This document shows positions 1 through 64,000 of a stretch of 64,000 bases of DNA, piece by piece. The stretch comes from an uncultured Aquimarina sp. (GTDB lineage: Bacteria; Bacteroidota; Bacteroidia; Flavobacteriales; Flavobacteriaceae): the NCBI GenBank assembly GCA_947498935.1, contig CANMMM010000010.1, positions 82,426 to 146,425 of the forward strand. The letters run 5' to 3'. The translations under genes were made by a program, and so were the position numbers. Numbering within the stretch: position 1 is the stretch's first letter; every line of letters starts with the position of its first letter. Under the pieces are notes generated by a model. The model had not been told where the DNA came from. It searched no databases and saw only the letters and a program-made list of their open reading frames with translations.

Positions 1-251
1 CCATCGAATTTTAATGATTTTTTTGGTTTACTACATACAATACCCTTTTATAATTCCTTGATAACATATACGTATTTTATCTCATAAAAGCATTCCTATT
101 TATAGGGGGGAAATATGTTAATAGTTAATCCCTTACAACTACTAGACATCTGTTAATTAACATCTTTATACAAGGGATTATTCCCTAATTTTGAGATGTT
201 ATTTCGCGAGTAACACACACAAATTATTTACAAATCATTCAATCATTAATC

Positions 252-896
252 ATGAAAAAACTTTTTATTTTAGCATTCATTATGCTTTCCGTATTGGTTA
301 CTTCTTGTCAAAAAGAAGAAGCTACTAATGACACATTTATCGAAAATGCAGCAGATACAGCTACTGTGCCTCAATTCGATGAAACCAACAAAGAACTTAC
401 TGCTTGGGAAAACTTCCCTGATGAATTAAAAAATGCAGAGCGTATCGAAAATGATGGAGTATATAGTAAAGCCTTTTCATACCAAGCAGGTCCCTATGGT
501 GGTAATGGTGGAAAACCTTTTGGTTTTAACCCGCCTACTACGCATAAAATTCATGCCATCGCACTGAGAGCTGGGTCTAAAATAGACAATCTAGTTGTGT
601 ATTACAGAAGACCTAATGGTACGATATATACGCCACTAAGCACAGGAGGTAATGGAGGAACGTATTATATCTACTTTTTCCAAACTGGTGAGTATATCAA
701 AAAAGTAGCAGGAAGAAGTGGAAGCTTATTAGATCGTTTAACGATCACTACTAATAAGAAAAGTTTCTCTCACGGAGGAAATGGAGGAAAACCATTCGTA
801 GTACCCATTCCTCCTACAGGATTCCAAATACTTGGTTTCTTTGGTAGATCTGGACGCCTTATCGATAATATCGGAGTGTTTGTACATACCTTATAA
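252..896 (+). CDS. Lipoprotein with jacalin-like lectin domain
   Basis: Lipobox-like LVTSCQ; GPYGGNGGKPF and repeated I..I.(L/G)R(A/S)G..(I/L)D.(L/I).(V/I) blocks typical of jacalin-like beta-prism lectins. Confidence 0.75.
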   Translation: MKKLFILAFIMLSVLVTSCQKEEATNDTFIENAADTATVPQFDETNKELTAWENFPDELKNAERIENDGVYSKAFSYQAGPYGGNGGKPFGFNPPTTHKIHAIALRAGSKIDNLVVYYRRPNGTIYTPLSTGGNGGTYYIYFFQTGEYIKKVAGRSGSLLDRLTITTNKKSFSHGGNGGKPFVVPIPPTGFQILGFFGRSGRLIDNIGVFVHTL

Positions 897-1165
897 ATTG
901 TGGTAGTATGCAATGTTGCATCATATAGGCACTGGTTATTCAGGCATTCGATCAAGTGATCTACTACATCACTTCTTTGAGAACAATGCTATCGCATTTC
1001 GTCCCTAGCCTATGAGTTAGCATTGCTAAGCAACGATGTGGTGTCAACCACTTCAGCAAATAACTACTATACACAAACCAACAATTTGATTATTTTTTTT
1101 GATTACAACTATAGAGGGTGCACTGCTTGCAGGCATCCTCTATTTTTTATTCCTTATGGTAGTTA

Positions 1166-1585
1166 TCAATCTTTATGCAATTTGGATAGCATGGCATCAA
1201 AATCCCGTGTCCATTCGGGATGTGTATGCCAGCGCAATTGCTGTCCATCTCCGTACGTTCTAGGAACGATATGAAAATGTAAGTGGAATACCTCCTGCTG
1301 CGCCTGTGCCCCTGAATTGCTAATGACCTGAATATCTCGTATACCTAGTTTTTCTTCGTATAACTTACAGACACGTTTTACGGTCGTGATTACGTCTTGC
1401 AATACAGTTTCTGGAATATCGAACATGGATGTATAATGCTGTTTCGGAATGACGAGCGCATGATAGCGACTTGCAGGATGGATATCCAAAAAAGCGTAGG
1501 TAGTTTCAGTTTCATAGACTTTCCATGAGGGTGCTTCTCCGCTAACGATACGACAAAAAATACAATCATCCATAGCAGTACTCAT
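1166..1585 (-). CDS. HIT family protein (histidine triad hydrolase)
   Basis: N-terminal CIFCRIVSGEAPS and HLHFHIVPR histidine triad. Confidence 0.92.
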   Translation of the reverse strand: MSTAMDDCIFCRIVSGEAPSWKVYETETTYAFLDIHPASRYHALVIPKQHYTSMFDIPETVLQDVITTVKRVCKLYEEKLGIRDIQVISNSGAQAQQEVFHLHFHIVPRTYGDGQQLRWHTHPEWTRDFDAMLSKLHKD

Positions 1586-2524
1586 TTAGATACCTAATAC
1601 TTTTTTGATTTTACTCCCTAAAGAGGTACTATTTTGCCCAGGTTTCTCATCTTCTTCAAACAGGATTCCTTTTACATTCAGGTGGTGTCCTACCTGTTCT
1701 TTTCCGTAGTCCTGCTCAAAACCAACTACTTGTTTTCGGTATTTACACAATTGGCAATTCATATATGCAGTACCTGTTTTGGCTTCTTCTAATCGTTCGT
1801 CAAAGGCCTTGAGCAATAATTCGTCTGTACCAAAGGGGGCTGTGTATATAAATTCTTGTGCTGATTGTGCGTTTCTATCACTCACATGCCCATAAATACG
1901 TTCTAGCAATACGCCTGTAAAAAAGAAAAACGGAATCACTACGGTACGCTTAAATCCTAGTTTTTCTACCATCTGTAGGGATTCATCTACCATAGGATAC
2001 GCAGTACCACTGTAGGCTGTAGTGGCAAATCCAAACCCCATGCCTTCCCATAACATACTGGTTAGTTTACACACATCGCTATTGGCATCTGGATCTGTAG
2101 TTCCTCTACCTACCACCACGAGACAGGTTTCTTTTCTAGAGATTTCGGGTAAGGGCGCTAAGGCTTCCTCGATACGTTTGACTGCTAGGTCTAATAAAAA
2201 GGAATTAACCCCGATATGTTTTCCCATCTGTATGGTTAGATCCTCATGATAACCCTGAATGGTATTGAGCTCATACGGGATGTCATTCTTAGCATGTGAT
2301 CCTGCAAATAAAATAACGGGAAGGGCATATATTTTTCGGATTCCACTGAGGTACATTCGTTCTACAGCAGCCTCATAGGTAGGGTGATTAAATTCTAAAA
2401 AACCATAATCTACCTCGTAGTCATCTTGGTAGCGCTCTTGTAGGATGGTTACCAGTTTTTTAAACGAAGTAATGGCAGCTTTTCTACGGCTTCCATGTCC
2501 ACAAAGTAAAATTCCTTCTTTCAT
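1586..2524 (-). CDS. cbiX: Sirohydrochlorin cobaltochelatase/ferrochelatase, CbiX-like
   Basis: MKEGILLCGHGSRRKAA start, two CbiX-like halves, located in a cobalamin cluster. Confidence 0.85.
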   Translation of the reverse strand: MKEGILLCGHGSRRKAAITSFKKLVTILQERYQDDYEVDYGFLEFNHPTYEAAVERMYLSGIRKIYALPVILFAGSHAKNDIPYELNTIQGYHEDLTIQMGKHIGVNSFLLDLAVKRIEEALAPLPEISRKETCLVVVGRGTTDPDANSDVCKLTSMLWEGMGFGFATTAYSGTAYPMVDESLQMVEKLGFKRTVVIPFFFFTGVLLERIYGHVSDRNAQSAQEFIYTAPFGTDELLLKAFDERLEEAKTGTAYMNCQLCKYRKQVVGFEQDYGKEQVGHHLNVKGILFEEDEKPGQNSTSLGSKIKKVLGI

Positions 2525-2545
2525 CTGTTTCTTTTTTATTTTTTT

Positions 2546-2634
2546 GCGTTAGGGATTGCAGCGGCATCCTTTTGGTGGCGTCTTAGCGCTGCCAAAAGAT
2601 ACAGCGGAAAGCCCGACCCTTGTGGTAACGCCCT
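2546..2634 (-). repeat. GCGTTAGGGAT/AACGCCC structured element, copy 1
   Basis: gcgttagggattgcagcggcatcc...cagcggaaagcccgacccttgtggtaacgccct; between cbiX and cobA. Confidence 0.9.
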
Positions 2635-2642
2635 ACTCATCC

Positions 2643-3365
2643 TTATGCTATCGGTGCTGCTCCTACTATCACTACTGCGGGCATTTGTAATAAACTTTCT
2701 GCTACTAATGCTTGTATCGTACCCAATGTACCATTGAGAATTGCTTGGTCTTCTCTAGACACTCTAGAGGCAATAGTCACGGGTATTTCGGGATCTTTAC
2801 ACACCTCTAATAACTTGGGGATGATGCGATGCAAACTCTTTAATCCCATATAGATAGATATGGTATTACCTGCCTTGAGCATGTGCGCGATACCATTTAG
2901 CTGCTCAAAAGAATAATCGGCAGTATGTGCCGTGCAAATGAGCATGGCATTGGATTTATTGCGTTCTGTGATCGGTATATTAAAAATCGTAGCAGCGGCC
3001 AGTGCTGCCGATATACCCGGAATGACCTCAAAAGGCACTTCGGCGGCTGTCAGATACCGAGCTTCCTCAGCGGCTCTTCCATATATATAAGGGTCTCCTG
3101 ATTTAAGGCGTACCACTTTTTTGCCTTGCTCGTAGTACTGCTGTAATAAGGAATTGATTTTTTGCTGTCGTTCGATCTGATCAAAGGTATCCCCGAATTT
3201 ACGGCCTACATATATTTTTTCTCCTTGTGTATTGATCGCTAAAACACGATCCGAAACCAGATTATCGTGCAGAATTATTTCGGCTGCGGCTATCAATCGA
3301 TGCGCTTTGATGGTCAATAAATCTGGATCTCCAGGTCCAGCGCCTATAATTGCTACAGGGTGCAT
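2643..3365 (-). CDS. cobA: Uroporphyrinogen-III C-methyltransferase
   Basis: GAGPGDPDLLTIKAHRLI, VVRLKSGDPYIYGRAAEE, PGISAA motifs of SUMT. Confidence 0.93.
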   Translation of the reverse strand: MHPVAIIGAGPGDPDLLTIKAHRLIAAAEIILHDNLVSDRVLAINTQGEKIYVGRKFGDTFDQIERQQKINSLLQQYYEQGKKVVRLKSGDPYIYGRAAEEARYLTAAEVPFEVIPGISAALAAATIFNIPITERNKSNAMLICTAHTADYSFEQLNGIAHMLKAGNTISIYMGLKSLHRIIPKLLEVCKDPEIPVTIASRVSREDQAILNGTLGTIQALVAESLLQMPAVVIVGAAPIA

Positions 3366-3367
3366 AC

Positions 3368-4186
3368 TTATATCAATTTTAAAGGATCGGGATGTACGTA
3401 GGTATATCCTAATAACTCCTTGCTTTTGGTATTGGATATGATCTTATACGCTACAGTGGGTGTTACTGCAAAGGCAGGAGGTGTCAATCCTATTTTTTGG
3501 GCTGCTAAGGTATAAAAATCTTTGCGCAATGGATGTTCATCAGCACTGCCATTTATGATATGCCCCCACGCCTCTTGGGTAATCACAGCGTCTATGACTC
3601 CTATGCAATCCTCTCTATGAATTACATTTATAGGTGCATCACCATTCTTTACCTCCTTTTTATTGGCCAAAAATCGCCCTGGCAATCGATCATCGCCTAT
3701 CAGTCCTGATAGCCTAATGATCGTAAGGCGGTCTTGGAGTGCGGTGCGTAACAACTGCTCTACAGCTGCCACGGCTTTTCCCGATTCTTTTTCGGGGGCA
3801 ATCGCTAGCGACTCGGATACGACGGCATTGGTATTCTGATATACCGAAGTAGAACTGATAAAAATGACTTTCTGATGAGCAGGAATATATGGAATAAGCT
3901 CCTGGATTTGCTGCTGATAGATGGCGATGATATTAGGAATCCGCTTAGGCGGAAAGTTAATCACCAATACCTCGCTATCGGCTAGAAAGTCTGTATACAT
4001 TGCTGGTGTAACTGTTTCTGACCCTAACGTTAGTAGATAGGGGGTGATACCTGCTTGCTGTAAGGTCTCTATCTTACTCGCAGTGGTCGTTGTGCCATGG
4101 ACTGCTATGCCTTGGGCAATGTAGTGCTTGGCAAGGGGTAGTCCTAGCCAACCACAACCCAGTATACTGATTTTTTGTAGTGTCAC
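3368..4186 (-). CDS. NAD(P)-binding Rossmann/SDR epimerase-like protein (YeeZ-like)
   Basis: ISILGCGWLGLPLAKHYI dinucleotide-binding motif. The supplied ORF starts at 4264, but that overlaps the upstream CDS; a GTG start at 4186 (VTLQKISILG) fits better. Confidence 0.75.
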   Translation of the reverse strand: MTLQKISILGCGWLGLPLAKHYIAQGIAVHGTTTTASKIETLQQAGITPYLLTLGSETVTPAMYTDFLADSEVLVINFPPKRIPNIIAIYQQQIQELIPYIPAHQKVIFISSTSVYQNTNAVVSESLAIAPEKESGKAVAAVEQLLRTALQDRLTIIRLSGLIGDDRLPGRFLANKKEVKNGDAPINVIHREDCIGVIDAVITQEAWGHIINGSADEHPLRKDFYTLAAQKIGLTPPAFAVTPTVAYKIISNTKSKELLGYTYVHPDPLKLI

Positions 4187-4190
4187 GTAA

Positions 4191-5027
4191 TTATAATTTA
4201 ATCGACTCGGCATCTTGGATGCGCAATGCTGTGGGTTCCATAGACAGATAGATGCGTAACACATGCTCCCATGTAGTCGTATCTGTTTCGCGTATCCAGC
4301 AGGTCATCAGATGCTTGCCTTTTTTATTTTTTAGGCGTATTGCCTTGGTAAAGATAGTGCTTTTTCGAAGCCAAATAACCTCTGCCACACTCACTTTTCT
4401 ATCGGCTATAGCTGCATCAATATCCTTTGGAATCCCTGCAATAGTCAATTGCGTATCGAGATTGGGTCCCGTAATCGTTGCCTGATACGTATCTGTATAG
4501 AGTACTTGGTGCGGTTCTGTAATCGGTAGTAAGTCTACGCCTTCGTCTAGCTGTACAGCGATGGGTCTTGGCGCTGTAAACAAGTATTGAAACAAGGGAT
4601 ATAAATGCTGATCCGATGCAAAAGCTCTCGCTACCAACACCTCGCCATGAGGTGCTTCTGTCTGTAGTTTAAACACGGGCAGTGCCAAGGTTCTTTCTTG
4701 ATCGGTAACCATATCAGACCAACCTTCTCGGTACAATAAATAGTCCTCTACTGGTTGTTGCTGTTCTACATGCGAGGCTACAACGGCGACTGCTTTTTCG
4801 GGGGTAAGCTCTTTATACCAATAATTACCTGGCTGTACGATACATGTGGGCGCATTTTCGCAGCGTCCATTACACCTTGTTTTTATGGTATGGGTGCTAT
4901 CCCATAATCCTTGATTTCGCAAATAAGCTCTGGCTTCGCGCACTGCGATTTCGCTATTGGCTTTCTGGCAGGAACCGCCGTCACAGAATTGAAACGTGGT
5001 CGTTACTTTAGATAGGTTTTTTCCCAT
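4191..5027 (-). CDS. (2Fe-2S) ferredoxin-domain protein of the cobalamin cluster
   Basis: C-x(n)-C pattern CDGGSC...CNGRCENAPTC typical of thioredoxin-like 2Fe-2S ferredoxins; first gene after the cobalamin riboswitch. Confidence 0.75.
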   Translation of the reverse strand: MGKNLSKVTTTFQFCDGGSCQKANSEIAVREARAYLRNQGLWDSTHTIKTRCNGRCENAPTCIVQPGNYWYKELTPEKAVAVVASHVEQQQPVEDYLLYREGWSDMVTDQERTLALPVFKLQTEAPHGEVLVARAFASDQHLYPLFQYLFTAPRPIAVQLDEGVDLLPITEPHQVLYTDTYQATITGPNLDTQLTIAGIPKDIDAAIADRKVSVAEVIWLRKSTIFTKAIRLKNKKGKHLMTCWIRETDTTTWEHVLRIYLSMEPTALRIQDAESIKL

Positions 5028-5045
5028 ACAATTTAGTAGTATTTA

Positions 5046-5065
5046 GAAGTGGTTTAAGCCACTTC
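5046..5065. repeat. Minimal GAAGTGG-tttaag-CCACTTC inverted repeat (smallest member of the GAAGTGG family)
   Basis: Perfect 7-bp inverted termini matching the ends of the larger copies. Confidence 0.55.
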
Positions 5066-5190
5066 ATGGGGGAAAAGTATAGAAATACAAATAATACGGT
5101 ATACTCCTCTTATACATCTGCAGATCGTCATACACGCATACTATTCGATATATCCAACTCTTTACCCGAGAGTTACACATACATTCGATA

Positions 5191-5375
5191 TGGCAGGTCT
5201 CCTGACTTACGCAATCGCATCACCTTCCCATAGTCTCACTACAGTGGTATATATAGATACGATCTCTTATTGCGCATTACAGTTGCGGGAACAGCTTTGG
5301 GATTACACCAAATTCCCTTTTCATCTTAGGTAGTTACTAAGAACCATAACGTAGGAACGAATGTACTTGATTTCC
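5191..5375 (-). promoter_or_regulatory. Cobalamin (AdoCbl) riboswitch
   Basis: Minus strand reads ...GGGAAT..GGTGTAATCCCAAAGCTGTTCCCGCAACTG...AAGTCAGGAGACCTGCC, the hallmark conserved blocks; sits upstream of the minus-strand cob genes. Confidence 0.93.
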
Positions 5376-5423
5376 TGACAATAACCTATTGCCACCTTCC
5401 CAAAGTTTACTTAATTCTATGTT

Positions 5424-5511
5424 GGGCGTTCCCCAAGGGTCGGGCTATCCGCTGTATCTTTTTTGGCTTTTTAAGAAGCCAAAAAAGGATGCCGCTCCTA
5501 TCCCTAACGCA
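5424..5511 (+). repeat. GCGTTAGGGAT/AACGCCC structured element, copy 2
   Basis: gggcgttccccaagggtcgggctatccgctgtatc...ggatgccgctcctatccctaacgca. Confidence 0.9.
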
Positions 5512-5530
5512 GTGATTCGTTATTACACAA

Positions 5531-6076
5531 TCACACCATATTATCTTCTACAAGCATCGATTGAATATATGCCACGCGTTCTGCAACAGTTCCCCTAGGC
5601 AATACCTGTATGCTAAATCCTAATTGACGATATAAATCCAGTAACTGCGATTGGATAGCACAAGCGTCTGCATAGGTTTGTAATCGCTGTGGATCTCTGG
5701 TATAAATAGCACTCCACAAAGGAGCAACCCATACTGTAGTATGATAATAATCTGTGTATGGAAAATCGAGCAACCCACTAGGTATCTTAGCTGCACTAGC
5801 ACGTAGATAGGCTATCACATCTGGCAATCCTCTATCTACAAAAGTATCCTGTACAATCACCTCATCTAATTGGGTTGTAATTTCACGACTCACTAATGCA
5901 GCAAAACCCACTACATCCTCCCATGGAGTACATGTTCCCCCAGTAGTTTGCTGCTGGTGAATCACTGCTCGCGCTACTTCTGCTTCGCAAGCATGCCCCG
6001 CTGAAGCCAACGCTGCTAGCAAAGTAGTTTTTCCTGTTCCAGGCGCACCTGTAATGATGTATCGTTTAGGCATCAT
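5531..6076 (-). CDS. AAA_28-like P-loop ATPase/kinase in the cobalamin cluster
   Basis: GAPGTGKTTLL Walker A; NadR-kinase-like length and layout; overlaps the cbiB start. Confidence 0.75.
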   Translation of the reverse strand: MMPKRYIITGAPGTGKTTLLAALASAGHACEAEVARAVIHQQQTTGGTCTPWEDVVGFAALVSREITTQLDEVIVQDTFVDRGLPDVIAYLRASAAKIPSGLLDFPYTDYYHTTVWVAPLWSAIYTRDPQRLQTYADACAIQSQLLDLYRQLGFSIQVLPRGTVAERVAYIQSMLVEDNMV

Positions 6077-7001
6077 AATACAAATAATATCCTAGCGCAA
6101 TCAGGAATACAAAAACAGCTGTGACCCTATGATTGATCTGTATTACAGTTCGTAATTCCTCTGGGGCTAGCGCTCTATCTCGATCCCCTATAAAGGGTTT
6201 GGGTACCAACTTTCCATGATAGTAGTTCGGTCCACCAAAGGTACACTCCAAAATAGCTGCCAAGGCTGCTTCTGGATACCCTGCATTAGGACTAGCATGT
6301 TGCTTGCCATAGCGCAGTACAAAAGGAATCTTATGCAACTTACCACTCACTACCAACATCAGTAGCGCGGTAATTCGGGCAGGGATATAGTTGGCTACAT
6401 CATCTAGCTTAGCGGCAAACTTACCAAAGTACAGGTAACGATCATTTTTATATCCGATCATAGAGTCTAAGGTATTGATCATCTTATACCCCATGGCGCC
6501 TGCAATCCCAAATAGTGCGTAATAAAAAAGTGGAGCAATCACCCCGTCACTTAGATTCTCGGACATGGTTTCGAATACTGCTTTTTGGATTTGCTGTGCA
6601 TCCAGCATTTTGGTTTCTCTCCCTACAATCCACGAAAGGCGTTTTCTACCTGCTTCTAATCCCTGTGCCAATGCTTCGAATACGGCCTTTCCTTCATCTA
6701 TCAGGCTTTTATTCGCCAATGCATAAAACACAACTACCGATGCTATGAGATCATGTAAGATAGGATACGGCAGCGTTAACTGCGTAAGCATCCCGAAAAA
6801 CGCAGCGGTAGCCATCACCAATACTACTGTAAGCAGTATTCCCTTTAGAAGACGATGCGAGTTTTTATTCAACCAGCGCTCTCCTCTAGCAATACAGTTC
6901 CCAAAAAAACGTATGGGATGTGGTAATTTCCGAGGATCTCCTAGCAACAGATCTAATACGTATCCTATAAGTAAGGGAATGATTATTCGCTGGTATTCCA
7001 T
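6066..7001 (-). CDS. cbiB: Adenosylcobinamide-phosphate synthase
   Basis: LLIGYVLDLLLGDPRKLPHPIRFFG...MSENLSDGVIAPLFYYALFG...SPNAGYPEAALAA...GDRDR. Confidence 0.95.
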   Translation of the reverse strand: MEYQRIIIPLLIGYVLDLLLGDPRKLPHPIRFFGNCIARGERWLNKNSHRLLKGILLTVVLVMATAAFFGMLTQLTLPYPILHDLIASVVVFYALANKSLIDEGKAVFEALAQGLEAGRKRLSWIVGRETKMLDAQQIQKAVFETMSENLSDGVIAPLFYYALFGIAGAMGYKMINTLDSMIGYKNDRYLYFGKFAAKLDDVANYIPARITALLMLVVSGKLHKIPFVLRYGKQHASPNAGYPEAALAAILECTFGGPNYYHGKLVPKPFIGDRDRALAPEELRTVIQINHRVTAVFVFLIALGYYLYYDA

Positions 7002-8005
7002 TCTGCTAAAGCATTAACTAACAATTGATTTTGCGCACTGTCTTGACTTGCTATACGGATATAATGCCCATCCAATCCTCTAAAATTTGATGCATCTCTA
7101 ATAAGCAATTGATGTGTATGCACTAGATACTCTTTTAACTGCGTCGCCACAGGCTGTGCCAACCGTACTAAAAAATAATTCGTAGGCGAAGGTACAACAG
7201 TATACCCTTCTAATGCATCTATCGCTTTTTGGAATGCTGCACTATAGCGAAGTAAGGTCTCCATAGTAGGCACTAAAGCAGTGTAATGGTCATAAATATA
7301 GTTCCCCGCTGCTATCGCCATCGCATTCACACTCCACGGCATGGAGGCTTGTTGTAATTTTTTTTGCCATTGCTCACTACACAGTATATATCCCAATCGA
7401 AGTCCTGGAATAGAAAACAATTTGGTAAGCGAACGAACTATGATCAGGTTATCGAATTCCTGTAGCAAAACAACACTAGAACGAATCTGTGATGTAAAAT
7501 CGATATACGCTTCATCGATCACAAAGGTAGTGTGTGGATGTGCTGTGACTAACTGCCGAATCTCTGCCACAGTATTGCAATACCCATCGGGATTATTAGG
7601 GTTGCAGATAAATACCACTTCTGCATCAAAATGTGTATCGAGTACCGCTGCTCTGTCGTAATATACAGGCTGTACGCCGTGGCACTGACATGCATCTTCA
7701 TACTCAGAAAAAGTAGGTGTTCCGATCGCTGCCGTTTGCCCTGCAAACAGTTTTGTGATCAGATAAAAGGCTTCTGTCGCCCCATTAGTCACCACCACTT
7801 GCGTAGCCCTTAACTGATGATGCGCTGTAATACGCGCTGCTAATTCGTCTGCATTGGGCGTGGGATAATTAGCGATGGTAGGTAATTGCTCCTGAAGGTG
7901 CTGTAGCAATACTGGAGCAGTACGCTGATACCATACATTAGAACTAAAATTAGCTTTGAATACTACCTCGTACCGATAGGCGTCGTCTCCGTGTCCGTAG
8001 ATCAT
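6983..8005 (-). CDS. cobD: Threonine-phosphate decarboxylase / HisC-like class I aminotransferase (CobD/CobC type)
   Basis: MIYGHGDDAYRYEVVFKANFSSNVW; SLTKLFSIPGLRLGY PLP lysine region; overlaps cbiB and cobQ. Confidence 0.85.
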   Translation of the reverse strand: MIYGHGDDAYRYEVVFKANFSSNVWYQRTAPVLLQHLQEQLPTIANYPTPNADELAARITAHHQLRATQVVVTNGATEAFYLITKLFAGQTAAIGTPTFSEYEDACQCHGVQPVYYDRAAVLDTHFDAEVVFICNPNNPDGYCNTVAEIRQLVTAHPHTTFVIDEAYIDFTSQIRSSVVLLQEFDNLIIVRSLTKLFSIPGLRLGYILCSEQWQKKLQQASMPWSVNAMAIAAGNYIYDHYTALVPTMETLLRYSAAFQKAIDALEGYTVVPSPTNYFLVRLAQPVATQLKEYLVHTHQLLIRDASNFRGLDGHYIRIASQDSAQNQLLVNALAEWNTSE

Positions 8006-9483
8006 ACTGTATGTTCCATTTCTGTAATAATAGCTTCTATATCTAGATGCGCATCCAATAAAGCCGCTAATTTATCATAATTTTCTTCTTTGTACTGCTG
8101 GTAATCAAATGGAGTAGCTACTTTTTCAGTCACGTTGGCATCGCTCAATAATTCTTCGATTACCACAGAATTGTCTAAAATCCCATGGATATACGTACCC
8201 CAGCAGTTGTCCTCCAAGTATCCTTCTCCTTCGGTTCCTATCGTATTTAATGGTGTAGCAGTAGTAGCATACTGCGTCACCCCCATGTGGATTTCATATC
8301 CTTTACAGGGCTGTGTGTGATTTTTGAATCTAAATTCGCATTGCACTGTTTTCTTAGTCCTAGCCAGTACAGTGGTAATAGGTAGTATCCCTAAACCCGG
8401 AATGGATTTCACAGTGCCTTCTACTCCATGAGGGTCTTGAATCATCGTTCCTAGCATTTGATACCCTCCACAAATACCTATAATGTGTTTTTGGGCTGCA
8501 TGCGCCTGTAGCACCACACTCGCTATTCCTTTTTCTCTCAAGTAGATCAGGTCTTGAATCGTATTTTTACTTCCCGGTAGAATAATAATATCTGCTGCTG
8601 CAATGCGTTCGGGGTCGTCTGAATAAAACAAATGAGTTCTCGGGTCCTTTTCTAGTACATTAAAATCGGTATAATTGGAAATATAAGGTACTAATACCAC
8701 TGCTATATTGATAGCTCCTTCCACAGCTGTTTGTTGTTTCTGCAATAAGCCTACCGAGTCCTCTTCTTCTATATAAATATCTGTGGCATATGGCAGTACT
8801 CCTATTACTGGAATTCCTGTCAATTCTTCTAAGATGGTTTTTCCTGCTTCGAACAGCGCTGCATCTCCTCTAAATTTATTGATAATAACTCCTTTAACCA
8901 GTGCTTTCTCCCAAGGCTCTAATAATGCTATCGATCCGTATACACTGGCAAACACGCCTCCTTTGTCTATATCTGCTACCAGATATACTACCGCTCCAGC
9001 CGCCGCCGCCATACGCATGTTTACAATATCTCTATGTTTTAGGTTTAATTCACTAATACTGCCTGCCCCCTCTAATACGATAGGACTGTACTTAGTGGCT
9101 AATCGAAAAAATGCTTTTTTGGCTTCTTCAAACAATTGCGCCTTGTGATTGCCTAGAAAATACTCTTTGGCTGTTTGACTCCCCACAGGCTTACCATGCA
9201 ATACGATCTGTGAACTATGCGTACTAGAAGGCTTGAGCAAAATTGGATTCATATCCGTATGACAAGGTATCTTACTCGCCTCTGCCTGTACCGCTTGTGC
9301 CCTACCGATTTCTAGACCATCGGGAGTCGCAAAACTATTAAGAGACATGTTCTGTGCCTTAAAAGGTGCCGGTGCATACCCTTTTTGTTTGAGTAATCTA
9401 CAGATCCCAGTAACCAATATACTCTTGCCTACATCAGACCCTGTGCCTACAAACATGATAGGTCGTGTTTTTTTCATTGCCAT
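8002..9483 (-). CDS. cobQ: Cobyric acid synthase
   Basis: IMFVGTGSDVGKS, FKAQNMSLNSF, GICGGYQMLG, HGILDN glutaminase motif. Confidence 0.96.
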   Translation of the reverse strand: MAMKKTRPIMFVGTGSDVGKSILVTGICRLLKQKGYAPAPFKAQNMSLNSFATPDGLEIGRAQAVQAEASKIPCHTDMNPILLKPSSTHSSQIVLHGKPVGSQTAKEYFLGNHKAQLFEEAKKAFFRLATKYSPIVLEGAGSISELNLKHRDIVNMRMAAAAGAVVYLVADIDKGGVFASVYGSIALLEPWEKALVKGVIINKFRGDAALFEAGKTILEELTGIPVIGVLPYATDIYIEEEDSVGLLQKQQTAVEGAINIAVVLVPYISNYTDFNVLEKDPRTHLFYSDDPERIAAADIIILPGSKNTIQDLIYLREKGIASVVLQAHAAQKHIIGICGGYQMLGTMIQDPHGVEGTVKSIPGLGILPITTVLARTKKTVQCEFRFKNHTQPCKGYEIHMGVTQYATTATPLNTIGTEGEGYLEDNCWGTYIHGILDNSVVIEELLSDANVTEKVATPFDYQQYKEENYDKLAALLDAHLDIEAIITEMEHTV

Positions 9484-9555
9484 TGCTCAGTAAATGAGTT
9501 CCAAAATTAATTCTTTTTAGGTAGAATTCCTTTTGCTGGCAGAAGAGTTGTAAAA

Positions 9556-9648
9556 GAAGTGATTCAAACTTTATGCAATTAGCTGTAAAAATGATCGTTT
9601 GCTCCCAAACTTTGTAGTTTTTGAGTTCCGTAGTGCTGCTATATCAAT
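9556..9648. repeat. Diverged/truncated copy of the GAAGTGG inverted-repeat family
   Basis: gaagtgattcaaact...gatcgtttgctcccaaactttgtagtttttgagttccgtagtgctgctat resembles the copies at 35991 and 50379. Confidence 0.55.
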
Positions 9649-9755
9649 AAAAAAGCCCGAATGCACTAGCATTCGGGCAAATACTTTTCGTCTGTACCTA
9701 TTCACAATTCAGACTAAAGATTATTGGCTAAATAGATCTCTCTATTTTTTAAGAA
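9648..9755 (-). ncRNA. Candidate small RNA or attenuating leader with intrinsic terminator, upstream of cobQ
   Basis: Minus strand carries three successive hairpins: AAATAGA-gaga-TCTATTT; GTCTG...CAGAC; perfect 10-bp GCCCGAATGC-tagt-GCATTCGGGC followed by TTTTTT. No upstream minus-strand CDS uses this terminator. Confidence 0.5.
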
Positions 9756-10087
9756 AAAAACGTGCGAGTATCTTATTTATTGTTGTAAAATTATAATAAT
9801 CCTTAATTCCTATAGCCCGTTTTGTATAAAACGTTCTAATTTACATATAAACAACATCTATAATTACATAAACTACTTATAATCAAATTTCTAAATCTAT
9901 TTTATTAAAAATCACTAATTTTTTGATAGCTATAGTATTGTATTAGCAACAAATATTCACCAGAGAAGAAATGCGACAAGACGAAATACAGATAAATTGC
10001 AGTCATTTTTTTAGAGAATATAAAAAGTAGAGATGAGGTCAATAACAGGCAACGCTTTTTCATTGTATCTTTAGCTAAAAAAGTCAT

Positions 10088-10981
10088 ATGTCTTCTCAGT
10101 CTCGTTTGGATCGTGCTTATGCCAATGCACATGTGATTCCGTTTGATGATCAATCTAAATTTATTTTATTCAGTGATTGCCACCGTGGAGACAATAGTTT
10201 TGCAGATGATTTTGCTAATAACCGCAATATCTATTTTCATGCTTTGCAGCACTATTATCAAGAAGGCTATACGTATTGCGAGTTAGGAGATGGAGATGAG
10301 CTATGGGAGAATTTACATTTCAGCACTTTACTCAATGCACATAAGAATGTATATCGATTGCTTCGAAAATTTCATCTAGAAAACCGATTACAGATGATCT
10401 GGGGAAATCACGATATGGTATATCGTAATCCTGCATATGTACAAAAACACCTCAGTACTTTCTTTGACCCTAAAACTGGTAAAGACATTCCACTGTTTCC
10501 CGATATCCACTATCATGAAGCGGTACTACTACAACACAAAAACACAGCGCAATCTATCTTTTTATTACATGGACATCAGGCCGATTTTATGAACTATGTG
10601 GGATGGCGACTGAATCGTTTTCTAGTACGTGTATTATGGAAACCACTACAAATTGTAGGGATTGCAGATCCTACCAGCCCTGCAAAGAATTACAGAGAAA
10701 CGATCAAAGTAGAACGTAGACTTAAAAAATGGATTGCTGATCATGAACACCAAATGACGATCGTAGGTCACACCCACCGACCTCGATTTCCAGACGCGAA
10801 TGCGCTACCTTTATTCAATGCGGGTAGTTGCGTACATCCTAGATCGATAACAGGTATCGAAATCGCAGAAGGTCGTATTTCACTAATCAAATGGCAAATT
10901 GATACGAATAGAGATGGTGCTTTAAAGATTATCCGTGTACCACTAGAAGGGCCACAAGCACTTAGTGATTTTAGAAAGTAG
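10088..10981 (+). CDS. Metallophosphoesterase (LpxH/UDP-2,3-diacylglucosamine hydrolase-like)
   Basis: FSDCHRGDNS, GDGDELWE, WGNHDM, GHTHRP metallophosphatase motifs. Confidence 0.88.
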   Translation: MSSQSRLDRAYANAHVIPFDDQSKFILFSDCHRGDNSFADDFANNRNIYFHALQHYYQEGYTYCELGDGDELWENLHFSTLLNAHKNVYRLLRKFHLENRLQMIWGNHDMVYRNPAYVQKHLSTFFDPKTGKDIPLFPDIHYHEAVLLQHKNTAQSIFLLHGHQADFMNYVGWRLNRFLVRVLWKPLQIVGIADPTSPAKNYRETIKVERRLKKWIADHEHQMTIVGHTHRPRFPDANALPLFNAGSCVHPRSITGIEIAEGRISLIKWQIDTNRDGALKIIRVPLEGPQALSDFRK

Positions 10982-11046
10982 CACTATGAATCTCAAAAAA
11001 TCAAGTTAAACGATACAAGATCGTTTGTAAAATAGCTAAAAAAACG

Positions 11047-11087
11047 CACCTTGACTTTTTTTGTTAGGCACACAAAAAGTCAAGGTG
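11047..11087. terminator. Bidirectional intrinsic terminator
   Basis: CACCTTGACTTTTT...AAAAAGTCAAGGTG between convergent CDSs. Confidence 0.85.
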
Positions 11088-11106
11088 AGCTTAAAGTGTA
11101 AACACC

Positions 11107-11346
11107 TTATTCTATATTGATTACCTCTTCTATCTGAGGCGCGTATTTTTTGATGGTCATTTCTACACCAGATTTTAGTGTCATCTGATTTACACTACAC
11201 CCTACACAGGCACCTTGTAATTGCACCTTCACACGCTTATCATCTTCGATAGCCACCAAAGAAATATCTCCACCATCACTTTTTAGAAAAGGGCGAATTT
11301 CTTCGAGAGCTTTTTCTACATTACTTCTTATTTCTTTAGATGTCAT
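11107..11346 (-). CDS. NifU C-terminal domain Fe-S scaffold protein
   Basis: LKSDGGDISLVAI...GACVGCSVNQMTLKSGVE. Confidence 0.93.
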   Translation of the reverse strand: MTSKEIRSNVEKALEEIRPFLKSDGGDISLVAIEDDKRVKVQLQGACVGCSVNQMTLKSGVEMTIKKYAPQIEEVINIE

Positions 11347-11349
11347 CTC

Positions 11350-12495
11350 TTATTTTTTTACAGCGGCACAGCCTGCCATTGTTGTTATCTCTATTGCTTC
11401 TGTAGGTGGTAAATTCTCATTTCTAGCGACGACCTCTCTCACCACATTTTTTGTCAATTCATCAAATGCTTTTTCGATCGGTGTATCGGTTTGCAAAGCA
11501 GCGGGTCTACCTACATCTCCTGCTTCTCTAACGCTTTGCACTAATGGGATTTCTCCTAAGAAAGGAACTGCTATATCTTCTGCTAGATGCTTAGCACCTT
11601 CTTTCCCAAAAATATAATACTTATTATCTGGCAACTCCTCTGGTGTAAAGTAAGCCATATTTTCTATAATTCCTAATACGGGTACGTTAATGCTTTCTTG
11701 CTGGAACATTGCCACCCCTTTCTTAGCATCTGCTAATGCTACATTCTGTGGTGTACTTACGACTACCGCTCCTGTAATAGGCAATGATTGCATGATAGAC
11801 AAATGAATATCTCCTGTACCTGGAGGTAGATCTATAAGCATAAAATCTAATTCCCCCCAAGCAGCATCAAAAATCATTTGATTTAACGCTTTGGCAGCCA
11901 TCGGCCCTCTCCACACAACTGCCTGATTGGGTTGTGTAAAAAATCCTATGGATAGTATTTTTACTCCGTAATTTTCTACAGGCTTCATCTTAGACTTGTC
12001 ACCTACACGTACCGATAAAGGACGTTCTCTTTCTACATCAAACATAATCGGTGCAGAAGGCCCATAAATGTCTGCATCTAACAATCCCACACTAAAGCCC
12101 ATTTTAGCCAAGGTTACCGCTAGATTAGAAGTTACTGTAGATTTCCCTACACCTCCCTTACCAGAGGCAACGGCGATGATATTTTTAATCCCAGGAATAG
12201 GTTTTCCTTTGATTACCGGAGGCTTATTAGGTGCTGTAGCAGCTGGTGCTTCTACTTTGATATTCACCTTTACTTTTGCTTTTTCATATACTTTTTCATG
12301 AATCACTTTCATTATATCTACCTCTGCTCTTTTGCGAATGTTCAATGCAGGTGTAGCAACTACTAAATCTACAATAACTTCGTCTCCAAAAGTGATTACA
12401 TTGGTCACAGCACCACTCTCTACCATATTTTTCCCTTCACCTGCTACAGTGATGGTTTCCAACGCTTTGATAATTTCAGTTTTTTCTAACTTCAT
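11350..12495 (-). CDS. Mrp/NBP35 family ATP-binding protein
   Basis: ASGKGGVGKSTVTSNLA, DADIYGPS, LPPGTGD motifs. Confidence 0.95.
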   Translation of the reverse strand: MKLEKTEIIKALETITVAGEGKNMVESGAVTNVITFGDEVIVDLVVATPALNIRKRAEVDIMKVIHEKVYEKAKVKVNIKVEAPAATAPNKPPVIKGKPIPGIKNIIAVASGKGGVGKSTVTSNLAVTLAKMGFSVGLLDADIYGPSAPIMFDVERERPLSVRVGDKSKMKPVENYGVKILSIGFFTQPNQAVVWRGPMAAKALNQMIFDAAWGELDFMLIDLPPGTGDIHLSIMQSLPITGAVVVSTPQNVALADAKKGVAMFQQESINVPVLGIIENMAYFTPEELPDNKYYIFGKEGAKHLAEDIAVPFLGEIPLVQSVREAGDVGRPAALQTDTPIEKAFDELTKNVVREVVARNENLPPTEAIEITTMAGCAAVKK

Positions 12496-12664
12496 GTATA
12501 TAATTTCTTTTTCCAGCCAAGTAGTCGAATATGCGATTACTTCATTGCAAAGATAGGCTGAAAAGTTAACAATCTAAAACCTTGTTTATCGAATTACGAC
12601 TATGAATTTTACCTATACAAACAACTACACAACCTATTGATATAATCACTATCTATGCTATTGA

Positions 12665-13012
12665 TTACAGTCCCAGTTCGAGCGTAGGGTCCCAAAATAG
12701 TGCGGTGAATTCTTGTACCTGATCATCCTCCACCGTTATACCTTCATTTTCGAGCAATTGTTGCATAAGGTTTGTCCCCTGAAAATGATGCTTTCCTGTA
12801 AGCACTCCTTTTCTATTGAGCACACGATGCGCAGGAACTTCTTCTAGTTGTGTATGCGAAGCATTCATAGCCCAACCTACCATTCTAGCGCTACGTGCAG
12901 CCCCAAGATAGTTAGCTATAGCGCCATAAGAAGTAACTCTCCCATAAGGAACTTGTCTGACCACTTCATATACTCGCTCAAAAAAGTTGGTGGTTTTGTC
13001 ACTATATTTCAT
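12665..13012 (-). CDS. MGMT-family alkyltransferase-like protein (ATL type)
   Basis: VPYGRVTSYGAIA...ARMVGWAMN...VPAHRVLNRKG; the PCHRV cysteine is replaced by Ala. Confidence 0.9.
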   Translation of the reverse strand: MKYSDKTTNFFERVYEVVRQVPYGRVTSYGAIANYLGAARSARMVGWAMNASHTQLEEVPAHRVLNRKGVLTGKHHFQGTNLMQQLLENEGITVEDDQVQEFTALFWDPTLELGL

Positions 13013-13637
13013 CCCAGGTGTAGATTATTCTGGCTACGGTAACACATACCAATACTAGCATTAATGCGCCCATAAAATAATTGGTATACTTAGCAACTAC
13101 TACCGTTTTCTTTTCGATCTTTAGAAATGACACCACATACAGATATAAGGTAGCAAATGTTCCTGTTGCTGCTGCAATCCCAAAAATAAAAATATGAACA
13201 GCATCATATGCTATTTTTCCACTCACACTTAATGCTGCTGCTACAGCACAAAAATAGGGTATAGGCAATACATTGATCACCGACATCATAACCCCTTTAA
13301 AGAAGCTACGAGAACCCCCATGTTTGTACACCTTAATTTTGGTATTATTCTTTTTACCTTTTACAAAAAAATAGATCGCCATGAATAAGAATAGCACAGC
13401 CCCAGTACGCAATAACATGATCCGTACATAAGGATTGTAAAAAATATATTTCGCTAGCAAAACAGCTAATAATGCCTGAAAAAAAACGACCACAGAAGCG
13501 CCTATAGCTACTAATATCCCATTTTTCTTCCCGCGCTCTAAACAGGTTTTAGCCACACTCATATTCACCAAACCTGGCGGAATCACTCCTACGAATGATG
13601 CAAAAAATGTAACTATAAACAGGCGTGTAGTTTCCAA
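13002..13637 (-). CDS. LysE-family amino-acid exporter
   Basis: PPGLVNMSVAKTCLERGKKNGILVAIGA, multi-TM hydrophobic profile. Confidence 0.8.
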   Translation of the reverse strand: METTRLFIVTFFASFVGVIPPGLVNMSVAKTCLERGKKNGILVAIGASVVVFFQALLAVLLAKYIFYNPYVRIMLLRTGAVLFLFMAIYFFVKGKKNNTKIKVYKHGGSRSFFKGVMMSVINVLPIPYFCAVAAALSVSGKIAYDAVHIFIFGIAAATGTFATLYLYVVSFLKIEKKTVVVAKYTNYFMGALMLVLVCVTVARIIYTWDEI

Positions 13638-13651
13638 ATTAATGAAGGTGA

Positions 13652-14326
13652 TTAAACAATTTTAAACTGAATGTAAGTTATAGGTTTATTTTCTTCTAAG
13701 TATTGTTTTTCGTAAAAAGTTTGAATAGATGTCACCTCTTCTGGCGATCCTTCTTGGTGATATATATTATGATTTGCATACAATACCTCGTGCCCCTCTC
13801 CATGCAACAACCCTAATGTATACCCATGCATAAATTCACTATCCGTTTTTAGATGCATAATACCATCGGGTTTCAACACCTTTTTATAGCGCTGTAAAAA
13901 ATCGTGATTGGTCATTCTATGCTTTGTACGCTTATACTTAATTTGTGGATCTGGAAAGGTGATCCATATTTCGTCTATTTCATTTTCTGCAAATAAGTGT
14001 TCAATAAGTTCTATTTGGGTACGAATAAATCCGACATTGGTCATTTCCGACTCTATTGCAGTTTTAGCACCACGCCAAAAACGCGCTCCTTTGATATCGA
14101 TCCCTATAAAGTTTTTTTCTGGATATTGCTCTGCTAGCCCTACGGTATACTCCCCTTTTCCACAACCTAATTCCAATACAATAGGTTGCTCATTTTTAAA
14201 AAATTGTTGCTTCCAGTTTCCTTTATATCCAAGTGCATTAGTCAACACCTCTTCTCGCGTTGGTTCTACTACGTTTGTAAAGGTTTTATTTTCATTAAAA
14301 CGCTTTAACTTATTCTTGCTTCCCAC
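13652..14326 (-). CDS. trmB: tRNA (guanine-N7-)-methyltransferase
   Basis: LELGCGKGEYTVGLA, WITFPDPQIKYKRTKHR, LKTDSEFMHGYTL. Confidence 0.95.
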   Translation of the reverse strand: MGSKNKLKRFNENKTFTNVVEPTREEVLTNALGYKGNWKQQFFKNEQPIVLELGCGKGEYTVGLAEQYPEKNFIGIDIKGARFWRGAKTAIESEMTNVGFIRTQIELIEHLFAENEIDEIWITFPDPQIKYKRTKHRMTNHDFLQRYKKVLKPDGIMHLKTDSEFMHGYTLGLLHGEGHEVLYANHNIYHQEGSPEEVTSIQTFYEKQYLEENKPITYIQFKIV

Positions 14327-14547
14327 GAATCTATTTCTTTGTTTACCTTATTAACTATCCCTTATTTATAACTACCAATCAAGCACCTACAGCAAAACTT
14401 GGATCATATTACCAACATGTTAACTGCTTTCGTTATAAAATAATTTTTTGGTAAAATTAAGGAAATATCTGCTTTAAAGAATACTATTAATTTTAAAATT
14501 ATTGATAGTCAACAATTTGCTCTGTAATACATTAAAAATTAATTGAT

Positions 14548-15603
14548 TTGAATAAAAAGGTATTAATCGCCCCACTGAATTGGGGTCTAGGACATGCGAC
14601 ACGCTGTATTCCTATCATCAACGCACTTATCGGACAAGGTTTTGACCCCGTAATTGCATCGGATGGAGCTGCGCTTTCGTTATTACGAAAAGAATTCCCA
14701 ACATTACAAACAGAAGAATTACCTTCTTACAATATAGAATATGCAAAAAAGGGAAGCAACTTTAAGTTAAAGATGCTGCTGAACAGTCCTAAAATAGCGC
14801 ATGCTATTTCTGCAGAAAAAAAAGCTACTAAAAAGATTTTAGCATCTGATGATTTTTACGGTATTATCTCTGATAATCGTATGGGGGTACGTAATAAACG
14901 AGTACCATCGGTGTTTATCACGCACCAACTAACAGTACTTAGTGGTAAAACAACTTCTATTAGCACTAAGCTACACAATAAGTATATCAAAAAATTTGAT
15001 GTTTGCTGGGTACCTGATATGGCAGACGATCCTAATCTAAGTGGAGAACTAGGACACCCAAAAAAACCTACGATTCCTGTAACGTATTTAGGACCATTGA
15101 GTAGATTCAACTACCAGAACCTACCTAAAAAATACGATATTATGGTATTGCTATCAGGACCTGAACCGCAACGCACCATGCTAGAAGAAAAGCTCCTCCA
15201 AGAATTCGAAAAAAGCGACAAAGAAATTGTATTTGTTCGCGGAGTGATTGAAGCGTCACACAAGACCTACGTAAAAGACAATATCACCATCCACAATTAT
15301 CTTACAGGTACTGCACTAGAAAACACTATTAACAGTAGTAACATCATCATTTCTAGATCAGGATATACCACTGTAATGGATCTGGCTAAGCTAAAGAAAA
15401 AAGCTTTTTTCATTCCTACTCCTGGTCAATTCGAACAAGAATACTTAGCAGAACGTCTTACTACCAAAAAGTTAGTTCCGAGTTGTAAACAACATGAATT
15501 TACACTCAAACAACTCTATGATCTGAATACTTACAAAGGATTAAGTAGTTTTAGCACCGACATCGACTATGGGGAACTTTTTCACTTTTTCCAGAGTAAA
15601 TGA
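14548..15603 (+). CDS. Glycosyltransferase (MurG/MJ1255-like)
   Basis: IAPLNWGLGHATRCIPIINAL...SRSGYTTVMDLAKLKKKAFFIPTPGQFEQEYLA; TTG start. Confidence 0.85.
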   Translation: MNKKVLIAPLNWGLGHATRCIPIINALIGQGFDPVIASDGAALSLLRKEFPTLQTEELPSYNIEYAKKGSNFKLKMLLNSPKIAHAISAEKKATKKILASDDFYGIISDNRMGVRNKRVPSVFITHQLTVLSGKTTSISTKLHNKYIKKFDVCWVPDMADDPNLSGELGHPKKPTIPVTYLGPLSRFNYQNLPKKYDIMVLLSGPEPQRTMLEEKLLQEFEKSDKEIVFVRGVIEASHKTYVKDNITIHNYLTGTALENTINSSNIIISRSGYTTVMDLAKLKKKAFFIPTPGQFEQEYLAERLTTKKLVPSCKQHEFTLKQLYDLNTYKGLSSFSTDIDYGELFHFFQSK

Positions 15604-16620
15604 GAATTCACTCCCTATTCTATAGTCACTTTCTATATAAATGCGTTCATGGTGTGCCTCGATGATATGTTTTACAATCGCTAATCCTAATCCAGAACCC
15701 CCTTCTTTTCGAGAACCACTTTTGTCTACTCGATAAAAACGCTCAAACAATCTAGGGATATGCGCTTGTGCTATCCCTTCGCCATTATCTGTAACTCGTA
15801 CTATTACTTTATTTCGTATCAGGTTTTCTATACTTACCTCAGTAGTTCCATCTTCCTTTCCATACTTAATAGAGTTTACGATCAAATTAGATAGCACCTG
15901 CTGTATCCGTTCTTTATCTGCATGCACTTCTATAGGCTCATCATAATTCATATCAAAAGTGAGTGCTATATTCTTTTTAGATGCTTTCATCTCATACAAA
16001 TCAAACACACTTTGCACCAGTTCGATAATATCGAAACTAGTATAATTCAGATTCAGATCCCCTACTTCTAGCTTGGTAATCATATCCAAATCCTTTACGA
16101 TATATATCAATCGCTCCACTCCTTTATTAGCTCTATTCAGGTATTTCTCTAAGATGTTAGGATCTTTCATAGCTCCATCCAATAAGGTTAGAATATACCC
16201 TTGTACCGTAAACAAAGGGGTCTTTAACTCATGAGAAACATTGCCCATAAATTCTTTTCTGTAGTTCTCCCTTACTTTTAGTGTTTCGATTTCTGTTTTT
16301 CGCTTTTTTGCAAATTTTTCTACCTCCTTAATCAGTGTACGCATATCTGTAGTTACAGGACCTTCATCTACAGTATCCATATCTAACATTTCGATATCAT
16401 CATAGATTTTTCGAACCCTACGATAGATAAACTTTTGCACCCGGTATTGTACGATAAAAAAGCACACTAAATAGCATATGAATGCAAACCCTAGCACAAA
16501 AAATATACTAAACAATGATTGCGCATATAAAAAAACGCTCAGTACGAGCGTTAATATCATAGTTATATACATAGAGGACAGGTATGCGAACCTATATGAT
16601 TTTTTAAAATTTTCCGCCAT
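15541..16620 (-). CDS. PhoR-like sensor histidine kinase
   Basis: Two N-terminal TMs with almost no periplasmic loop; FMGNVSHELKTPL H-box; GSGLGLAIVKHIIEAH. Confidence 0.92.
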   Translation of the reverse strand: MAENFKKSYRFAYLSSMYITMILTLVLSVFLYAQSLFSIFFVLGFAFICYLVCFFIVQYRVQKFIYRRVRKIYDDIEMLDMDTVDEGPVTTDMRTLIKEVEKFAKKRKTEIETLKVRENYRKEFMGNVSHELKTPLFTVQGYILTLLDGAMKDPNILEKYLNRANKGVERLIYIVKDLDMITKLEVGDLNLNYTSFDIIELVQSVFDLYEMKASKKNIALTFDMNYDEPIEVHADKERIQQVLSNLIVNSIKYGKEDGTTEVSIENLIRNKVIVRVTDNGEGIAQAHIPRLFERFYRVDKSGSRKEGGSGLGLAIVKHIIEAHHERIYIESDYRIGSEFSFTLEKVKKFPIVDVGAKTT

Positions 16621-17303
16621 TATATTACAAACTTATAGCCGACTCCTTTGATAGTTTTAAAACTAGTATTTCCGATCTTTTCTCTAAGCTTACGAATATG
16701 CACATCGATGGTACGCCCTCCTACGATCACCTCATTTCCCCAAACTTTATCCAAGATGTCTTCGCGCTTAAATACTTTTCCAGGTTTAGATGCCAATAAT
16801 GCTAATAATTCGAACTCTTTTCTAGGCAATACGATCTCTTTCTTGTCCTTTATAATTTTATATTCATCTCTATTGATCACTAAATTACCTATTTTCACTA
16901 CATTTTCGGAGGTATCATCTTCTTTTAGACGACGTAATAACGCTTTTACTTTACTCACCAATACTTTGGGTCTGATAGGCTTGGTGATATAATCATCTGC
17001 TCCTGCATCGAAACCTGCTACCTGTGAATAGTCTTCTCCTCTAGCAGTCAAAAAAGTAATAATGGTATTTTGCAGATCAGGAACTCTTCTAATTTGTTCA
17101 CACGCTTCTATACCATCCATCTCAGGCATCATTACATCGAGTATAATCAAATGTGGTTTTTTCTTTTTAGCAGCTTTTACTGCCTCCATACCATTCTCTG
17201 CTGTTATCACATTATAACCTTCTGAGGTCAGATTATACCCTACAATTTCTAAAATATCTGGCTCATCATCTACCAGTAAAATTGTAATATCCTTTTTGTT
17301 CAT
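16620..17303 (-). CDS. PhoB/OmpR-type response regulator
   Basis: Receiver ILLVDDEPDILEIV...LDVMMPEMDG...KPIRP; winged helix VWGNEVIVGGRTIDVHIRKLREKIG. Confidence 0.93.
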   Translation of the reverse strand: MNKKDITILLVDDEPDILEIVGYNLTSEGYNVITAENGMEAVKAAKKKKPHLIILDVMMPEMDGIEACEQIRRVPDLQNTIITFLTARGEDYSQVAGFDAGADDYITKPIRPKVLVSKVKALLRRLKEDDTSENVVKIGNLVINRDEYKIIKDKKEIVLPRKEFELLALLASKPGKVFKREDILDKVWGNEVIVGGRTIDVHIRKLREKIGNTSFKTIKGVGYKFVI

Positions 17304-17411
17304 TGTTCTGTAAATTATATCACTACTATGGTAAATATACTATGTTCAGCCGAAGTAATCACTACCTTTTAAACCTAGAAACAATAACCTAACTCAAAAA
17401 TTTTAAAAGGA

Positions 17412-17429
17412 TAACATTTCCTTAACATC
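17412..17429. promoter_or_regulatory. Putative Pho-box-like direct repeat (11-nt period)
   Basis: TAACATT-tcct-TAACATC (17412-17418, 17423-17429), between the PiT stop and the response regulator start. Confidence 0.5.
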
Positions 17430-17436
17430 GTTACTC

Positions 17437-19824
17437 CTATGCCTTATGATCCCTATACGTGGTCAATAAATTCATCGTGGCGGTGATTAGGTCTTTCGTC
17501 TCTGTTAACAAACTAAAATACAAAGTCGTATTTTTAGGACTGTTTTCTTCTGTTCGAGTTCTAGCAACTTGCTTGCTTATTTTGTCATTTACGATCGTAA
17601 ATAACTGCTGTTTTTCTTCAATCAGCATATTTAACTTATGGAACTCTCTCTTATCAAAGATATCTTTGATATTTACGAAGAAATCTGTTAAATGATCTTC
17701 AATCTCTTTTAAATCCTTGATTTGATTAAAGCGTAATTTCTTGTGGTTATTATTTACATGCTTATGTCCTGCTTTGGCGATATATTCTAAAGACTGCGTA
17801 ATATCTTCTAAATACCCTAAAATAGATATATAAAAATTACTCGCCCCTACACTCGATTCATCAAGATTCTTGATAAAATAAAAGATACTATCTCTTAACT
17901 CCTCGACTTCTGCTTCTAATTTAGCAATTCCTTTTCTACTCTTTTTTAGTGCTGCCAGATCGTATTTCGCTAAACTATCGATTGTATTTGCGTAGATCTT
18001 ATTCCCTCTGTTTACGAAAGAATTAATATTATCTGCACTCTCTTCAATGACTCCTTGAATAGAGCTACTCTCTGATTTTTTGAGACTGTGCTCTTCTTTA
18101 TCTGCTCTGGTCTTATTTCTGTACTTAATCGTATTGCGCACCAATAAGAACACAGCTACTAATAACAGTACCCCTGTCATTATAGGCTGATGCAGATTGA
18201 TTAAAAATGCAATCAATGCTGCTGCGACGAATGCACTGAAGGCTGTAAAAAACCATCCTCCAATTACATTTAATACTCCTGCCACTCGGTATACCGCACT
18301 TTCTGTTCCCCATGCTCTATCTGCCAATGAAGTACCCATCGCTACCATAAAGGTAACATAAGTAGTAGACAGTGGTAATTTCATAGAAGTAGCTATAGAA
18401 ATCAACACTCCAGCTATCATTAGATTCACAGCTGCTCGTACCATATCAAAAGCAGGCATATCTTCTTTACGTACCGCTATTGAAGCTGGTACTTCTGTAA
18501 ATTGTTTCCCTACAAAACGCTTAAAACTATCAGGAGTGATTGCAGATACATACTCTGACAATACAACGGTTCCTCTTACGACCCCCCTAGACAAAAAATT
18601 AGGATGGAATTTTTCATCTCCTTCTCCTTGTCTAGACAAATCAATGGATGTTTTGACTACATTTCGCGCTTTGGTAGAAAACCAAAGTGTCAATACCATC
18701 ACCAAGCCAGCAAACAATAATAAGGAAGTCGGCGTTTCTGCTTTACCACTTAATGAACTCATCAAAAATTCATTAGCAGCTGCTCCAGATTTCATCCACA
18801 TTTGATATCCTTCCCAAGCTGCGATAGGAACACCTATAAAATTTACTAAATCATTCCCTGCAAAAGCCAATGCCAATGCAAATGTACCTACAATAATGAT
18901 CAATCTATAAATGTTGGTTTTAAACACCATCATGAGTAGATAAGATAGTAATGACATCACTACAAAACCAGCTGCTACTATAGAAAGCACATTGGTTTCT
19001 AAGAAGCCTCGAAGTGTCATCGCTATGGTTCCTGCTGCTGCATCTATCTTAAATAAATCCTTTTTAGCTTTTATAAGTGCTTCTACAGTCTCATAATTAC
19101 TCTTAAAATAGATATTTGCCCAATCTAAGAAAGACAACCCAGCATCTTTAGAAACTAAGGTCACGATTTCTTTGGCGTAATTCGTACCTTTTATTCCTTT
19201 GATAAAAATAAAGTACAATATCGCAGTGAGTGCAACTCCTCCGAATAGCGCTCCAACCCATTTTGCCTTTTTCTGAAAATTGAAAGACAGTAATAATCTA
19301 GATATATATTGTACAAAGGCTCCGACCGAAAAAGCTACCACGACAGATAATAAGATTCCTAGAATAATCTCTCCTGCCTTTTTGGTATTTATATAGTCTC
19401 CTAAATCTGCAATTGACAACTCTGCATCTGCTCCTATTTTTAATAATGCAACACATACTGCAGCTCCTAACAACTCAAAAACAATAGACACCGTAGTAGA
19501 AGTAGGCATCCCTAGTGTATTAAAGAAGTCTAATAGTAGAATATCTGTGATCATGACCGCCATAAAAATGATCATAATCTCATCGAAATAAAACTCACTA
19601 GGTACAAAAATTCCTTTTCGAGCGACTTCCATTAATCCACTAGAAAAAATAGCTCCCGCTGCAATCCCTACGCTTGCTACGATCATGATGGTTCGAAAAG
19701 AAATCGCCTTAGAACCTATAGCAGAATTCAGAAAATTCACTGCATCATTACTCACTCCCACTATCAAATCTGCAATGGCTAACAATGCCAATGCTACAAT
19801 CATCCAAATGTAAATATCATCCAT
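17437..19824 (-). CDS. Inorganic phosphate transporter (PiT family) with C-terminal PhoU-like domain
   Basis: GVSNDAVNFLNSAIGSKAI and GMPTSTTVS PiT signatures; C-terminal ~200 aa soluble helical region resembling DUF47/PhoU. Supplied GTG start at 19848; ATG at 19824 (MDDIYIW) is more likely. Confidence 0.9.
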   Translation of the reverse strand: MDDIYIWMIVALALLAIADLIVGVSNDAVNFLNSAIGSKAISFRTIMIVASVGIAAGAIFSSGLMEVARKGIFVPSEFYFDEIMIIFMAVMITDILLLDFFNTLGMPTSTTVSIVFELLGAAVCVALLKIGADAELSIADLGDYINTKKAGEIILGILLSVVVAFSVGAFVQYISRLLLSFNFQKKAKWVGALFGGVALTAILYFIFIKGIKGTNYAKEIVTLVSKDAGLSFLDWANIYFKSNYETVEALIKAKKDLFKIDAAAGTIAMTLRGFLETNVLSIVAAGFVVMSLLSYLLMMVFKTNIYRLIIIVGTFALALAFAGNDLVNFIGVPIAAWEGYQMWMKSGAAANEFLMSSLSGKAETPTSLLLFAGLVMVLTLWFSTKARNVVKTSIDLSRQGEGDEKFHPNFLSRGVVRGTVVLSEYVSAITPDSFKRFVGKQFTEVPASIAVRKEDMPAFDMVRAAVNLMIAGVLISIATSMKLPLSTTYVTFMVAMGTSLADRAWGTESAVYRVAGVLNVIGGWFFTAFSAFVAAALIAFLINLHQPIMTGVLLLVAVFLLVRNTIKYRNKTRADKEEHSLKKSESSSIQGVIEESADNINSFVNRGNKIYANTIDSLAKYDLAALKKSRKGIAKLEAEVEELRDSIFYFIKNLDESSVGASNFYISILGYLEDITQSLEYIAKAGHKHVNNNHKKLRFNQIKDLKEIEDHLTDFFVNIKDIFDKREFHKLNMLIEEKQQLFTIVNDKISKQVARTRTEENSPKNTTLYFSLLTETKDLITATMNLLTTYRDHKA

Positions 19825-19851
19825 AGGTTTAAAATTCTTATAAGGCACAAA

Positions 19852-19891
19852 AATGTTATTAAAATTCTAGTCCTATGTTATTGAAATGTTA
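19852..19891 (-). promoter_or_regulatory. Putative Pho-box-like array, four units, 11-nt period
   Basis: Minus strand: TAACATT-tcaa-TAACATA-ggac-TAGAATT-ttaa-TAACATT, then 8 nt, then TTATAAG. Confidence 0.65.
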
Positions 19892-20255
19892 TCTTTTTAA
19901 TCCACCAAACCCCCTGTATCGATTCAAAAAACAAACCAAGTATAACATAAAAAACACCTGTATTGGATTTTTTCTTTTTTGCCCCCTCCTCTTCTTTACA
20001 CTGCCCCTCACTATTAATTCCCTCCCCACAAACTCTCCTACCCACTCCCTAACACTTATACACAGCTTATTACAACCCAACTTCTAAAAAAACAAAGAAA
20101 CTAAACCCACTTTAACATTTTTTTAAATTCGCACTCATACACAGTTGTAATCCGGCTCTAACAAACAACAAATAACTATAAACCATACAGTTACCCCCAC
20201 AACAACACAACGCTTTACTTACGTAAAAACCTCAATTTCAATAAATTGAAACCTC

Positions 20256-20273
20256 AATGTTAATTCAATGTTA
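20256..20273. promoter_or_regulatory. Putative Pho-box-like direct repeat
   Basis: AATGTTA-attc-AATGTTA, an exact 7-mer pair at 11-nt spacing; 8 nt upstream of a TTG...TACATTTG promoter. Confidence 0.55.
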
Positions 20274-20281
20274 CCAAAAAG

Positions 20282-20312
20282 TTGCTTAAGAGTAAAATTA
20301 ATGTTACATTTG
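20282..20312 (+). promoter_or_regulatory. Bacteroidetes-type promoter TTG-N20-TACATTTG
   Basis: Matches TTG-N~19-TAnnTTTG; 42 nt upstream of the CDS at 20354. Confidence 0.7.
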
Positions 20313-20353
20313 TAATGTAATTATTAATAACACCCCAATAAAAATATATACAT

Positions 20354-20710
20354 ATGAAGACGATTTTAATGATAGCCGCTGTTCTTTTTTCGGGAATTAT
20401 GATGGCACAGGAAGCTAAACCTACCTTTGAGAAAGAAGGAAATACTATAAAAGGGACTTTTTTTCATGATAATGGAACTGTAAGTCAACAAGGATTTTAT
20501 AATAAAAAAGGAAAGCTTCATGGCGAATGGAAATCATATGACACTACAGGAAAGAAAATAGCTATGGGTCAGTATGAAAATGGACAAAAAACTGGAAAGT
20601 GGTTTTTCTGGGAAGGTGAAAAACTTTCTGAAGTAAACTATACCAACAATACGATTGCATCCGTAACTACTTGGTCTAATAAAAATGATGTTGTAATGAA
20701 CTTACAATAA
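20354..20710 (+). CDS. Small secreted MORN/YwqK-like repeat protein
   Basis: Signal peptide; GTFFHDNGTVSQQGFYNKKGKLHGEWKSYDTTGKKIAMGQYENGQKTGKWFFW repeats. Confidence 0.75.
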   Translation: MKTILMIAAVLFSGIMMAQEAKPTFEKEGNTIKGTFFHDNGTVSQQGFYNKKGKLHGEWKSYDTTGKKIAMGQYENGQKTGKWFFWEGEKLSEVNYTNNTIASVTTWSNKNDVVMNLQ

Positions 20711-20722
20711 ACAGTATACTCA

Positions 20723-20783
20723 GAAGTGGTTTACACTCTTTTCAATTAATTTGTTATAAGGTTGAAAAAGTATAAACCACTTC
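20723..20783. repeat. Short (61 nt) copy of the GAAGTGG inverted-repeat family
   Basis: GAAGTGGTTTACACTcTTTTCAA...TTGAAAAAGTATAAACCACTTC. Confidence 0.65.
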
Positions 20784-20802
20784 AATGAACTATCAATACT
20801 AT

Positions 20803-20832
20803 AAAGTGCTTATTATCAAATAAGCACTTTTT
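20803..20832. terminator. Intrinsic terminator
   Basis: AAAGTGCTTATT-atca-AATAAGCACTTTTTTT. Confidence 0.8.
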
Positions 20833-20883
20833 TTATGGAATTAGCTTATCCTACTGTACTATCTTGGCCAGTATTGTTGATTT

Positions 20884-20974
20884 GCGTTAGGGATTGCAGT
20901 GGAAATCCCACAGCCCCGACCATAGGAGGGGCGAGGAATTGTAGCGGAAAGCCCGACCCTTGTGGTAACGCCCT
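20884..20974 (-). repeat. GCGTTAGGGAT/AACGCCC structured element, copy 3 (alternative core)
   Basis: gcgttagggattgcagtggaaatcccacagccccgaccataggaggggcgaggaattgtagcggaaagcccgacccttgtggtaacgccct. Confidence 0.9.
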
Positions 20975-21075
20975 AAACTAACAGAGTAATATTACACAAT
21001 TTCATAAAAAATTGCAGTTCGTATTCCTTTTTCTAGAAAATTAACACCCTCCTTTTTTAACAATATACGTATTTG

Positions 21076-21114
21076 TAACACTCCCATAACACCCGAAAAC
21101 ATTTATTTAACATT
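21076..21114 (+). promoter_or_regulatory. Putative distal Pho-box-like cluster
   Basis: TAACACT-ccca-TAACACC (21076/21087) and AAACATT-tatt-TAACATT (21097/21108), each pair at 11-nt spacing. Confidence 0.5.
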
Positions 21115-21223
21115 GGTTTTATCCGCACACAAACTACTTAAAAACCCCTGTTAAAAAAGAACTTAAGCACTAAATAACCTATCACTGATCAACAATCAAC
21201 CCTGCAAAAAGTCTTAATTTTAT

Positions 21224-21300
21224 TAACATTTAAGTAACATTATCATCATCCTTTTTTAATTCGTAAATAACACACAGGTAACAATTGCTGTCGTTATTTG
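21224..21300 (+). promoter_or_regulatory. Putative proximal Pho-box-like array plus -7 element for the TonB receptor
   Basis: In-phase 11-nt units at 21224 TAACATT, 21235 TAACATT, 21246 TCATCCT, 21257 TAATTCG, 21268 TAACACA, 21279 TAACAAT, then 8 nt, then TTATTTG (21294-21300). Confidence 0.65.
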
Positions 21301-21322
21301 CACCGAATTTAGAACACGTTAC

Positions 21323-24124
21323 ATGAAAAAAATTTTGATTTTCTGTGCACTTCTTGTTGTTGGAATTACAAGTGCACAAGAAACGGGTACTGTTACAGGT
21401 ACATTAGTAGACAAAGAGGCAGGTGATCAACCACTTCCCTTTGCGAATGTATTAATTAAAGGAACCTCTAAAGGTACCACTACAGATTTCGATGGTATAT
21501 ACACTATAGAAAACATCCCTTCTGGAACGTATACTATAGAATTTAGTTTCGTCGGGTATGAATCACTTGAAAAAGAGGTTGTAATCATTGCTGACGAAAC
21601 GATTACAGTGAATGCTGCTATTGGTGCTAGTGCTGCTGCGTTAGACGAAGTAATCATTAAAACCACTGTTAAGAAAGAGTCTGAAGCTGCTATCTTATTA
21701 GAGCAAAAAAATGCAGTAAACATTCAACAAAAAATTGGTGCACAAGAACTCTCCAAAAAAGGGGTTAGTGATGTAGCGACTGGTTTAACAAAAGCAACTG
21801 GGATCTCTAAACAGAGTGATAAGTTATACGTACGAGGCTTAGGAGACCGCTATAATACTGCATACCTAAATGGATTACCCATCCCTTCTTTAAATCCTAA
21901 ATTAAAATTAATTGACCTTGGGATCTTCCCTACTGATATTGTAGAGAACCTAGGGATATACAAAACATATGCTCCTGATATTTATGGAGATTTTGCGGGA
22001 GCTAGTGTAAATATCGATACCAAGGATCGTCCTGGAAAAGGATTTCTTAAAATTGGTTTTAAATCAGGGATCAATACCAATGCTGTAGGTAACAAATTCT
22101 ATTTATTAGATGGTGGCCGATATGACCAATGGGGATTAGATGATGGGTCTAGAAGAGTCCCTATTTTCTTAGATATTCCTGAATACAATTACCGTAGTAC
22201 TGATATTGACTATTTTCCTTTTGACACTTCCTTTAACCCAAGAGAACGATTCAATGCTCCTGATGGTGGGTTTAGCATTTCGGGCGGAAAAAGTATCCAA
22301 CTAGGAGAAAATACTTCACAAAAATTAGATGTATTGGTATCTGCTTCTTTTGATCAAGGGCACCAAACTGCCTTAGGTGGTAGTGAAGCTTCTTTTAACG
22401 CACAAGGAGGAACTATTTTTAATCTTCCTGACGCTAGCAGGTATCGATACAAAACCAATACGACGCTACTAGGAAGTTTAGGATATCGCTGGAATAGTGA
22501 TAACAAGATTTTAGCGACATCATTATTTGTGAATGATACACAAGACGAATTGAGAGAAATGATTGGTATCGGTTCTGAAGCAGTAGATACTAGAATCTTC
22601 ATTAGAAGAGGAACCTATCAGCAAAACAGCTTATTCACTCAGCAATTAACCGGAGAACACAGATTTAACGAAGGTGTATACAAAGTATCTTGGGGATTGG
22701 CTTATAACAGAGCAGAAGGACTCATCCCAGACAGAAGGCAGTTATTTTTTACAGAAACAGCGCCTGGTAGATTGATATTAGGAGATAGAACAAGTCCTGA
22801 CTTCGCAAACAATCAGCGCTTCTACCAAGAACTGATTGAAAATGATTATTCCGGAAGAGTGGATTTTGACTATAACTTTGGAATCGACGAGGATGATAAC
22901 TTTAAACATAAACTAACGGTTGGAATTGCTGAACGTTTCAAAGAAAGAGAATTTGAAGCCAATCAATTAAACTACAATCTAAACAACTTTGTAAACACCC
23001 CTGTAGCGTTTGACAACCCAGACGCGCTTATCAACGAGGCTAATTTTAGCAACGGAACCTATCTCGTACTAGAAAACTTAAATAATACGCGTATTTATGA
23101 GGCTGACCTACATACATTAGCTGCCTATGCAAATCTACAATACCAATTTTCAGATAAACTGATATTTAATGGAGGGCTACGCGCAGAATTATTCGAACAA
23201 AATATCTTCTACAGAGAGATTCAAGACTTAGAAACAGCTCCTTTTAGACAAAGAACTATAGAGGAAACATTTCTACTACCCAGTATCAGTCTAAAATATG
23301 AGTTAAACGAGCAATCCAATTTACGTTTTGCTGCTAGTAAAACAGTAACCGTTCCAAAATTTACAGAAATTGCACCTTTCTTAGAGGAAGATATAACAGA
23401 GGTAACTTTAGGAAACCCTATTGTCACGAATTCAGACAACTATAATGTAGATGTAAAATGGGAACATTTCCCTGAACAAGCTGGTGAGTTGATCACTGCT
23501 ACACTTTTTGCAAAATATATAGAAAACCCTATAGAAAAATTGTTTGTATCCTCTGCTGCTAACGTGAATACATTTATCAACTCCGACAATGCTACTGTTT
23601 TAGGAGTAGAAGTAGAATACAAAAAGAATCTTGGTAACCTTTTTAAGGTAGAGGAAACTACTTGGAACAACCTCAACTTTGGTATCAATGCTACACTGAT
23701 GCACTCCGAAGTGACGATCGATCCTAATATCGTGACTTTTAACGGATCTAGTATTGCCCCAACCAACTTAAAAAGAAGACTGCAGGGAGCTTCTCCGTTT
23801 TTGATCAATACAGATCTTAGTTATGCCAAAGAAATAGCAGCACACTCGCTCATCGCTACGGTAGACTTTAACATCTTTGGAGACCGTATTTATGCTGCTG
23901 GAGGAATTGGCGCAGGAGATATTTTTGAAGATGGATATGGTACCCTCAACTTTAATGTTAAAGATCAGATAGGAGACCATTTCGAAATCAGCTTTAAAGC
24001 CAAAAACCTACTAAATCCATCTGTGCGTAGATATCAAGATCAAGAAGATTTAGATAGAGAATTTACTACCTATAACTATGATAATGGTATCAATATCAGC
24101 TTAGGTATTACCTACAAATTATAA
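21323..24124 (+). CDS. TonB-dependent receptor with N-terminal carboxypeptidase-like domain (pair 1)
   Basis: GTVTGTLVDKEAGDQPLPFANVLIKGT...DFDGIYTIENIPSGTYTIEFSFVGYE; plug RGLGDRYNTAYLNGLPIPS; C-terminal barrel. Confidence 0.93.
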   Translation: MKKILIFCALLVVGITSAQETGTVTGTLVDKEAGDQPLPFANVLIKGTSKGTTTDFDGIYTIENIPSGTYTIEFSFVGYESLEKEVVIIADETITVNAAIGASAAALDEVIIKTTVKKESEAAILLEQKNAVNIQQKIGAQELSKKGVSDVATGLTKATGISKQSDKLYVRGLGDRYNTAYLNGLPIPSLNPKLKLIDLGIFPTDIVENLGIYKTYAPDIYGDFAGASVNIDTKDRPGKGFLKIGFKSGINTNAVGNKFYLLDGGRYDQWGLDDGSRRVPIFLDIPEYNYRSTDIDYFPFDTSFNPRERFNAPDGGFSISGGKSIQLGENTSQKLDVLVSASFDQGHQTALGGSEASFNAQGGTIFNLPDASRYRYKTNTTLLGSLGYRWNSDNKILATSLFVNDTQDELREMIGIGSEAVDTRIFIRRGTYQQNSLFTQQLTGEHRFNEGVYKVSWGLAYNRAEGLIPDRRQLFFTETAPGRLILGDRTSPDFANNQRFYQELIENDYSGRVDFDYNFGIDEDDNFKHKLTVGIAERFKEREFEANQLNYNLNNFVNTPVAFDNPDALINEANFSNGTYLVLENLNNTRIYEADLHTLAAYANLQYQFSDKLIFNGGLRAELFEQNIFYREIQDLETAPFRQRTIEETFLLPSISLKYELNEQSNLRFAASKTVTVPKFTEIAPFLEEDITEVTLGNPIVTNSDNYNVDVKWEHFPEQAGELITATLFAKYIENPIEKLFVSSAANVNTFINSDNATVLGVEVEYKKNLGNLFKVEETTWNNLNFGINATLMHSEVTIDPNIVTFNGSSIAPTNLKRRLQGASPFLINTDLSYAKEIAAHSLIATVDFNIFGDRIYAAGGIGAGDIFEDGYGTLNFNVKDQIGDHFEISFKAKNLLNPSVRRYQDQEDLDREFTTYNYDNGINISLGITYKL

Positions 24125-24160
24125 TGACAAAAGAAACAGCGAACACAATTTTATATACAA

Positions 24161-25459
24161 ATGAAAACTAGAAATTTAATTACAGGAATCTTATGTAGTG
24201 CATCTATCTTATTTAGTGCATGTACAATACAAGAAGATAATATTGGAGATATTATTATCAACCAAGGAGGGAATACTGCTAATGAAACAGTAGTATTGCA
24301 AGGAGAGATTACAGAAAATACAACACTGGTAGCTTCTAAAGTATATGAGTTACAAGGAGGGGTTTCTGTAAAAGAAGGTGCTGTATTAACTATCGAAGCA
24401 GGTACTAGAATTATTGCTGGCGATGTAGGAGGAGTATTCTCGTACTTAGCCATCGAACAAGGAGCTAAAATAATGGCAGAAGGTACTGCTAGCCAACCTA
24501 TCGTATTTACCTCTAGCAAAGCTACTCCTAATCCAGGAGACTGGGGAGGATTATTAATCGCTGGTAGAGCTCCTATAAACAGACCCGGTTCTGTAGCGAC
24601 TACAGAAGTAGCTAGCCTTACCTATGGAGGGGAAAATCCAGCAGACAATTCTGGTATCGTAAGATATGTACGTTTAGAATACACTGGTGGAAAAATCAAC
24701 GCTGATGCAGAATATAACGGACTTTCTCTATACGGAGTAGGTAGTGGAACTACCTTAGAATTCATCCAAGCATTTAATGGAAATGATGATGGTATCGAGT
24801 TTTTTGGAGGTACTGCGAATCTAAAGTATGGTGTTGTTACTGGTGCTGGTGATGACTCTTTTGACTGGACTGATGGCTGGAATGGAAATGGACAGTTCTG
24901 GATTGCACAACAAACCACTAATGCTGGAGACAGAGGAATCGAAGCAGACAATCTAAAGTCTAACAATGCGGCTGCACCATTTTCTAACCCTACACTAGCT
25001 AACATCACATTAATAGGTGCAGATGATGGTGATGGAAAAAACAAAGGAATCTTATTAAGAAGAGGAACTAAGCTAACGCTACACAATGCTATTGTAAAAG
25101 GATTCCCAAGCAAAGGGGTAGAATTAAACGATGCGCAAACATTTACAAACCTAAATGCCAATGAAATCGTTATTAACAACTCTATCATCCAAAATGAGAA
25201 CGCATTTGATGTTAGTAGCGGTACTGCTACAGTAGACCTATCAGATTTTAGTGCTTTCTATAACTATACAACTGGTGGAACTGAAATCCCTGATGCATTC
25301 GAAATCAATGGTATCGTAGGAACCTATAGCTACACAGCTGCTGCTGACGGGGTAGATAACTTCGATCCATCTACCTTAGGAGCATTCTTTACGGCTGCTA
25401 ACTATGCTGGAGCATTACAAAAAGACGATACTTGGACTAATGGTTGGACTCGTTTATAA
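24161..25459 (+). CDS. Beta-helix-like lipoprotein paired with a TonB receptor (pair 1)
   Basis: Lipobox LFSACT; VKEGAVLTIEAGTRIIAGD, DWGGLLIAGRAPIN, GIEFFGGTANLKYG repeats. Confidence 0.8.
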   Translation: MKTRNLITGILCSASILFSACTIQEDNIGDIIINQGGNTANETVVLQGEITENTTLVASKVYELQGGVSVKEGAVLTIEAGTRIIAGDVGGVFSYLAIEQGAKIMAEGTASQPIVFTSSKATPNPGDWGGLLIAGRAPINRPGSVATTEVASLTYGGENPADNSGIVRYVRLEYTGGKINADAEYNGLSLYGVGSGTTLEFIQAFNGNDDGIEFFGGTANLKYGVVTGAGDDSFDWTDGWNGNGQFWIAQQTTNAGDRGIEADNLKSNNAAAPFSNPTLANITLIGADDGDGKNKGILLRRGTKLTLHNAIVKGFPSKGVELNDAQTFTNLNANEIVINNSIIQNENAFDVSSGTATVDLSDFSAFYNYTTGGTEIPDAFEINGIVGTYSYTAAADGVDNFDPSTLGAFFTAANYAGALQKDDTWTNGWTRL

Positions 25460-25484
25460 TCGAACCCACCTCCCATAATATGCA

Positions 25485-25522
25485 AAAAAGCACCTTGGCA
25501 TGTCTGCCAAGGTGTTTTTTTT
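25485..25522 (+). terminator. Intrinsic terminator of receptor/lipoprotein pair 1
   Basis: CACCTTGGCA-tgtc-TGCCAAGGTG followed by TTTTTTTT. Confidence 0.88.
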
Positions 25523-25819
25523 ATACCACCCATAAAAGTCGTAACCAATAACCATAGTTACAAACCTCAACCAGTACCATGACTCCTAGTTAACTTTGAG
25601 ATAATATCCACTGCTAGTATTATGAAAATAATAGGACACTAAAAATGACGTCAAAAACAATTCCAAACACAACCACAAGACAAACAATACATTACACATA
25701 CTTTATTAAAACTACCTTAAAAAAACACGCATACTAGACCGATTTTAAATCACATTTATTTAATCCAAGAATAACACTGACATAAAGAAAATTATCCCAA
25801 AACCTTTGTTATTTGTATT

Positions 25820-25957
25820 CGAATTTATAGACGATACCACATACACTTTTGCACTACTAAAAAAGTAGTACCATATAACGATACGTGTTCGTAGAAGACT
25901 GAAAAATCATTAATATCCAACAACATTAATGCCCCTTTTCGGTCTTCTCTTTTTTTA
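25820..25957 (+). ncRNA. Candidate small RNA between the two TonB-receptor pairs
   Basis: Preceded by TTATTTG (25809-25815) with flanking sequence like both receptor promoters; hairpin ACTACT-aaaaa-AGTAGT; terminator-like stem GAAGACTGAAAA...CATTAAT/ATTAATG...TTTTCGGTCTTC + TCTTTTTTT; no CDS. Confidence 0.45.
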
Positions 25958-26419
25958 GAGCACTTCATCCTTTTTACAATTACGGATCAACACGGCTAAT
26001 TTGCACAATGGCACATCTACTTACTACTCTAATTCCCTTATCACTTACAACAAATCTTTGCAAAAAAACGATAAAAAACTCCTAAAAAAACATAAAATCA
26101 TAGATGTATCACTAACTTAAATTATCCGAATGTTAAGCCACTAACGATCATCTTCTTGGATTTAACTTCTACTTAAAAAACTCATAACATTAGTATTTCC
26201 ATACCCTATACATCTATCTGTAATTCCATAGCATTCAAAAACCAAAAACCCCCTATATAACAATACCTTACCTAAAAAAATTCTACTACTTAAGAGACTT
26301 CTTACTAAAAAAAAACAACACCACCTTCCATTACAATCCCATAAAAAAAGCATAATAATAGGGTAATTCATTCTACTGTAAAACCGTATTTATTTGTACC
26401 AGAATTTTACGAATACGAA

Positions 26420-29185
26420 ATGAAAAAATTATTGATTGCAGTTGCACTACTTATTCTTGGAGTAGGATATGCACAAGACACCGGAACTATAGCCGGAAGA
26501 CTCTCAGACAAAGAGAGTGGAAACCAACCCCTTCCCTTTGCCAATATTGTAATAGTAGGAACTACTTTAGGAACTTCCTCCGATTTCGATGGTAACTATG
26601 AAATCCCCAATGTCCCTGTAGGAACCTATACCTTAGAGTTTAGTTTTACAGGGTATCAAAATTTACGGATCCCTGATGTGGTAGTAGCTCCAGACAAAGT
26701 TACTGTCATTGATGCTGCCATAGGTGCCACTGCTGCTACTTTAGATGAGGTAATTATCAAAGTACAAACAAGTAAAGAACGTGAGGAAGCATTACTACTT
26801 GCTCAAAAAAATGCTATAGAAATCAAACAAGCTATTGGAGCTGAAGAACTTTCTAGAAAAGGTATTAGTAATGCCGAACAAGCAGTTACTAAAGCATCAG
26901 GTATTACAAAAGTAGCTTCAAGAGGTATATTTGTTCGCGGATTAGATGAAAGGTATAATTATTTAACTATAAACAATTTACCTACATCTCCTGTTAATTG
27001 GGAAACAAAAACTCCTTCTTTAGATCTTTTTGATTCTTCAATTATTCAAAATATTGATATAAACAAAATATTCTACTCTTCTTTATATGGAGATTTCGCG
27101 GGAGCTACTATAAATGTTAACACAAAAGCTATTCCTACAAAATCTTACACAAAGATTAGTATGGGTGCTGGTATTAATTTACAATCGGCAGACAATATTT
27201 TTAAAACAGATAAAGAAAATGGAAATTTACATTATTTTGGATTTGGCGGAGCAGATTCTAGAAGAATACCTAATGCATTAAGTAATGAAAATATTAACTC
27301 TCCTGAAGTTTACAATGCATCTGGTCAAAGTGCAGTAAATGCATTTGAAGCAGACTGGAACACTGAAACTATAGACACACCTATCTCTTTTAGCACTACA
27401 ATTGAAAATGCAGGGTTTTTACAGAAAAATGATAAACGAAGAACTGCTTACTTCATTAGCGCTAACTATGGCAACTCTTTCAATTCTAAAATAGGAGAAA
27501 GCTTCTTAAGAAATCCAAGCGGTGCGCTTATCAGAAGAATTAATAGAGCTAATAGCTTTGATTTTCAAACAAATTCTAGTTTGTTATTATCTGCTTTCGA
27601 TAAAAGTGAAAAAAATTCAATTGCATTAAACTATTTATTTTTGAAAACAACTTCAAATAATGTTAATGATAATTTTGGAAGATATAGTGAAGTTGCTGCT
27701 AATTTACAAGGTATAGATGCTAAATACCAACAAACTACACTAAATCAACTACAAGTGGTAGGTAAATATAAATTTTCGTCTAGTAATCTAAATTATGGGG
27801 CTACTTACGGCAATTCAAATTTTGCACAACCTGATAATTCAGTAATCACACTAGAGGAAATAGAATCTGACGACTTGGTTTTTTCTGTAAATTCTGGACG
27901 GCTTTACAAATATTACTTAGATAATGAAAGTAATAATTTTGCCGCAACACTTTCTTATGATCTAAACTTTATTACAGCTAAAAGTGAAAATGAAAACACT
28001 TTTAAAATTGGAGCAGATTATAATTCAGAAAATCTTGATATTTTTAATAGGTTTATTTTAGTAAATACTAACGTTGGGCAATCAATTATAGATATAAATG
28101 ATATAGATAATTCTATAGATAATTTATTCATTAATGGGATCGCAAGTTATAATGAATTAGTAGATACTAGATTTCTTGATGTAACTACAGATATAATTGC
28201 TGGTTATTCAAATTACAATCATAATTTTAGTGATAATTTTAGTTTTCAATTAGGAGTTAGAGTAGAAAATTTTACCAGAACAGTAGGTGAAGAATCTCAA
28301 TCTACACCAGAATTTAGATTTGATGAATTATTTATTCTACCAAGCTTTAATTTACGGTATATCATTAATAACAAATCTAATTTAAGATTGGCTGGTAGTA
28401 AAACATATACTAGACCAAAAAACATTGAAATTGCAAGTATTACAAGGCAAAATTCTATTGGGGATTTAATTACTGGAAACCCTAATTTAAAAAATTCAGA
28501 CAACTTCAACTTAGACTTAAAATATGAAGTTTTTCCGAATAGTAAAAGTGTTTTCAGTGTAAATTTATTTGGTAAATATATCGACAAACCAATAGAAAGA
28601 TTGGTTGCGGATAATGAATCTTTTATACAAACAGTTTTTAGAAATACCGACGAAGCAATTGTATATGGTGCTGAATTTGAAATAAGAACACCACTTGGAT
28701 TTATACTCCGAAGTGACAAACTTAATAACATAATACTTGGCTCTAATATAACACTAATGAGTTCTGAGAGTAATATATCATCGAAATTACAAAATCAACT
28801 AAATTTAACTAATAGTAGTAGAAGATTACAAGGAGCCTCTGATTTTTTATTAAATGCAGATATAACATATAACGCTGATTTCAATGATAAACTGAAAAGT
28901 GAATTCACAATTGTGTTTAATACTTTTAGTGAAAGGATTAGTGCCGTGGGATCTGGTGCTTCAACTGTTACCTATGATGATGAATTTGAAAAGCCTTTTA
29001 ATAATCTTTCATTTTTATGGAAAAACAAAATCAATGAAAAACTAGGCATTAATCTAAAAGTAAATAATATACTAGATGACACTTATGAAAGAGTGATTAA
29101 ATCTAACATAGGGTCTGAAGATGTAAGTAATATAAAGTATACTATTGGGAGATCAATTTCTCTATCTGCCAGCTATAAATTCTAA
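26420..29185 (+). CDS. TonB-dependent receptor with N-terminal carboxypeptidase-like domain (pair 2)
   Basis: GTIAGRLSDKESGNQPLPFANIVIVGTTLGTSSDFDGNYEIPNVPVGTYTLEFSFTGYQ; paralogous to 21323-24124. Confidence 0.93.
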   Translation: MKKLLIAVALLILGVGYAQDTGTIAGRLSDKESGNQPLPFANIVIVGTTLGTSSDFDGNYEIPNVPVGTYTLEFSFTGYQNLRIPDVVVAPDKVTVIDAAIGATAATLDEVIIKVQTSKEREEALLLAQKNAIEIKQAIGAEELSRKGISNAEQAVTKASGITKVASRGIFVRGLDERYNYLTINNLPTSPVNWETKTPSLDLFDSSIIQNIDINKIFYSSLYGDFAGATINVNTKAIPTKSYTKISMGAGINLQSADNIFKTDKENGNLHYFGFGGADSRRIPNALSNENINSPEVYNASGQSAVNAFEADWNTETIDTPISFSTTIENAGFLQKNDKRRTAYFISANYGNSFNSKIGESFLRNPSGALIRRINRANSFDFQTNSSLLLSAFDKSEKNSIALNYLFLKTTSNNVNDNFGRYSEVAANLQGIDAKYQQTTLNQLQVVGKYKFSSSNLNYGATYGNSNFAQPDNSVITLEEIESDDLVFSVNSGRLYKYYLDNESNNFAATLSYDLNFITAKSENENTFKIGADYNSENLDIFNRFILVNTNVGQSIIDINDIDNSIDNLFINGIASYNELVDTRFLDVTTDIIAGYSNYNHNFSDNFSFQLGVRVENFTRTVGEESQSTPEFRFDELFILPSFNLRYIINNKSNLRLAGSKTYTRPKNIEIASITRQNSIGDLITGNPNLKNSDNFNLDLKYEVFPNSKSVFSVNLFGKYIDKPIERLVADNESFIQTVFRNTDEAIVYGAEFEIRTPLGFILRSDKLNNIILGSNITLMSSESNISSKLQNQLNLTNSSRRLQGASDFLLNADITYNADFNDKLKSEFTIVFNTFSERISAVGSGASTVTYDDEFEKPFNNLSFLWKNKINEKLGINLKVNNILDDTYERVIKSNIGSEDVSNIKYTIGRSISLSASYKF

Positions 29186-29217
29186 AATAACCAACATAAT
29201 ATTTTTATAAATTAAAC

Positions 29218-30462
29218 TTGAAAACAATGAAAATGAATCGTCTTTTTTTAACGTTGACAACTTTTGCTGCTGTAAGCGCATTTGTAAGTTGTAGTGATGA
29301 TGATACAACAACTGAACCTATACCTTCTACAGAACTTAGTAGTGAAATAGATGCTGAAGGTAATTGGAATACTAAAGCTGTTGAAATTTTTAGCTCTAAA
29401 ATTGATGGAAACAATGGAACTGGAGCTAACGAAGATGCATTTGCTTGGACTGTAGCAAAAGGTGGTACGACATTACCTATAGGGAATGACATTTCAACAA
29501 CAGAAATTCTTGAAGGTGAAATAACTACTGATCTCGAACTTGATGCATCTATTGTATATGAATTAAGAGGTGCTGTTTTTGTTAAATCGGGAGCTACTTT
29601 AACAATACCTGCTGGTACAGTAATTGTTGCTGATGCATCTAATAATGCCAATACAGATATATCAGATGTTACAGCAGCAGATGTTCTTATTGCTAATAAA
29701 GGTGGAAAGATTATTGCCAACGGAACTGGTAGTAATCCTATTATTTTTACTTCTGCACAAGGTACTTCTGGTTCTTGGGGAGGAATTGTATTACTTGGTG
29801 ATGCTCCTATAAATATAGCAAGTGGTAATGCAGAAATTGCTGATAATGTTGGAGAAGACCTCCCTTATGGAGGAAGTAATGCAAGTGATAACTCTGGTAC
29901 TTTAAACTATGTTATTTTAGCATACCCTGGTACTCAAATTAATACAGACTCTGAATATAATGGATTCTCATTCTACGCTGTTGGTTCTGGAACTACTTTA
30001 ACTAACTTGGAAGTTGTACAAGGAAAAGATGATGGATTTGAATGGTTTGGAGGAACTGTAAATGCAACAAACTTAGTTACAGAAAATTTTGATGATGCTA
30101 TTGATTGTGCAGAAGGATTTGTTGGAACTCTTGACAATGTACTTGCAAATCAGCCTGAAGGTGCTGACCACTGTATAGAATTTGACAACTTAAAATCAAA
30201 TAACGACGCTACTCCAAGATCAAGACCTACTGTTAAAAATGCAACTTTTAATTCTGTTGGTGCTGACGATGCTATCAAATTAAGAAGAGGAGCTTCTGTA
30301 ATTTTAGAAAACATTGTTATAAACATAGATGGAACTAGCAATGCTAACTTTGAAATTGATGATCTATCTACTGCTTTAAAAATACAAGATGGAACTACAA
30401 TATTCAAAAATATAAAACTAGATACAGAGAATGTAAGTTTTGATGGTAACATCAACTTATAA
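29218..30462 (+). CDS. Beta-helix-like lipoprotein paired with a TonB receptor (pair 2)
   Basis: Lipobox AFVSCS; SEYNGFSFYAVGSGTTL and DDGFEWFGGTVNATNLV shared with 24161-25459. Confidence 0.8.
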   Translation: MKTMKMNRLFLTLTTFAAVSAFVSCSDDDTTTEPIPSTELSSEIDAEGNWNTKAVEIFSSKIDGNNGTGANEDAFAWTVAKGGTTLPIGNDISTTEILEGEITTDLELDASIVYELRGAVFVKSGATLTIPAGTVIVADASNNANTDISDVTAADVLIANKGGKIIANGTGSNPIIFTSAQGTSGSWGGIVLLGDAPINIASGNAEIADNVGEDLPYGGSNASDNSGTLNYVILAYPGTQINTDSEYNGFSFYAVGSGTTLTNLEVVQGKDDGFEWFGGTVNATNLVTENFDDAIDCAEGFVGTLDNVLANQPEGADHCIEFDNLKSNNDATPRSRPTVKNATFNSVGADDAIKLRRGASVILENIVINIDGTSNANFEIDDLSTALKIQDGTTIFKNIKLDTENVSFDGNINL

Positions 30463-30482
30463 TGATTAATATTTTACCAATC

Positions 30483-30516
30483 AAAAAAAGACTGTCTACA
30501 TAGGCAGTCTTTTTTG
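30483..30516 (+). terminator. Intrinsic terminator of pair 2
   Basis: AAAAAAAGACTG...CAGTCTTTTTT. Confidence 0.85.
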
Positions 30517-30895
30517 TTAGTGATATCCTCTTTTTTAAAAACACCCTTAAAAAACATAACCAAACGAACCACTATGTGTAAAAATAAGTGCTGATTTTTA
30601 AAAAAATTGTGTCGATATATCATCAGTACACTTAGGCATACTATTCCTACTCTAATTCCCCGTATCATTTACAAAAAAACACCCAAAAACCTACAATAAT
30701 AACCGATAATCTTAATAAACACTGTTAATGAAGTAGTTATATTCCTTACAGATGAAAGAAAAAACTTTCACTAAAAATGGATGAAAAAAGCCAAAATATT
30801 ACGGAATAACCTTAATTTCTTAAATAATTAACGATAAAAACTATTGTTTTTAGCATTAAAATTGTACTTTTATCATCCCAAAATAGCTACACCCT

Positions 30896-31228
30896 ATGAG
30901 AAAAATTTACTTATCGTTTTTATGTACTTCTCTACTATGCCTTTCGCTATCAGCGATGCAGGCGCAGCCTGTAGAAGATGGAGATACTAAGGAATTTGTA
31001 GAAAGCGTAGATATATTCCCCAATCCCGCTAAAAGTAACAAATTATACATTACCTCCAAATCTGGTAGAACCAAAATGATTTCTGCCTATAATGTACTCG
31101 GAGAACGCGTCATGTTTGAAGTACTAACCACTAAAGAGTTAGACATTTCTTCATTACCTGTAGGAGTATATATCTTAAGAATCAAAGTAGGGAAAGAAAC
31201 TTTTTCTAAAAAATTAATTAGAAATTAA
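30896..31228 (+). CDS. Small secreted protein: signal peptide plus T9SS type A sorting domain
   Basis: Signal peptide, then IFPNPAKSNKLYI...LDISSLPVGVYILRIKVGKETFSKKLIRN. Confidence 0.85.
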   Translation: MRKIYLSFLCTSLLCLSLSAMQAQPVEDGDTKEFVESVDIFPNPAKSNKLYITSKSGRTKMISAYNVLGERVMFEVLTTKELDISSLPVGVYILRIKVGKETFSKKLIRN

Positions 31229-31478
31229 CCGCACAGACACCACAGCTACTACATATAGTAAGCTTTAGGTTATTTTTTTATACTCTTTTTTAAGTCCTGT
31301 AGCGGTAATCACGTATGTAAGTCGTTTAAACCACTTAATTTATAAAAAATACGCATACCCCGTATCAGTATACTACTTGTAGATTATCATTTAGTTAACT
31401 ATACTAACCACACAATACAGTTGTTTCAAACAATACTTATGTTTGTTGTATATCAGTACTACAACAAACCTGTCAGAC

Positions 31479-33158
31479 ATGAAACAAATTACCAGTATTC
31501 TTTTATTTTTTTGCGCACACACCATTGTTGCACAAACTGTTTTTATCAATGAAATCCATTATGATAATAACAGTACAGACACCAACGAAGCTGTAGAAAT
31601 TGCAGGACCCGCCAATACAGACCTATCTAGTTACAGCCTTGTATTCTATAATGGAAAAAACCAATCCACTTACAAAACCGTTGCCCTTAGTGGCAGTATC
31701 ACCGATATACAAAACGGATATGGAGTTCTGAATTTCCCGATAGAAGGCATTCAAAACGGAGCACCAGACGGAGTCGCCCTGATCAATGACACTACAGTAG
31801 TGCAATTCCTCAGTTACGAAGGCAGTTTTACAGCCGTCGATGGCCCCGCCGCAGGCATGTCCTCTATAGACATCGGTGTATCCGAACCCAAATCTACACC
31901 AGTAGGCCACTCCTTACAGCTCCAAGGCACAGGAACCACCTATACAGATTTTGCTTGGAATGCGCCCAGCAGCGCCTCAGCAGGGAGTATCAACGACGGA
32001 CAAAGCTTCGGTACAGTGATCAGCATGCCTACACTTACCATCACCAGACCCACCATCGAAGAAGAATTCGACCCCACTACGACCAGCGTAACGATCCATT
32101 TTACCACCCAAGATTTCGAACTCACCAATGGCAATGTAGTAGCCTATACCATCAATGGAAGCACCGCACAAACCACTACTAGTAGCCCTATCACCATCCC
32201 TACAGAAAGTGGCCAGCAGTATACCATCACGCTAGAACTCCAAGACAGTAATGGATCCCTCACCCCTGCTGTTATCGAAACAGTCAGCTTTAGCATCCAA
32301 GGCATCACCCGTGTACCCGATATCGCTAGTCTTAGAAATCTAGCCATCGGAGAGATCGCCACACTTACCAGCGAAGCCATCCTTACCTTTCAGCGATCAG
32401 TACGCAATCAAAAATATATCCAAGACGCCACAGCTGCTATCCTAATCGACGATGCCGCGGCTACTATTACGACTCCATACGCTATCGGCGATGGTATTAC
32501 AGGCATCACAGGCCGACTCTCCGAATTTAGAGGCACCCTACAATTCATTCCAAGCGCTGACCCAGGAGCTGCATCCTCTACAGGAAATACGAGTACTCCC
32601 ACCATTGTCACCCTATCAGAGCTGATCGATACCCTAGACAGCTATGAGTCTCAGTTAGTACAGGTTCTTGGTGTACAGTTTATAAATATCGAAGAAAACG
32701 AGGTGTTCAATACCAGTACTGACTACACTATTAATGATCTCGAAAAAAACCTTACCCTACGCACCTTTTCCGACTCGACTATCGATTATATAGGACAACC
32801 TATCCCTACCCATAGCATCGATATTATAGGCATCGCAGGAGAATTTGATGGTGTTTCTCAACTCCTACCTAGAAGCAATGCCGACCTAAAAACCACCATT
32901 CTGAGCACAGCAGATGTCGGTATCCCTACAACTAAAATTACGATCTATCCCAATCCATCGACACAAAGCACAGTAACCATCACTACGATTGATCCCGAAG
33001 CAACAGCGGACATCCTATCTATCAGTGGTGCATATATACGCCAGCAACACATAGTAAATAACCAACTAGACATCAGCGGACTCCCTACAGGAATGTACCT
33101 ACTAAAAATCACAGAACACCAAAAAAATAGCAGCATCCAAAAACTCATGATACACTAA
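31479..33158 (+). CDS. Lamin-tail-domain-like secreted protein with T9SS C-terminal sorting domain
   Basis: VFINEIHYDNNSTDTNEAVEIAGPANTDLSSYSLVFYNG; C-term ITIYPNPS...LDISGLPTGMYLLKITEHQKNSSIQKLMIH; start moved to the Met before KQITSILLFF. Confidence 0.82.
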   Translation: MKQITSILLFFCAHTIVAQTVFINEIHYDNNSTDTNEAVEIAGPANTDLSSYSLVFYNGKNQSTYKTVALSGSITDIQNGYGVLNFPIEGIQNGAPDGVALINDTTVVQFLSYEGSFTAVDGPAAGMSSIDIGVSEPKSTPVGHSLQLQGTGTTYTDFAWNAPSSASAGSINDGQSFGTVISMPTLTITRPTIEEEFDPTTTSVTIHFTTQDFELTNGNVVAYTINGSTAQTTTSSPITIPTESGQQYTITLELQDSNGSLTPAVIETVSFSIQGITRVPDIASLRNLAIGEIATLTSEAILTFQRSVRNQKYIQDATAAILIDDAAATITTPYAIGDGITGITGRLSEFRGTLQFIPSADPGAASSTGNTSTPTIVTLSELIDTLDSYESQLVQVLGVQFINIEENEVFNTSTDYTINDLEKNLTLRTFSDSTIDYIGQPIPTHSIDIIGIAGEFDGVSQLLPRSNADLKTTILSTADVGIPTTKITIYPNPSTQSTVTITTIDPEATADILSISGAYIRQQHIVNNQLDISGLPTGMYLLKITEHQKNSSIQKLMIH

Positions 33159-33176
33159 AGGAGTTTCAATTAATTA

Positions 33177-33264
33177 GGGCGTTACCACAAGGGTCGGGCT
33201 ATCCGCTATATCTTTTGGTAGCACTAAGGCGCTACCAAAAGGATGCCGCTCCTATCCCTAACGC
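33177..33264 (+). repeat. GCGTTAGGGAT/AACGCCC structured element, copy 4
   Basis: gggcgttaccacaagggtcgggctatccgctatatcttttggtagcactaaggcgctaccaaaaggatgccgctcctatccctaacgc. Confidence 0.9.
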
Positions 33265-33282
33265 ATAGAAGAGGTTTAAAAC

Positions 33283-33317
33283 CAAAAAAACGTCACCATA
33301 CTAGTGGCGTTTTTTTA
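33283..33317 (+). terminator. Intrinsic terminator-like hairpin
   Basis: AAAAAACGTCAC-catacta-GTGGCGTTTTTTT. Confidence 0.6.
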
Positions 33318-33354
33318 TACATTTGTGCATACTCATATATGATTTTGATATACC

Positions 33355-34338
33355 ATGCTGTCTAACACCATATTTTCTATCCAAAATGATCAGGATTTCG
33401 AATCAGCAGCCTTAGCAGTATTTAGACACCAGTATACTCATAATCCCATTTACCAGCGTTTTTGTAACCTTTTAGGCATCCCCAAAACCGCAGTAACCAC
33501 AGTAGCAGCCATTCCCTACCTACCCATACAATTCTTTAAAACCCATACGCTACTCAGCACACATGCGCCCGTACAACAAGTGTTTACCAGCAGTGGTACT
33601 ACTGGCAGCCAAGTAAGCAAACATTATGTCACAGATCTAAGTATCTATGAGCAGAGTTTCTCAAACACCTTCCAGCACTTCTACGGTGCCATTACAGACT
33701 ATGTAATACTCGCATTATTGCCCTCTTATTTAGAGCGTGAGGGTTCTTCATTGGTATACATGGCACAGCAGCTCATTACCGATAGTAAACACCCTGATAG
33801 TGGATTCTACCTACACGACACCCAAGCATTGGTACAAAAATTAGCACAGCTAGCCACCACAGATAAGAAAATACTACTCATAGGTGTTTCATTTGCCCTA
33901 GTAGACCTTGTACAACGCTATACATTAGATGCGAATCCCAACTTGATCGTGATGGAAACAGGAGGTATGAAGGGAAGAAAAAAAGAAATCATACGTACCG
34001 AACTGCACGACATACTAGCCAGTGGTTTTGGAAACACCCACATCCATAGCGAATACGGAATGACCGAATTACTATCGCAAGCCTACTCTCTAGGCAACGG
34101 TATTTTTAAAACCCCTCCGTGGATGAAAATCACCACCAGAGACCCAGAAGATGCATTGAGTCCCACTCCGATAGGAAAAACAGGAGGTATCAATATCATC
34201 GATCTGGCAAATATCAATTCGTGTGCTTTTATCGCTACACAAGATCTCGGAAAAATACATCCTACTGGAGATTTCGAGATTCTAGGCAGGTTCGACCATA
34301 GCGATATCCGAGGCTGCAATCTGATGGCACTCTCCTAA
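33355..34338 (+). CDS. LuxE-like acyl-protein synthetase/adenylate-forming enzyme
   Basis: IPYLPIQFFKTH, FTSSGTTGS, HSEYGMTELLSQAYS. Confidence 0.85.
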   Translation: MLSNTIFSIQNDQDFESAALAVFRHQYTHNPIYQRFCNLLGIPKTAVTTVAAIPYLPIQFFKTHTLLSTHAPVQQVFTSSGTTGSQVSKHYVTDLSIYEQSFSNTFQHFYGAITDYVILALLPSYLEREGSSLVYMAQQLITDSKHPDSGFYLHDTQALVQKLAQLATTDKKILLIGVSFALVDLVQRYTLDANPNLIVMETGGMKGRKKEIIRTELHDILASGFGNTHIHSEYGMTELLSQAYSLGNGIFKTPPWMKITTRDPEDALSPTPIGKTGGINIIDLANINSCAFIATQDLGKIHPTGDFEILGRFDHSDIRGCNLMALS

Positions 34339-34340
34339 GT

Positions 34341-35360
34341 ATGGAAGCAAAAAAACGTACTAAAATACGCGCATTCACCTTTCCCACACTGCTAGCCATC
34401 GCATTTATGGGCAGCAATCTTATTCAATTCGCGATTCCTGTAAGCCGTTTTTCACTCTTTTCGATACTACTCCTCTGTTGTTCATGGGGGTTCGGTAAAA
34501 TTGCCAAAGACACCAATACTTCCTTTAAGCATCTACTCTACAGTGCCACACTTATTTCTATGTTATACATCATCAATAGAGGTTGGTTATCCTCCTTTAC
34601 ATTTAGTGAGCCATCTACAGAACTCTCCGAAGACATTTACAAAACCAAAACGGTAGAAGCAGGAGATTCTATTGTACTACTCAATCAAGACAGAGCATGG
34701 AAGGATAATTATGGCCACCGCTATAAAGGCACATTCTCCATACGCGAACATGATTATTACAATTCTAAACAATCTTATTTTAGATATACCCAACAACAAC
34801 AACATATCGAATGGGGCACATTGTACAAGTACCTTTCTAAGGCTGACACCCCTAGACTAGATTTATTTATCAAAGAGCTAGAGCGTATCAAAACCAAGCG
34901 ACGACTCAACAAATTTGAGTTTGCAGAAATGGTCGTGACCCTTATCCAAGACATTCCCTATGCACTCGTACTAGGGGATCGCTGCAAATCGGCAGAAGAA
35001 TATGAAGAAGGCATTAGAGTCATTCTAGAAAGCTGCCCCGAATGCTGTATCGGCAATGTACCCTACGGCATCCAAAACCCTGTAGCCTTTATGGGCAATC
35101 TCAAAGGAGATTGCGACACACGTACCGTATTGATCTACACCCTACTCAATTATTTTGGGTACGATGTAGTCATTCTTAATAGCCAATACTACCTACATTC
35201 CATTCTGGGGCTAAACATGCCAGGTAGTGGCTATTATAAAAAACATAGCGGTAAACGCTATTACACTTGGGAAACCACGAATAAAAACTATACACTAGGC
35301 AAACTGCCTAGACATGTAACTAATATGAATCATTGGAACGTAGTCCTTACTAATATCTAA
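34341..35360 (+). CDS. Membrane protein with transglutaminase-like domain
   Basis: N-terminal TMs; GDCDTRTVLIYTLLNYFGYDVVIL, HSILGLNMPG, YYTWETT as Cys-His-Asp/Glu-like blocks. Confidence 0.65.
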   Translation: MEAKKRTKIRAFTFPTLLAIAFMGSNLIQFAIPVSRFSLFSILLLCCSWGFGKIAKDTNTSFKHLLYSATLISMLYIINRGWLSSFTFSEPSTELSEDIYKTKTVEAGDSIVLLNQDRAWKDNYGHRYKGTFSIREHDYYNSKQSYFRYTQQQQHIEWGTLYKYLSKADTPRLDLFIKELERIKTKRRLNKFEFAEMVVTLIQDIPYALVLGDRCKSAEEYEEGIRVILESCPECCIGNVPYGIQNPVAFMGNLKGDCDTRTVLIYTLLNYFGYDVVILNSQYYLHSILGLNMPGSGYYKKHSGKRYYTWETTNKNYTLGKLPRHVTNMNHWNVVLTNI

Positions 35361-35363
35361 TAC

Positions 35364-35882
35364 ATGCAAACGAAACTATTTACGCTCGCCATTATCGAAA
35401 TCACACTTTCCATCGTCGTATCCGTATGGATTCTATACATCTCATTTAGGATCCTACAACGACTCTTTTTTAGAAAAGTGACGTTTAGAGAAAATAACAT
35501 TGCCTTCTCTATCTTTACAGGTGGGATTATGCTGTCGATTGGATTTATTCTAGGAGAAATCATTCCTTCGATCACTAATATCATACGCCTATCGCTTTCT
35601 GGCAAACAAGAAATACCACTGGGTACCATTGCACAATATGCAAGTCTTTATCTCTTTATTGGATTTATTTTTTCTGTACTCATTAATGCAGTGGTGTTCT
35701 TTTTATTCTCTGCACTGACTAAGGGAATTAATGAATTCAAAGAAATTCAACAAAATAACGTGGCAACCGCTATCATAGTGACTTCAGCATTGATTTCCAT
35801 CACCCTTATTGCCAAGAGTAGTATCGGATTAATCATCACTGCATTGGTTCCATATACAGAGGGAGCAAATTTTTTATTGTAA
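35364..35882 (+). CDS. DUF350-like membrane protein
   Basis: NNIAFSIFTGGIMLSIGFILGE...QNNVATAIIVTSALISITLIAKSSIGL. Confidence 0.65.
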   Translation: MQTKLFTLAIIEITLSIVVSVWILYISFRILQRLFFRKVTFRENNIAFSIFTGGIMLSIGFILGEIIPSITNIIRLSLSGKQEIPLGTIAQYASLYLFIGFIFSVLINAVVFFLFSALTKGINEFKEIQQNNVATAIIVTSALISITLIAKSSIGLIITALVPYTEGANFLL

Positions 35883-35990
35883 TTTTTTGTAAGTAAAAAA
35901 AATACCCTTCGACCAACCCATTGTCTCATAAAATGCTCAATATTAAAAAATTAGAGTTCATTTTTGTCAATATTTAATTGGTTAATTAAT

Positions 35991-36151
35991 GAAGTGGTTT
36001 AAACTTTTTTCAATTTGCTATAAAAACGATCTTTTGCACTCAAATTTTGTAATTTTTGAGTTTCGTAGCGCTGCTATGCAACTAAAAAATCACTGTATTT
36101 GATCACAAAATCTTGGTTTTTCGCTGAAATCAAAAAAGTGCAAACCACTTC
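35991..36151. repeat. Full-length (~161 nt) copy of the GAAGTGG inverted-repeat element
   Basis: Termini GAAGTGGTTTAAACTTTTTT / AAAAAAGTGCAAACCACTTC; near-identical inverse of 50379-50540. Confidence 0.85.
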
Positions 36152-36156
36152 AATAA

Positions 36157-36196
36157 GACCTCTTGTAGGAAATTACAAGTAGGTCTTATTTTTTTA
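36157..36196 (+). terminator. Intrinsic terminator
   Basis: AAGACCT..TTGTA..TACAA..AGGTCTTATTTTTTT. Confidence 0.8.
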
Positions 36197-36390
36197 TACG
36201 CTAATAGCATAATTCCCGCTTTTGACCCCCAAACAACTACTTGCTTCCATTCAGCATTCATAATTATGGTATACATTATTTTACACCTTACTGTAAGGAC
36301 GTAAAATTAATACGACTTACTTATCGTGAGTTAGCGTTTTTATTTAGAAAAATAAAGCGTTTATTTTCAATAATTGATTGGTTAGTTGAC

Positions 36391-36423
36391 AAAGCCTGCT
36401 TGTAGTTTACTACAGCAGGCTTT
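36391..36423. terminator. Terminator-like hairpin preceded by CAATAATTGATTGGTTAGT
   Basis: AAAGCCTGC-tTGTAG-ttta-CTACA-GCAGGCTTT. Confidence 0.7.
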
Positions 36424-36533
36424 GTATTATGTAATAATTTTGACGTCTGATTCTCAAAATGTTATAATTTCCATAAAATTTGTAATGTTCTATTTTTTAT
36501 ACGACAGAGTAGATGTAACCAAAAGATATACTC

Positions 36534-36980
36534 ATGAAACATTTTTTTACCCTATTGCTGATTGCCATCGTTAGTAGCAGTGTTGCACAGCAAACTGATT
36601 ACAATACCAAAAAAGGATTTATAGCTGAAGGCTATGATGTAACGGAATATTTTAATCAAAAAGCGGTAAAGGGATCTGATGATTATGTAACCACACACCA
36701 TCAGGCTCAGTATAAATTTGCCAGCAAGGCCAACTTAGAGAAATTCTCTAAAAACCCTGACAAATACGTACCACAGTATGGCGGTTATTGTGCATATGCT
36801 GTAGCTGCTAATGCCGAGAAGGTGGATATCGATCCTAAAACCTTCGAAATTAGAGACGGAAAACTATATTTATTCTACAATGCTTGGGGAATCAACACCT
36901 TAACAAAATGGAATGAAGAAGGCCCCGCAAAATTAAAAGAGCAAGCAGATACTAATTGGGAACGTATCTATAAGAAATAA
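36534..36980 (+). CDS. Secreted YHS-domain protein
   Basis: Signal peptide; EGYDVTEYFNQKAVKGSDDYVTTHHQAQYKFASKANLEKFSKNPDKYVPQYGGYCAYAV. Confidence 0.9.
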   Translation: MKHFFTLLLIAIVSSSVAQQTDYNTKKGFIAEGYDVTEYFNQKAVKGSDDYVTTHHQAQYKFASKANLEKFSKNPDKYVPQYGGYCAYAVAANAEKVDIDPKTFEIRDGKLYLFYNAWGINTLTKWNEEGPAKLKEQADTNWERIYKK

Positions 36981-37047
36981 ACATACCTTACAAAAAGGAA
37001 AAATATATAAGACTAAGTTTTTTTTCAATAATTGATTGGTTAGTAGT

Positions 37048-37088
37048 AAAGCCTGTACAGGAGTAATCCTGACAGGCTTTATTTTTTT
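37048..37088 (+). terminator. Intrinsic terminator preceded by CAATAATTGATTGGTTAGT
   Basis: AAAGCCTG-ta-CAGGA-gtaa-TCCTG-a-CAGGCTTT + ATTTTTTT. Confidence 0.85.
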
Positions 37089-37209
37089 AGTATTCTTAGT
37101 ATATATCTCTGTTCTATCAGACCCCTCCGATGGAATGTTGATGAATTGAAGGCAGCTTTTTATTGACTACACCTCTAAACTATATACACAACTGATGTGC
37201 ATTTTTTTT

Positions 37210-37300
37210 GCGTTAGGGATAGTAGTGAAAATCCCACAGCCCGACCTTAGGAGGGCGAGGAATTGTAGCGGATAGCCCGACCCCTTGTGGGTAACGCCCT
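37210..37300 (-). repeat. GCGTTAGGGAT/AACGCCC structured element, copy 5 (alternative core)
   Basis: gcgttagggatagtagtgaaaatcccacagcccgaccttaggagggcgaggaattgtagcggatagcccgaccccttgtgggtaacgccct. Confidence 0.9.
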
Positions 37301-37307
37301 TATACTA

Positions 37308-38603
37308 CTACACTGCTCTAATCACAAAATAGTTTCTCTTACCACGCTGCAATAGCACAAACATATCATTGATCAGATCCTGAGCTGTAATAGAATATCC
37401 ATCCTTTACTTTTTCTTTATTAACAGCGATAGAATTTTCTTTTAACGCACGTCTGGCTTCTCCATTGGATTTTAAAAAGCCTGTTTTTTCTGCTAACACT
37501 CCTATGATATCTAGCCCGCTTTCAATCTCTGATTTAGGGATAGATGCTTGTGGCACACCATCAAATACGTCTAAAAAAGTAGCGGCATCTAATTGTTTTA
37601 AATCCTCTGAGGTAGATTTTCCGAATAATATATTCGAAGCCTTGATAGCATTATCCAACTCTTCCTGAGAATGCACCATCACTGTTATTTCATCTGCCAG
37701 TCGCTTTTGTAAAATACGCATATGTGGTGCTTCTGCATGTGCTGCTATGAGTGCTTCGATTTCTGCTTGCGTAAGAAATGTAAAAATCTTGATGTATTTC
37801 TCTGCGTCTTCGTCGCTAGTATTTAACCAATACTGGTAGAATTTATACGGAGAGGTTCTTTTAGGGTCTAGCCATACATTTCCTCCTTCGGATTTCCCAA
37901 ACTTAGAACCATCTGATTTAGTAATCAGCGGGCAGGTCAGGGCATATCCCTTACCACCTCCGACGCGTCTGATGAGCTCTGTACCTGTAGTAATATTACC
38001 CCACTGATCGCTTCCTCCCATCTGTAGCGTACAATCATGCGCTCTGTATAAATGCAAGAAATCATATCCCTGCACCAATTGATAGGTAAATTCTGTGAAT
38101 GACATCCCATCAGAGGATTCTGAAGAGATTCGGTTCTTTACAGAATCCTTAGCCATCATATAATTAACGGTGATATGCTTTCCTACGTCTCTGATGAATT
38201 CTAGAAACGAAAACTCCTTCATCCAATCATAATTATTCACCAATACAGCTGCATTTTCTTCCTTACTTTCGAAATCCAGAAATTGTGCTAATTGTGCTTT
38301 AATCGCTTCTTGATTATGGCGTAGCGTAGCTTCGTCTAATAGATTACGCTCTGCAGATTTTCCAGAAGGATCTCCAATCATTCCTGTAGCGCCACCTACT
38401 AATGCTACAGGTTTATGCCCTGCTCGCTGATAATGTGCTAAGAGCATGATCGGTACTAAATTACCGATATGTAATGAGTCTGCCGTAGGGTCAAATCCCA
38501 CATAAGCAGCACGCATTTGCTCCATTAGATACGCTTCGGTACCGGGCATTGCATCGTGTAACATTCCTCTCCATCGAAGTTCTTCTATAAAATTAGTCGC
38601 CAT
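37308..38603 (-). CDS. tyrS: Tyrosyl-tRNA synthetase
   Basis: [52 protein letters not shown]. Confidence 0.97.
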
Positions 38604-38823
38604 TCTATAAACGTGTTTGTATTAAAGCGCAACAAATATAGGAATATGCAGGAGATCGCCCTATGAAATCATTTAATAATTAAAGTGGTTTACACTTTTT
38701 TGATCCCTGTAAAAAGTAACGGTGTTATGACCAAACATCTCATTTTTTGGTGCACTCTTGTAACTGGGTTTAGACAATACATTAGAAACGGTTATTTTTA
38801 AAATCAGATTCGAGTACAAACAG

Positions 38824-38865
38824 AACAGCTCGTCTATGGCATAGGCATAAACGAGCTGTTTTGTT
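38824..38865. terminator. Intrinsic terminator hairpin
   Basis: AACAGCTCGT...ACGAGCTGTTTTGTTATTTTTT. Confidence 0.75.
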
Positions 38866-38905
38866 ATTTTTTAGTTGTTTGTGTGCGGAATTTAAGGTTC
38901 CTGTG

Positions 38906-39697
38906 CTAATTTTCTAATTTGTTCATTAATTGTATCGCTTTTTCTCTGTACAATCCGTTATAGGAGATAATTTCTTTTAGGATGGGAATACTTTTATCGG
39001 ACTGTCCTAGTTTAAGATAACTCAGTGCTCTATACCAAGTAGCATCTTCATAGAACTTGCTCGTATCACTTACATTTTCAAACTGCTGGATGGCTTCTTT
39101 TTCTTTTCCTGTGTTTAGGTAACTATTACCTAAGTATAATCGCAACTGTTCTATTTTAGACATAGCAGTTAACTGTTCTAACTCTCCAATAACTGCTTGG
39201 TACTCACCATTAGCATATTGTTTCATCACTATATCCAATTTTGTTACGACGTGCCCTCTTGTTACATCTTCGGCTGGATAAGGTACGTAGTGTGACAGGT
39301 ATAAATCAGAATTCTTTCCTGCCTGCTGTAGGTTATTCCATAATAGATTTCCTATCCCAAGTAATACGATAAAAGCCGCTGCGATTTTCCAATAGGAGAA
39401 TGAAGAGGAATTGTGTTGTATCGAAAACGAAGTACGCTTTTTCGTTGTGGCTTCTTCAACTTCTTTTTCGGCTTCTTCTTCAGCTCGAATATCCTGATAG
39501 ATATTCTCTATTTTTTTTCTAAATTCTAATGCTTTTGTATCACTTAATACACGATGTAACTCGCGTTGCTTACTTACTTCCAGCGCTAATGCTGGGTCGA
39601 TCGCCATCTCATTTTCAAACGCCTCCATCTCCTCTGGCGGTAATGCCTCTGCAAGATACTCTTCTATTTTTTCAAATAATTCTTGAGTTCTTTCCAT
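38906..39697 (-). CDS. Anti-sigma-like single-TM protein with C-terminal TPR repeats
   Basis: N-term LAEALPPEEMEAFENEMAIDPALALEVSKQREL; TM SYWKIAAAFIVLLGIGNLLW; C-term TPR; follows an ECF sigma gene. Confidence 0.7.
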   Translation of the reverse strand: MERTQELFEKIEEYLAEALPPEEMEAFENEMAIDPALALEVSKQRELHRVLSDTKALEFRKKIENIYQDIRAEEEAEKEVEEATTKKRTSFSIQHNSSSFSYWKIAAAFIVLLGIGNLLWNNLQQAGKNSDLYLSHYVPYPAEDVTRGHVVTKLDIVMKQYANGEYQAVIGELEQLTAMSKIEQLRLYLGNSYLNTGKEKEAIQQFENVSDTSKFYEDATWYRALSYLKLGQSDKSIPILKEIISYNGLYREKAIQLMNKLEN

Positions 39698-39826
39698 TTT
39701 GTTTCATTTTTTCTTCTCTAGGTCATCTTAGACCGAGAAGTTATTTAAGCTGTTATTTTTATCCATAACCATTGATCGTATTTTTTATTATACAGGTCGT
39801 ATGCTTATCGCATTAATACCACCTAC

Positions 39827-40405
39827 TCAATCCTCCGTCGTTTTTTTTAATTCTTTATACATTGGATCTTTTTCTATACGCTCCATTAGTGCTTGTTTGC
39901 ACTCATATTTTTTCTTTCGCGCGTAGCCTTCTGAATACCCCGTTTCCGCTGCAATTTCCCGCATTGTTTTGTCTAAAAATACCATCGAAAGTACTTTCTG
40001 ACACGCGTCGCTCAATGTAAGAAAATATTTTCTATAAATATGTTCCTTTTCACTATTTTCAATAGTTTCTTGTATCGACACATCTTCTCCCTCTATGTTT
40101 GTCAGTACAGTATCATCCATTACGTAGCGTTTATTTACACGCAATCTAGATAACCACATATTCCTACAAATTGCAAAAAAATACGTTTTCAACGAAGAGG
40201 TAATCTCCAAGGAATTATCCCCAATCTTTTGGTAGATAACCATCAACGCGTCATGAAACACATCACCTACATCATCTTCACTTCCGGAATTTTGCAAAAT
40301 ATAATTGCGGACGTGTGGAAGATGATCCCTGTAGAACTTCTCTATCACCGCGTCATCATCTGCAATTATACCCTCTATAATTTTACGATCATCAATGTTA
40401 CTCAT
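39827..40405 (-). CDS. ECF-type RNA polymerase sigma factor
   Basis: DVFHDALMVIYQKI region 2, C-terminal HTH MREIAAETGYSEGYARKKKYECKQAL; internal Met start MSNIDDRK preferred. Confidence 0.85.
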   Translation of the reverse strand: MSNIDDRKIIEGIIADDDAVIEKFYRDHLPHVRNYILQNSGSEDDVGDVFHDALMVIYQKIGDNSLEITSSLKTYFFAICRNMWLSRLRVNKRYVMDDTVLTNIEGEDVSIQETIENSEKEHIYRKYFLTLSDACQKVLSMVFLDKTMREIAAETGYSEGYARKKKYECKQALMERIEKDPMYKELKKTTED

Positions 40406-40458
40406 CTTATAATGTAATCCAACCACTAATTGTTACCCTATTTTTTCCTTTTTTTTTA

Positions 40459-40495
40459 CAATTTGTCGAAAAAAGTTTCTTTTTTCGACAAATTG
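40459..40495. repeat. Perfect 17-bp inverted repeat with 3-nt loop upstream of the sigma factor gene
   Basis: CAATTTGTCGAAAAAAG-TTT-CTTTTTTCGACAAATTG. Confidence 0.9.
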
Positions 40496-40839
40496 CAGCA
40501 TACAAAAATAACAATTTTTTGTTGTTCAATTATTGCTTATCTCTTGAATTATATAGCACTAAGCTTTATTTTATGTATCAATAGCTCCCTGATTTTAAAT
40601 CGTATGGAATTATAAAAAAATAAAATCACGTCGCACTACCTTTTTTATACCCTTAAGAAGAATATTTCATTCTTTCTTTTCTAGAAACTTCCTTGCTAGC
40701 ACATCTACTATAAACTAGTGAAAAACACCAATTGTTGCACGAACAACTATCTATTACTAGCAAACTGATCTTTTAAATCCCGTATTTAAAATGAGAATAA
40801 CGTATAATTGTTTACATTCGTATCCATTACATTTATATC

Positions 40840-41850
40840 ATGATTTTAGTTACTGGAGCCACGGGACTCGTAGGTAGTCATTTATTATTACAACTCGTAC
40901 AGGAAGAGCAACCTATACGAGCACTATACAGAACTGACGCTAAAAAAAAATATGTCCAGCAGCTTTTTACTGCTTTATTACCCAATAGCCCTACTGCTTT
41001 CGATCGCATCGAATGGGTACAAGCTACAGTAAATGATATTCCTGCATTGACCAGCGCTTTTGATAAGGTAACGCATGTATACCATTGTGCTGCTATGATT
41101 TCATTCGAGCCATACGAGCATAAACTAATTAGAAAAACAAATATCGAAGGTACGGCTAATATTGTAAACCTGTGTCTAACGCATCATGTAGAGAAATTAT
41201 GCCATGTAAGTTCTATTTCAGCGATCGATGAGGCTATAGAAAAAAAAGTGATCGACGAGACCAATGAGTGGAATCCCGAAACCACACACTCTGTATATGC
41301 GATTTCTAAATATGGTGCAGAAATGGAAGTGTGGCGAGGCACACAAGAAGGACTAAACGCTGTGATTGTAAATCCTGGAATTATTATAGGTAGTGGCTTT
41401 TTTGAATCGGGGAGTGGTTTTATGTTTAAAAAAATGTATCAAGGCATGCGATTTTATACCACAGGTAGTAGTGGATATGTAGGCATCAAGGATGTGATCC
41501 AAATTATGACTGCGTTGATGAGCAGCACTATCGTAAACGAACGTTTTATCGTCGTTTCAGAAAACATGAGCTACCAACAATCACTTAGTAAAATTGCCCG
41601 CCAGTTAGGCAAAAAAGCGCCTTCTTATAAAATAACTCCTATGGCTATGAAAACGGTATATTACCTACAATGGTTTCGATACCAATTATTCGGCACCAAA
41701 CGCACGATCGTACGTGCTTCTATAAAAAGTGCTTTTAGCACCCATAGTTATGAAAACCAAAAGGTACGAAAAGCACTAAATTATGATTTTATGCCTATTG
41801 ATCAAGCTATTGCCGAGACGGCTTCTTTTTTCTTGCAGCAGCATTCTTAG
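40840..41850 (+). CDS. NAD-dependent epimerase/dehydratase
   Basis: ILVTGATGLVGSHLL, HVSSISAIDE, YAISKYGAEMEVWR. Confidence 0.9.
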   Translation: MILVTGATGLVGSHLLLQLVQEEQPIRALYRTDAKKKYVQQLFTALLPNSPTAFDRIEWVQATVNDIPALTSAFDKVTHVYHCAAMISFEPYEHKLIRKTNIEGTANIVNLCLTHHVEKLCHVSSISAIDEAIEKKVIDETNEWNPETTHSVYAISKYGAEMEVWRGTQEGLNAVIVNPGIIIGSGFFESGSGFMFKKMYQGMRFYTTGSSGYVGIKDVIQIMTALMSSTIVNERFIVVSENMSYQQSLSKIARQLGKKAPSYKITPMAMKTVYYLQWFRYQLFGTKRTIVRASIKSAFSTHSYENQKVRKALNYDFMPIDQAIAETASFFLQQHS

Positions 41851-42343
41851 TCAGTTTATCACTTATCGACTGTAGCTTTTCTGCTGCTGTAATAGTTTTT
41901 TTTTCCTCTTTAGCTACCGACAGCGTATCCTCTTTAGCGAGTTTGATTTTAGCCTTTGCAATAGAATCTTCTACTCTTTTTAAAGAATCCTCTTGTTTCT
42001 TTAGCTTTTCATAAGTATCCTTTGATGCCTTTAGATTCTGTTTCACCTTATCGAATACTTTTTTATACGTATCCATCTGGCTCACATACCATCGATTGTT
42101 CTCTGCAAATACCAAACTATCAATCTCATATTTTTCTAAAATATACTTTTCGGGATTGATCTTATGTTTATCAAAGTTTTTCTTGAACGAACTTTTCGCT
42201 GCCTTTACAAATGCTATATCAGTAAGGATCGTTACCATCTGTTCTTCGGTGATAAAATTCTCTGGCTTTTCGGGAGTTTCTAGGCTTTGGCAAGCTACTG
42301 CTCCCAATAAGACCCCCCAAAAAAATAGCTTACGGATCATCAT
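41807..42343 (-). CDS. DUF4296-like lipoprotein
   Basis: Lipobox GAVACQ; P.NFI.EEQMVTILTDIAFVKAA; upstream of pyrC. Confidence 0.75.
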   Translation of the reverse strand: MMIRKLFFWGVLLGAVACQSLETPEKPENFITEEQMVTILTDIAFVKAAKSSFKKNFDKHKINPEKYILEKYEIDSLVFAENNRWYVSQMDTYKKVFDKVKQNLKASKDTYEKLKKQEDSLKRVEDSIAKAKIKLAKEDTLSVAKEEKKTITAAEKLQSISDKLTKNAAARKKKPSRQ

Positions 42344-43686
42344 CGGTCAAAAGTTAATCGTTGTGCATTCTTTACATCATAAAACTTAAAGTTCTTATAC
42401 ACTAAGCTTCCATTCACAAACGTATGCGTGATTCTAGAAGTAAATGTAGTACCCTCAAACGGAGACCAACCACACTTATAGGCGATATTGTCTTTGTTTA
42501 CGGTCCAAGGTGCATTGAGATCTACCAACACTGCATCAGCATGATATCCTTCTTTGATATATCCTCGTTTTTCTACTTGGAATAGAATTGCAGGATTATG
42601 ACACATTTTTTCTACAATCTTCTCTAATGAAATTTGCTCTCTGTGATAAAACTCCAACATCGCTGGTAAGGCATGCTGCACTAATGGCCCACCAGAAGGA
42701 GCTTTGGTGTACACATTGTCCTTTTCTTCTTTGGTATGTGGTGCATGATCCGTAGCAATCACATCTAATTTATCATTCAGCAAAGCCTTAAACAAAGCAT
42801 CTCTATCCTTCGCTGTTTTTACTGCTGGATTCCATTTGATCAATGTTCCTTTCTCCTTATAATCTTCATCAGAAAACCATAAATGATGAATACACACTTC
42901 TGCCGTTATCTTCTTATCCTTTAACGGAATTTTATTGGTAAACAATTCCAATTCCTTGGCAGTCGATAAATGGAATACATGCAATCTAGCTCCTGTTTTT
43001 TTGGCTAGTGCTACCGCTCTAGAAGAAGACAAATAACACGCCTCTTCATTCCGGATGACTGGGTGCATTTCTATAGGAATATCATCTCCATATTGTACTT
43101 TATAAGTAGCCGTATTATTTCTAATTGTACTTTCATCCTCGCAATGTACCGCTATCAGAAGATCTGTAGATGCAAATATTTTTTCTAATACCTCTGGATT
43201 ATCCACCAACATATTCCCTGTAGACGAACCTAAAAACAATTTTAATGCCGCCACTTTTTTAGGATCTACTTTCAGAATTTCTTCTAAGTTATCATTGGTT
43301 CCCCCGAACATAAACGAATAGTTGGCATAACTCGTTTTAGCAGCAATTTCGAATTTTTCTTCTAATTTTTCGATGGTGGTCGTTTGCGGATTGGTGTTGG
43401 GCATCTCTATAAAAGAAGTAATCCCTCCTGCTATTGCAGCTCTAGATTCCGTTTCGATCGTAGCTTTATGTGTCAATCCTGGCTCTCTAAAATGTACCTG
43501 ATCATCGATTACTCCTGGTAATAAATACTTACCTTCTGCATCAAATACATTTACATTAGGAGACTTTGCACTAATCTGCGGTGCAATTTCTTTAAAAAAA
43601 CCATTCTCGATATACACATCGCCATTCATGATCTTTCCTTCATTCACGATATTGGCATTCTTAATCAATACACTATTCATACTCAT
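42340..43686 (-). CDS. pyrC: Dihydroorotase
   Basis: LLPGVIDDQVHFREPGLTHKATIETES, VHCEDE, VIATDHAPHTKEEK. Confidence 0.94.
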   Translation of the reverse strand: MSMNSVLIKNANIVNEGKIMNGDVYIENGFFKEIAPQISAKSPNVNVFDAEGKYLLPGVIDDQVHFREPGLTHKATIETESRAAIAGGITSFIEMPNTNPQTTTIEKLEEKFEIAAKTSYANYSFMFGGTNDNLEEILKVDPKKVAALKLFLGSSTGNMLVDNPEVLEKIFASTDLLIAVHCEDESTIRNNTATYKVQYGDDIPIEMHPVIRNEEACYLSSSRAVALAKKTGARLHVFHLSTAKELELFTNKIPLKDKKITAEVCIHHLWFSDEDYKEKGTLIKWNPAVKTAKDRDALFKALLNDKLDVIATDHAPHTKEEKDNVYTKAPSGGPLVQHALPAMLEFYHREQISLEKIVEKMCHNPAILFQVEKRGYIKEGYHADAVLVDLNAPWTVNKDNIAYKCGWSPFEGTTFTSRITHTFVNGSLVYKNFKFYDVKNAQRLTFDR

Positions 43687-44423
43687 ATTTCGTAACGACT
43701 AAATAAACTTTTTAATTTCATAGTAATCACTCCAAAAACAGCTTCAGAAATAATTCCTTTGCTCATTTTGGAATTCCCTCTGGTTCTATCTGTAAAAATG
43801 ACAGGGATTTCTTGGATTTCAAATTTTCTTAAGTAAGCTTTAAACTTCATTTCTATCTGAAAAGCATACCCCATAAATTTAATCTTGTCCAATGCGATGG
43901 TCTCTAACACTTTTCTTCTGTAGCATATAAATCCAGCAGTTGTATCATGGATATCCATACCCGTGATAAAACGTACATATCTAGACGCCACCCAAGAAAG
44001 TAATACTCTACTCATGGGCCAATTCACAACATTTACACCTGTAACATATCTAGACCCAATAGCTATATCTGCATTTCCTTTGGCACATGCATTGTACAGC
44101 CGTATCAGATCATTAGGATTGTGAGAAAAATCAGCATCCATTTCAAAAACGTATGCATAGGATCGTTCTAAAGCCCACTTGAACCCACAGATATACGCTG
44201 TACCAAGTCCCAATTTACCCGCTCTTTCTACTAAAAAAAGACGGTCTTTATATATAGTTTGTAATTCTTTTACCTTAGCCGCTGTGCCATCTGGAGAATT
44301 GTCATCTACAATCAGAATATCAAAATCTCGCTGTAGCGAAAATACATTTTTCACAATGCGCTCAACATTTTCAATTTCATTATAGGTAGGTATAATTACT
44401 AAAGCATCTACCATATTAGCCAA
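43683..44423 (-). CDS. Polyprenol monophosphomannose synthase-like GT2
   Basis: VIIPTYNEIENVERIV, LIVDDNSPDGTA, EMDADFSHNP. Confidence 0.92.
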   Translation of the reverse strand: MANMVDALVIIPTYNEIENVERIVKNVFSLQRDFDILIVDDNSPDGTAAKVKELQTIYKDRLFLVERAGKLGLGTAYICGFKWALERSYAYVFEMDADFSHNPNDLIRLYNACAKGNADIAIGSRYVTGVNVVNWPMSRVLLSWVASRYVRFITGMDIHDTTAGFICYRRKVLETIALDKIKFMGYAFQIEMKFKAYLRKFEIQEIPVIFTDRTRGNSKMSKGIISEAVFGVITMKLKSLFSRYEI

Positions 44424-44559
44424 TTTGTGGCAAATATAACTAAATAATCACTAGTTCAATTTTAGTTTTTGCCCTGTTTATTATGGAACTCATCTTGACT
44501 GTTTCTTTTCTCTAAAAAATGACTGAAATTCACCTGTATTTCGTTACTTTTTTGATTTT

Positions 44560-44697
44560 GAAATGGTTTAAACATTTTTGATTTTAGCGAAAAGCGAAGG
44601 TTTTATACCTAAAAAAAATATTTATTTTAGTGCGTAGCAGTATTCTAGAACTCAAAAACTAGCTTTTTAGCAACTTATAAAAAGTACATATTACCTC
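44560..44697. repeat. Diverged copy of the GAAGTGG inverted-repeat family
   Basis: GAAATGGTTTAAACATTTTTGATTTTAGCGAA...gcgtagcagtattctagaactcaaaaa. Confidence 0.55.
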
Positions 44698-44891
44698 TTT
44701 ACTGAACTGTATCTATACCACAAGTGTTGCAACGTCCCTACCCAAAAAAGCGAAAGGTCTTTGTATCCCCCTATATAATCTACGCATACACTCTCCATAT
44801 AAAATATCCTAAAATCGCTGGTAATAACTTATTTTTGTACTATTCTACCATCGAAAAGCAAAAAACTAAGCAAGTAAGAGGTGACAAACAC

Positions 44892-45545
44892 ATGGAAATA
44901 ATTCTCAGGGAAGCTCCTACCAATGATTGGATAACAATAGTACTATTTATTTGTACAGCTACATTAGCTGCTGCCAAATTAATGAATGCCACATTATTTG
45001 CAGATTTTATAATGCTATTCAATAGCAATAAATATTTAGCCTTCTATCACAAAGAAAATAAGCTATCCTCTTTCTTCAATAGTCTTTTAGTACTTGTACA
45101 AATTTTATCTGTTTCCTTATTTATCTATATAACAGCAGATACCTTTCGATTTGAAGACATAGCAGTAGATCAGCTACTGTTTTTTAAAATAGCTGGCTTT
45201 TATGCAGTTTTATTACTTTTTAAAATTTTTGTCGAAAAAATAATTGCTGCCATTTTTTCGATAGAATCCGTTATCGAACACTACTTATTCTATAAAATCT
45301 CCTACCGCAACTTTCTAGGATTACTATTACTTCCTCTTAATTTTTTCTTTATATATACCGCAAAACCTTCGCAAACTGCGATCAGCATACTGCTTATACT
45401 TATCATAATTCTTAATGTTTTCATACTAGCCGCTATTTACAAGAAAAATGAAAACATTATTTTAAGCCACTTATTTTATTTTATTTTGTATCTTTGCACT
45501 CTTGAAATTGCTCCCTACTTTATACTATATAAGGTAATTATGTAG
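44892..45545 (+). CDS. DUF4271-like membrane protein
   Basis: Multi-TM, directly upstream of hemD; MEIILREAPTNDWITIVLFI start preferred over the supplied upstream start. Confidence 0.75.
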   Translation: MEIILREAPTNDWITIVLFICTATLAAAKLMNATLFADFIMLFNSNKYLAFYHKENKLSSFFNSLLVLVQILSVSLFIYITADTFRFEDIAVDQLLFFKIAGFYAVLLLFKIFVEKIIAAIFSIESVIEHYLFYKISYRNFLGLLLLPLNFFFIYTAKPSQTAISILLILIIILNVFILAAIYKKNENIILSHLFYFILYLCTLEIAPYFILYKVIM

Positions 45546-45583
45546 TAGGTATAAAAGTAGTATTTCATAAAAAACGACTATAT

Positions 45584-46330
45584 ATGAAAGTGAAAACGAT
45601 TTTGGTATCGCAACCAGAACCTAAAGTAGAGAATTCACCTTATTTTGAGCTGGAAGAGAAAGAAAAGGTTAAGATTGACTTTATTCCGTTTATTCATGTA
45701 GAAGGTGTAGACGCTAAAGAGGTGAGACAGCAAAAGGTAGATCTATCAAATTTTACAGCGATTATACTTACAAGTAGAAATTCTGTAGATCATTTTTTTA
45801 GAATTGCCGAAGAGATGCGCTTTAAAGTACCAGATACATTAAAATATTTCTGCCAGAGTGAAGCAGTAGCATACTACCTGCAAAAATATGTAGTCTATAG
45901 AAAAAGAAAAATATATGTAGGAAAGCGTACGTTCCAAGAATTGACGCCACTGATTAAAAAATACAAAAACGAAAAATTCTTACTCCCTTCTTCCGACAAA
46001 CTAAAACCACTAATTCCTGATACTCTAGATGGATTAAAAGTGGATTGGAAACAAGGCGTGTTTTACAGAACAGTAGTAAGTGATCTTTCTGACCTACGAA
46101 ACGTATTCTACGATGTACTCGTATTTTTCAGTCCATCAGGTATTAAATCATTATTCGAAAACTTTCCAGATTTCAAACAAAATAATACCAGAATTGCTGT
46201 TTTTGGAAACTCTACCATTCGTGCCGCTGAAGAGCACAATTTAGTAGTGAATATCCAAGCACCAACTCCAGAAACTCCATCCATGACGATGGCACTACAG
46301 AAATACATCAAAGAGGTGAACAAAAAGTAA
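45584..46330 (+). CDS. hemD: Uroporphyrinogen-III synthase
   Basis: KTILVSQPEPKVENSPYFELEEK, AIILTSRNSVDHFF, VFFSPSGIKSLFEN. Confidence 0.9.
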   Translation: MKVKTILVSQPEPKVENSPYFELEEKEKVKIDFIPFIHVEGVDAKEVRQQKVDLSNFTAIILTSRNSVDHFFRIAEEMRFKVPDTLKYFCQSEAVAYYLQKYVVYRKRKIYVGKRTFQELTPLIKKYKNEKFLLPSSDKLKPLIPDTLDGLKVDWKQGVFYRTVVSDLSDLRNVFYDVLVFFSPSGIKSLFENFPDFKQNNTRIAVFGNSTIRAAEEHNLVVNIQAPTPETPSMTMALQKYIKEVNKK

Positions 46331-46353
46331 ACCACCTCACCCTTATAACATCA

Positions 46354-46400
46354 CAAAAAAAGACTGTCCGAAAAATATTTTTCGGACAGTCTTTTTTTTA
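46354..46400. terminator. Bidirectional intrinsic terminator
   Basis: AAAAAAAGACTGTCCGAAAAAtaTTTTTCGGACAGTCTTTTTTT between convergent genes. Confidence 0.92.
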
Positions 46401-46419
46401 TCAAAGTAGTGTCATCCTT

Positions 46420-46824
46420 TTATTTTGCAGCACGCATAAAAGCTACCAACATTCGCACCCAACCTACAATCAAGAACAGTCCTCCCATGGGAGTTACAAA
46501 AGCGATCCCAGACAGCGACACTCCCATTACCTCATCCAATACCAACAGATAAATCGACCCCGAAAACAAAATCGTACCTATTAGAAACAAGTAAAAAATT
46601 TGTCGTTGTTGTTTCTCTGTCAAAAAAGACAGTCCTCCTATCACTATACACATGATCGCATGATACATCTGATAGCGCACTCCTGTCTCGAAAGAAGCCA
46701 CCGCTTCTGCTGCCACTAGCTGCTTTAACCCATGTGCCCCAAAAGCCCCCAACAATACCGCTAGCAGTCCTGCCATAGCACCCGTAATCAAAATCGCTTT
46801 ACGCATTCCCTTATTTAATTCCAT
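46420..46824 (-). CDS. DUF423 membrane protein
   Basis: AVLLGAFGAHGLK...FETGVRYQMYHA...FSGSIYLL...TPMGGLFLIVGW. Confidence 0.93.
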   Translation of the reverse strand: MELNKGMRKAILITGAMAGLLAVLLGAFGAHGLKQLVAAEAVASFETGVRYQMYHAIMCIVIGGLSFLTEKQQRQIFYLFLIGTILFSGSIYLLVLDEVMGVSLSGIAFVTPMGGLFLIVGWVRMLVAFMRAAK

Positions 46825-46962
46825 ATCTTATTTTTACACACCATCAAGATTACGATTTTCTGAATTTTTACTCCTCAATTCTTCTAATTCGACCACAGAA
46901 AATCACTAATTCTATAGGGTATTTATTACATTCGTATCAAAGTTATCAAAATAACACCAACT

Positions 46963-48333
46963 ATGCGCAAGATACTAGTCATTGGTGCTGGAAAATCCAC
47001 TGCGGTTTTGATCCAGTATTTTCAGGATAAATCCACTTCCGAAAACCTACACATCACTATTGGCGATAGAGATATTACACACGCACAGGATCTTGCTGGC
47101 CACCATCCACACACTACCGCCATACCCCTAGATGTCTTCGACACCACAGCTAGACAGGCCGCTGTACAAGCAGCAGACATCGTAGTTTCCATGCTCCCCG
47201 CACGATTCCATATAGAAGTTGCCAAAGATTGCCTAGCTTATAACAAATGTCTAGTAACCGCATCCTATATCAGTCCAGAAATGCAAGCACTTAATAAAGA
47301 AGTAAAGAAAAAAGGGCTGATCTTTATGAATGAAATTGGTGTAGACCCAGGCATCGATCACATGAGTGCCATGCAAGTATTAGATCGTATACGCGAGCAA
47401 GGCGGCAATATTCTCTTATTCGAATCCTTTACTGGCGGATTAATCGCTCCAGAAAGCGACACCAATTTATGGAATTATAAATTCACTTGGAACCCCCGAA
47501 ATGTAGTCGTTGCAGGACAAGGAGGCGCTGCTGAATTTCTACAAGAAGGTACTTATAAATACATCCCATACCATAAATTATTTCGCAGAACCGAATTCCT
47601 AGAAGTAGACGGATACGGGAGGTTTGAAGCGTATGCCAACAGGAATTCGCTAAAATACCAAGACATTTACGGGCTCAAAGACATCAAAACACTTTACCGA
47701 GGCACCATCAGGCGTGTAGGCTTCTCCAAGGCTTGGAATATTTTTGTACAACTCGGAATGACCGCAGATGATTATACCATCGAAAACTCCGAACACATGA
47801 GCTACAGAGCCTTTACCAATTCCTTTTTAGCATACTCCCCTAACGACTCCGTAGAACTCAAGCTAAGACATTATCTAAAAATAGATCAAGATGATAGTAT
47901 CTGGGACAAGCTAGTAGAGCTTGACATCTTTAATCCGCACAAAAAAATCGGTATCCCCAATGCCACTCCTGCGCAGATGCTTCAAAAAATCCTACTAGAT
48001 GCATGGTCATTAGACGAGGGCGACAAAGACATGCTAGTCATGTATCATAAGTTTGGATACGAACTGAATGGAAAACGCCAGCAAATAGACGCTACCATGG
48101 TCAGTATCGGCACCAACCAAAAATACACCGCTATGGCCAAAACCGTAGGACTCCCTGTAGCCATGGCTACGCTTCGTATTCTAAACAAGGAGATTACCAC
48201 CACGGGCGTGCAAATCCCTATCCATAAAGAAGTATACGAACCTATTCTCCAAGAATTAGAAGCCTACGACATCGTATTCCATGAAAAAGAGCGACCTTAT
48301 CTAGGGTATAATCCAGATGGAGTAAAAGGATAA
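46963..48333 (+). CDS. Saccharopine dehydrogenase-like (reductase) protein
   Basis: ILVIGAGKSTAVLIQYF; NEIGVDPGIDHMSAMQVLDRI; FTGGLIAPESDTNLWNYKFTWNPRNVV. Confidence 0.92.
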   Translation: MRKILVIGAGKSTAVLIQYFQDKSTSENLHITIGDRDITHAQDLAGHHPHTTAIPLDVFDTTARQAAVQAADIVVSMLPARFHIEVAKDCLAYNKCLVTASYISPEMQALNKEVKKKGLIFMNEIGVDPGIDHMSAMQVLDRIREQGGNILLFESFTGGLIAPESDTNLWNYKFTWNPRNVVVAGQGGAAEFLQEGTYKYIPYHKLFRRTEFLEVDGYGRFEAYANRNSLKYQDIYGLKDIKTLYRGTIRRVGFSKAWNIFVQLGMTADDYTIENSEHMSYRAFTNSFLAYSPNDSVELKLRHYLKIDQDDSIWDKLVELDIFNPHKKIGIPNATPAQMLQKILLDAWSLDEGDKDMLVMYHKFGYELNGKRQQIDATMVSIGTNQKYTAMAKTVGLPVAMATLRILNKEITTTGVQIPIHKEVYEPILQELEAYDIVFHEKERPYLGYNPDGVKG

Positions 48334-48420
48334 GGGCGTTCCCCAAGGGTCGGGCTATCCGCTGTATCTTTTTTGGTTTTGCAGAAAACCAAAAAAGGAT
48401 GCCGCTCCTATCCCTAACGC
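48334..48420 (+). repeat. GCGTTAGGGAT/AACGCCC structured element, copy 6
   Basis: Begins at the base after the 46963-48333 stop codon. Confidence 0.9.
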
Positions 48421-48496
48421 AGCAACACACGACACCGTTAGCTAGTCTTTAGTACTTTTTGTACTTTTGGAAAGTAACCGAAATACTGCTGTAGTG

Positions 48497-48964
48497 AAAA
48501 ATCCTAATCCTCAACTGAAGATCGACGGAATTGACAAAGAAATCTTGCGCAATCTCATGGAAGATGCCAGAACCCCTATCTTAGAAATCGGCAGAAAAGT
48601 AGGCATTTCTGGCGCAGCGATTCACCAACGACTACGAAAACTTGAAGCCTCTGGTCTTATTGCAGGTTCTAAATTCGTTATCGACCCTAAAGTACTCGGT
48701 TATAAAACTATGGCATTCGTAGGCGTCTACCTAGACAAAGCAGTCAGCAACCCTAAAGCCGTACGACAACTCCAAGAAATCCCAGAAGTAATCGAATGCC
48801 ACTACACCACAGGAAATTGGTCTATTTTTATTAAAATCCTTTGCAAAGACAACGAGCATTTAATGAACGTACTAAACAAAGAGATACAAGCCATCGAAGG
48901 CGTCTCTCGTACCGAAACCTTTATCTCTCTAGACCAACAAATCAATAGACAAATCAAAATCTAA
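48497..48964 (+). CDS. Lrp/AsnC family transcriptional regulator
   Basis: LKIDGIDKEILRNLMEDARTPILEIGRKVGISGAAIHQRLRKLEASGLI; GTG start preferred because TACTTTTG promoter-like sequence overlaps the supplied start. Confidence 0.9.
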   Translation, partial: KNPNPQLKIDGIDKEILRNLMEDARTPILEIGRKVGISGAAIHQRLRKLEASGLIAGSKFVIDPKVLGYKTMAFVGVYLDKAVSNPKAVRQLQEIPEVIECHYTTGNWSIFIKILCKDNEHLMNVLNKEIQAIEGVSRTETFISLDQQINRQIKI

Positions 48965-48965
48965 A

Positions 48966-50321
48966 ATGCTCCTGCTAACAAATCGCTTTATGAAATATCT
49001 ACAAGATAGATTTCTCCTACTTATAAGCATCCCACACCTTATCTTCTTTGGTTACAAACTAATTTTCGGATCTTATTTCGTAGCTGTAGATAGCATTGAA
49101 TACATGCAGATGGCTGAAAATATTTATCAGCATTTTAGTTTTTATATAGGCGACCTATCTATACCGATCAATCCAGAATTTTACACCAAGCGCCCTCCTT
49201 TATACTCCATATTCATACTCATTGCATCCCTCTTCCTACACTCCAAAGCACTCGTTTTAATACTTCAAAACATTCTTTCCATCGCAAGTATCTGCATCAC
49301 TAAACGCATGTTTGAGCAACACTATGGGCAAACTAATAAGTGGGTAACATATGCCTTTACCCTGACCTCGATGAGTAATTTCATCTATGCGAATCTACTG
49401 ATGAGCGAGATTTTATTTCAATTTTTAGTCACGCTATTAATGTATTGCGCCCACCAACTTCTTACACATCATAAGCGCACTACACTTATTAGCTACCAAA
49501 CTGTTTTTATCCTATTACTACTCACCAAACCTGTTTTCTACCTTTTAGCCCTACCTAACCTCATACTCACTTACCTATTCGCACGTAAAACCAATATTCG
49601 ATTCGGAACACTAACCGCCATACTCCCACTATTAGCCATCATATTCTATGTAAACTGGAATCACCAACGAACAGGGTCATACGACTACTCAAGCATACAA
49701 CATATCAATCTCAGAGACTATAACTTAAATTACTTCCATACCTATAAATACGGAGCCGAACACGCCCGAGAAATCAATGTAGCTATTAAAACACAAGGAG
49801 CAGCACAAAGCACATATGCCGAAAAAGTACAAATCACCAAACAAGTAGCGCTTGATCATATGCTAAAAGACTGGACATCCTTTATCCCATTTCACACTAT
49901 AGGCATGCTTAAGTTTTTTATAGACCCCGGCAGATACGACTTCTTCTCTTTTTTTCAAGAACAACCTAAAAGAATGAGTGAAGTCGGTTTCTTAAGACAC
50001 TTAAATGAAGGTGGAATAACGGGAGCGCTACATTTCTTAGGCACACAACCTCTATTTATCATTGCACTCCTATTCATCACATTGATTTTTAATAGTTGTA
50101 AATTTTTTGGGTTTGTATGGTTCTGGCTATACAATTACAAGACTGCTTCTTTTACACATTGGATCATGGGATTGCTCATTCTCTACATGGCAGTCATCAC
50201 AGGTCCTTTGGGTGCTGCTAGGTTTGTCATCCCTATTTTACCACTATACCTGTTTTTTGCTATTTATGGTTTTAGCCATGCCTATCAAAAATTTAAACGC
50301 TATCGATTCAGAACAACATGA
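48966..50321 (+). CDS. Multi-TM glycosyltransferase-like membrane protein (GT39/PMT-like)
   Basis: Many TMs; YFVAVDSIEYMQMAENI...YTKRPPLYSIFILIASLF. Confidence 0.6.
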   Translation: MLLLTNRFMKYLQDRFLLLISIPHLIFFGYKLIFGSYFVAVDSIEYMQMAENIYQHFSFYIGDLSIPINPEFYTKRPPLYSIFILIASLFLHSKALVLILQNILSIASICITKRMFEQHYGQTNKWVTYAFTLTSMSNFIYANLLMSEILFQFLVTLLMYCAHQLLTHHKRTTLISYQTVFILLLLTKPVFYLLALPNLILTYLFARKTNIRFGTLTAILPLLAIIFYVNWNHQRTGSYDYSSIQHINLRDYNLNYFHTYKYGAEHAREINVAIKTQGAAQSTYAEKVQITKQVALDHMLKDWTSFIPFHTIGMLKFFIDPGRYDFFSFFQEQPKRMSEVGFLRHLNEGGITGALHFLGTQPLFIIALLFITLIFNSCKFFGFVWFWLYNYKTASFTHWIMGLLILYMAVITGPLGAARFVIPILPLYLFFAIYGFSHAYQKFKRYRFRTT

Positions 50322-50378
50322 TTACATGATATACTACTTTTAAAAAAGTAATTTAAACTGCGCGCAACAAAAGCACAC

Positions 50379-50540
50379 GAAGTGGCTTAAACTTTTTTGA
50401 TTTCAGCGAACATCGTAAGATTTTGTGATCAAATACAGTGATTTTTTAGTTGCATAGCAGCGCTACGGAACTCAAAAATTGCAAAATTTGAGTGCAAAAG
50501 ATCGTTTTTATAGCAAATTGAAAAAAGTTTAAACCACTTC
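50379..50540. repeat. Full-length (~162 nt) copy of the GAAGTGG inverted-repeat element, inverted relative to 35991
   Basis: GAAGTGGCTTAAACTTTTTTGATTTCAGCGAA...TTGAAAAAAGTTTAAACCACTTC. Confidence 0.85.
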
Positions 50541-50548
50541 AAGAAACC

Positions 50549-51967
50549 CTATTGCACCAAAACATCTTTAACAGCACCATCTTCCTGATAGTCTGTATCT
50601 GTATTAATACTCCATAAGTCTACGTTAGTACCATGCACAATTTGCTCTGCCGCTAGAATACCCATCAAAATCGAATGATCTTGATTATTGTACTTAAATG
50701 CCCCATAACGCCCTATAGGCGTTAATTTATCAATCCCCGAAAGGTAGTTTTCTAATACCTCTAAGTGTTTTTTGTACCCTATCTCATACACAGGGTAGCA
50801 CTTAGGCACTCTTACAATTTTGCTAGCAGTCACTGCTTGATCCTGATCAATCAACTGAATCATTTTTAGCTCTTTAATCGCTAAATCACTAAGGTATGCG
50901 TCATCTGCACTCCAAATTTCATCGGTATCAAATGCCCAAAACTCTAAACAGAGAATGGTATGACGACTATCCTTGGTAATCGTTGGACACCAATTCCTAA
51001 AATTGGTAATCCTACCATGTCGCACTTCTGGAGAATGTACATATATCCAATTATCTTCAAACAAGTCATCTTTATCAATCGAGAGATATACCAAAATCGT
51101 ATTTCTAAAATACAATTGATGCCCTGCGTCGATTACATATTGTGGCGTTTGCTTCATTCCTTTGATAAGTGCTGTCAGCGGCATCGATGAAATCACATGC
51201 GTCGCTTCGTGTAGCACCCCATCGACAGTAATGACTCCTTTGCATTCATTATCCTCTACCACCACTTGCTGTACAGGCATCTCTTTGTAGATCACACCAC
51301 CATTAGCTTCTATAAACGCTGCTGCTTTTTCATACAAACTTCCTGTACCGTGATGCGGATAAGCAAACTGATCTACTAATGTTTTATGCGTATTACCTCT
51401 ATTCCCTTTTACAGCACTTAGCACCGCCTCTAACAAGGATAGCCCTTTGATACGCTGTGCCGCCCAATCTGCATCAATTTTTGAACACGGAATTCCCCAG
51501 AGTTTCTCTGTGTAGTATTTAAAAAATATGGTGTATAACTTTTTACCAAATCTATTGGTCACCCATTGCTCAAAGGTTTCTGGGTTAGGTATTGGGAATA
51601 ACTGCTGTTTTGCATAGTGGAATAAAATGCCTACAATCGTAGAAAGCTCTAGATTGCGCAGTACATTAAATAACTTTAGTGGGTAATCAAAGAATCTTTT
51701 TTTGTAATAAATTCTTGTCAATCTATTAACTAGCGTGTATTCATCTTTCACCACCTCATCAAAGAAATTATTAATTTTAGGTTCTTTTGAAAAAAAACGG
51801 TGAGGTCCTAGGTCAACTCTTTGCCCCCATAAATCGAAGCTTCTAGACATTCCTCCTATATAAGGAGACGCCTCAAAAATGATAACCTCTACTCCGTTTT
51901 TACACAATGTATGTGCCGCACTGATGCCCGCAGGCCCTGCTCCTATAATTATTACTTTCTTAGACAC
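50549..51967 (-). CDS. FAD/NAD(P)-dependent oxidoreductase (UDP-galactopyranose mutase-like)
   Basis: VIIIGAGPAGISAAHTL; GGMSRSF; DLGPHRFFSK. Confidence 0.85.
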   Translation of the reverse strand: MSKKVIIIGAGPAGISAAHTLCKNGVEVIIFEASPYIGGMSRSFDLWGQRVDLGPHRFFSKEPKINNFFDEVVKDEYTLVNRLTRIYYKKRFFDYPLKLFNVLRNLELSTIVGILFHYAKQQLFPIPNPETFEQWVTNRFGKKLYTIFFKYYTEKLWGIPCSKIDADWAAQRIKGLSLLEAVLSAVKGNRGNTHKTLVDQFAYPHHGTGSLYEKAAAFIEANGGVIYKEMPVQQVVVEDNECKGVITVDGVLHEATHVISSMPLTALIKGMKQTPQYVIDAGHQLYFRNTILVYLSIDKDDLFEDNWIYVHSPEVRHGRITNFRNWCPTITKDSRHTILCLEFWAFDTDEIWSADDAYLSDLAIKELKMIQLIDQDQAVTASKIVRVPKCYPVYEIGYKKHLEVLENYLSGIDKLTPIGRYGAFKYNNQDHSILMGILAAEQIVHGTNVDLWSINTDTDYQEDGAVKDVLVQ

Positions 51968-52033
51968 TAACTGCTATTAACTAATTTAGTGGCAAAAGAT
52001 ACATAAAATTACAGCGATATCATGCATTACCGA

Positions 52034-52735
52034 CTACCTTCTTCTACCCAAAATCTGTATCGCAAAATAGAGTAATGTAGCTAGCGAACCTAATGCAGCA
52101 ACCACATAAGTTCTTGCAGCCCATTTAAGCGCATCTTTAGCACCATCGTATTCTTGGCTTGTCACCATATTCGCTTGCTCTAACCAAACCAATGCACGCT
52201 TACTAGCATCATATTCTACAGGCAGGGTAATAAAGCTAAACAAGGTACTCACAGCATACAAAGCCAATCCTATCATGGCGATCGTTTGCCCTAATTTCAT
52301 ACTCGCCATTAACGCTACTCCTCCCATAATTGCCCACATAGACATCTTAGAAGAAATATTGACTAACGGCACTAATTTAGAGCGCATCGTTAACCAGCTG
52401 TAAGCAGTAGCATGCTGCACAGCATGTCCACACTCATGCGCTGCAACCGCAGCCGCAGCTGCATTTCGCTGATGATATACGCCCTCACTAAGATTTACTG
52501 TTTTATTTCGTGGATTATAATGATCCGTAAGCATCCCAGGTGTAGAAATCACTTTTACATCTCTGATCCCATTATCTATAAGCATCTTTTGTGCGATCTC
52601 TGCTCCTGTCATTCCATTACGCAATTGCAGCTTAGAATAATGATTGAACTTACTTTTTAATCTAGAGCTTACCAAACCACTCACCAAAGCTATGATACCC
52701 GTAATTACGTAGTACCCCATATATCCTGAAAACAT
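52034..52735 (-). CDS. Neutral zinc metallopeptidase (YugP-like)
   Basis: AVAAHECGHAVQHA zinc site; DHYNPRNKTVNLSEGVY; LPVEYDASKRA. Confidence 0.93.
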   Translation of the reverse strand: MFSGYMGYYVITGIIALVSGLVSSRLKSKFNHYSKLQLRNGMTGAEIAQKMLIDNGIRDVKVISTPGMLTDHYNPRNKTVNLSEGVYHQRNAAAAAVAAHECGHAVQHATAYSWLTMRSKLVPLVNISSKMSMWAIMGGVALMASMKLGQTIAMIGLALYAVSTLFSFITLPVEYDASKRALVWLEQANMVTSQEYDGAKDALKWAARTYVVAALGSLATLLYFAIQILGRRR

Positions 52736-53041
52736 ATTTCTGTTTTTTTTAGTTTTTCTTACCTATGAATATAGAAATAGACTGTCTCTGCTTTTACAAA
52801 GAAAGGAAACAGTAACTATCTCCTAAAAATACTTAATTAACATCTTTTAACCTTACTACATGTACTATAAAATCTAGTATTTCTTCGATCTACTACCAAT
52901 AATATCGATTTATTAGCAGTTTACTTTCACGATAGCAATGCCTGTATCAAAAAACTACTGCTACATATAGTATTTCAAAACCTCATCACAGAATACTAGT
53001 ACACAGCGTAGACTCACAATTACTAAAATACTAATAAATGC

Positions 53042-53072
53042 GAAAACCTCGCTACAAGAGCGAGGTTTTCAG
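53042..53072. terminator. Intrinsic terminator
   Basis: GAAAACCTCGC...GCGAGGTTTTC downstream of ald. Confidence 0.75.
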
Positions 53073-53105
53073 TTAAAATAAACTTGAGTTAGCCAATAAT
53101 CGAGT

Positions 53106-54221
53106 TTAGGTTATATAAGTTGATACATCTTCTAAAGGAAGATCAAATGCTTCTGATATTGCTGGATACACAACAGATCCATGAATGATATTTAACCCTT
53201 TTTTCAGGGAAGTATTGTCTTTACATGCTTTTTTCCAACCTTTGTTAGCTAGTTGCAAAGCATATGAAAGGGTGACATTCGTCAATGCCTGTGTAGAAGT
53301 ATACGGTACTGCCCCCGGCATATTAGCCACAGAATAATGCACCACATCATCAATGATATACACAGGATCTTCGTGTGTAGTCGGTTTTGTCGTCTCGAAA
53401 CAACCACCCTGATCTACTGCTACGTCTACCAAAACAGTTCCCGGGCGCATCTCTTTCAGCATCGCTTTGGTGATAAGCTTCGGCGCTTTGGCCCCTGGGA
53501 TAAGCACGCCTCCTATAATTAAATCAGCAGTTTTAATATGCTTACGAATCGTATATTCATTAGAATATTCCGTAGTCACATTAGCAGGCATTACATCATC
53601 TAAGTAACGTAATCGCTTCATACTAATATCTAAGATGGTTACATCTGCACCCATACCTGCTGCCATTTTTGCTGCCTGTGTTCCTACAACACCCCCTCCA
53701 AGTATCACTACTTTTGCTGGTGCTACTCCCGGCACTCCACCGAGTAGAATTCCTCTGCCCAAAAGCGGTTTTTCTAGATATTTAGCTCCTTGCTGGATCG
53801 ACATACGACCCGCTACTTCACTCATAGGAGTCAGCAATGGCAAACTACGATCGGATTCTTCTACGGTCTCATACGAGATACATACCGCACCACTATCGAT
53901 CATAGCCTTAGTTAACGCTTCACTAGAGGCAAAGTGAAAATACGTAAACACCAATTGATCTTTCTTAACGAAAGCATATTCAGCAGCGATCGGTTCTTTA
54001 ACCTTTACGATCATCTCTGCCTTTTTATAAACCTCTTCTATAGTTTGCAAGATGGTAGCTCCTGCTTCTTGGTATTCTTCGTCACTAAAACCGCTTTGAT
54101 GCCCAGCTTGATGCTGAATAAAAACAGTATGCCCTTGACGTACAAAAGCCATCACTCCGGCTGGGGTAAGTCCTACTCTATTTTCATTATTTTTGATCTC
54201 CTTAGGAACACCAATTATCAT
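53106..54221 (-). CDS. ald: Alanine dehydrogenase
   Basis: MIIGVPKEIKNNENRVGLTPAGV; VILGGGVVGTQAAKMAAGMGADVTILD; DVAVDQGGCFETTKPTTH. Confidence 0.96.
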   Translation of the reverse strand: MIIGVPKEIKNNENRVGLTPAGVMAFVRQGHTVFIQHQAGHQSGFSDEEYQEAGATILQTIEEVYKKAEMIVKVKEPIAAEYAFVKKDQLVFTYFHFASSEALTKAMIDSGAVCISYETVEESDRSLPLLTPMSEVAGRMSIQQGAKYLEKPLLGRGILLGGVPGVAPAKVVILGGGVVGTQAAKMAAGMGADVTILDISMKRLRYLDDVMPANVTTEYSNEYTIRKHIKTADLIIGGVLIPGAKAPKLITKAMLKEMRPGTVLVDVAVDQGGCFETTKPTTHEDPVYIIDDVVHYSVANMPGAVPYTSTQALTNVTLSYALQLANKGWKKACKDNTSLKKGLNIIHGSVVYPAISEAFDLPLEDVSTYIT

Positions 54222-54355
54222 ATTCTTATTTTTTGGCCGAAAATAGAAGTTTTTCTAAAACAATTCTATTAAATAAGAGTTAAAAATTGCTAATACCTAA
54301 ACTAAGGATTTCTTTGACAAATTGTTAAAAAAGAAACAGTATTCTAATTTTTTTG

Positions 54356-54616
54356 TTATTCTTTATACCGAAACTTAAAATAGATCAGTAAGAAGCCCGA
54401 AACTGCCGTTATTAAATTAGAAATAATAACAGGAAAACTATCTATAAAAAAGCCATATACGAGCCAACAGAGCACTCCTATTTCAAAAATCACCAACATC
54501 GACATCGATAAACTATCTGCACATTTGGTCTTCCAAGTCTTATATACTTGTGGCAAAAATGCACTGGTGGTTAATGTCGCTGCTATAAACCCTAATACTT
54601 CTATGGGATCTATCAT
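54356..54616 (-). CDS. SemiSWEET-family transporter
   Basis: 86 aa; GFIAATLTTSAFLPQVYKTWKTKCADSLSMSML. Confidence 0.93.
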   Translation of the reverse strand: MIDPIEVLGFIAATLTTSAFLPQVYKTWKTKCADSLSMSMLVIFEIGVLCWLVYGFFIDSFPVIISNLITAVSGFLLIYFKFRYKE

Positions 54617-54721
54617 ATTCTATCCTTTTTACGAAACTACAAAGGTACGCAACCCTCATTAACTCCTTTTTATTACTGCTTTATGATCACGTAAACTAAC
54701 GAAAAATCACTCCTTAACTAT

Positions 54722-54770
54722 AAAAGCTCCTTTGATTGACCATAACATTCAATCAAAGGAGCTTTTTTTT
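54722..54770. terminator. Intrinsic terminator
   Basis: AAAAGCTCCTTTGATTG...CAATCAAAGGAGCTTTTTTTT. Confidence 0.88.
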
Positions 54771-54791
54771 ATTGGTAAAGTGACAGCTGTC

Positions 54792-57605
54792 TTAGCCTAC
54801 AATATTTATAATTCTTCCTAGTACTACGATTACTTTTTTAGGCGTACGCCCTGCAAGTTGCTTCTGTGTTTTTTCGTGTGCCATTACTGTTTCTTCGATA
54901 GCATCTTTAGTCATATCTAATGGTAACTCTATGGTAAATTTCGTTTTGCCATTAAAAGATATCGGATACTCTTTAGAACTCTCTACTAAGTGCGAGGCTT
55001 CAAAGATTGGGAAGTCTACATTGGCAATAGAAGTGGTATACCCTAATTTACTCCACAATTCTTCGGCGATATGCGGCGCATAAGGCGAAATCAACACCAA
55101 TAAAGGCTCTAACACTGCTTTACTTGTACATTTTTGAGCTGTTAATTCATTCACTGCTATCATAAAGGTACTCACCGATGTATTAAAGGAGAAGTTTTCT
55201 ATATCCTCTTCTACCTTCTTAATGGTTTTATGCAATGTTTTTAGATCGTCTTTCGTAGGCGCTGCATCGGTCACGGCAAATGCCTCTCCATTATGATAGA
55301 GCTTCCACAGTCTCTTCAGGAAATTATGTACTCCTGTGATTCCCGCTGTATTCCATGGTTTTGCTTGTTCTAGCGGCCCTAAAAACATCTCGTACAATCG
55401 CAAACTGTCTGCCCCGTATTGCTCGCACACCCCATCTGGATTCACTACATTAAACCATCGTTTAGACATTTTTTCTACTTCTCTGCCTACGATATATTTT
55501 CCGTCTTCGAGTATGAATTCGGCATCTTTAAATTGTGGCTGCCATTGCTGTAAGTCTGCTAGTACTAGTTCATCAGAAGCATTGACCATATTTACATCCA
55601 CTCGTAGTTCTTCTACTTCATAGTCTGCTTTCAGTCCTTTAGACACATACGTATTGGTACCACTTACTCTGTATACGATAGCACTAGTACCTAAGATCAT
55701 CCCTTGGTTGATCAGTTTTTTCGCAAATTCTGGTACAGGCACATATCCTGTATCGTATAAAAAGTGCTGCCAGAAACGTGCATATAATAAATGTCCTGTG
55801 GCATGCTCACTTCCTCCTATATATAGATCTACCTCTTTCCAATAATTCACAGCTTCTTTAGAAAATGCTGCTGCTGTATTAGACGGGTCCATATATCTAT
55901 TAAAGTAGAAAGAGCTCCCTGCCCATCCTGGCATGGTATTTAATTCTAATGGAAATACGGTTTGGTGGTCTATCTGATCATTACCTACTACCTTATGCTG
56001 CTTGGTATCCCATGCCCATTGGTCTGCTCTCCCTAGAGGTGGCTCGCCTGTTTCTGTAGGTAGGTATTTTTCTATAGCTGGTAATTCGATAGGCAAATGC
56101 GCTGCATCTATCATCTGTGGCATTCCCTCTACATAGTATACAGGAAATGGCTCGCCCCAATACCGCTGACGACTAAATACTGCATCACGCAACCTGTAAT
56201 TGGTTTTTCCTTTTCCGAATCCTTGTTTCTCTAGTTCGTAGATAGCTGTTTTCACGGCTTTCTTATAGCGCAATCCATTTAAGAAATCTGAATTGGCAAT
56301 GACTGTTTTTTCCTTGTCTGTAAATGCTGCTTCTGCAACATCTACGCCTTCAAAAACATTTGGGATTGCAATTCCGAAGTGCTTTGCAAAATCGTAATCA
56401 CGTTGATCTCCGCAAGGTACTGCCATCACAGCTCCTGTTCCATAACCCGCTAATACGTAATCCCCGATCCAGATAGGTATGGGTTCTTTGGTAAATGGAT
56501 GTTCGGCATAGGCTCCCGTAAAAACACCACTAATGGTTTTTACATCTGCCATACGCTCTCGCTCACTACGCTTGGCAGTGGCTTCTATATAGGCTGCTAC
56601 TTCTTCTTTTTGTGCTGCTGTGGTAATCTGCGCTACTAACTCATGTTCTGGGGCTAGTGTCATAAAACTAACTCCAAATATGGTATCAGGACGTGTTGTA
56701 AACACCTCGATGGTAGCATCTGCATCTTTTACACTAAAAGTTACTTGTGCTCCTACTGATTTTCCTATCCAGTTGCGCTGCGATTCTTTTAGAGCGTCTG
56801 TCCAATCTATGGTGGTTAATCCTTGTAGCAGGCGCTCTGCATAGGCAGAGATACGCATACTCCATTGTGTCATCTTCTTACGCACTACAGGATACCCTCC
56901 ACGTTCAGACACTCCATTGACAATTTCGTCATTGGCCAATACAGTTCCTAATTGCGGACACCAGTTTACTTCGGTCTCCGCTAAATAGGTGAGTCTGTAT
57001 TGCAATAATATTTCTTGCTGTTCTTTAGAAGACATCGCATTCCATTCGGCTGCGGTAAACACCGAAACATCTTCGTCACACACTGCCTGTACTCTGGCAT
57101 TTCCTTGACTGGCAAATACCGCTTCTAGGTCGGTAATGGCACGTGCTTTATCGGCATCTGTATCATACCATGAATTGAACAATTGGATAAAAATCCATTG
57201 TGTCCATTTATAATAATTAGGATCACTGGTACGCAGTTCTCTACTCCAATCAAAGGAGAATCCTATTTTATCTAATTGCTGGCGATAGCGCGCTATGTTT
57301 TCTTGTGTGGTAATCGCTGGATGCTGCCCTGTTTGGATAGCATACTGCTCGGCTGGTAATCCGAATGAGTCATATCCTTGTGGATGCAATACATTGAATC
57401 CTTTGTGCCTTTTATAACGAGCATAAATATCACTGGCTATATAGCCTAATGGATGCCCTACATGTAATCCTGCTCCTGATGGATAGGGAAACATATCTAA
57501 GACATAATATTTGGGAAGCTCGCTGTTATGCTGTGCTTTGAATGTTTGATGTTCTGCCCAATAGGCTTGCCATTTGGCTTCAATAGTATTAAAATCGTAA
57601 CTCAT
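54792..57605 (-). CDS. leuS: Leucyl-tRNA synthetase
   Basis: MFPYPSGAGLHVGHPLGY; KMSKRWFNVVNPD. Confidence 0.97.
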   Translation of the reverse strand: MSYDFNTIEAKWQAYWAEHQTFKAQHNSELPKYYVLDMFPYPSGAGLHVGHPLGYIASDIYARYKRHKGFNVLHPQGYDSFGLPAEQYAIQTGQHPAITTQENIARYRQQLDKIGFSFDWSRELRTSDPNYYKWTQWIFIQLFNSWYDTDADKARAITDLEAVFASQGNARVQAVCDEDVSVFTAAEWNAMSSKEQQEILLQYRLTYLAETEVNWCPQLGTVLANDEIVNGVSERGGYPVVRKKMTQWSMRISAYAERLLQGLTTIDWTDALKESQRNWIGKSVGAQVTFSVKDADATIEVFTTRPDTIFGVSFMTLAPEHELVAQITTAAQKEEVAAYIEATAKRSERERMADVKTISGVFTGAYAEHPFTKEPIPIWIGDYVLAGYGTGAVMAVPCGDQRDYDFAKHFGIAIPNVFEGVDVAEAAFTDKEKTVIANSDFLNGLRYKKAVKTAIYELEKQGFGKGKTNYRLRDAVFSRQRYWGEPFPVYYVEGMPQMIDAAHLPIELPAIEKYLPTETGEPPLGRADQWAWDTKQHKVVGNDQIDHQTVFPLELNTMPGWAGSSFYFNRYMDPSNTAAAFSKEAVNYWKEVDLYIGGSEHATGHLLYARFWQHFLYDTGYVPVPEFAKKLINQGMILGTSAIVYRVSGTNTYVSKGLKADYEVEELRVDVNMVNASDELVLADLQQWQPQFKDAEFILEDGKYIVGREVEKMSKRWFNVVNPDGVCEQYGADSLRLYEMFLGPLEQAKPWNTAGITGVHNFLKRLWKLYHNGEAFAVTDAAPTKDDLKTLHKTIKKVEEDIENFSFNTSVSTFMIAVNELTAQKCTSKAVLEPLLVLISPYAPHIAEELWSKLGYTTSIANVDFPIFEASHLVESSKEYPISFNGKTKFTIELPLDMTKDAIEETVMAHEKTQKQLAGRTPKKVIVVLGRIINIVG

Positions 57606-57666
57606 CGACCTAAATTTAAGATCGCAAATTTACTAAAACCGTTAAGGTTTCGGAAACCTAGCGAGT

Positions 57667-58590
57667 TTATTTACGCGCTTTTGTTTCCATAGGTAGTAAA
57701 CAGTGGTAAATTAGCTCATTCATAGGCGTGGGGATTCCTAGTTTTTTACCTTCTTGTACGATAAATCCATTAAAATTTTCTAGCTCAGAAGGACGCCCTT
57801 CCATAATATCTCGTTGGGTAGAAGCGGTGGCTTCATAGGGCTGTTTGGCTATAAATGCCAGTGTTCTATCCACCAAGGTATCAGGTAGTGGCACGCCTCT
57901 AGCGATCGCAACAGCATGCATTTCTGTAGCCGTTTCTCTGAGCATCTTTTGTAATACTGGAGATGCATACATCGCCCCTATAGTGGCTCTGGTTAATGCG
58001 CCTAACCCACTCACGGTAGCGATAAACATAAACTTGCTCCAGATGGCTATTTGTATGGTATCGGATACGTGATGTTTGATCCCTGCGAGGGTCAACACTT
58101 CTTGCACAACTGATAATCGTTCTTTTTGACTCGCCTCTAATGCTCCAACAATGATTTCTGGCGTATACCCAAAGTGAGAGATCACCCCAGGTGCTTCGAT
58201 CTTGCTATACAATTTGCATAGTCCGCCTATCACATTTTCTGTTGGTACTATGGTGGCGATGCGCTCTGCGTTATCTGCTCCGTTTTGCAATGGAATGACT
58301 ATCGTATCTTGATGCACGAGTGACCGCACACTTGCTGCTGCTTCAGCGACTTGCCATGATTTGGTACATATAAACAGAAGATCGGCTGGCACTACATCGG
58401 CTATGGTATCAGTGACGTGATGCGGATGTACTGTAAAATCTCCTTCGATACTACGCACTTGCAATCCCTTTGCTCGGATAGCTGCTAGGTGTTGCCCCCT
58501 AGCAATCATGGTAACTTTCTGTCCTGATTGCGCTATTTTACCTCCAAAATAGCCCCCTACTCCTCCGATTCCTACTATAACTATATGCAT
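57667..58590 (-). CDS. panE: 2-dehydropantoate 2-reductase
   Basis: IVGIGGVGGYFGGKIAQSG; KFMFIATVSGLGALTRATIG. Confidence 0.9.
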   Translation of the reverse strand: MHIVIVGIGGVGGYFGGKIAQSGQKVTMIARGQHLAAIRAKGLQVRSIEGDFTVHPHHVTDTIADVVPADLLFICTKSWQVAEAAASVRSLVHQDTIVIPLQNGADNAERIATIVPTENVIGGLCKLYSKIEAPGVISHFGYTPEIIVGALEASQKERLSVVQEVLTLAGIKHHVSDTIQIAIWSKFMFIATVSGLGALTRATIGAMYASPVLQKMLRETATEMHAVAIARGVPLPDTLVDRTLAFIAKQPYEATASTQRDIMEGRPSELENFNGFIVQEGKKLGIPTPMNELIYHCLLPMETKARK

Positions 58591-58692
58591 TGTTCTTTCT
58601 ATTTGACCTTTTTTACAGTATACATTGCTGCATTACACATAGTACTATTTACTTATACCTTCTATACAATAAACTGATGTTGGTTTTAAACT

Positions 58693-58777
58693 GCGTTAGG
58701 GATAGCAGCGGCATCCTTTTTGTTTTCTTTTCAAAACAAAAAGATATAGCGGATAGCCCGACCCTTGGGGAACGCCC
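58693..58777 (-). repeat. GCGTTAGGGAT/AACGCCC structured element, copy 7
   Basis: gcgttagggatagcagcggcatcctttttgttttcttttcaaaacaaaaagatatagcggatagcccgacccttggggaacgccc. Confidence 0.9.
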
Positions 58778-58906
58778 TCAAAATTACTGAAATCTACTAT
58801 AATTTGATGTGTTATTTTCTGAGTATTGGAACCACTATACAAATAGTCAGCGAGTTTCCTTTTGATACCGTGCTCAATTTATTACTTTTACTGCAAATGT
58901 TTTTTT

Positions 58907-59785
58907 ATGAGTTCTTCGTTTGAAAAATATCAAAAACGCAGATTGATATCTTCTTACTTTTCTGTAGTGATCAGTATTTCGCTGGTACTTTTTTTATTAG
59001 GGTTACTGGGACTATTGGTTTTAAACACCAAAAAAGTAGCGGATCATTTTAAAGAAAAAGTGGCATTAACCGTCTATCTCAAAGATACTTCCAAGGAGGT
59101 AGAGATCAAACAACTGGAAAAAAGCTTAGCGCTAGCAGAATATACCAAATACACGAATTACATCTCTAAAGAGGATGCTGCTGAAGCGCATAGTAAGGAT
59201 ATAGGAGAGAATTTTATGGAGTTCCTAGGGTATAATCCGCTACAAAATGCCATTGATATTTTTCTGAAGGCTGATTTTGTAGATCCTGTGCGAATTGATG
59301 AGATTTCTACTGCGATTGCCAAAAAAGATTTTGTAGATGAAGTAGCGTATGATAAGCCGCTGATTTCATTACTAAATGACAATATAAAGAAGATTAGTTT
59401 TTGGGTACTACTCATCAGTGCCATCTTTACCTTTATCGCTGTATTGCTTATCAATAGTTCTATACGACTTTCTGTATACTCGAAGCGTTTTATCATTAAA
59501 ACGATGCAGATGGTAGGGGCGACTAAAAAGTTTATTCGCAAACCTTTTGTTTGGAAAAGTGTCCGCTTGGGTATGATTGGTGCCGTGGTAGCAATGATAG
59601 GGGTGGCGATCGTATTGTATTATTTAGATAAGGCGTTTCCTGAACTAGCGTTATTGAGTGATCCTATGCTACTCATCATTCTATTTGTAGGGGTGTTTGG
59701 GATCGGCGTGTTGATTACATGGATCAGTACTTTTTTTGCTACCCAACGTTTTCTAAACCTGCGAACAGATGAGTTATATTATTAA
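58907..59785 (+). CDS. ftsX: Cell division ABC permease FtsX
   Basis: MSSSFEKYQKRRLISSYFSVVISISLVLFLLGLLG; FIIKTMQMVGATKKFIRKPF. Confidence 0.94.
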   Translation: MSSSFEKYQKRRLISSYFSVVISISLVLFLLGLLGLLVLNTKKVADHFKEKVALTVYLKDTSKEVEIKQLEKSLALAEYTKYTNYISKEDAAEAHSKDIGENFMEFLGYNPLQNAIDIFLKADFVDPVRIDEISTAIAKKDFVDEVAYDKPLISLLNDNIKKISFWVLLISAIFTFIAVLLINSSIRLSVYSKRFIIKTMQMVGATKKFIRKPFVWKSVRLGMIGAVVAMIGVAIVLYYLDKAFPELALLSDPMLLIILFVGVFGIGVLITWISTFFATQRFLNLRTDELYY

Positions 59786-59816
59786 CCGCATTGCACATTA
59801 ATCTCAGTTACTACCT

Positions 59817-60209
59817 ATGCGCGCTGCTAAAATCACTTTTTTGATCATTACCATCGTTTTGTCGGTTCCTTTTTTTTGGATCGCCATTCAGACGTTTAAA
59901 CCTGTAAGAAATGTGACCATAGAGGATGTGATCCCGATTACAGGCATGGTTACTGCGGTAGATACGGCTCCGGGCTATGATATTGCGATCTCATTAGAGA
60001 ATGACGCTCATTATTACTATATCAATCGCGGATTACAAACTCCGTTAAATTTAGATCAATTACGATCCGATATTCTGAATAAAACCATTACTTTGTACTC
60101 CGTAAAAAGATGGACGCTATTTACCCGAGATAAGATCATGGGTCATATCTCTAAACTGATGGTAGGAGACCGTGTCCTTTTTAATGAACTACAAGACGAT
60201 AAACACTAA
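59817..60209 (+). CDS. Hypothetical membrane-anchored protein
   Basis: N-terminal TM, 130 aa, lies between ftsX and the DUF3098 gene. Confidence 0.65.
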   Translation: MRAAKITFLIITIVLSVPFFWIAIQTFKPVRNVTIEDVIPITGMVTAVDTAPGYDIAISLENDAHYYYINRGLQTPLNLDQLRSDILNKTITLYSVKRWTLFTRDKIMGHISKLMVGDRVLFNELQDDKH

Positions 60210-60215
60210 GAACTG

Positions 60216-60479
60216 ATGAGCAACAAGCCTACTAAAAATAAGTCATACCAACCTGATTTTGTGTTTGGAAAAAAGAATTATGTAATGATGGCTATTGGGA
60301 TTGGTGTCATCGCCCTAGGGTTTATACTCATGGCTGGCGGTGGTAGCGATGATCCGAATGTGTTTAATCCTGCGATCTACAACTTCCGTAGAATTAGACT
60401 CGCGCCCACCGTAGTTCTTATCGGTTTTGGTATCGAAGTATATGCCATTCTAGTAAATCCTGATAAGAAGAAAAAATAA
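60216..60479 (+). CDS. DUF3098 membrane protein
   Basis: FGKKNYVMMAIGIGVIALGFILMAGGGSDDPNVFN..IYNFRRIRLAPTVVLIGF. Confidence 0.93.
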   Translation: MSNKPTKNKSYQPDFVFGKKNYVMMAIGIGVIALGFILMAGGGSDDPNVFNPAIYNFRRIRLAPTVVLIGFGIEVYAILVNPDKKKK

Positions 60480-60545
60480 CACTCCTCCTGATATTTATCT
60501 ATTGGGTAATTATATCTTTGCGCAAACTTTTAGAAACTTTTCTTC

Positions 60546-61340
60546 ATGGAAACGATGGACGCTATTATTCTCGGCATCATCCAAGGGCTTACCGAATTTC
60601 TTCCTGTATCCTCTAGTGGTCACTTAGAACTTGGCAAAGCAATTTTGGGCGATGATAGCATACCCGAAGAATCTTTATTATTTACCGTAGTACTGCATTT
60701 TGCGACTGCATTGAGTACAATTGTTATTTTTAGAAAAGATATCATCGCGATTCTAAAAGGATTGTTTCAATTCCAAAAAAACGAAGAAACCCTGTTTTCT
60801 ATAAACATTATTGTATCTATGATCCCTGCTGTATTGGTAGGGTTGTTTTTTGAGGAACAGCTTGAACAATTGTTTAGCGGTAATATCATTCTGGTAGGCA
60901 GTATGCTGCTGATTACTGCGGTTCTCTTATGGCTTGCAGACAAGGCTAAGGACACCGCCAAAGCCGTAAGCACTTCCAATGCGTTGGTCATTGGTATTGC
61001 GCAAGCTATCGCTATGCTGCCTGGTATCTCCCGTAGTGGTGCTACTATTTCTACCTCGGTATTACTGGGTAATGACAAAACCAAAGCGGCTCGGTTTTCA
61101 TTCTTAATGGTGATTCCACTAATCTTTGGTAAAATCGCAAAGGACATTCTAGGAGGTGACCTGTCTTTTTCGGCTGCACATAGCCTACCCTTGGCACTTG
61201 GATTTGCAGCAGCCTTTATTTCTGGACTTTTCGCCTGTACATGGATGATTTCTTTGGTTAAAAAAAGTAAGTTATCGTATTTTGCTCTATATTGCGTCGT
61301 AGTTGGTATCATCGCCATCTGTTTTGGTCTGATCAAATAG
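60546..61340 (+). CDS. uppP: Undecaprenyl-diphosphatase
   Basis: IILGIIQGLTEFLPVSSSGHLEL; LPGISRSGATIS. Confidence 0.96.
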   Translation: METMDAIILGIIQGLTEFLPVSSSGHLELGKAILGDDSIPEESLLFTVVLHFATALSTIVIFRKDIIAILKGLFQFQKNEETLFSINIIVSMIPAVLVGLFFEEQLEQLFSGNIILVGSMLLITAVLLWLADKAKDTAKAVSTSNALVIGIAQAIAMLPGISRSGATISTSVLLGNDKTKAARFSFLMVIPLIFGKIAKDILGGDLSFSAAHSLPLALGFAAAFISGLFACTWMISLVKKSKLSYFALYCVVVGIIAICFGLIK

Positions 61341-61346
61341 CCCCTA

Positions 61347-62045
61347 ATGATTACTGAACAAATGTATAAAGACGGTCAAATACTATTGATCGATAAACCG
61401 CTAGAATGGACTTCCTTTCAGGTAGTCAACAAACTTCGTTGGCTGATTCGAAAACAATTCGCTATCAAAAAAATAAAAGTAGGTCATGCGGGTACATTAG
61501 ACCCATTAGCTTCTGGATTGCTCATTATCTGCACGGGTAAGTTTACCAAACGGATACAAGAACTCATGGGACAGACCAAGGAGTATACGGGTACAATTAC
61601 ACTAGGCGCTACGACACCTTCATACGACCTAGAAACAGCGATAGACCAGACCTACGATACATCGCATCTGACTGAAACATTGATCCAATCGGCCACGCAG
61701 CAGTTTATCGGCACTATCTCTCAATATCCCCCAGTTTTTTCGGCACTCAAAAAAGATGGGAAACGATTGTATGAGTATGCACGCCAAGGAGAAGCCGTAA
61801 CAATAACGCCCCGAGAGATTACGATAGATACTTTCGAAATTACACGAATCGCCTTACCCGAAGTAGATTTTAGAGTTGTGTGCGGCAAAGGCACCTATAT
61901 CAGATCATTAGCGCATGATTTTGGAAAAGTACTAGAATGTGGTGGACACCTCAGTGCATTGAGAAGAACTAAAATAGGGGAATTTGAAGTAAGTAATGCG
62001 ATGACCCCCGCGGAGTTCGAAACACAATTAAAAGCAAGTAAATAA
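61347..62045 (+). CDS. truB: tRNA pseudouridine(55) synthase
   Basis: ILLIDKPLEWTSFQVV; KVGHAGTLDPLASGLLIICTGK. Confidence 0.96.
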   Translation: MITEQMYKDGQILLIDKPLEWTSFQVVNKLRWLIRKQFAIKKIKVGHAGTLDPLASGLLIICTGKFTKRIQELMGQTKEYTGTITLGATTPSYDLETAIDQTYDTSHLTETLIQSATQQFIGTISQYPPVFSALKKDGKRLYEYARQGEAVTITPREITIDTFEITRIALPEVDFRVVCGKGTYIRSLAHDFGKVLECGGHLSALRRTKIGEFEVSNAMTPAEFETQLKASK

Positions 62046-62089
62046 GAGGGTTATAAAATATAATTAGCAAAAAGTAGTTATAGTAATTA

Positions 62090-62812
62090 ATGGAATTCAT
62101 AGACAAACATAAAGCCTTCATTATCACATCCATGCTGATGAGTATTTTTGTACTAACGCTGTACAACATTAATATGGTGAAAAAGAAGCGGGAACAGGCT
62201 GAAATCATGATGGAAATTCCAGAAGAAATCATGGAAGAACTGTTGAATTCCGAAGAAGAAGAACTTCCTATCCCTGAAGAGCAAAATCAACTGATTGCCG
62301 CTGCCAAGACTACACACAGAGCTTTTAATGAAGATTTTGAAGATATAGACGATTTCGAACAACGTTTTAAATCCCTTACCGAACCCACTACCACCGATGA
62401 AGCCACACCCACTGATATGGATCAATTGGTACAAGGGGACGGAGAAATCAATGAAAGTATCACTGAGGAAGAAGAGATCGTTTCTGAAAACAAGGAAGAA
62501 ACCACTCCTACGGATACCGAAACGAATGATAGAAATAGTACCTCTACCTTTGAACTAAAAGACCGAAAGCTCGTAGGACTACTACCCAACCCTGTATACA
62601 CCTGTAATGGAAGTGGTAAGGTAGTGGTAAAGATAGAGGTCAATGAAAATGGATATGTGATCGATTCTAAAATCGACAAACGTAACTCCACCACTCGTAA
62701 TGAGTGCCTATTCGAAAACGCTATGACCTATGCCGAGCAAGCTTTGTTTTCTGCTGCTGAATTAAAAAACCAAAAAGGAAGTATTACCTACTATTTTAAT
62801 TACGGAGGGTAA
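62090..62812 (+). CDS. TonB-like energy-transducer-domain protein
   Basis: N-terminal TM, acidic linker, C-term GKVVVKIEVNENGYVIDSKIDKRNSTTRNECLFENAMTYAEQALF. Confidence 0.7.
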   Translation: MEFIDKHKAFIITSMLMSIFVLTLYNINMVKKKREQAEIMMEIPEEIMEELLNSEEEELPIPEEQNQLIAAAKTTHRAFNEDFEDIDDFEQRFKSLTEPTTTDEATPTDMDQLVQGDGEINESITEEEEIVSENKEETTPTDTETNDRNSTSTFELKDRKLVGLLPNPVYTCNGSGKVVVKIEVNENGYVIDSKIDKRNSTTRNECLFENAMTYAEQALFSAAELKNQKGSITYYFNYGG

Positions 62813-62818
62813 CCCTTG

Positions 62819-63436
62819 TTACAGCATGCTCAGTAAATCTTGGGCTATGTTTTTTCCTTTATCCTTATTATACCACCCTTGCAGGCTTTCTTTAAACGTG
62901 GCATCTAATGCACCGTGTGTCGCTTTGTATTCTTGTACCATAGCAGTAGCAATGGAGGGTCTTGGTCCCCATGTATTTACTACTTCTTTGGTTTGCTGAT
63001 TGTATACGATTAGTTTCGGTATCGCCTTACCTCCATTGGTTAGAAAATGAGACATCAAATCATCATGGGTATCTCTAGAAATAATCTTGAGTGTAATCCC
63101 ATCATTCATACTGGCTAATTTATGTAACACTGGTAGTATATGCGCTGCATCTCCACACCACCCTTCTGTAAGCACCAACCAAGTAACATTGGCAGAGGCA
63201 TTGATATATGCTTCTTGTATCGCAGGATCTATTTTTAGCGTTTTATCCCATCGTTTCATCCTACGATCATTGAGCATACTATAATTAGTGAGTGCCTCTG
63301 ATTGTTCATGACCTGTGGATTTTCCTTCTTGGAGTAAATCACTCACCAACGCTCTGTAGGCTTCGTATGTATAGCCTTCTGCAATTCCTCTTTCTATTAA
63401 TTCCTGCACCTGATTCGTAGGTATCGTATCCTTCAT
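62819..63436 (-). CDS. Thioredoxin-family protein
   Basis: VTWLVLTEGWCGDAAHILPVLHKLAS; GGKAIPKLIVYN. Confidence 0.88.
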   Translation of the reverse strand: MKDTIPTNQVQELIERGIAEGYTYEAYRALVSDLLQEGKSTGHEQSEALTNYSMLNDRRMKRWDKTLKIDPAIQEAYINASANVTWLVLTEGWCGDAAHILPVLHKLASMNDGITLKIISRDTHDDLMSHFLTNGGKAIPKLIVYNQQTKEVVNTWGPRPSIATAMVQEYKATHGALDATFKESLQGWYNKDKGKNIAQDLLSML

Positions 63437-63586
63437 GTTTCCTTTAGCTTATTTTGGGTTGTATCTTTCTGAAATGGTGTAAACCATTCCTCTATCAGAC
63501 GCGATTGTACATCATTACTTACACAAACAACTGTACAAATTCCCATTTTTACAGCTTCAGCACTCTAATACAGCCTATTATTTTTT

Positions 63587-63671
63587 GGGCGTTCCCCAAG
63601 GGTCGGGCTATCCGCTGTATCTTTTTGTTTTGAAAAGAAAACAAAAAGGATGCCGCTACTATCCCTAACGC
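63587..63671 (+). repeat. GCGTTAGGGAT/AACGCCC structured element, copy 8
   Basis: Near-exact inverse of copy 7, including the TTTTTGTTTTGAAAAGAAAACAAAAA core. Confidence 0.9.
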
Positions 63672-63687
63672 AAATTAATGTAATTAT

Positions 63688-63876
63688 TTAACCACTTCGT
63701 AAAGAAGTACGGGCGCGACAAGATTTACATTCGTAGCTCCAAACAGATTTGATCCAATAATGATGAGTATGACCACAACGTTGACATTTAACTCCTATCT
63801 TGTCTCTCTCTTGTTTAAAATGATTACGACAAGCTTCTTCACTATCAAAATGGGCTGTAAAACTGAAAATGTTCAT
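63688..63876 (-). pseudogene. IS1595-type transposase N-terminal remnant (zinc ribbon only)
   Basis: CQRCGHTHHYWIKSVWSYECKSCRARTSLRSG then stop; family members normally continue into a DDE domain after RTSLRSGT. Confidence 0.75.
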
Positions 63877-64000
63877 AACTTATTTTTGCACTAAAATAAG
63901 CTTTTTTATGAGATTATTAGTAATTAGGGTCTGCTGAGAAACTCGGCCTTCATTGATTTTCAAATTGATGATCAAATTGTTTTGGTTTTCTTTTTGAATA

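Follow-up and report, generated by a model that had tools for sequence, protein, structure and literature searches.

Phosphate starvation shapes marine and soil Bacteroidetes, and depletion responses have been measured in some of them. A locus of an uncultured Aquimarina sp. (Flavobacteriaceae), analysed here in a stretch of 64,000 nucleotides (the 64-kb window), raises the question of whether TAACATT-type words repeated around phosphate genes are the operator of the PhoB-type regulator encoded next to them and, if so, how such an operator is built into a Bacteroidetes promoter. On the minus strand of the window the gene order is phoR, phoB and PiT, and on the plus strand a MORN-repeat gene, TonB receptor 1 with a putative lipoprotein and receptor 2 with a second such protein. 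The genes under consideration are the following:

15541-16620, minus strand: phoR-like sensor histidine kinase (HisKA and HATPase_c domains)
16620-17303, minus strand: phoB-like response regulator with receiver and winged helix (Response_reg and Trans_reg_C)
17437-19824, minus strand: PiT-family phosphate transporter (PF01384 PHO4, 7.2e-30)
20354-20710, plus strand: small secreted MORN-repeat-like protein, assigned by synteny and by MORN_2 at 6.2e-07, just under the cut-off, and kept in the locus
21323-24124, plus strand: TonB-dependent receptor 1 (Plug, TonB barrel and CarbopepD_reg_2)
24161-25459, plus strand: putative lipoprotein 3' of receptor 1, without Pfam match and named from its position beside the receptor

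The phoR gene adjoins phoB also in the phoB loci of other genera examined. PiT, the nearest relatives of which are Aquimarina proteins of up to 86% identity, is taken to start most plausibly at ATG 19824 rather than at GTG 19848, because a -7-like element sits between both. In many relatives, an approximately 400-aa gene located directly 5' of PiT encodes a phosphate-selective O/P-type porin (PF07396), which is absent from this part of the window. In one Aquimarina clade (L021-L042), a chromate-transporter gene is found between the MORN gene and the porin, and the MORN array faces the chromate transporter too.

The first-pass annotation of this DNA had described TAACATT-type units in 11-nt registers at several sites, and all of them were recovered. 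Allowing at most one mismatch per unit, the window contains six pairs at 11 nt, all located between 17412 and 21241, compared to 1.28 on average and at most 5 such pairs in 200 runs of simulated sequence of the same dinucleotide composition. In genome-wide pattern searches, exact TAACAT-N5-TAACAT occurs at five places in the 4.77-Mb genome versus one for the reversed-pattern control; four of the five fall in this 4-kb stretch and the fifth is in coding sequence. Among 80 related loci, exact TAACAT pairs were counted 95 times at 11 nt, 44 times at 22 nt and 39 times at 33 nt, with zero to three at each other spacing from 6 to 39 nt. While the window is 62% A+T, such that TAACATT-like words are common and chance matches in AT-rich intergenic DNA might be suspected, this origin is refuted by the spacing and control counts; together with the conservation in many genera and the absence of control matches when genus and family were scanned with the strict pattern, they make it exceedingly improbable.

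Which genes carry the arrays, and in which orientation, is highly selective. With a criterion of at least 12 of 14 matches for a pair, and in counts that overstate significance as relatives share ancestry and are not independent trials, a direct pair precedes PiT in 73 of 81 upstream regions (inverted in 0/81), the O/P-type porin in 45 of 47 and receptor 1 in 54 of 84, the last compared to 2-8 at neighbouring spacings. An inverted pair, on the other hand, is found upstream of the MORN gene in 61 of 62 and upstream of phoB in 32 of 38 (direct in 1/38), and in a family-wide phoB set in 18 of 30, with 2/30 direct and 0/30 at 10 or 12 nt. For the array genes, neighbouring spacings mostly give single figures, except for 14 nt at the MORN gene (30 regions). 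Elsewhere in the locus, genes such as those for the glycosyltransferase and Mrp show a pair at 11 nt in 0/11 to 0/33 cases. The glycosyltransferase (14548) and the phosphoesterase (10088) were considered as regulon members and rejected, being without boxes; the genes from 10088 to 14548 give zero at 11 nt.

The direct arrays and the promoter elements associated with them are:

19852-19891, minus strand: direct Pho box of PiT, TAACATT-N4-TAACATA-N4-TAGAATT-N4-TAACATT, recognized by its units and by comparison with relatives
19837-19843, minus strand: -7-like element TTATAAG of the PiT promoter, assigned by position
21224-21285, plus strand: direct Pho box of receptor 1 with six units in phase, two of them weak, recognized in the same way
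21294-21300, plus strand: -7 element TTATTTG of receptor 1, 8 nt past the last unit (21279-21285)

Six in-phase units had been claimed for receptor 1; four agree with the consensus in 5-7 of the 7 positions, but the other two in only 3 of 7. About 110 nt upstream of this array two further pairs are observed, 21076/21087 (TAACACT/TAACACC) and 21097/21108 (AAACATT/TAACATT; 21076-21114), for which no conservation was seen in relatives.

The arrays stand in a fixed phase to the -7 element. An 8-nt spacer between the last unit and the -7 element had been proposed for three promoters; it is exact at PiT and at receptor 1. The string quoted for receptor 2 is present as given but does not form a TAACATT array. 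In relatives, WWNTTTG is found at 19 nt (8+11) from the last strong unit of PiT in 57 of 73 cases, and TTNTTTG follows the receptor-1 array at 8 nt (8 cases) or at 52 nt, that is 8+44 or four further 11-nt turns (35 cases). Of 45 porin promoters, 39 have TTNTTTG at exactly 8 nt past the last unit, with no other distance among those listed. In some genera receptor 1 or its lipoprotein is divergent from phoB, and the intergenic region between the two genes again contains arrays; in L179, L180 and L199 the distance from the end of the last in-phase unit to the -7 element is 8 nt, and in L179, L193 and L199 receptor 1 is the gene divergent from phoB, an arrangement suggested also by the locus numbering of Flavobacterium johnsoniae. 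A -33 TTG, 17-23 nt upstream of the -7 element, is found in only 2 of 41 porin and 2 of 48 receptor-1 promoters, versus 44 of 59 MORN promoters. As TTG is rare at porin and receptor 1 and kept at the MORN gene, the direct arrays appear to stand in for the -33 element, which supports the idea put forward in the first-pass annotation.

Receptor 2 had been considered as a third Pho promoter and is rejected as such. Its promoter carries a distinct element of approximately 65 nt, ACAATCCCTTAAACTAA...ACTGTAAAACCGTATTTATTTG (26330-26396 of the window), which is strongly conserved across Aquimarina up to the -7 element (L006-L077) and generally present as one close copy per Aquimarina genome, while a direct pair was found in 1 of 14 cases. 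By this sequence criterion, receptor 2 should be removed from the Pho genes unless its expression indicates otherwise.

At phoB and the MORN gene the arrays run against the gene:

17379-17429, plus strand: inverted 11-nt array upstream of phoB, TAACATT at 17412 and TAACATC at 17423, with weaker in-phase units at 17379, 17390 and 17401
17332-17339, minus strand: -7-like element TATATTTA of the phoB promoter, assigned by position
20256-20306, minus strand: inverted array over the MORN promoter, units at 20256, 20267, 20278 (weaker), 20289 (weak) and 20300
20282-20284, plus strand: -33 TTG of the MORN promoter, mostly 20 nt from the -7 element in the relatives that have it, overlapped by an inverted unit
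20305-20312, plus strand: -7 element TACATTTG of the MORN promoter, assigned by position

The inversion at 17412 and 20256 had been noted as a caveat; the units are indeed inverted, but rather than a flaw of the motif they represent a second conserved class of sites. Their geometry is conserved as well: 28 of 32 phoB promoters have TAnnTTT[GA] 89-90 nt from where the inverted array starts, and in 47 of 61 relatives the MORN -7 element keeps a constant distance to the array. Inverted arrays might be repressor sites, with phosphorylated PhoB (PhoB~P) over or next to the -33 element shutting both promoters off. The MORN units, which overlap a retained and intact -33 TTG and in this species also the start of the -7 element, would fit such a function, whereas the phoB array is located well upstream of the -7 element in Aquimarina, and the rise of phoB by log2 3.06 upon phosphate depletion of F. 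johnsoniae favours activation for this gene at least. Repression at both genes is a serious possibility but falls short of being probable, and activation is the better guess at phoB because of this induction. More tentatively still, one PhoB operator word might be used in two orientations, direct in place of the missing -33 element at uptake genes, and inverted for autoinduction of phoB as well as for an opposite, phosphate-starvation-repressed control of the MORN gene.

A motif scan for enrichment at phosphate genes, suggested in the first-pass annotation as a check, was strongly positive in its strict form. In 69 genomes of the genus, two units plus spacer and -7 element with one mismatch were found at 30 places versus 0 for the reversed-pattern control; 26 of them precede the porin or receptor 1, and the remaining four appear to be due to chance. 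The same pattern without mismatch gave 17 places versus 0 in 300 genomes of the family, nearly all at porin or PiT. A relaxed pattern in 289 genomes of the class gave 9 places versus 6 in the control, no clear enrichment in number, and the strict form is therefore regarded as a family-level feature. The eight class-scan places outside the own genome include a PF01663 phosphatase, a Na/Pi cotransporter and two TonB receptors. Two relaxed-pattern matches in different genera (L232 and L233) are each followed by a gene for a secreted protein that has a PRASQ motif close to the N-terminus.

In the own genome, the strict -7 search with three mismatches gave 9 versus 6 control matches, of which only the two at receptor 1 are meaningful. 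Strong PhoX homologs of the own genome and relatives are without a clear array, and a second, weaker group of PhoX-like lipoproteins has suggestive but unconvincing repeats. As PhoX and the glycosyltransferase are without boxes in this genome, the Aquimarina regulon looks mainly local by this motif. The pstS gene of a Kordia MAG has an in-phase array upstream. A search with PF12849 did not find a pst system in the genus Aquimarina; the matches obtained there look by sequence like LysR-type regulators and were rejected as PstS.

Against the 11-nt direct-repeat definition of the Pho box given in a review (PMC4415409), these promoters contain at least two direct repeats of about 7 bp at an 11-bp period. 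The array replaces the upstream promoter element at 8 nt, modulo 11, from the -7 element, a response regulator of the PhoB family is encoded in the genome, and arrays precede genes of phosphate acquisition (PiT, O/P porin, pstS, Na/Pi cotransporter and PF01663 phosphatase). The comparative evidence thus bears out the proposal of a Bacteroidetes Pho box which is in phase with the -7 element and replaces the -33 element at phosphate genes beside phoB and phoR. The arrays are very probably flavobacterial Pho boxes, head-to-tail TAACATT-N4 sites predicted to be bound by PhoB~P from 16620-17303.

A single strong ortholog of this phoB product is encoded in each of 58 of the 61 Flavobacteriaceae genomes, with 59-87% identity outside its own genome. 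In a PDB search, the DNA-binding domain of the phoB product gave a match to E. coli PhoB (1gxp) at 1.4e-13, and several other family members score closer than PhoB, which leaves the identity of the regulator unfixed by sequence alone. An 11-bp direct repeat could be bound by some other winged-helix response regulator of the OmpR/PhoB type, with phoB a mere neighbour of the arrays. That five genes of a phosphate locus, phoB itself among them, carry arrays, that arrays or matches recur elsewhere at pstS, a phosphatase and a Na/Pi cotransporter, that the 16620-17303 regulator is near-universal in the family and that its F. johnsoniae counterpart is induced by phosphate depletion render such a different regulator improbable.

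Comparable in gene content is the 'PhoBR operon' of F. johnsoniae, the genes of which are, judged by synteny and annotation, the likely counterparts of those in the window. Upon phosphate depletion, its receptor is raised by log2 8.0, the lipoprotein by 9.9 and phoB by 3.1, phoR shows no significant change and the porin is not raised (PMC8115612). The lipoprotein at 24161-25459 is the probable counterpart of Fjoh_0546 (form II), as it occupies the same place beside the receptor. An ortholog of the glycosyltransferase without box in this genome is likewise induced in F. johnsoniae (PMC8115612). The matching gene set with strong induction of receptor and lipoprotein is described there by expression data only; a term search of the main text of that study retrieved neither 'Pho box' nor a motif. 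For the PhoRB system of Bacteroides fragilis, which belongs to the same phylum as the system considered here, PhoB has been demonstrated by gel shift to bind the pstC promoter (PMC3547664), and a term search of the main text found no binding motif. Putative Pho boxes have been reported in plcP clusters of marine bacteria, and the passages of that work on plcP clusters contain no Bacteroidetes motif (PMC4796936).

The arrays share with the E. coli Pho box the tandem 7-bp units with 4-bp linkers, the regulator of the PhoB family, the phosphate genes and the placement in lieu of the upstream promoter element. Unlike the E. coli box with its CTGTCAT core, the core here is TAACATT, followed at a fixed 8 nt by the Bacteroidetes -7 element (TTnTTTG), arrays of at least four in-phase units are common and the phoB array is inverted. 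The PhoP box of Bacillus subtilis consists of TTAACA-type 11-bp direct repeats. Its core word and period are very similar, but it operates in another promoter system and phylum and is not known to have porin or TonB-receptor targets.

In the mechanism that we propose, PhoB~P would bind the tandem array at PiT and receptor 1 of this species and at the porin of relatives such that the last bound unit ends exactly 8 nt before the TTnTTTG-type -7 element. In this position it could replace the missing -33 TTG and recruit the housekeeping sigma factor at low phosphate. At phoB, the inverted array upstream of the core promoter would most likely serve autoinduction, while at the MORN gene the inverted array over the intact -33 element may activate or repress; binding, phosphate response in this species and the sign of control at the inverted sites are here inferred from the conserved arrangement. 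A PhoB site is a known kind of switch, but its sequence and geometry were not found described for Bacteroidetes in the open-access literature. With word, period, spacing and orientation defined, the regulon becomes predictable from sequence, and the arrangement indicates a way in which the -33 element of the unusual promoter of Bacteroidetes could be substituted by an activator.

Two observations concern further genes. On L227:263-1459, a PI-PLC-C1 (PF16670) gene has a motif match approximately 40 nt upstream, on the opposite strand; in F. johnsoniae this family, too, is regulated by phosphate. An HD-domain (dGTPase-like) gene close to receptor 1 in other genera is accompanied, on the same strand, by TAACATT pairs (L048, L052, L056, L062, L066, L074, L075, L078 and L085), possibly linking phosphate and nucleotide pools.
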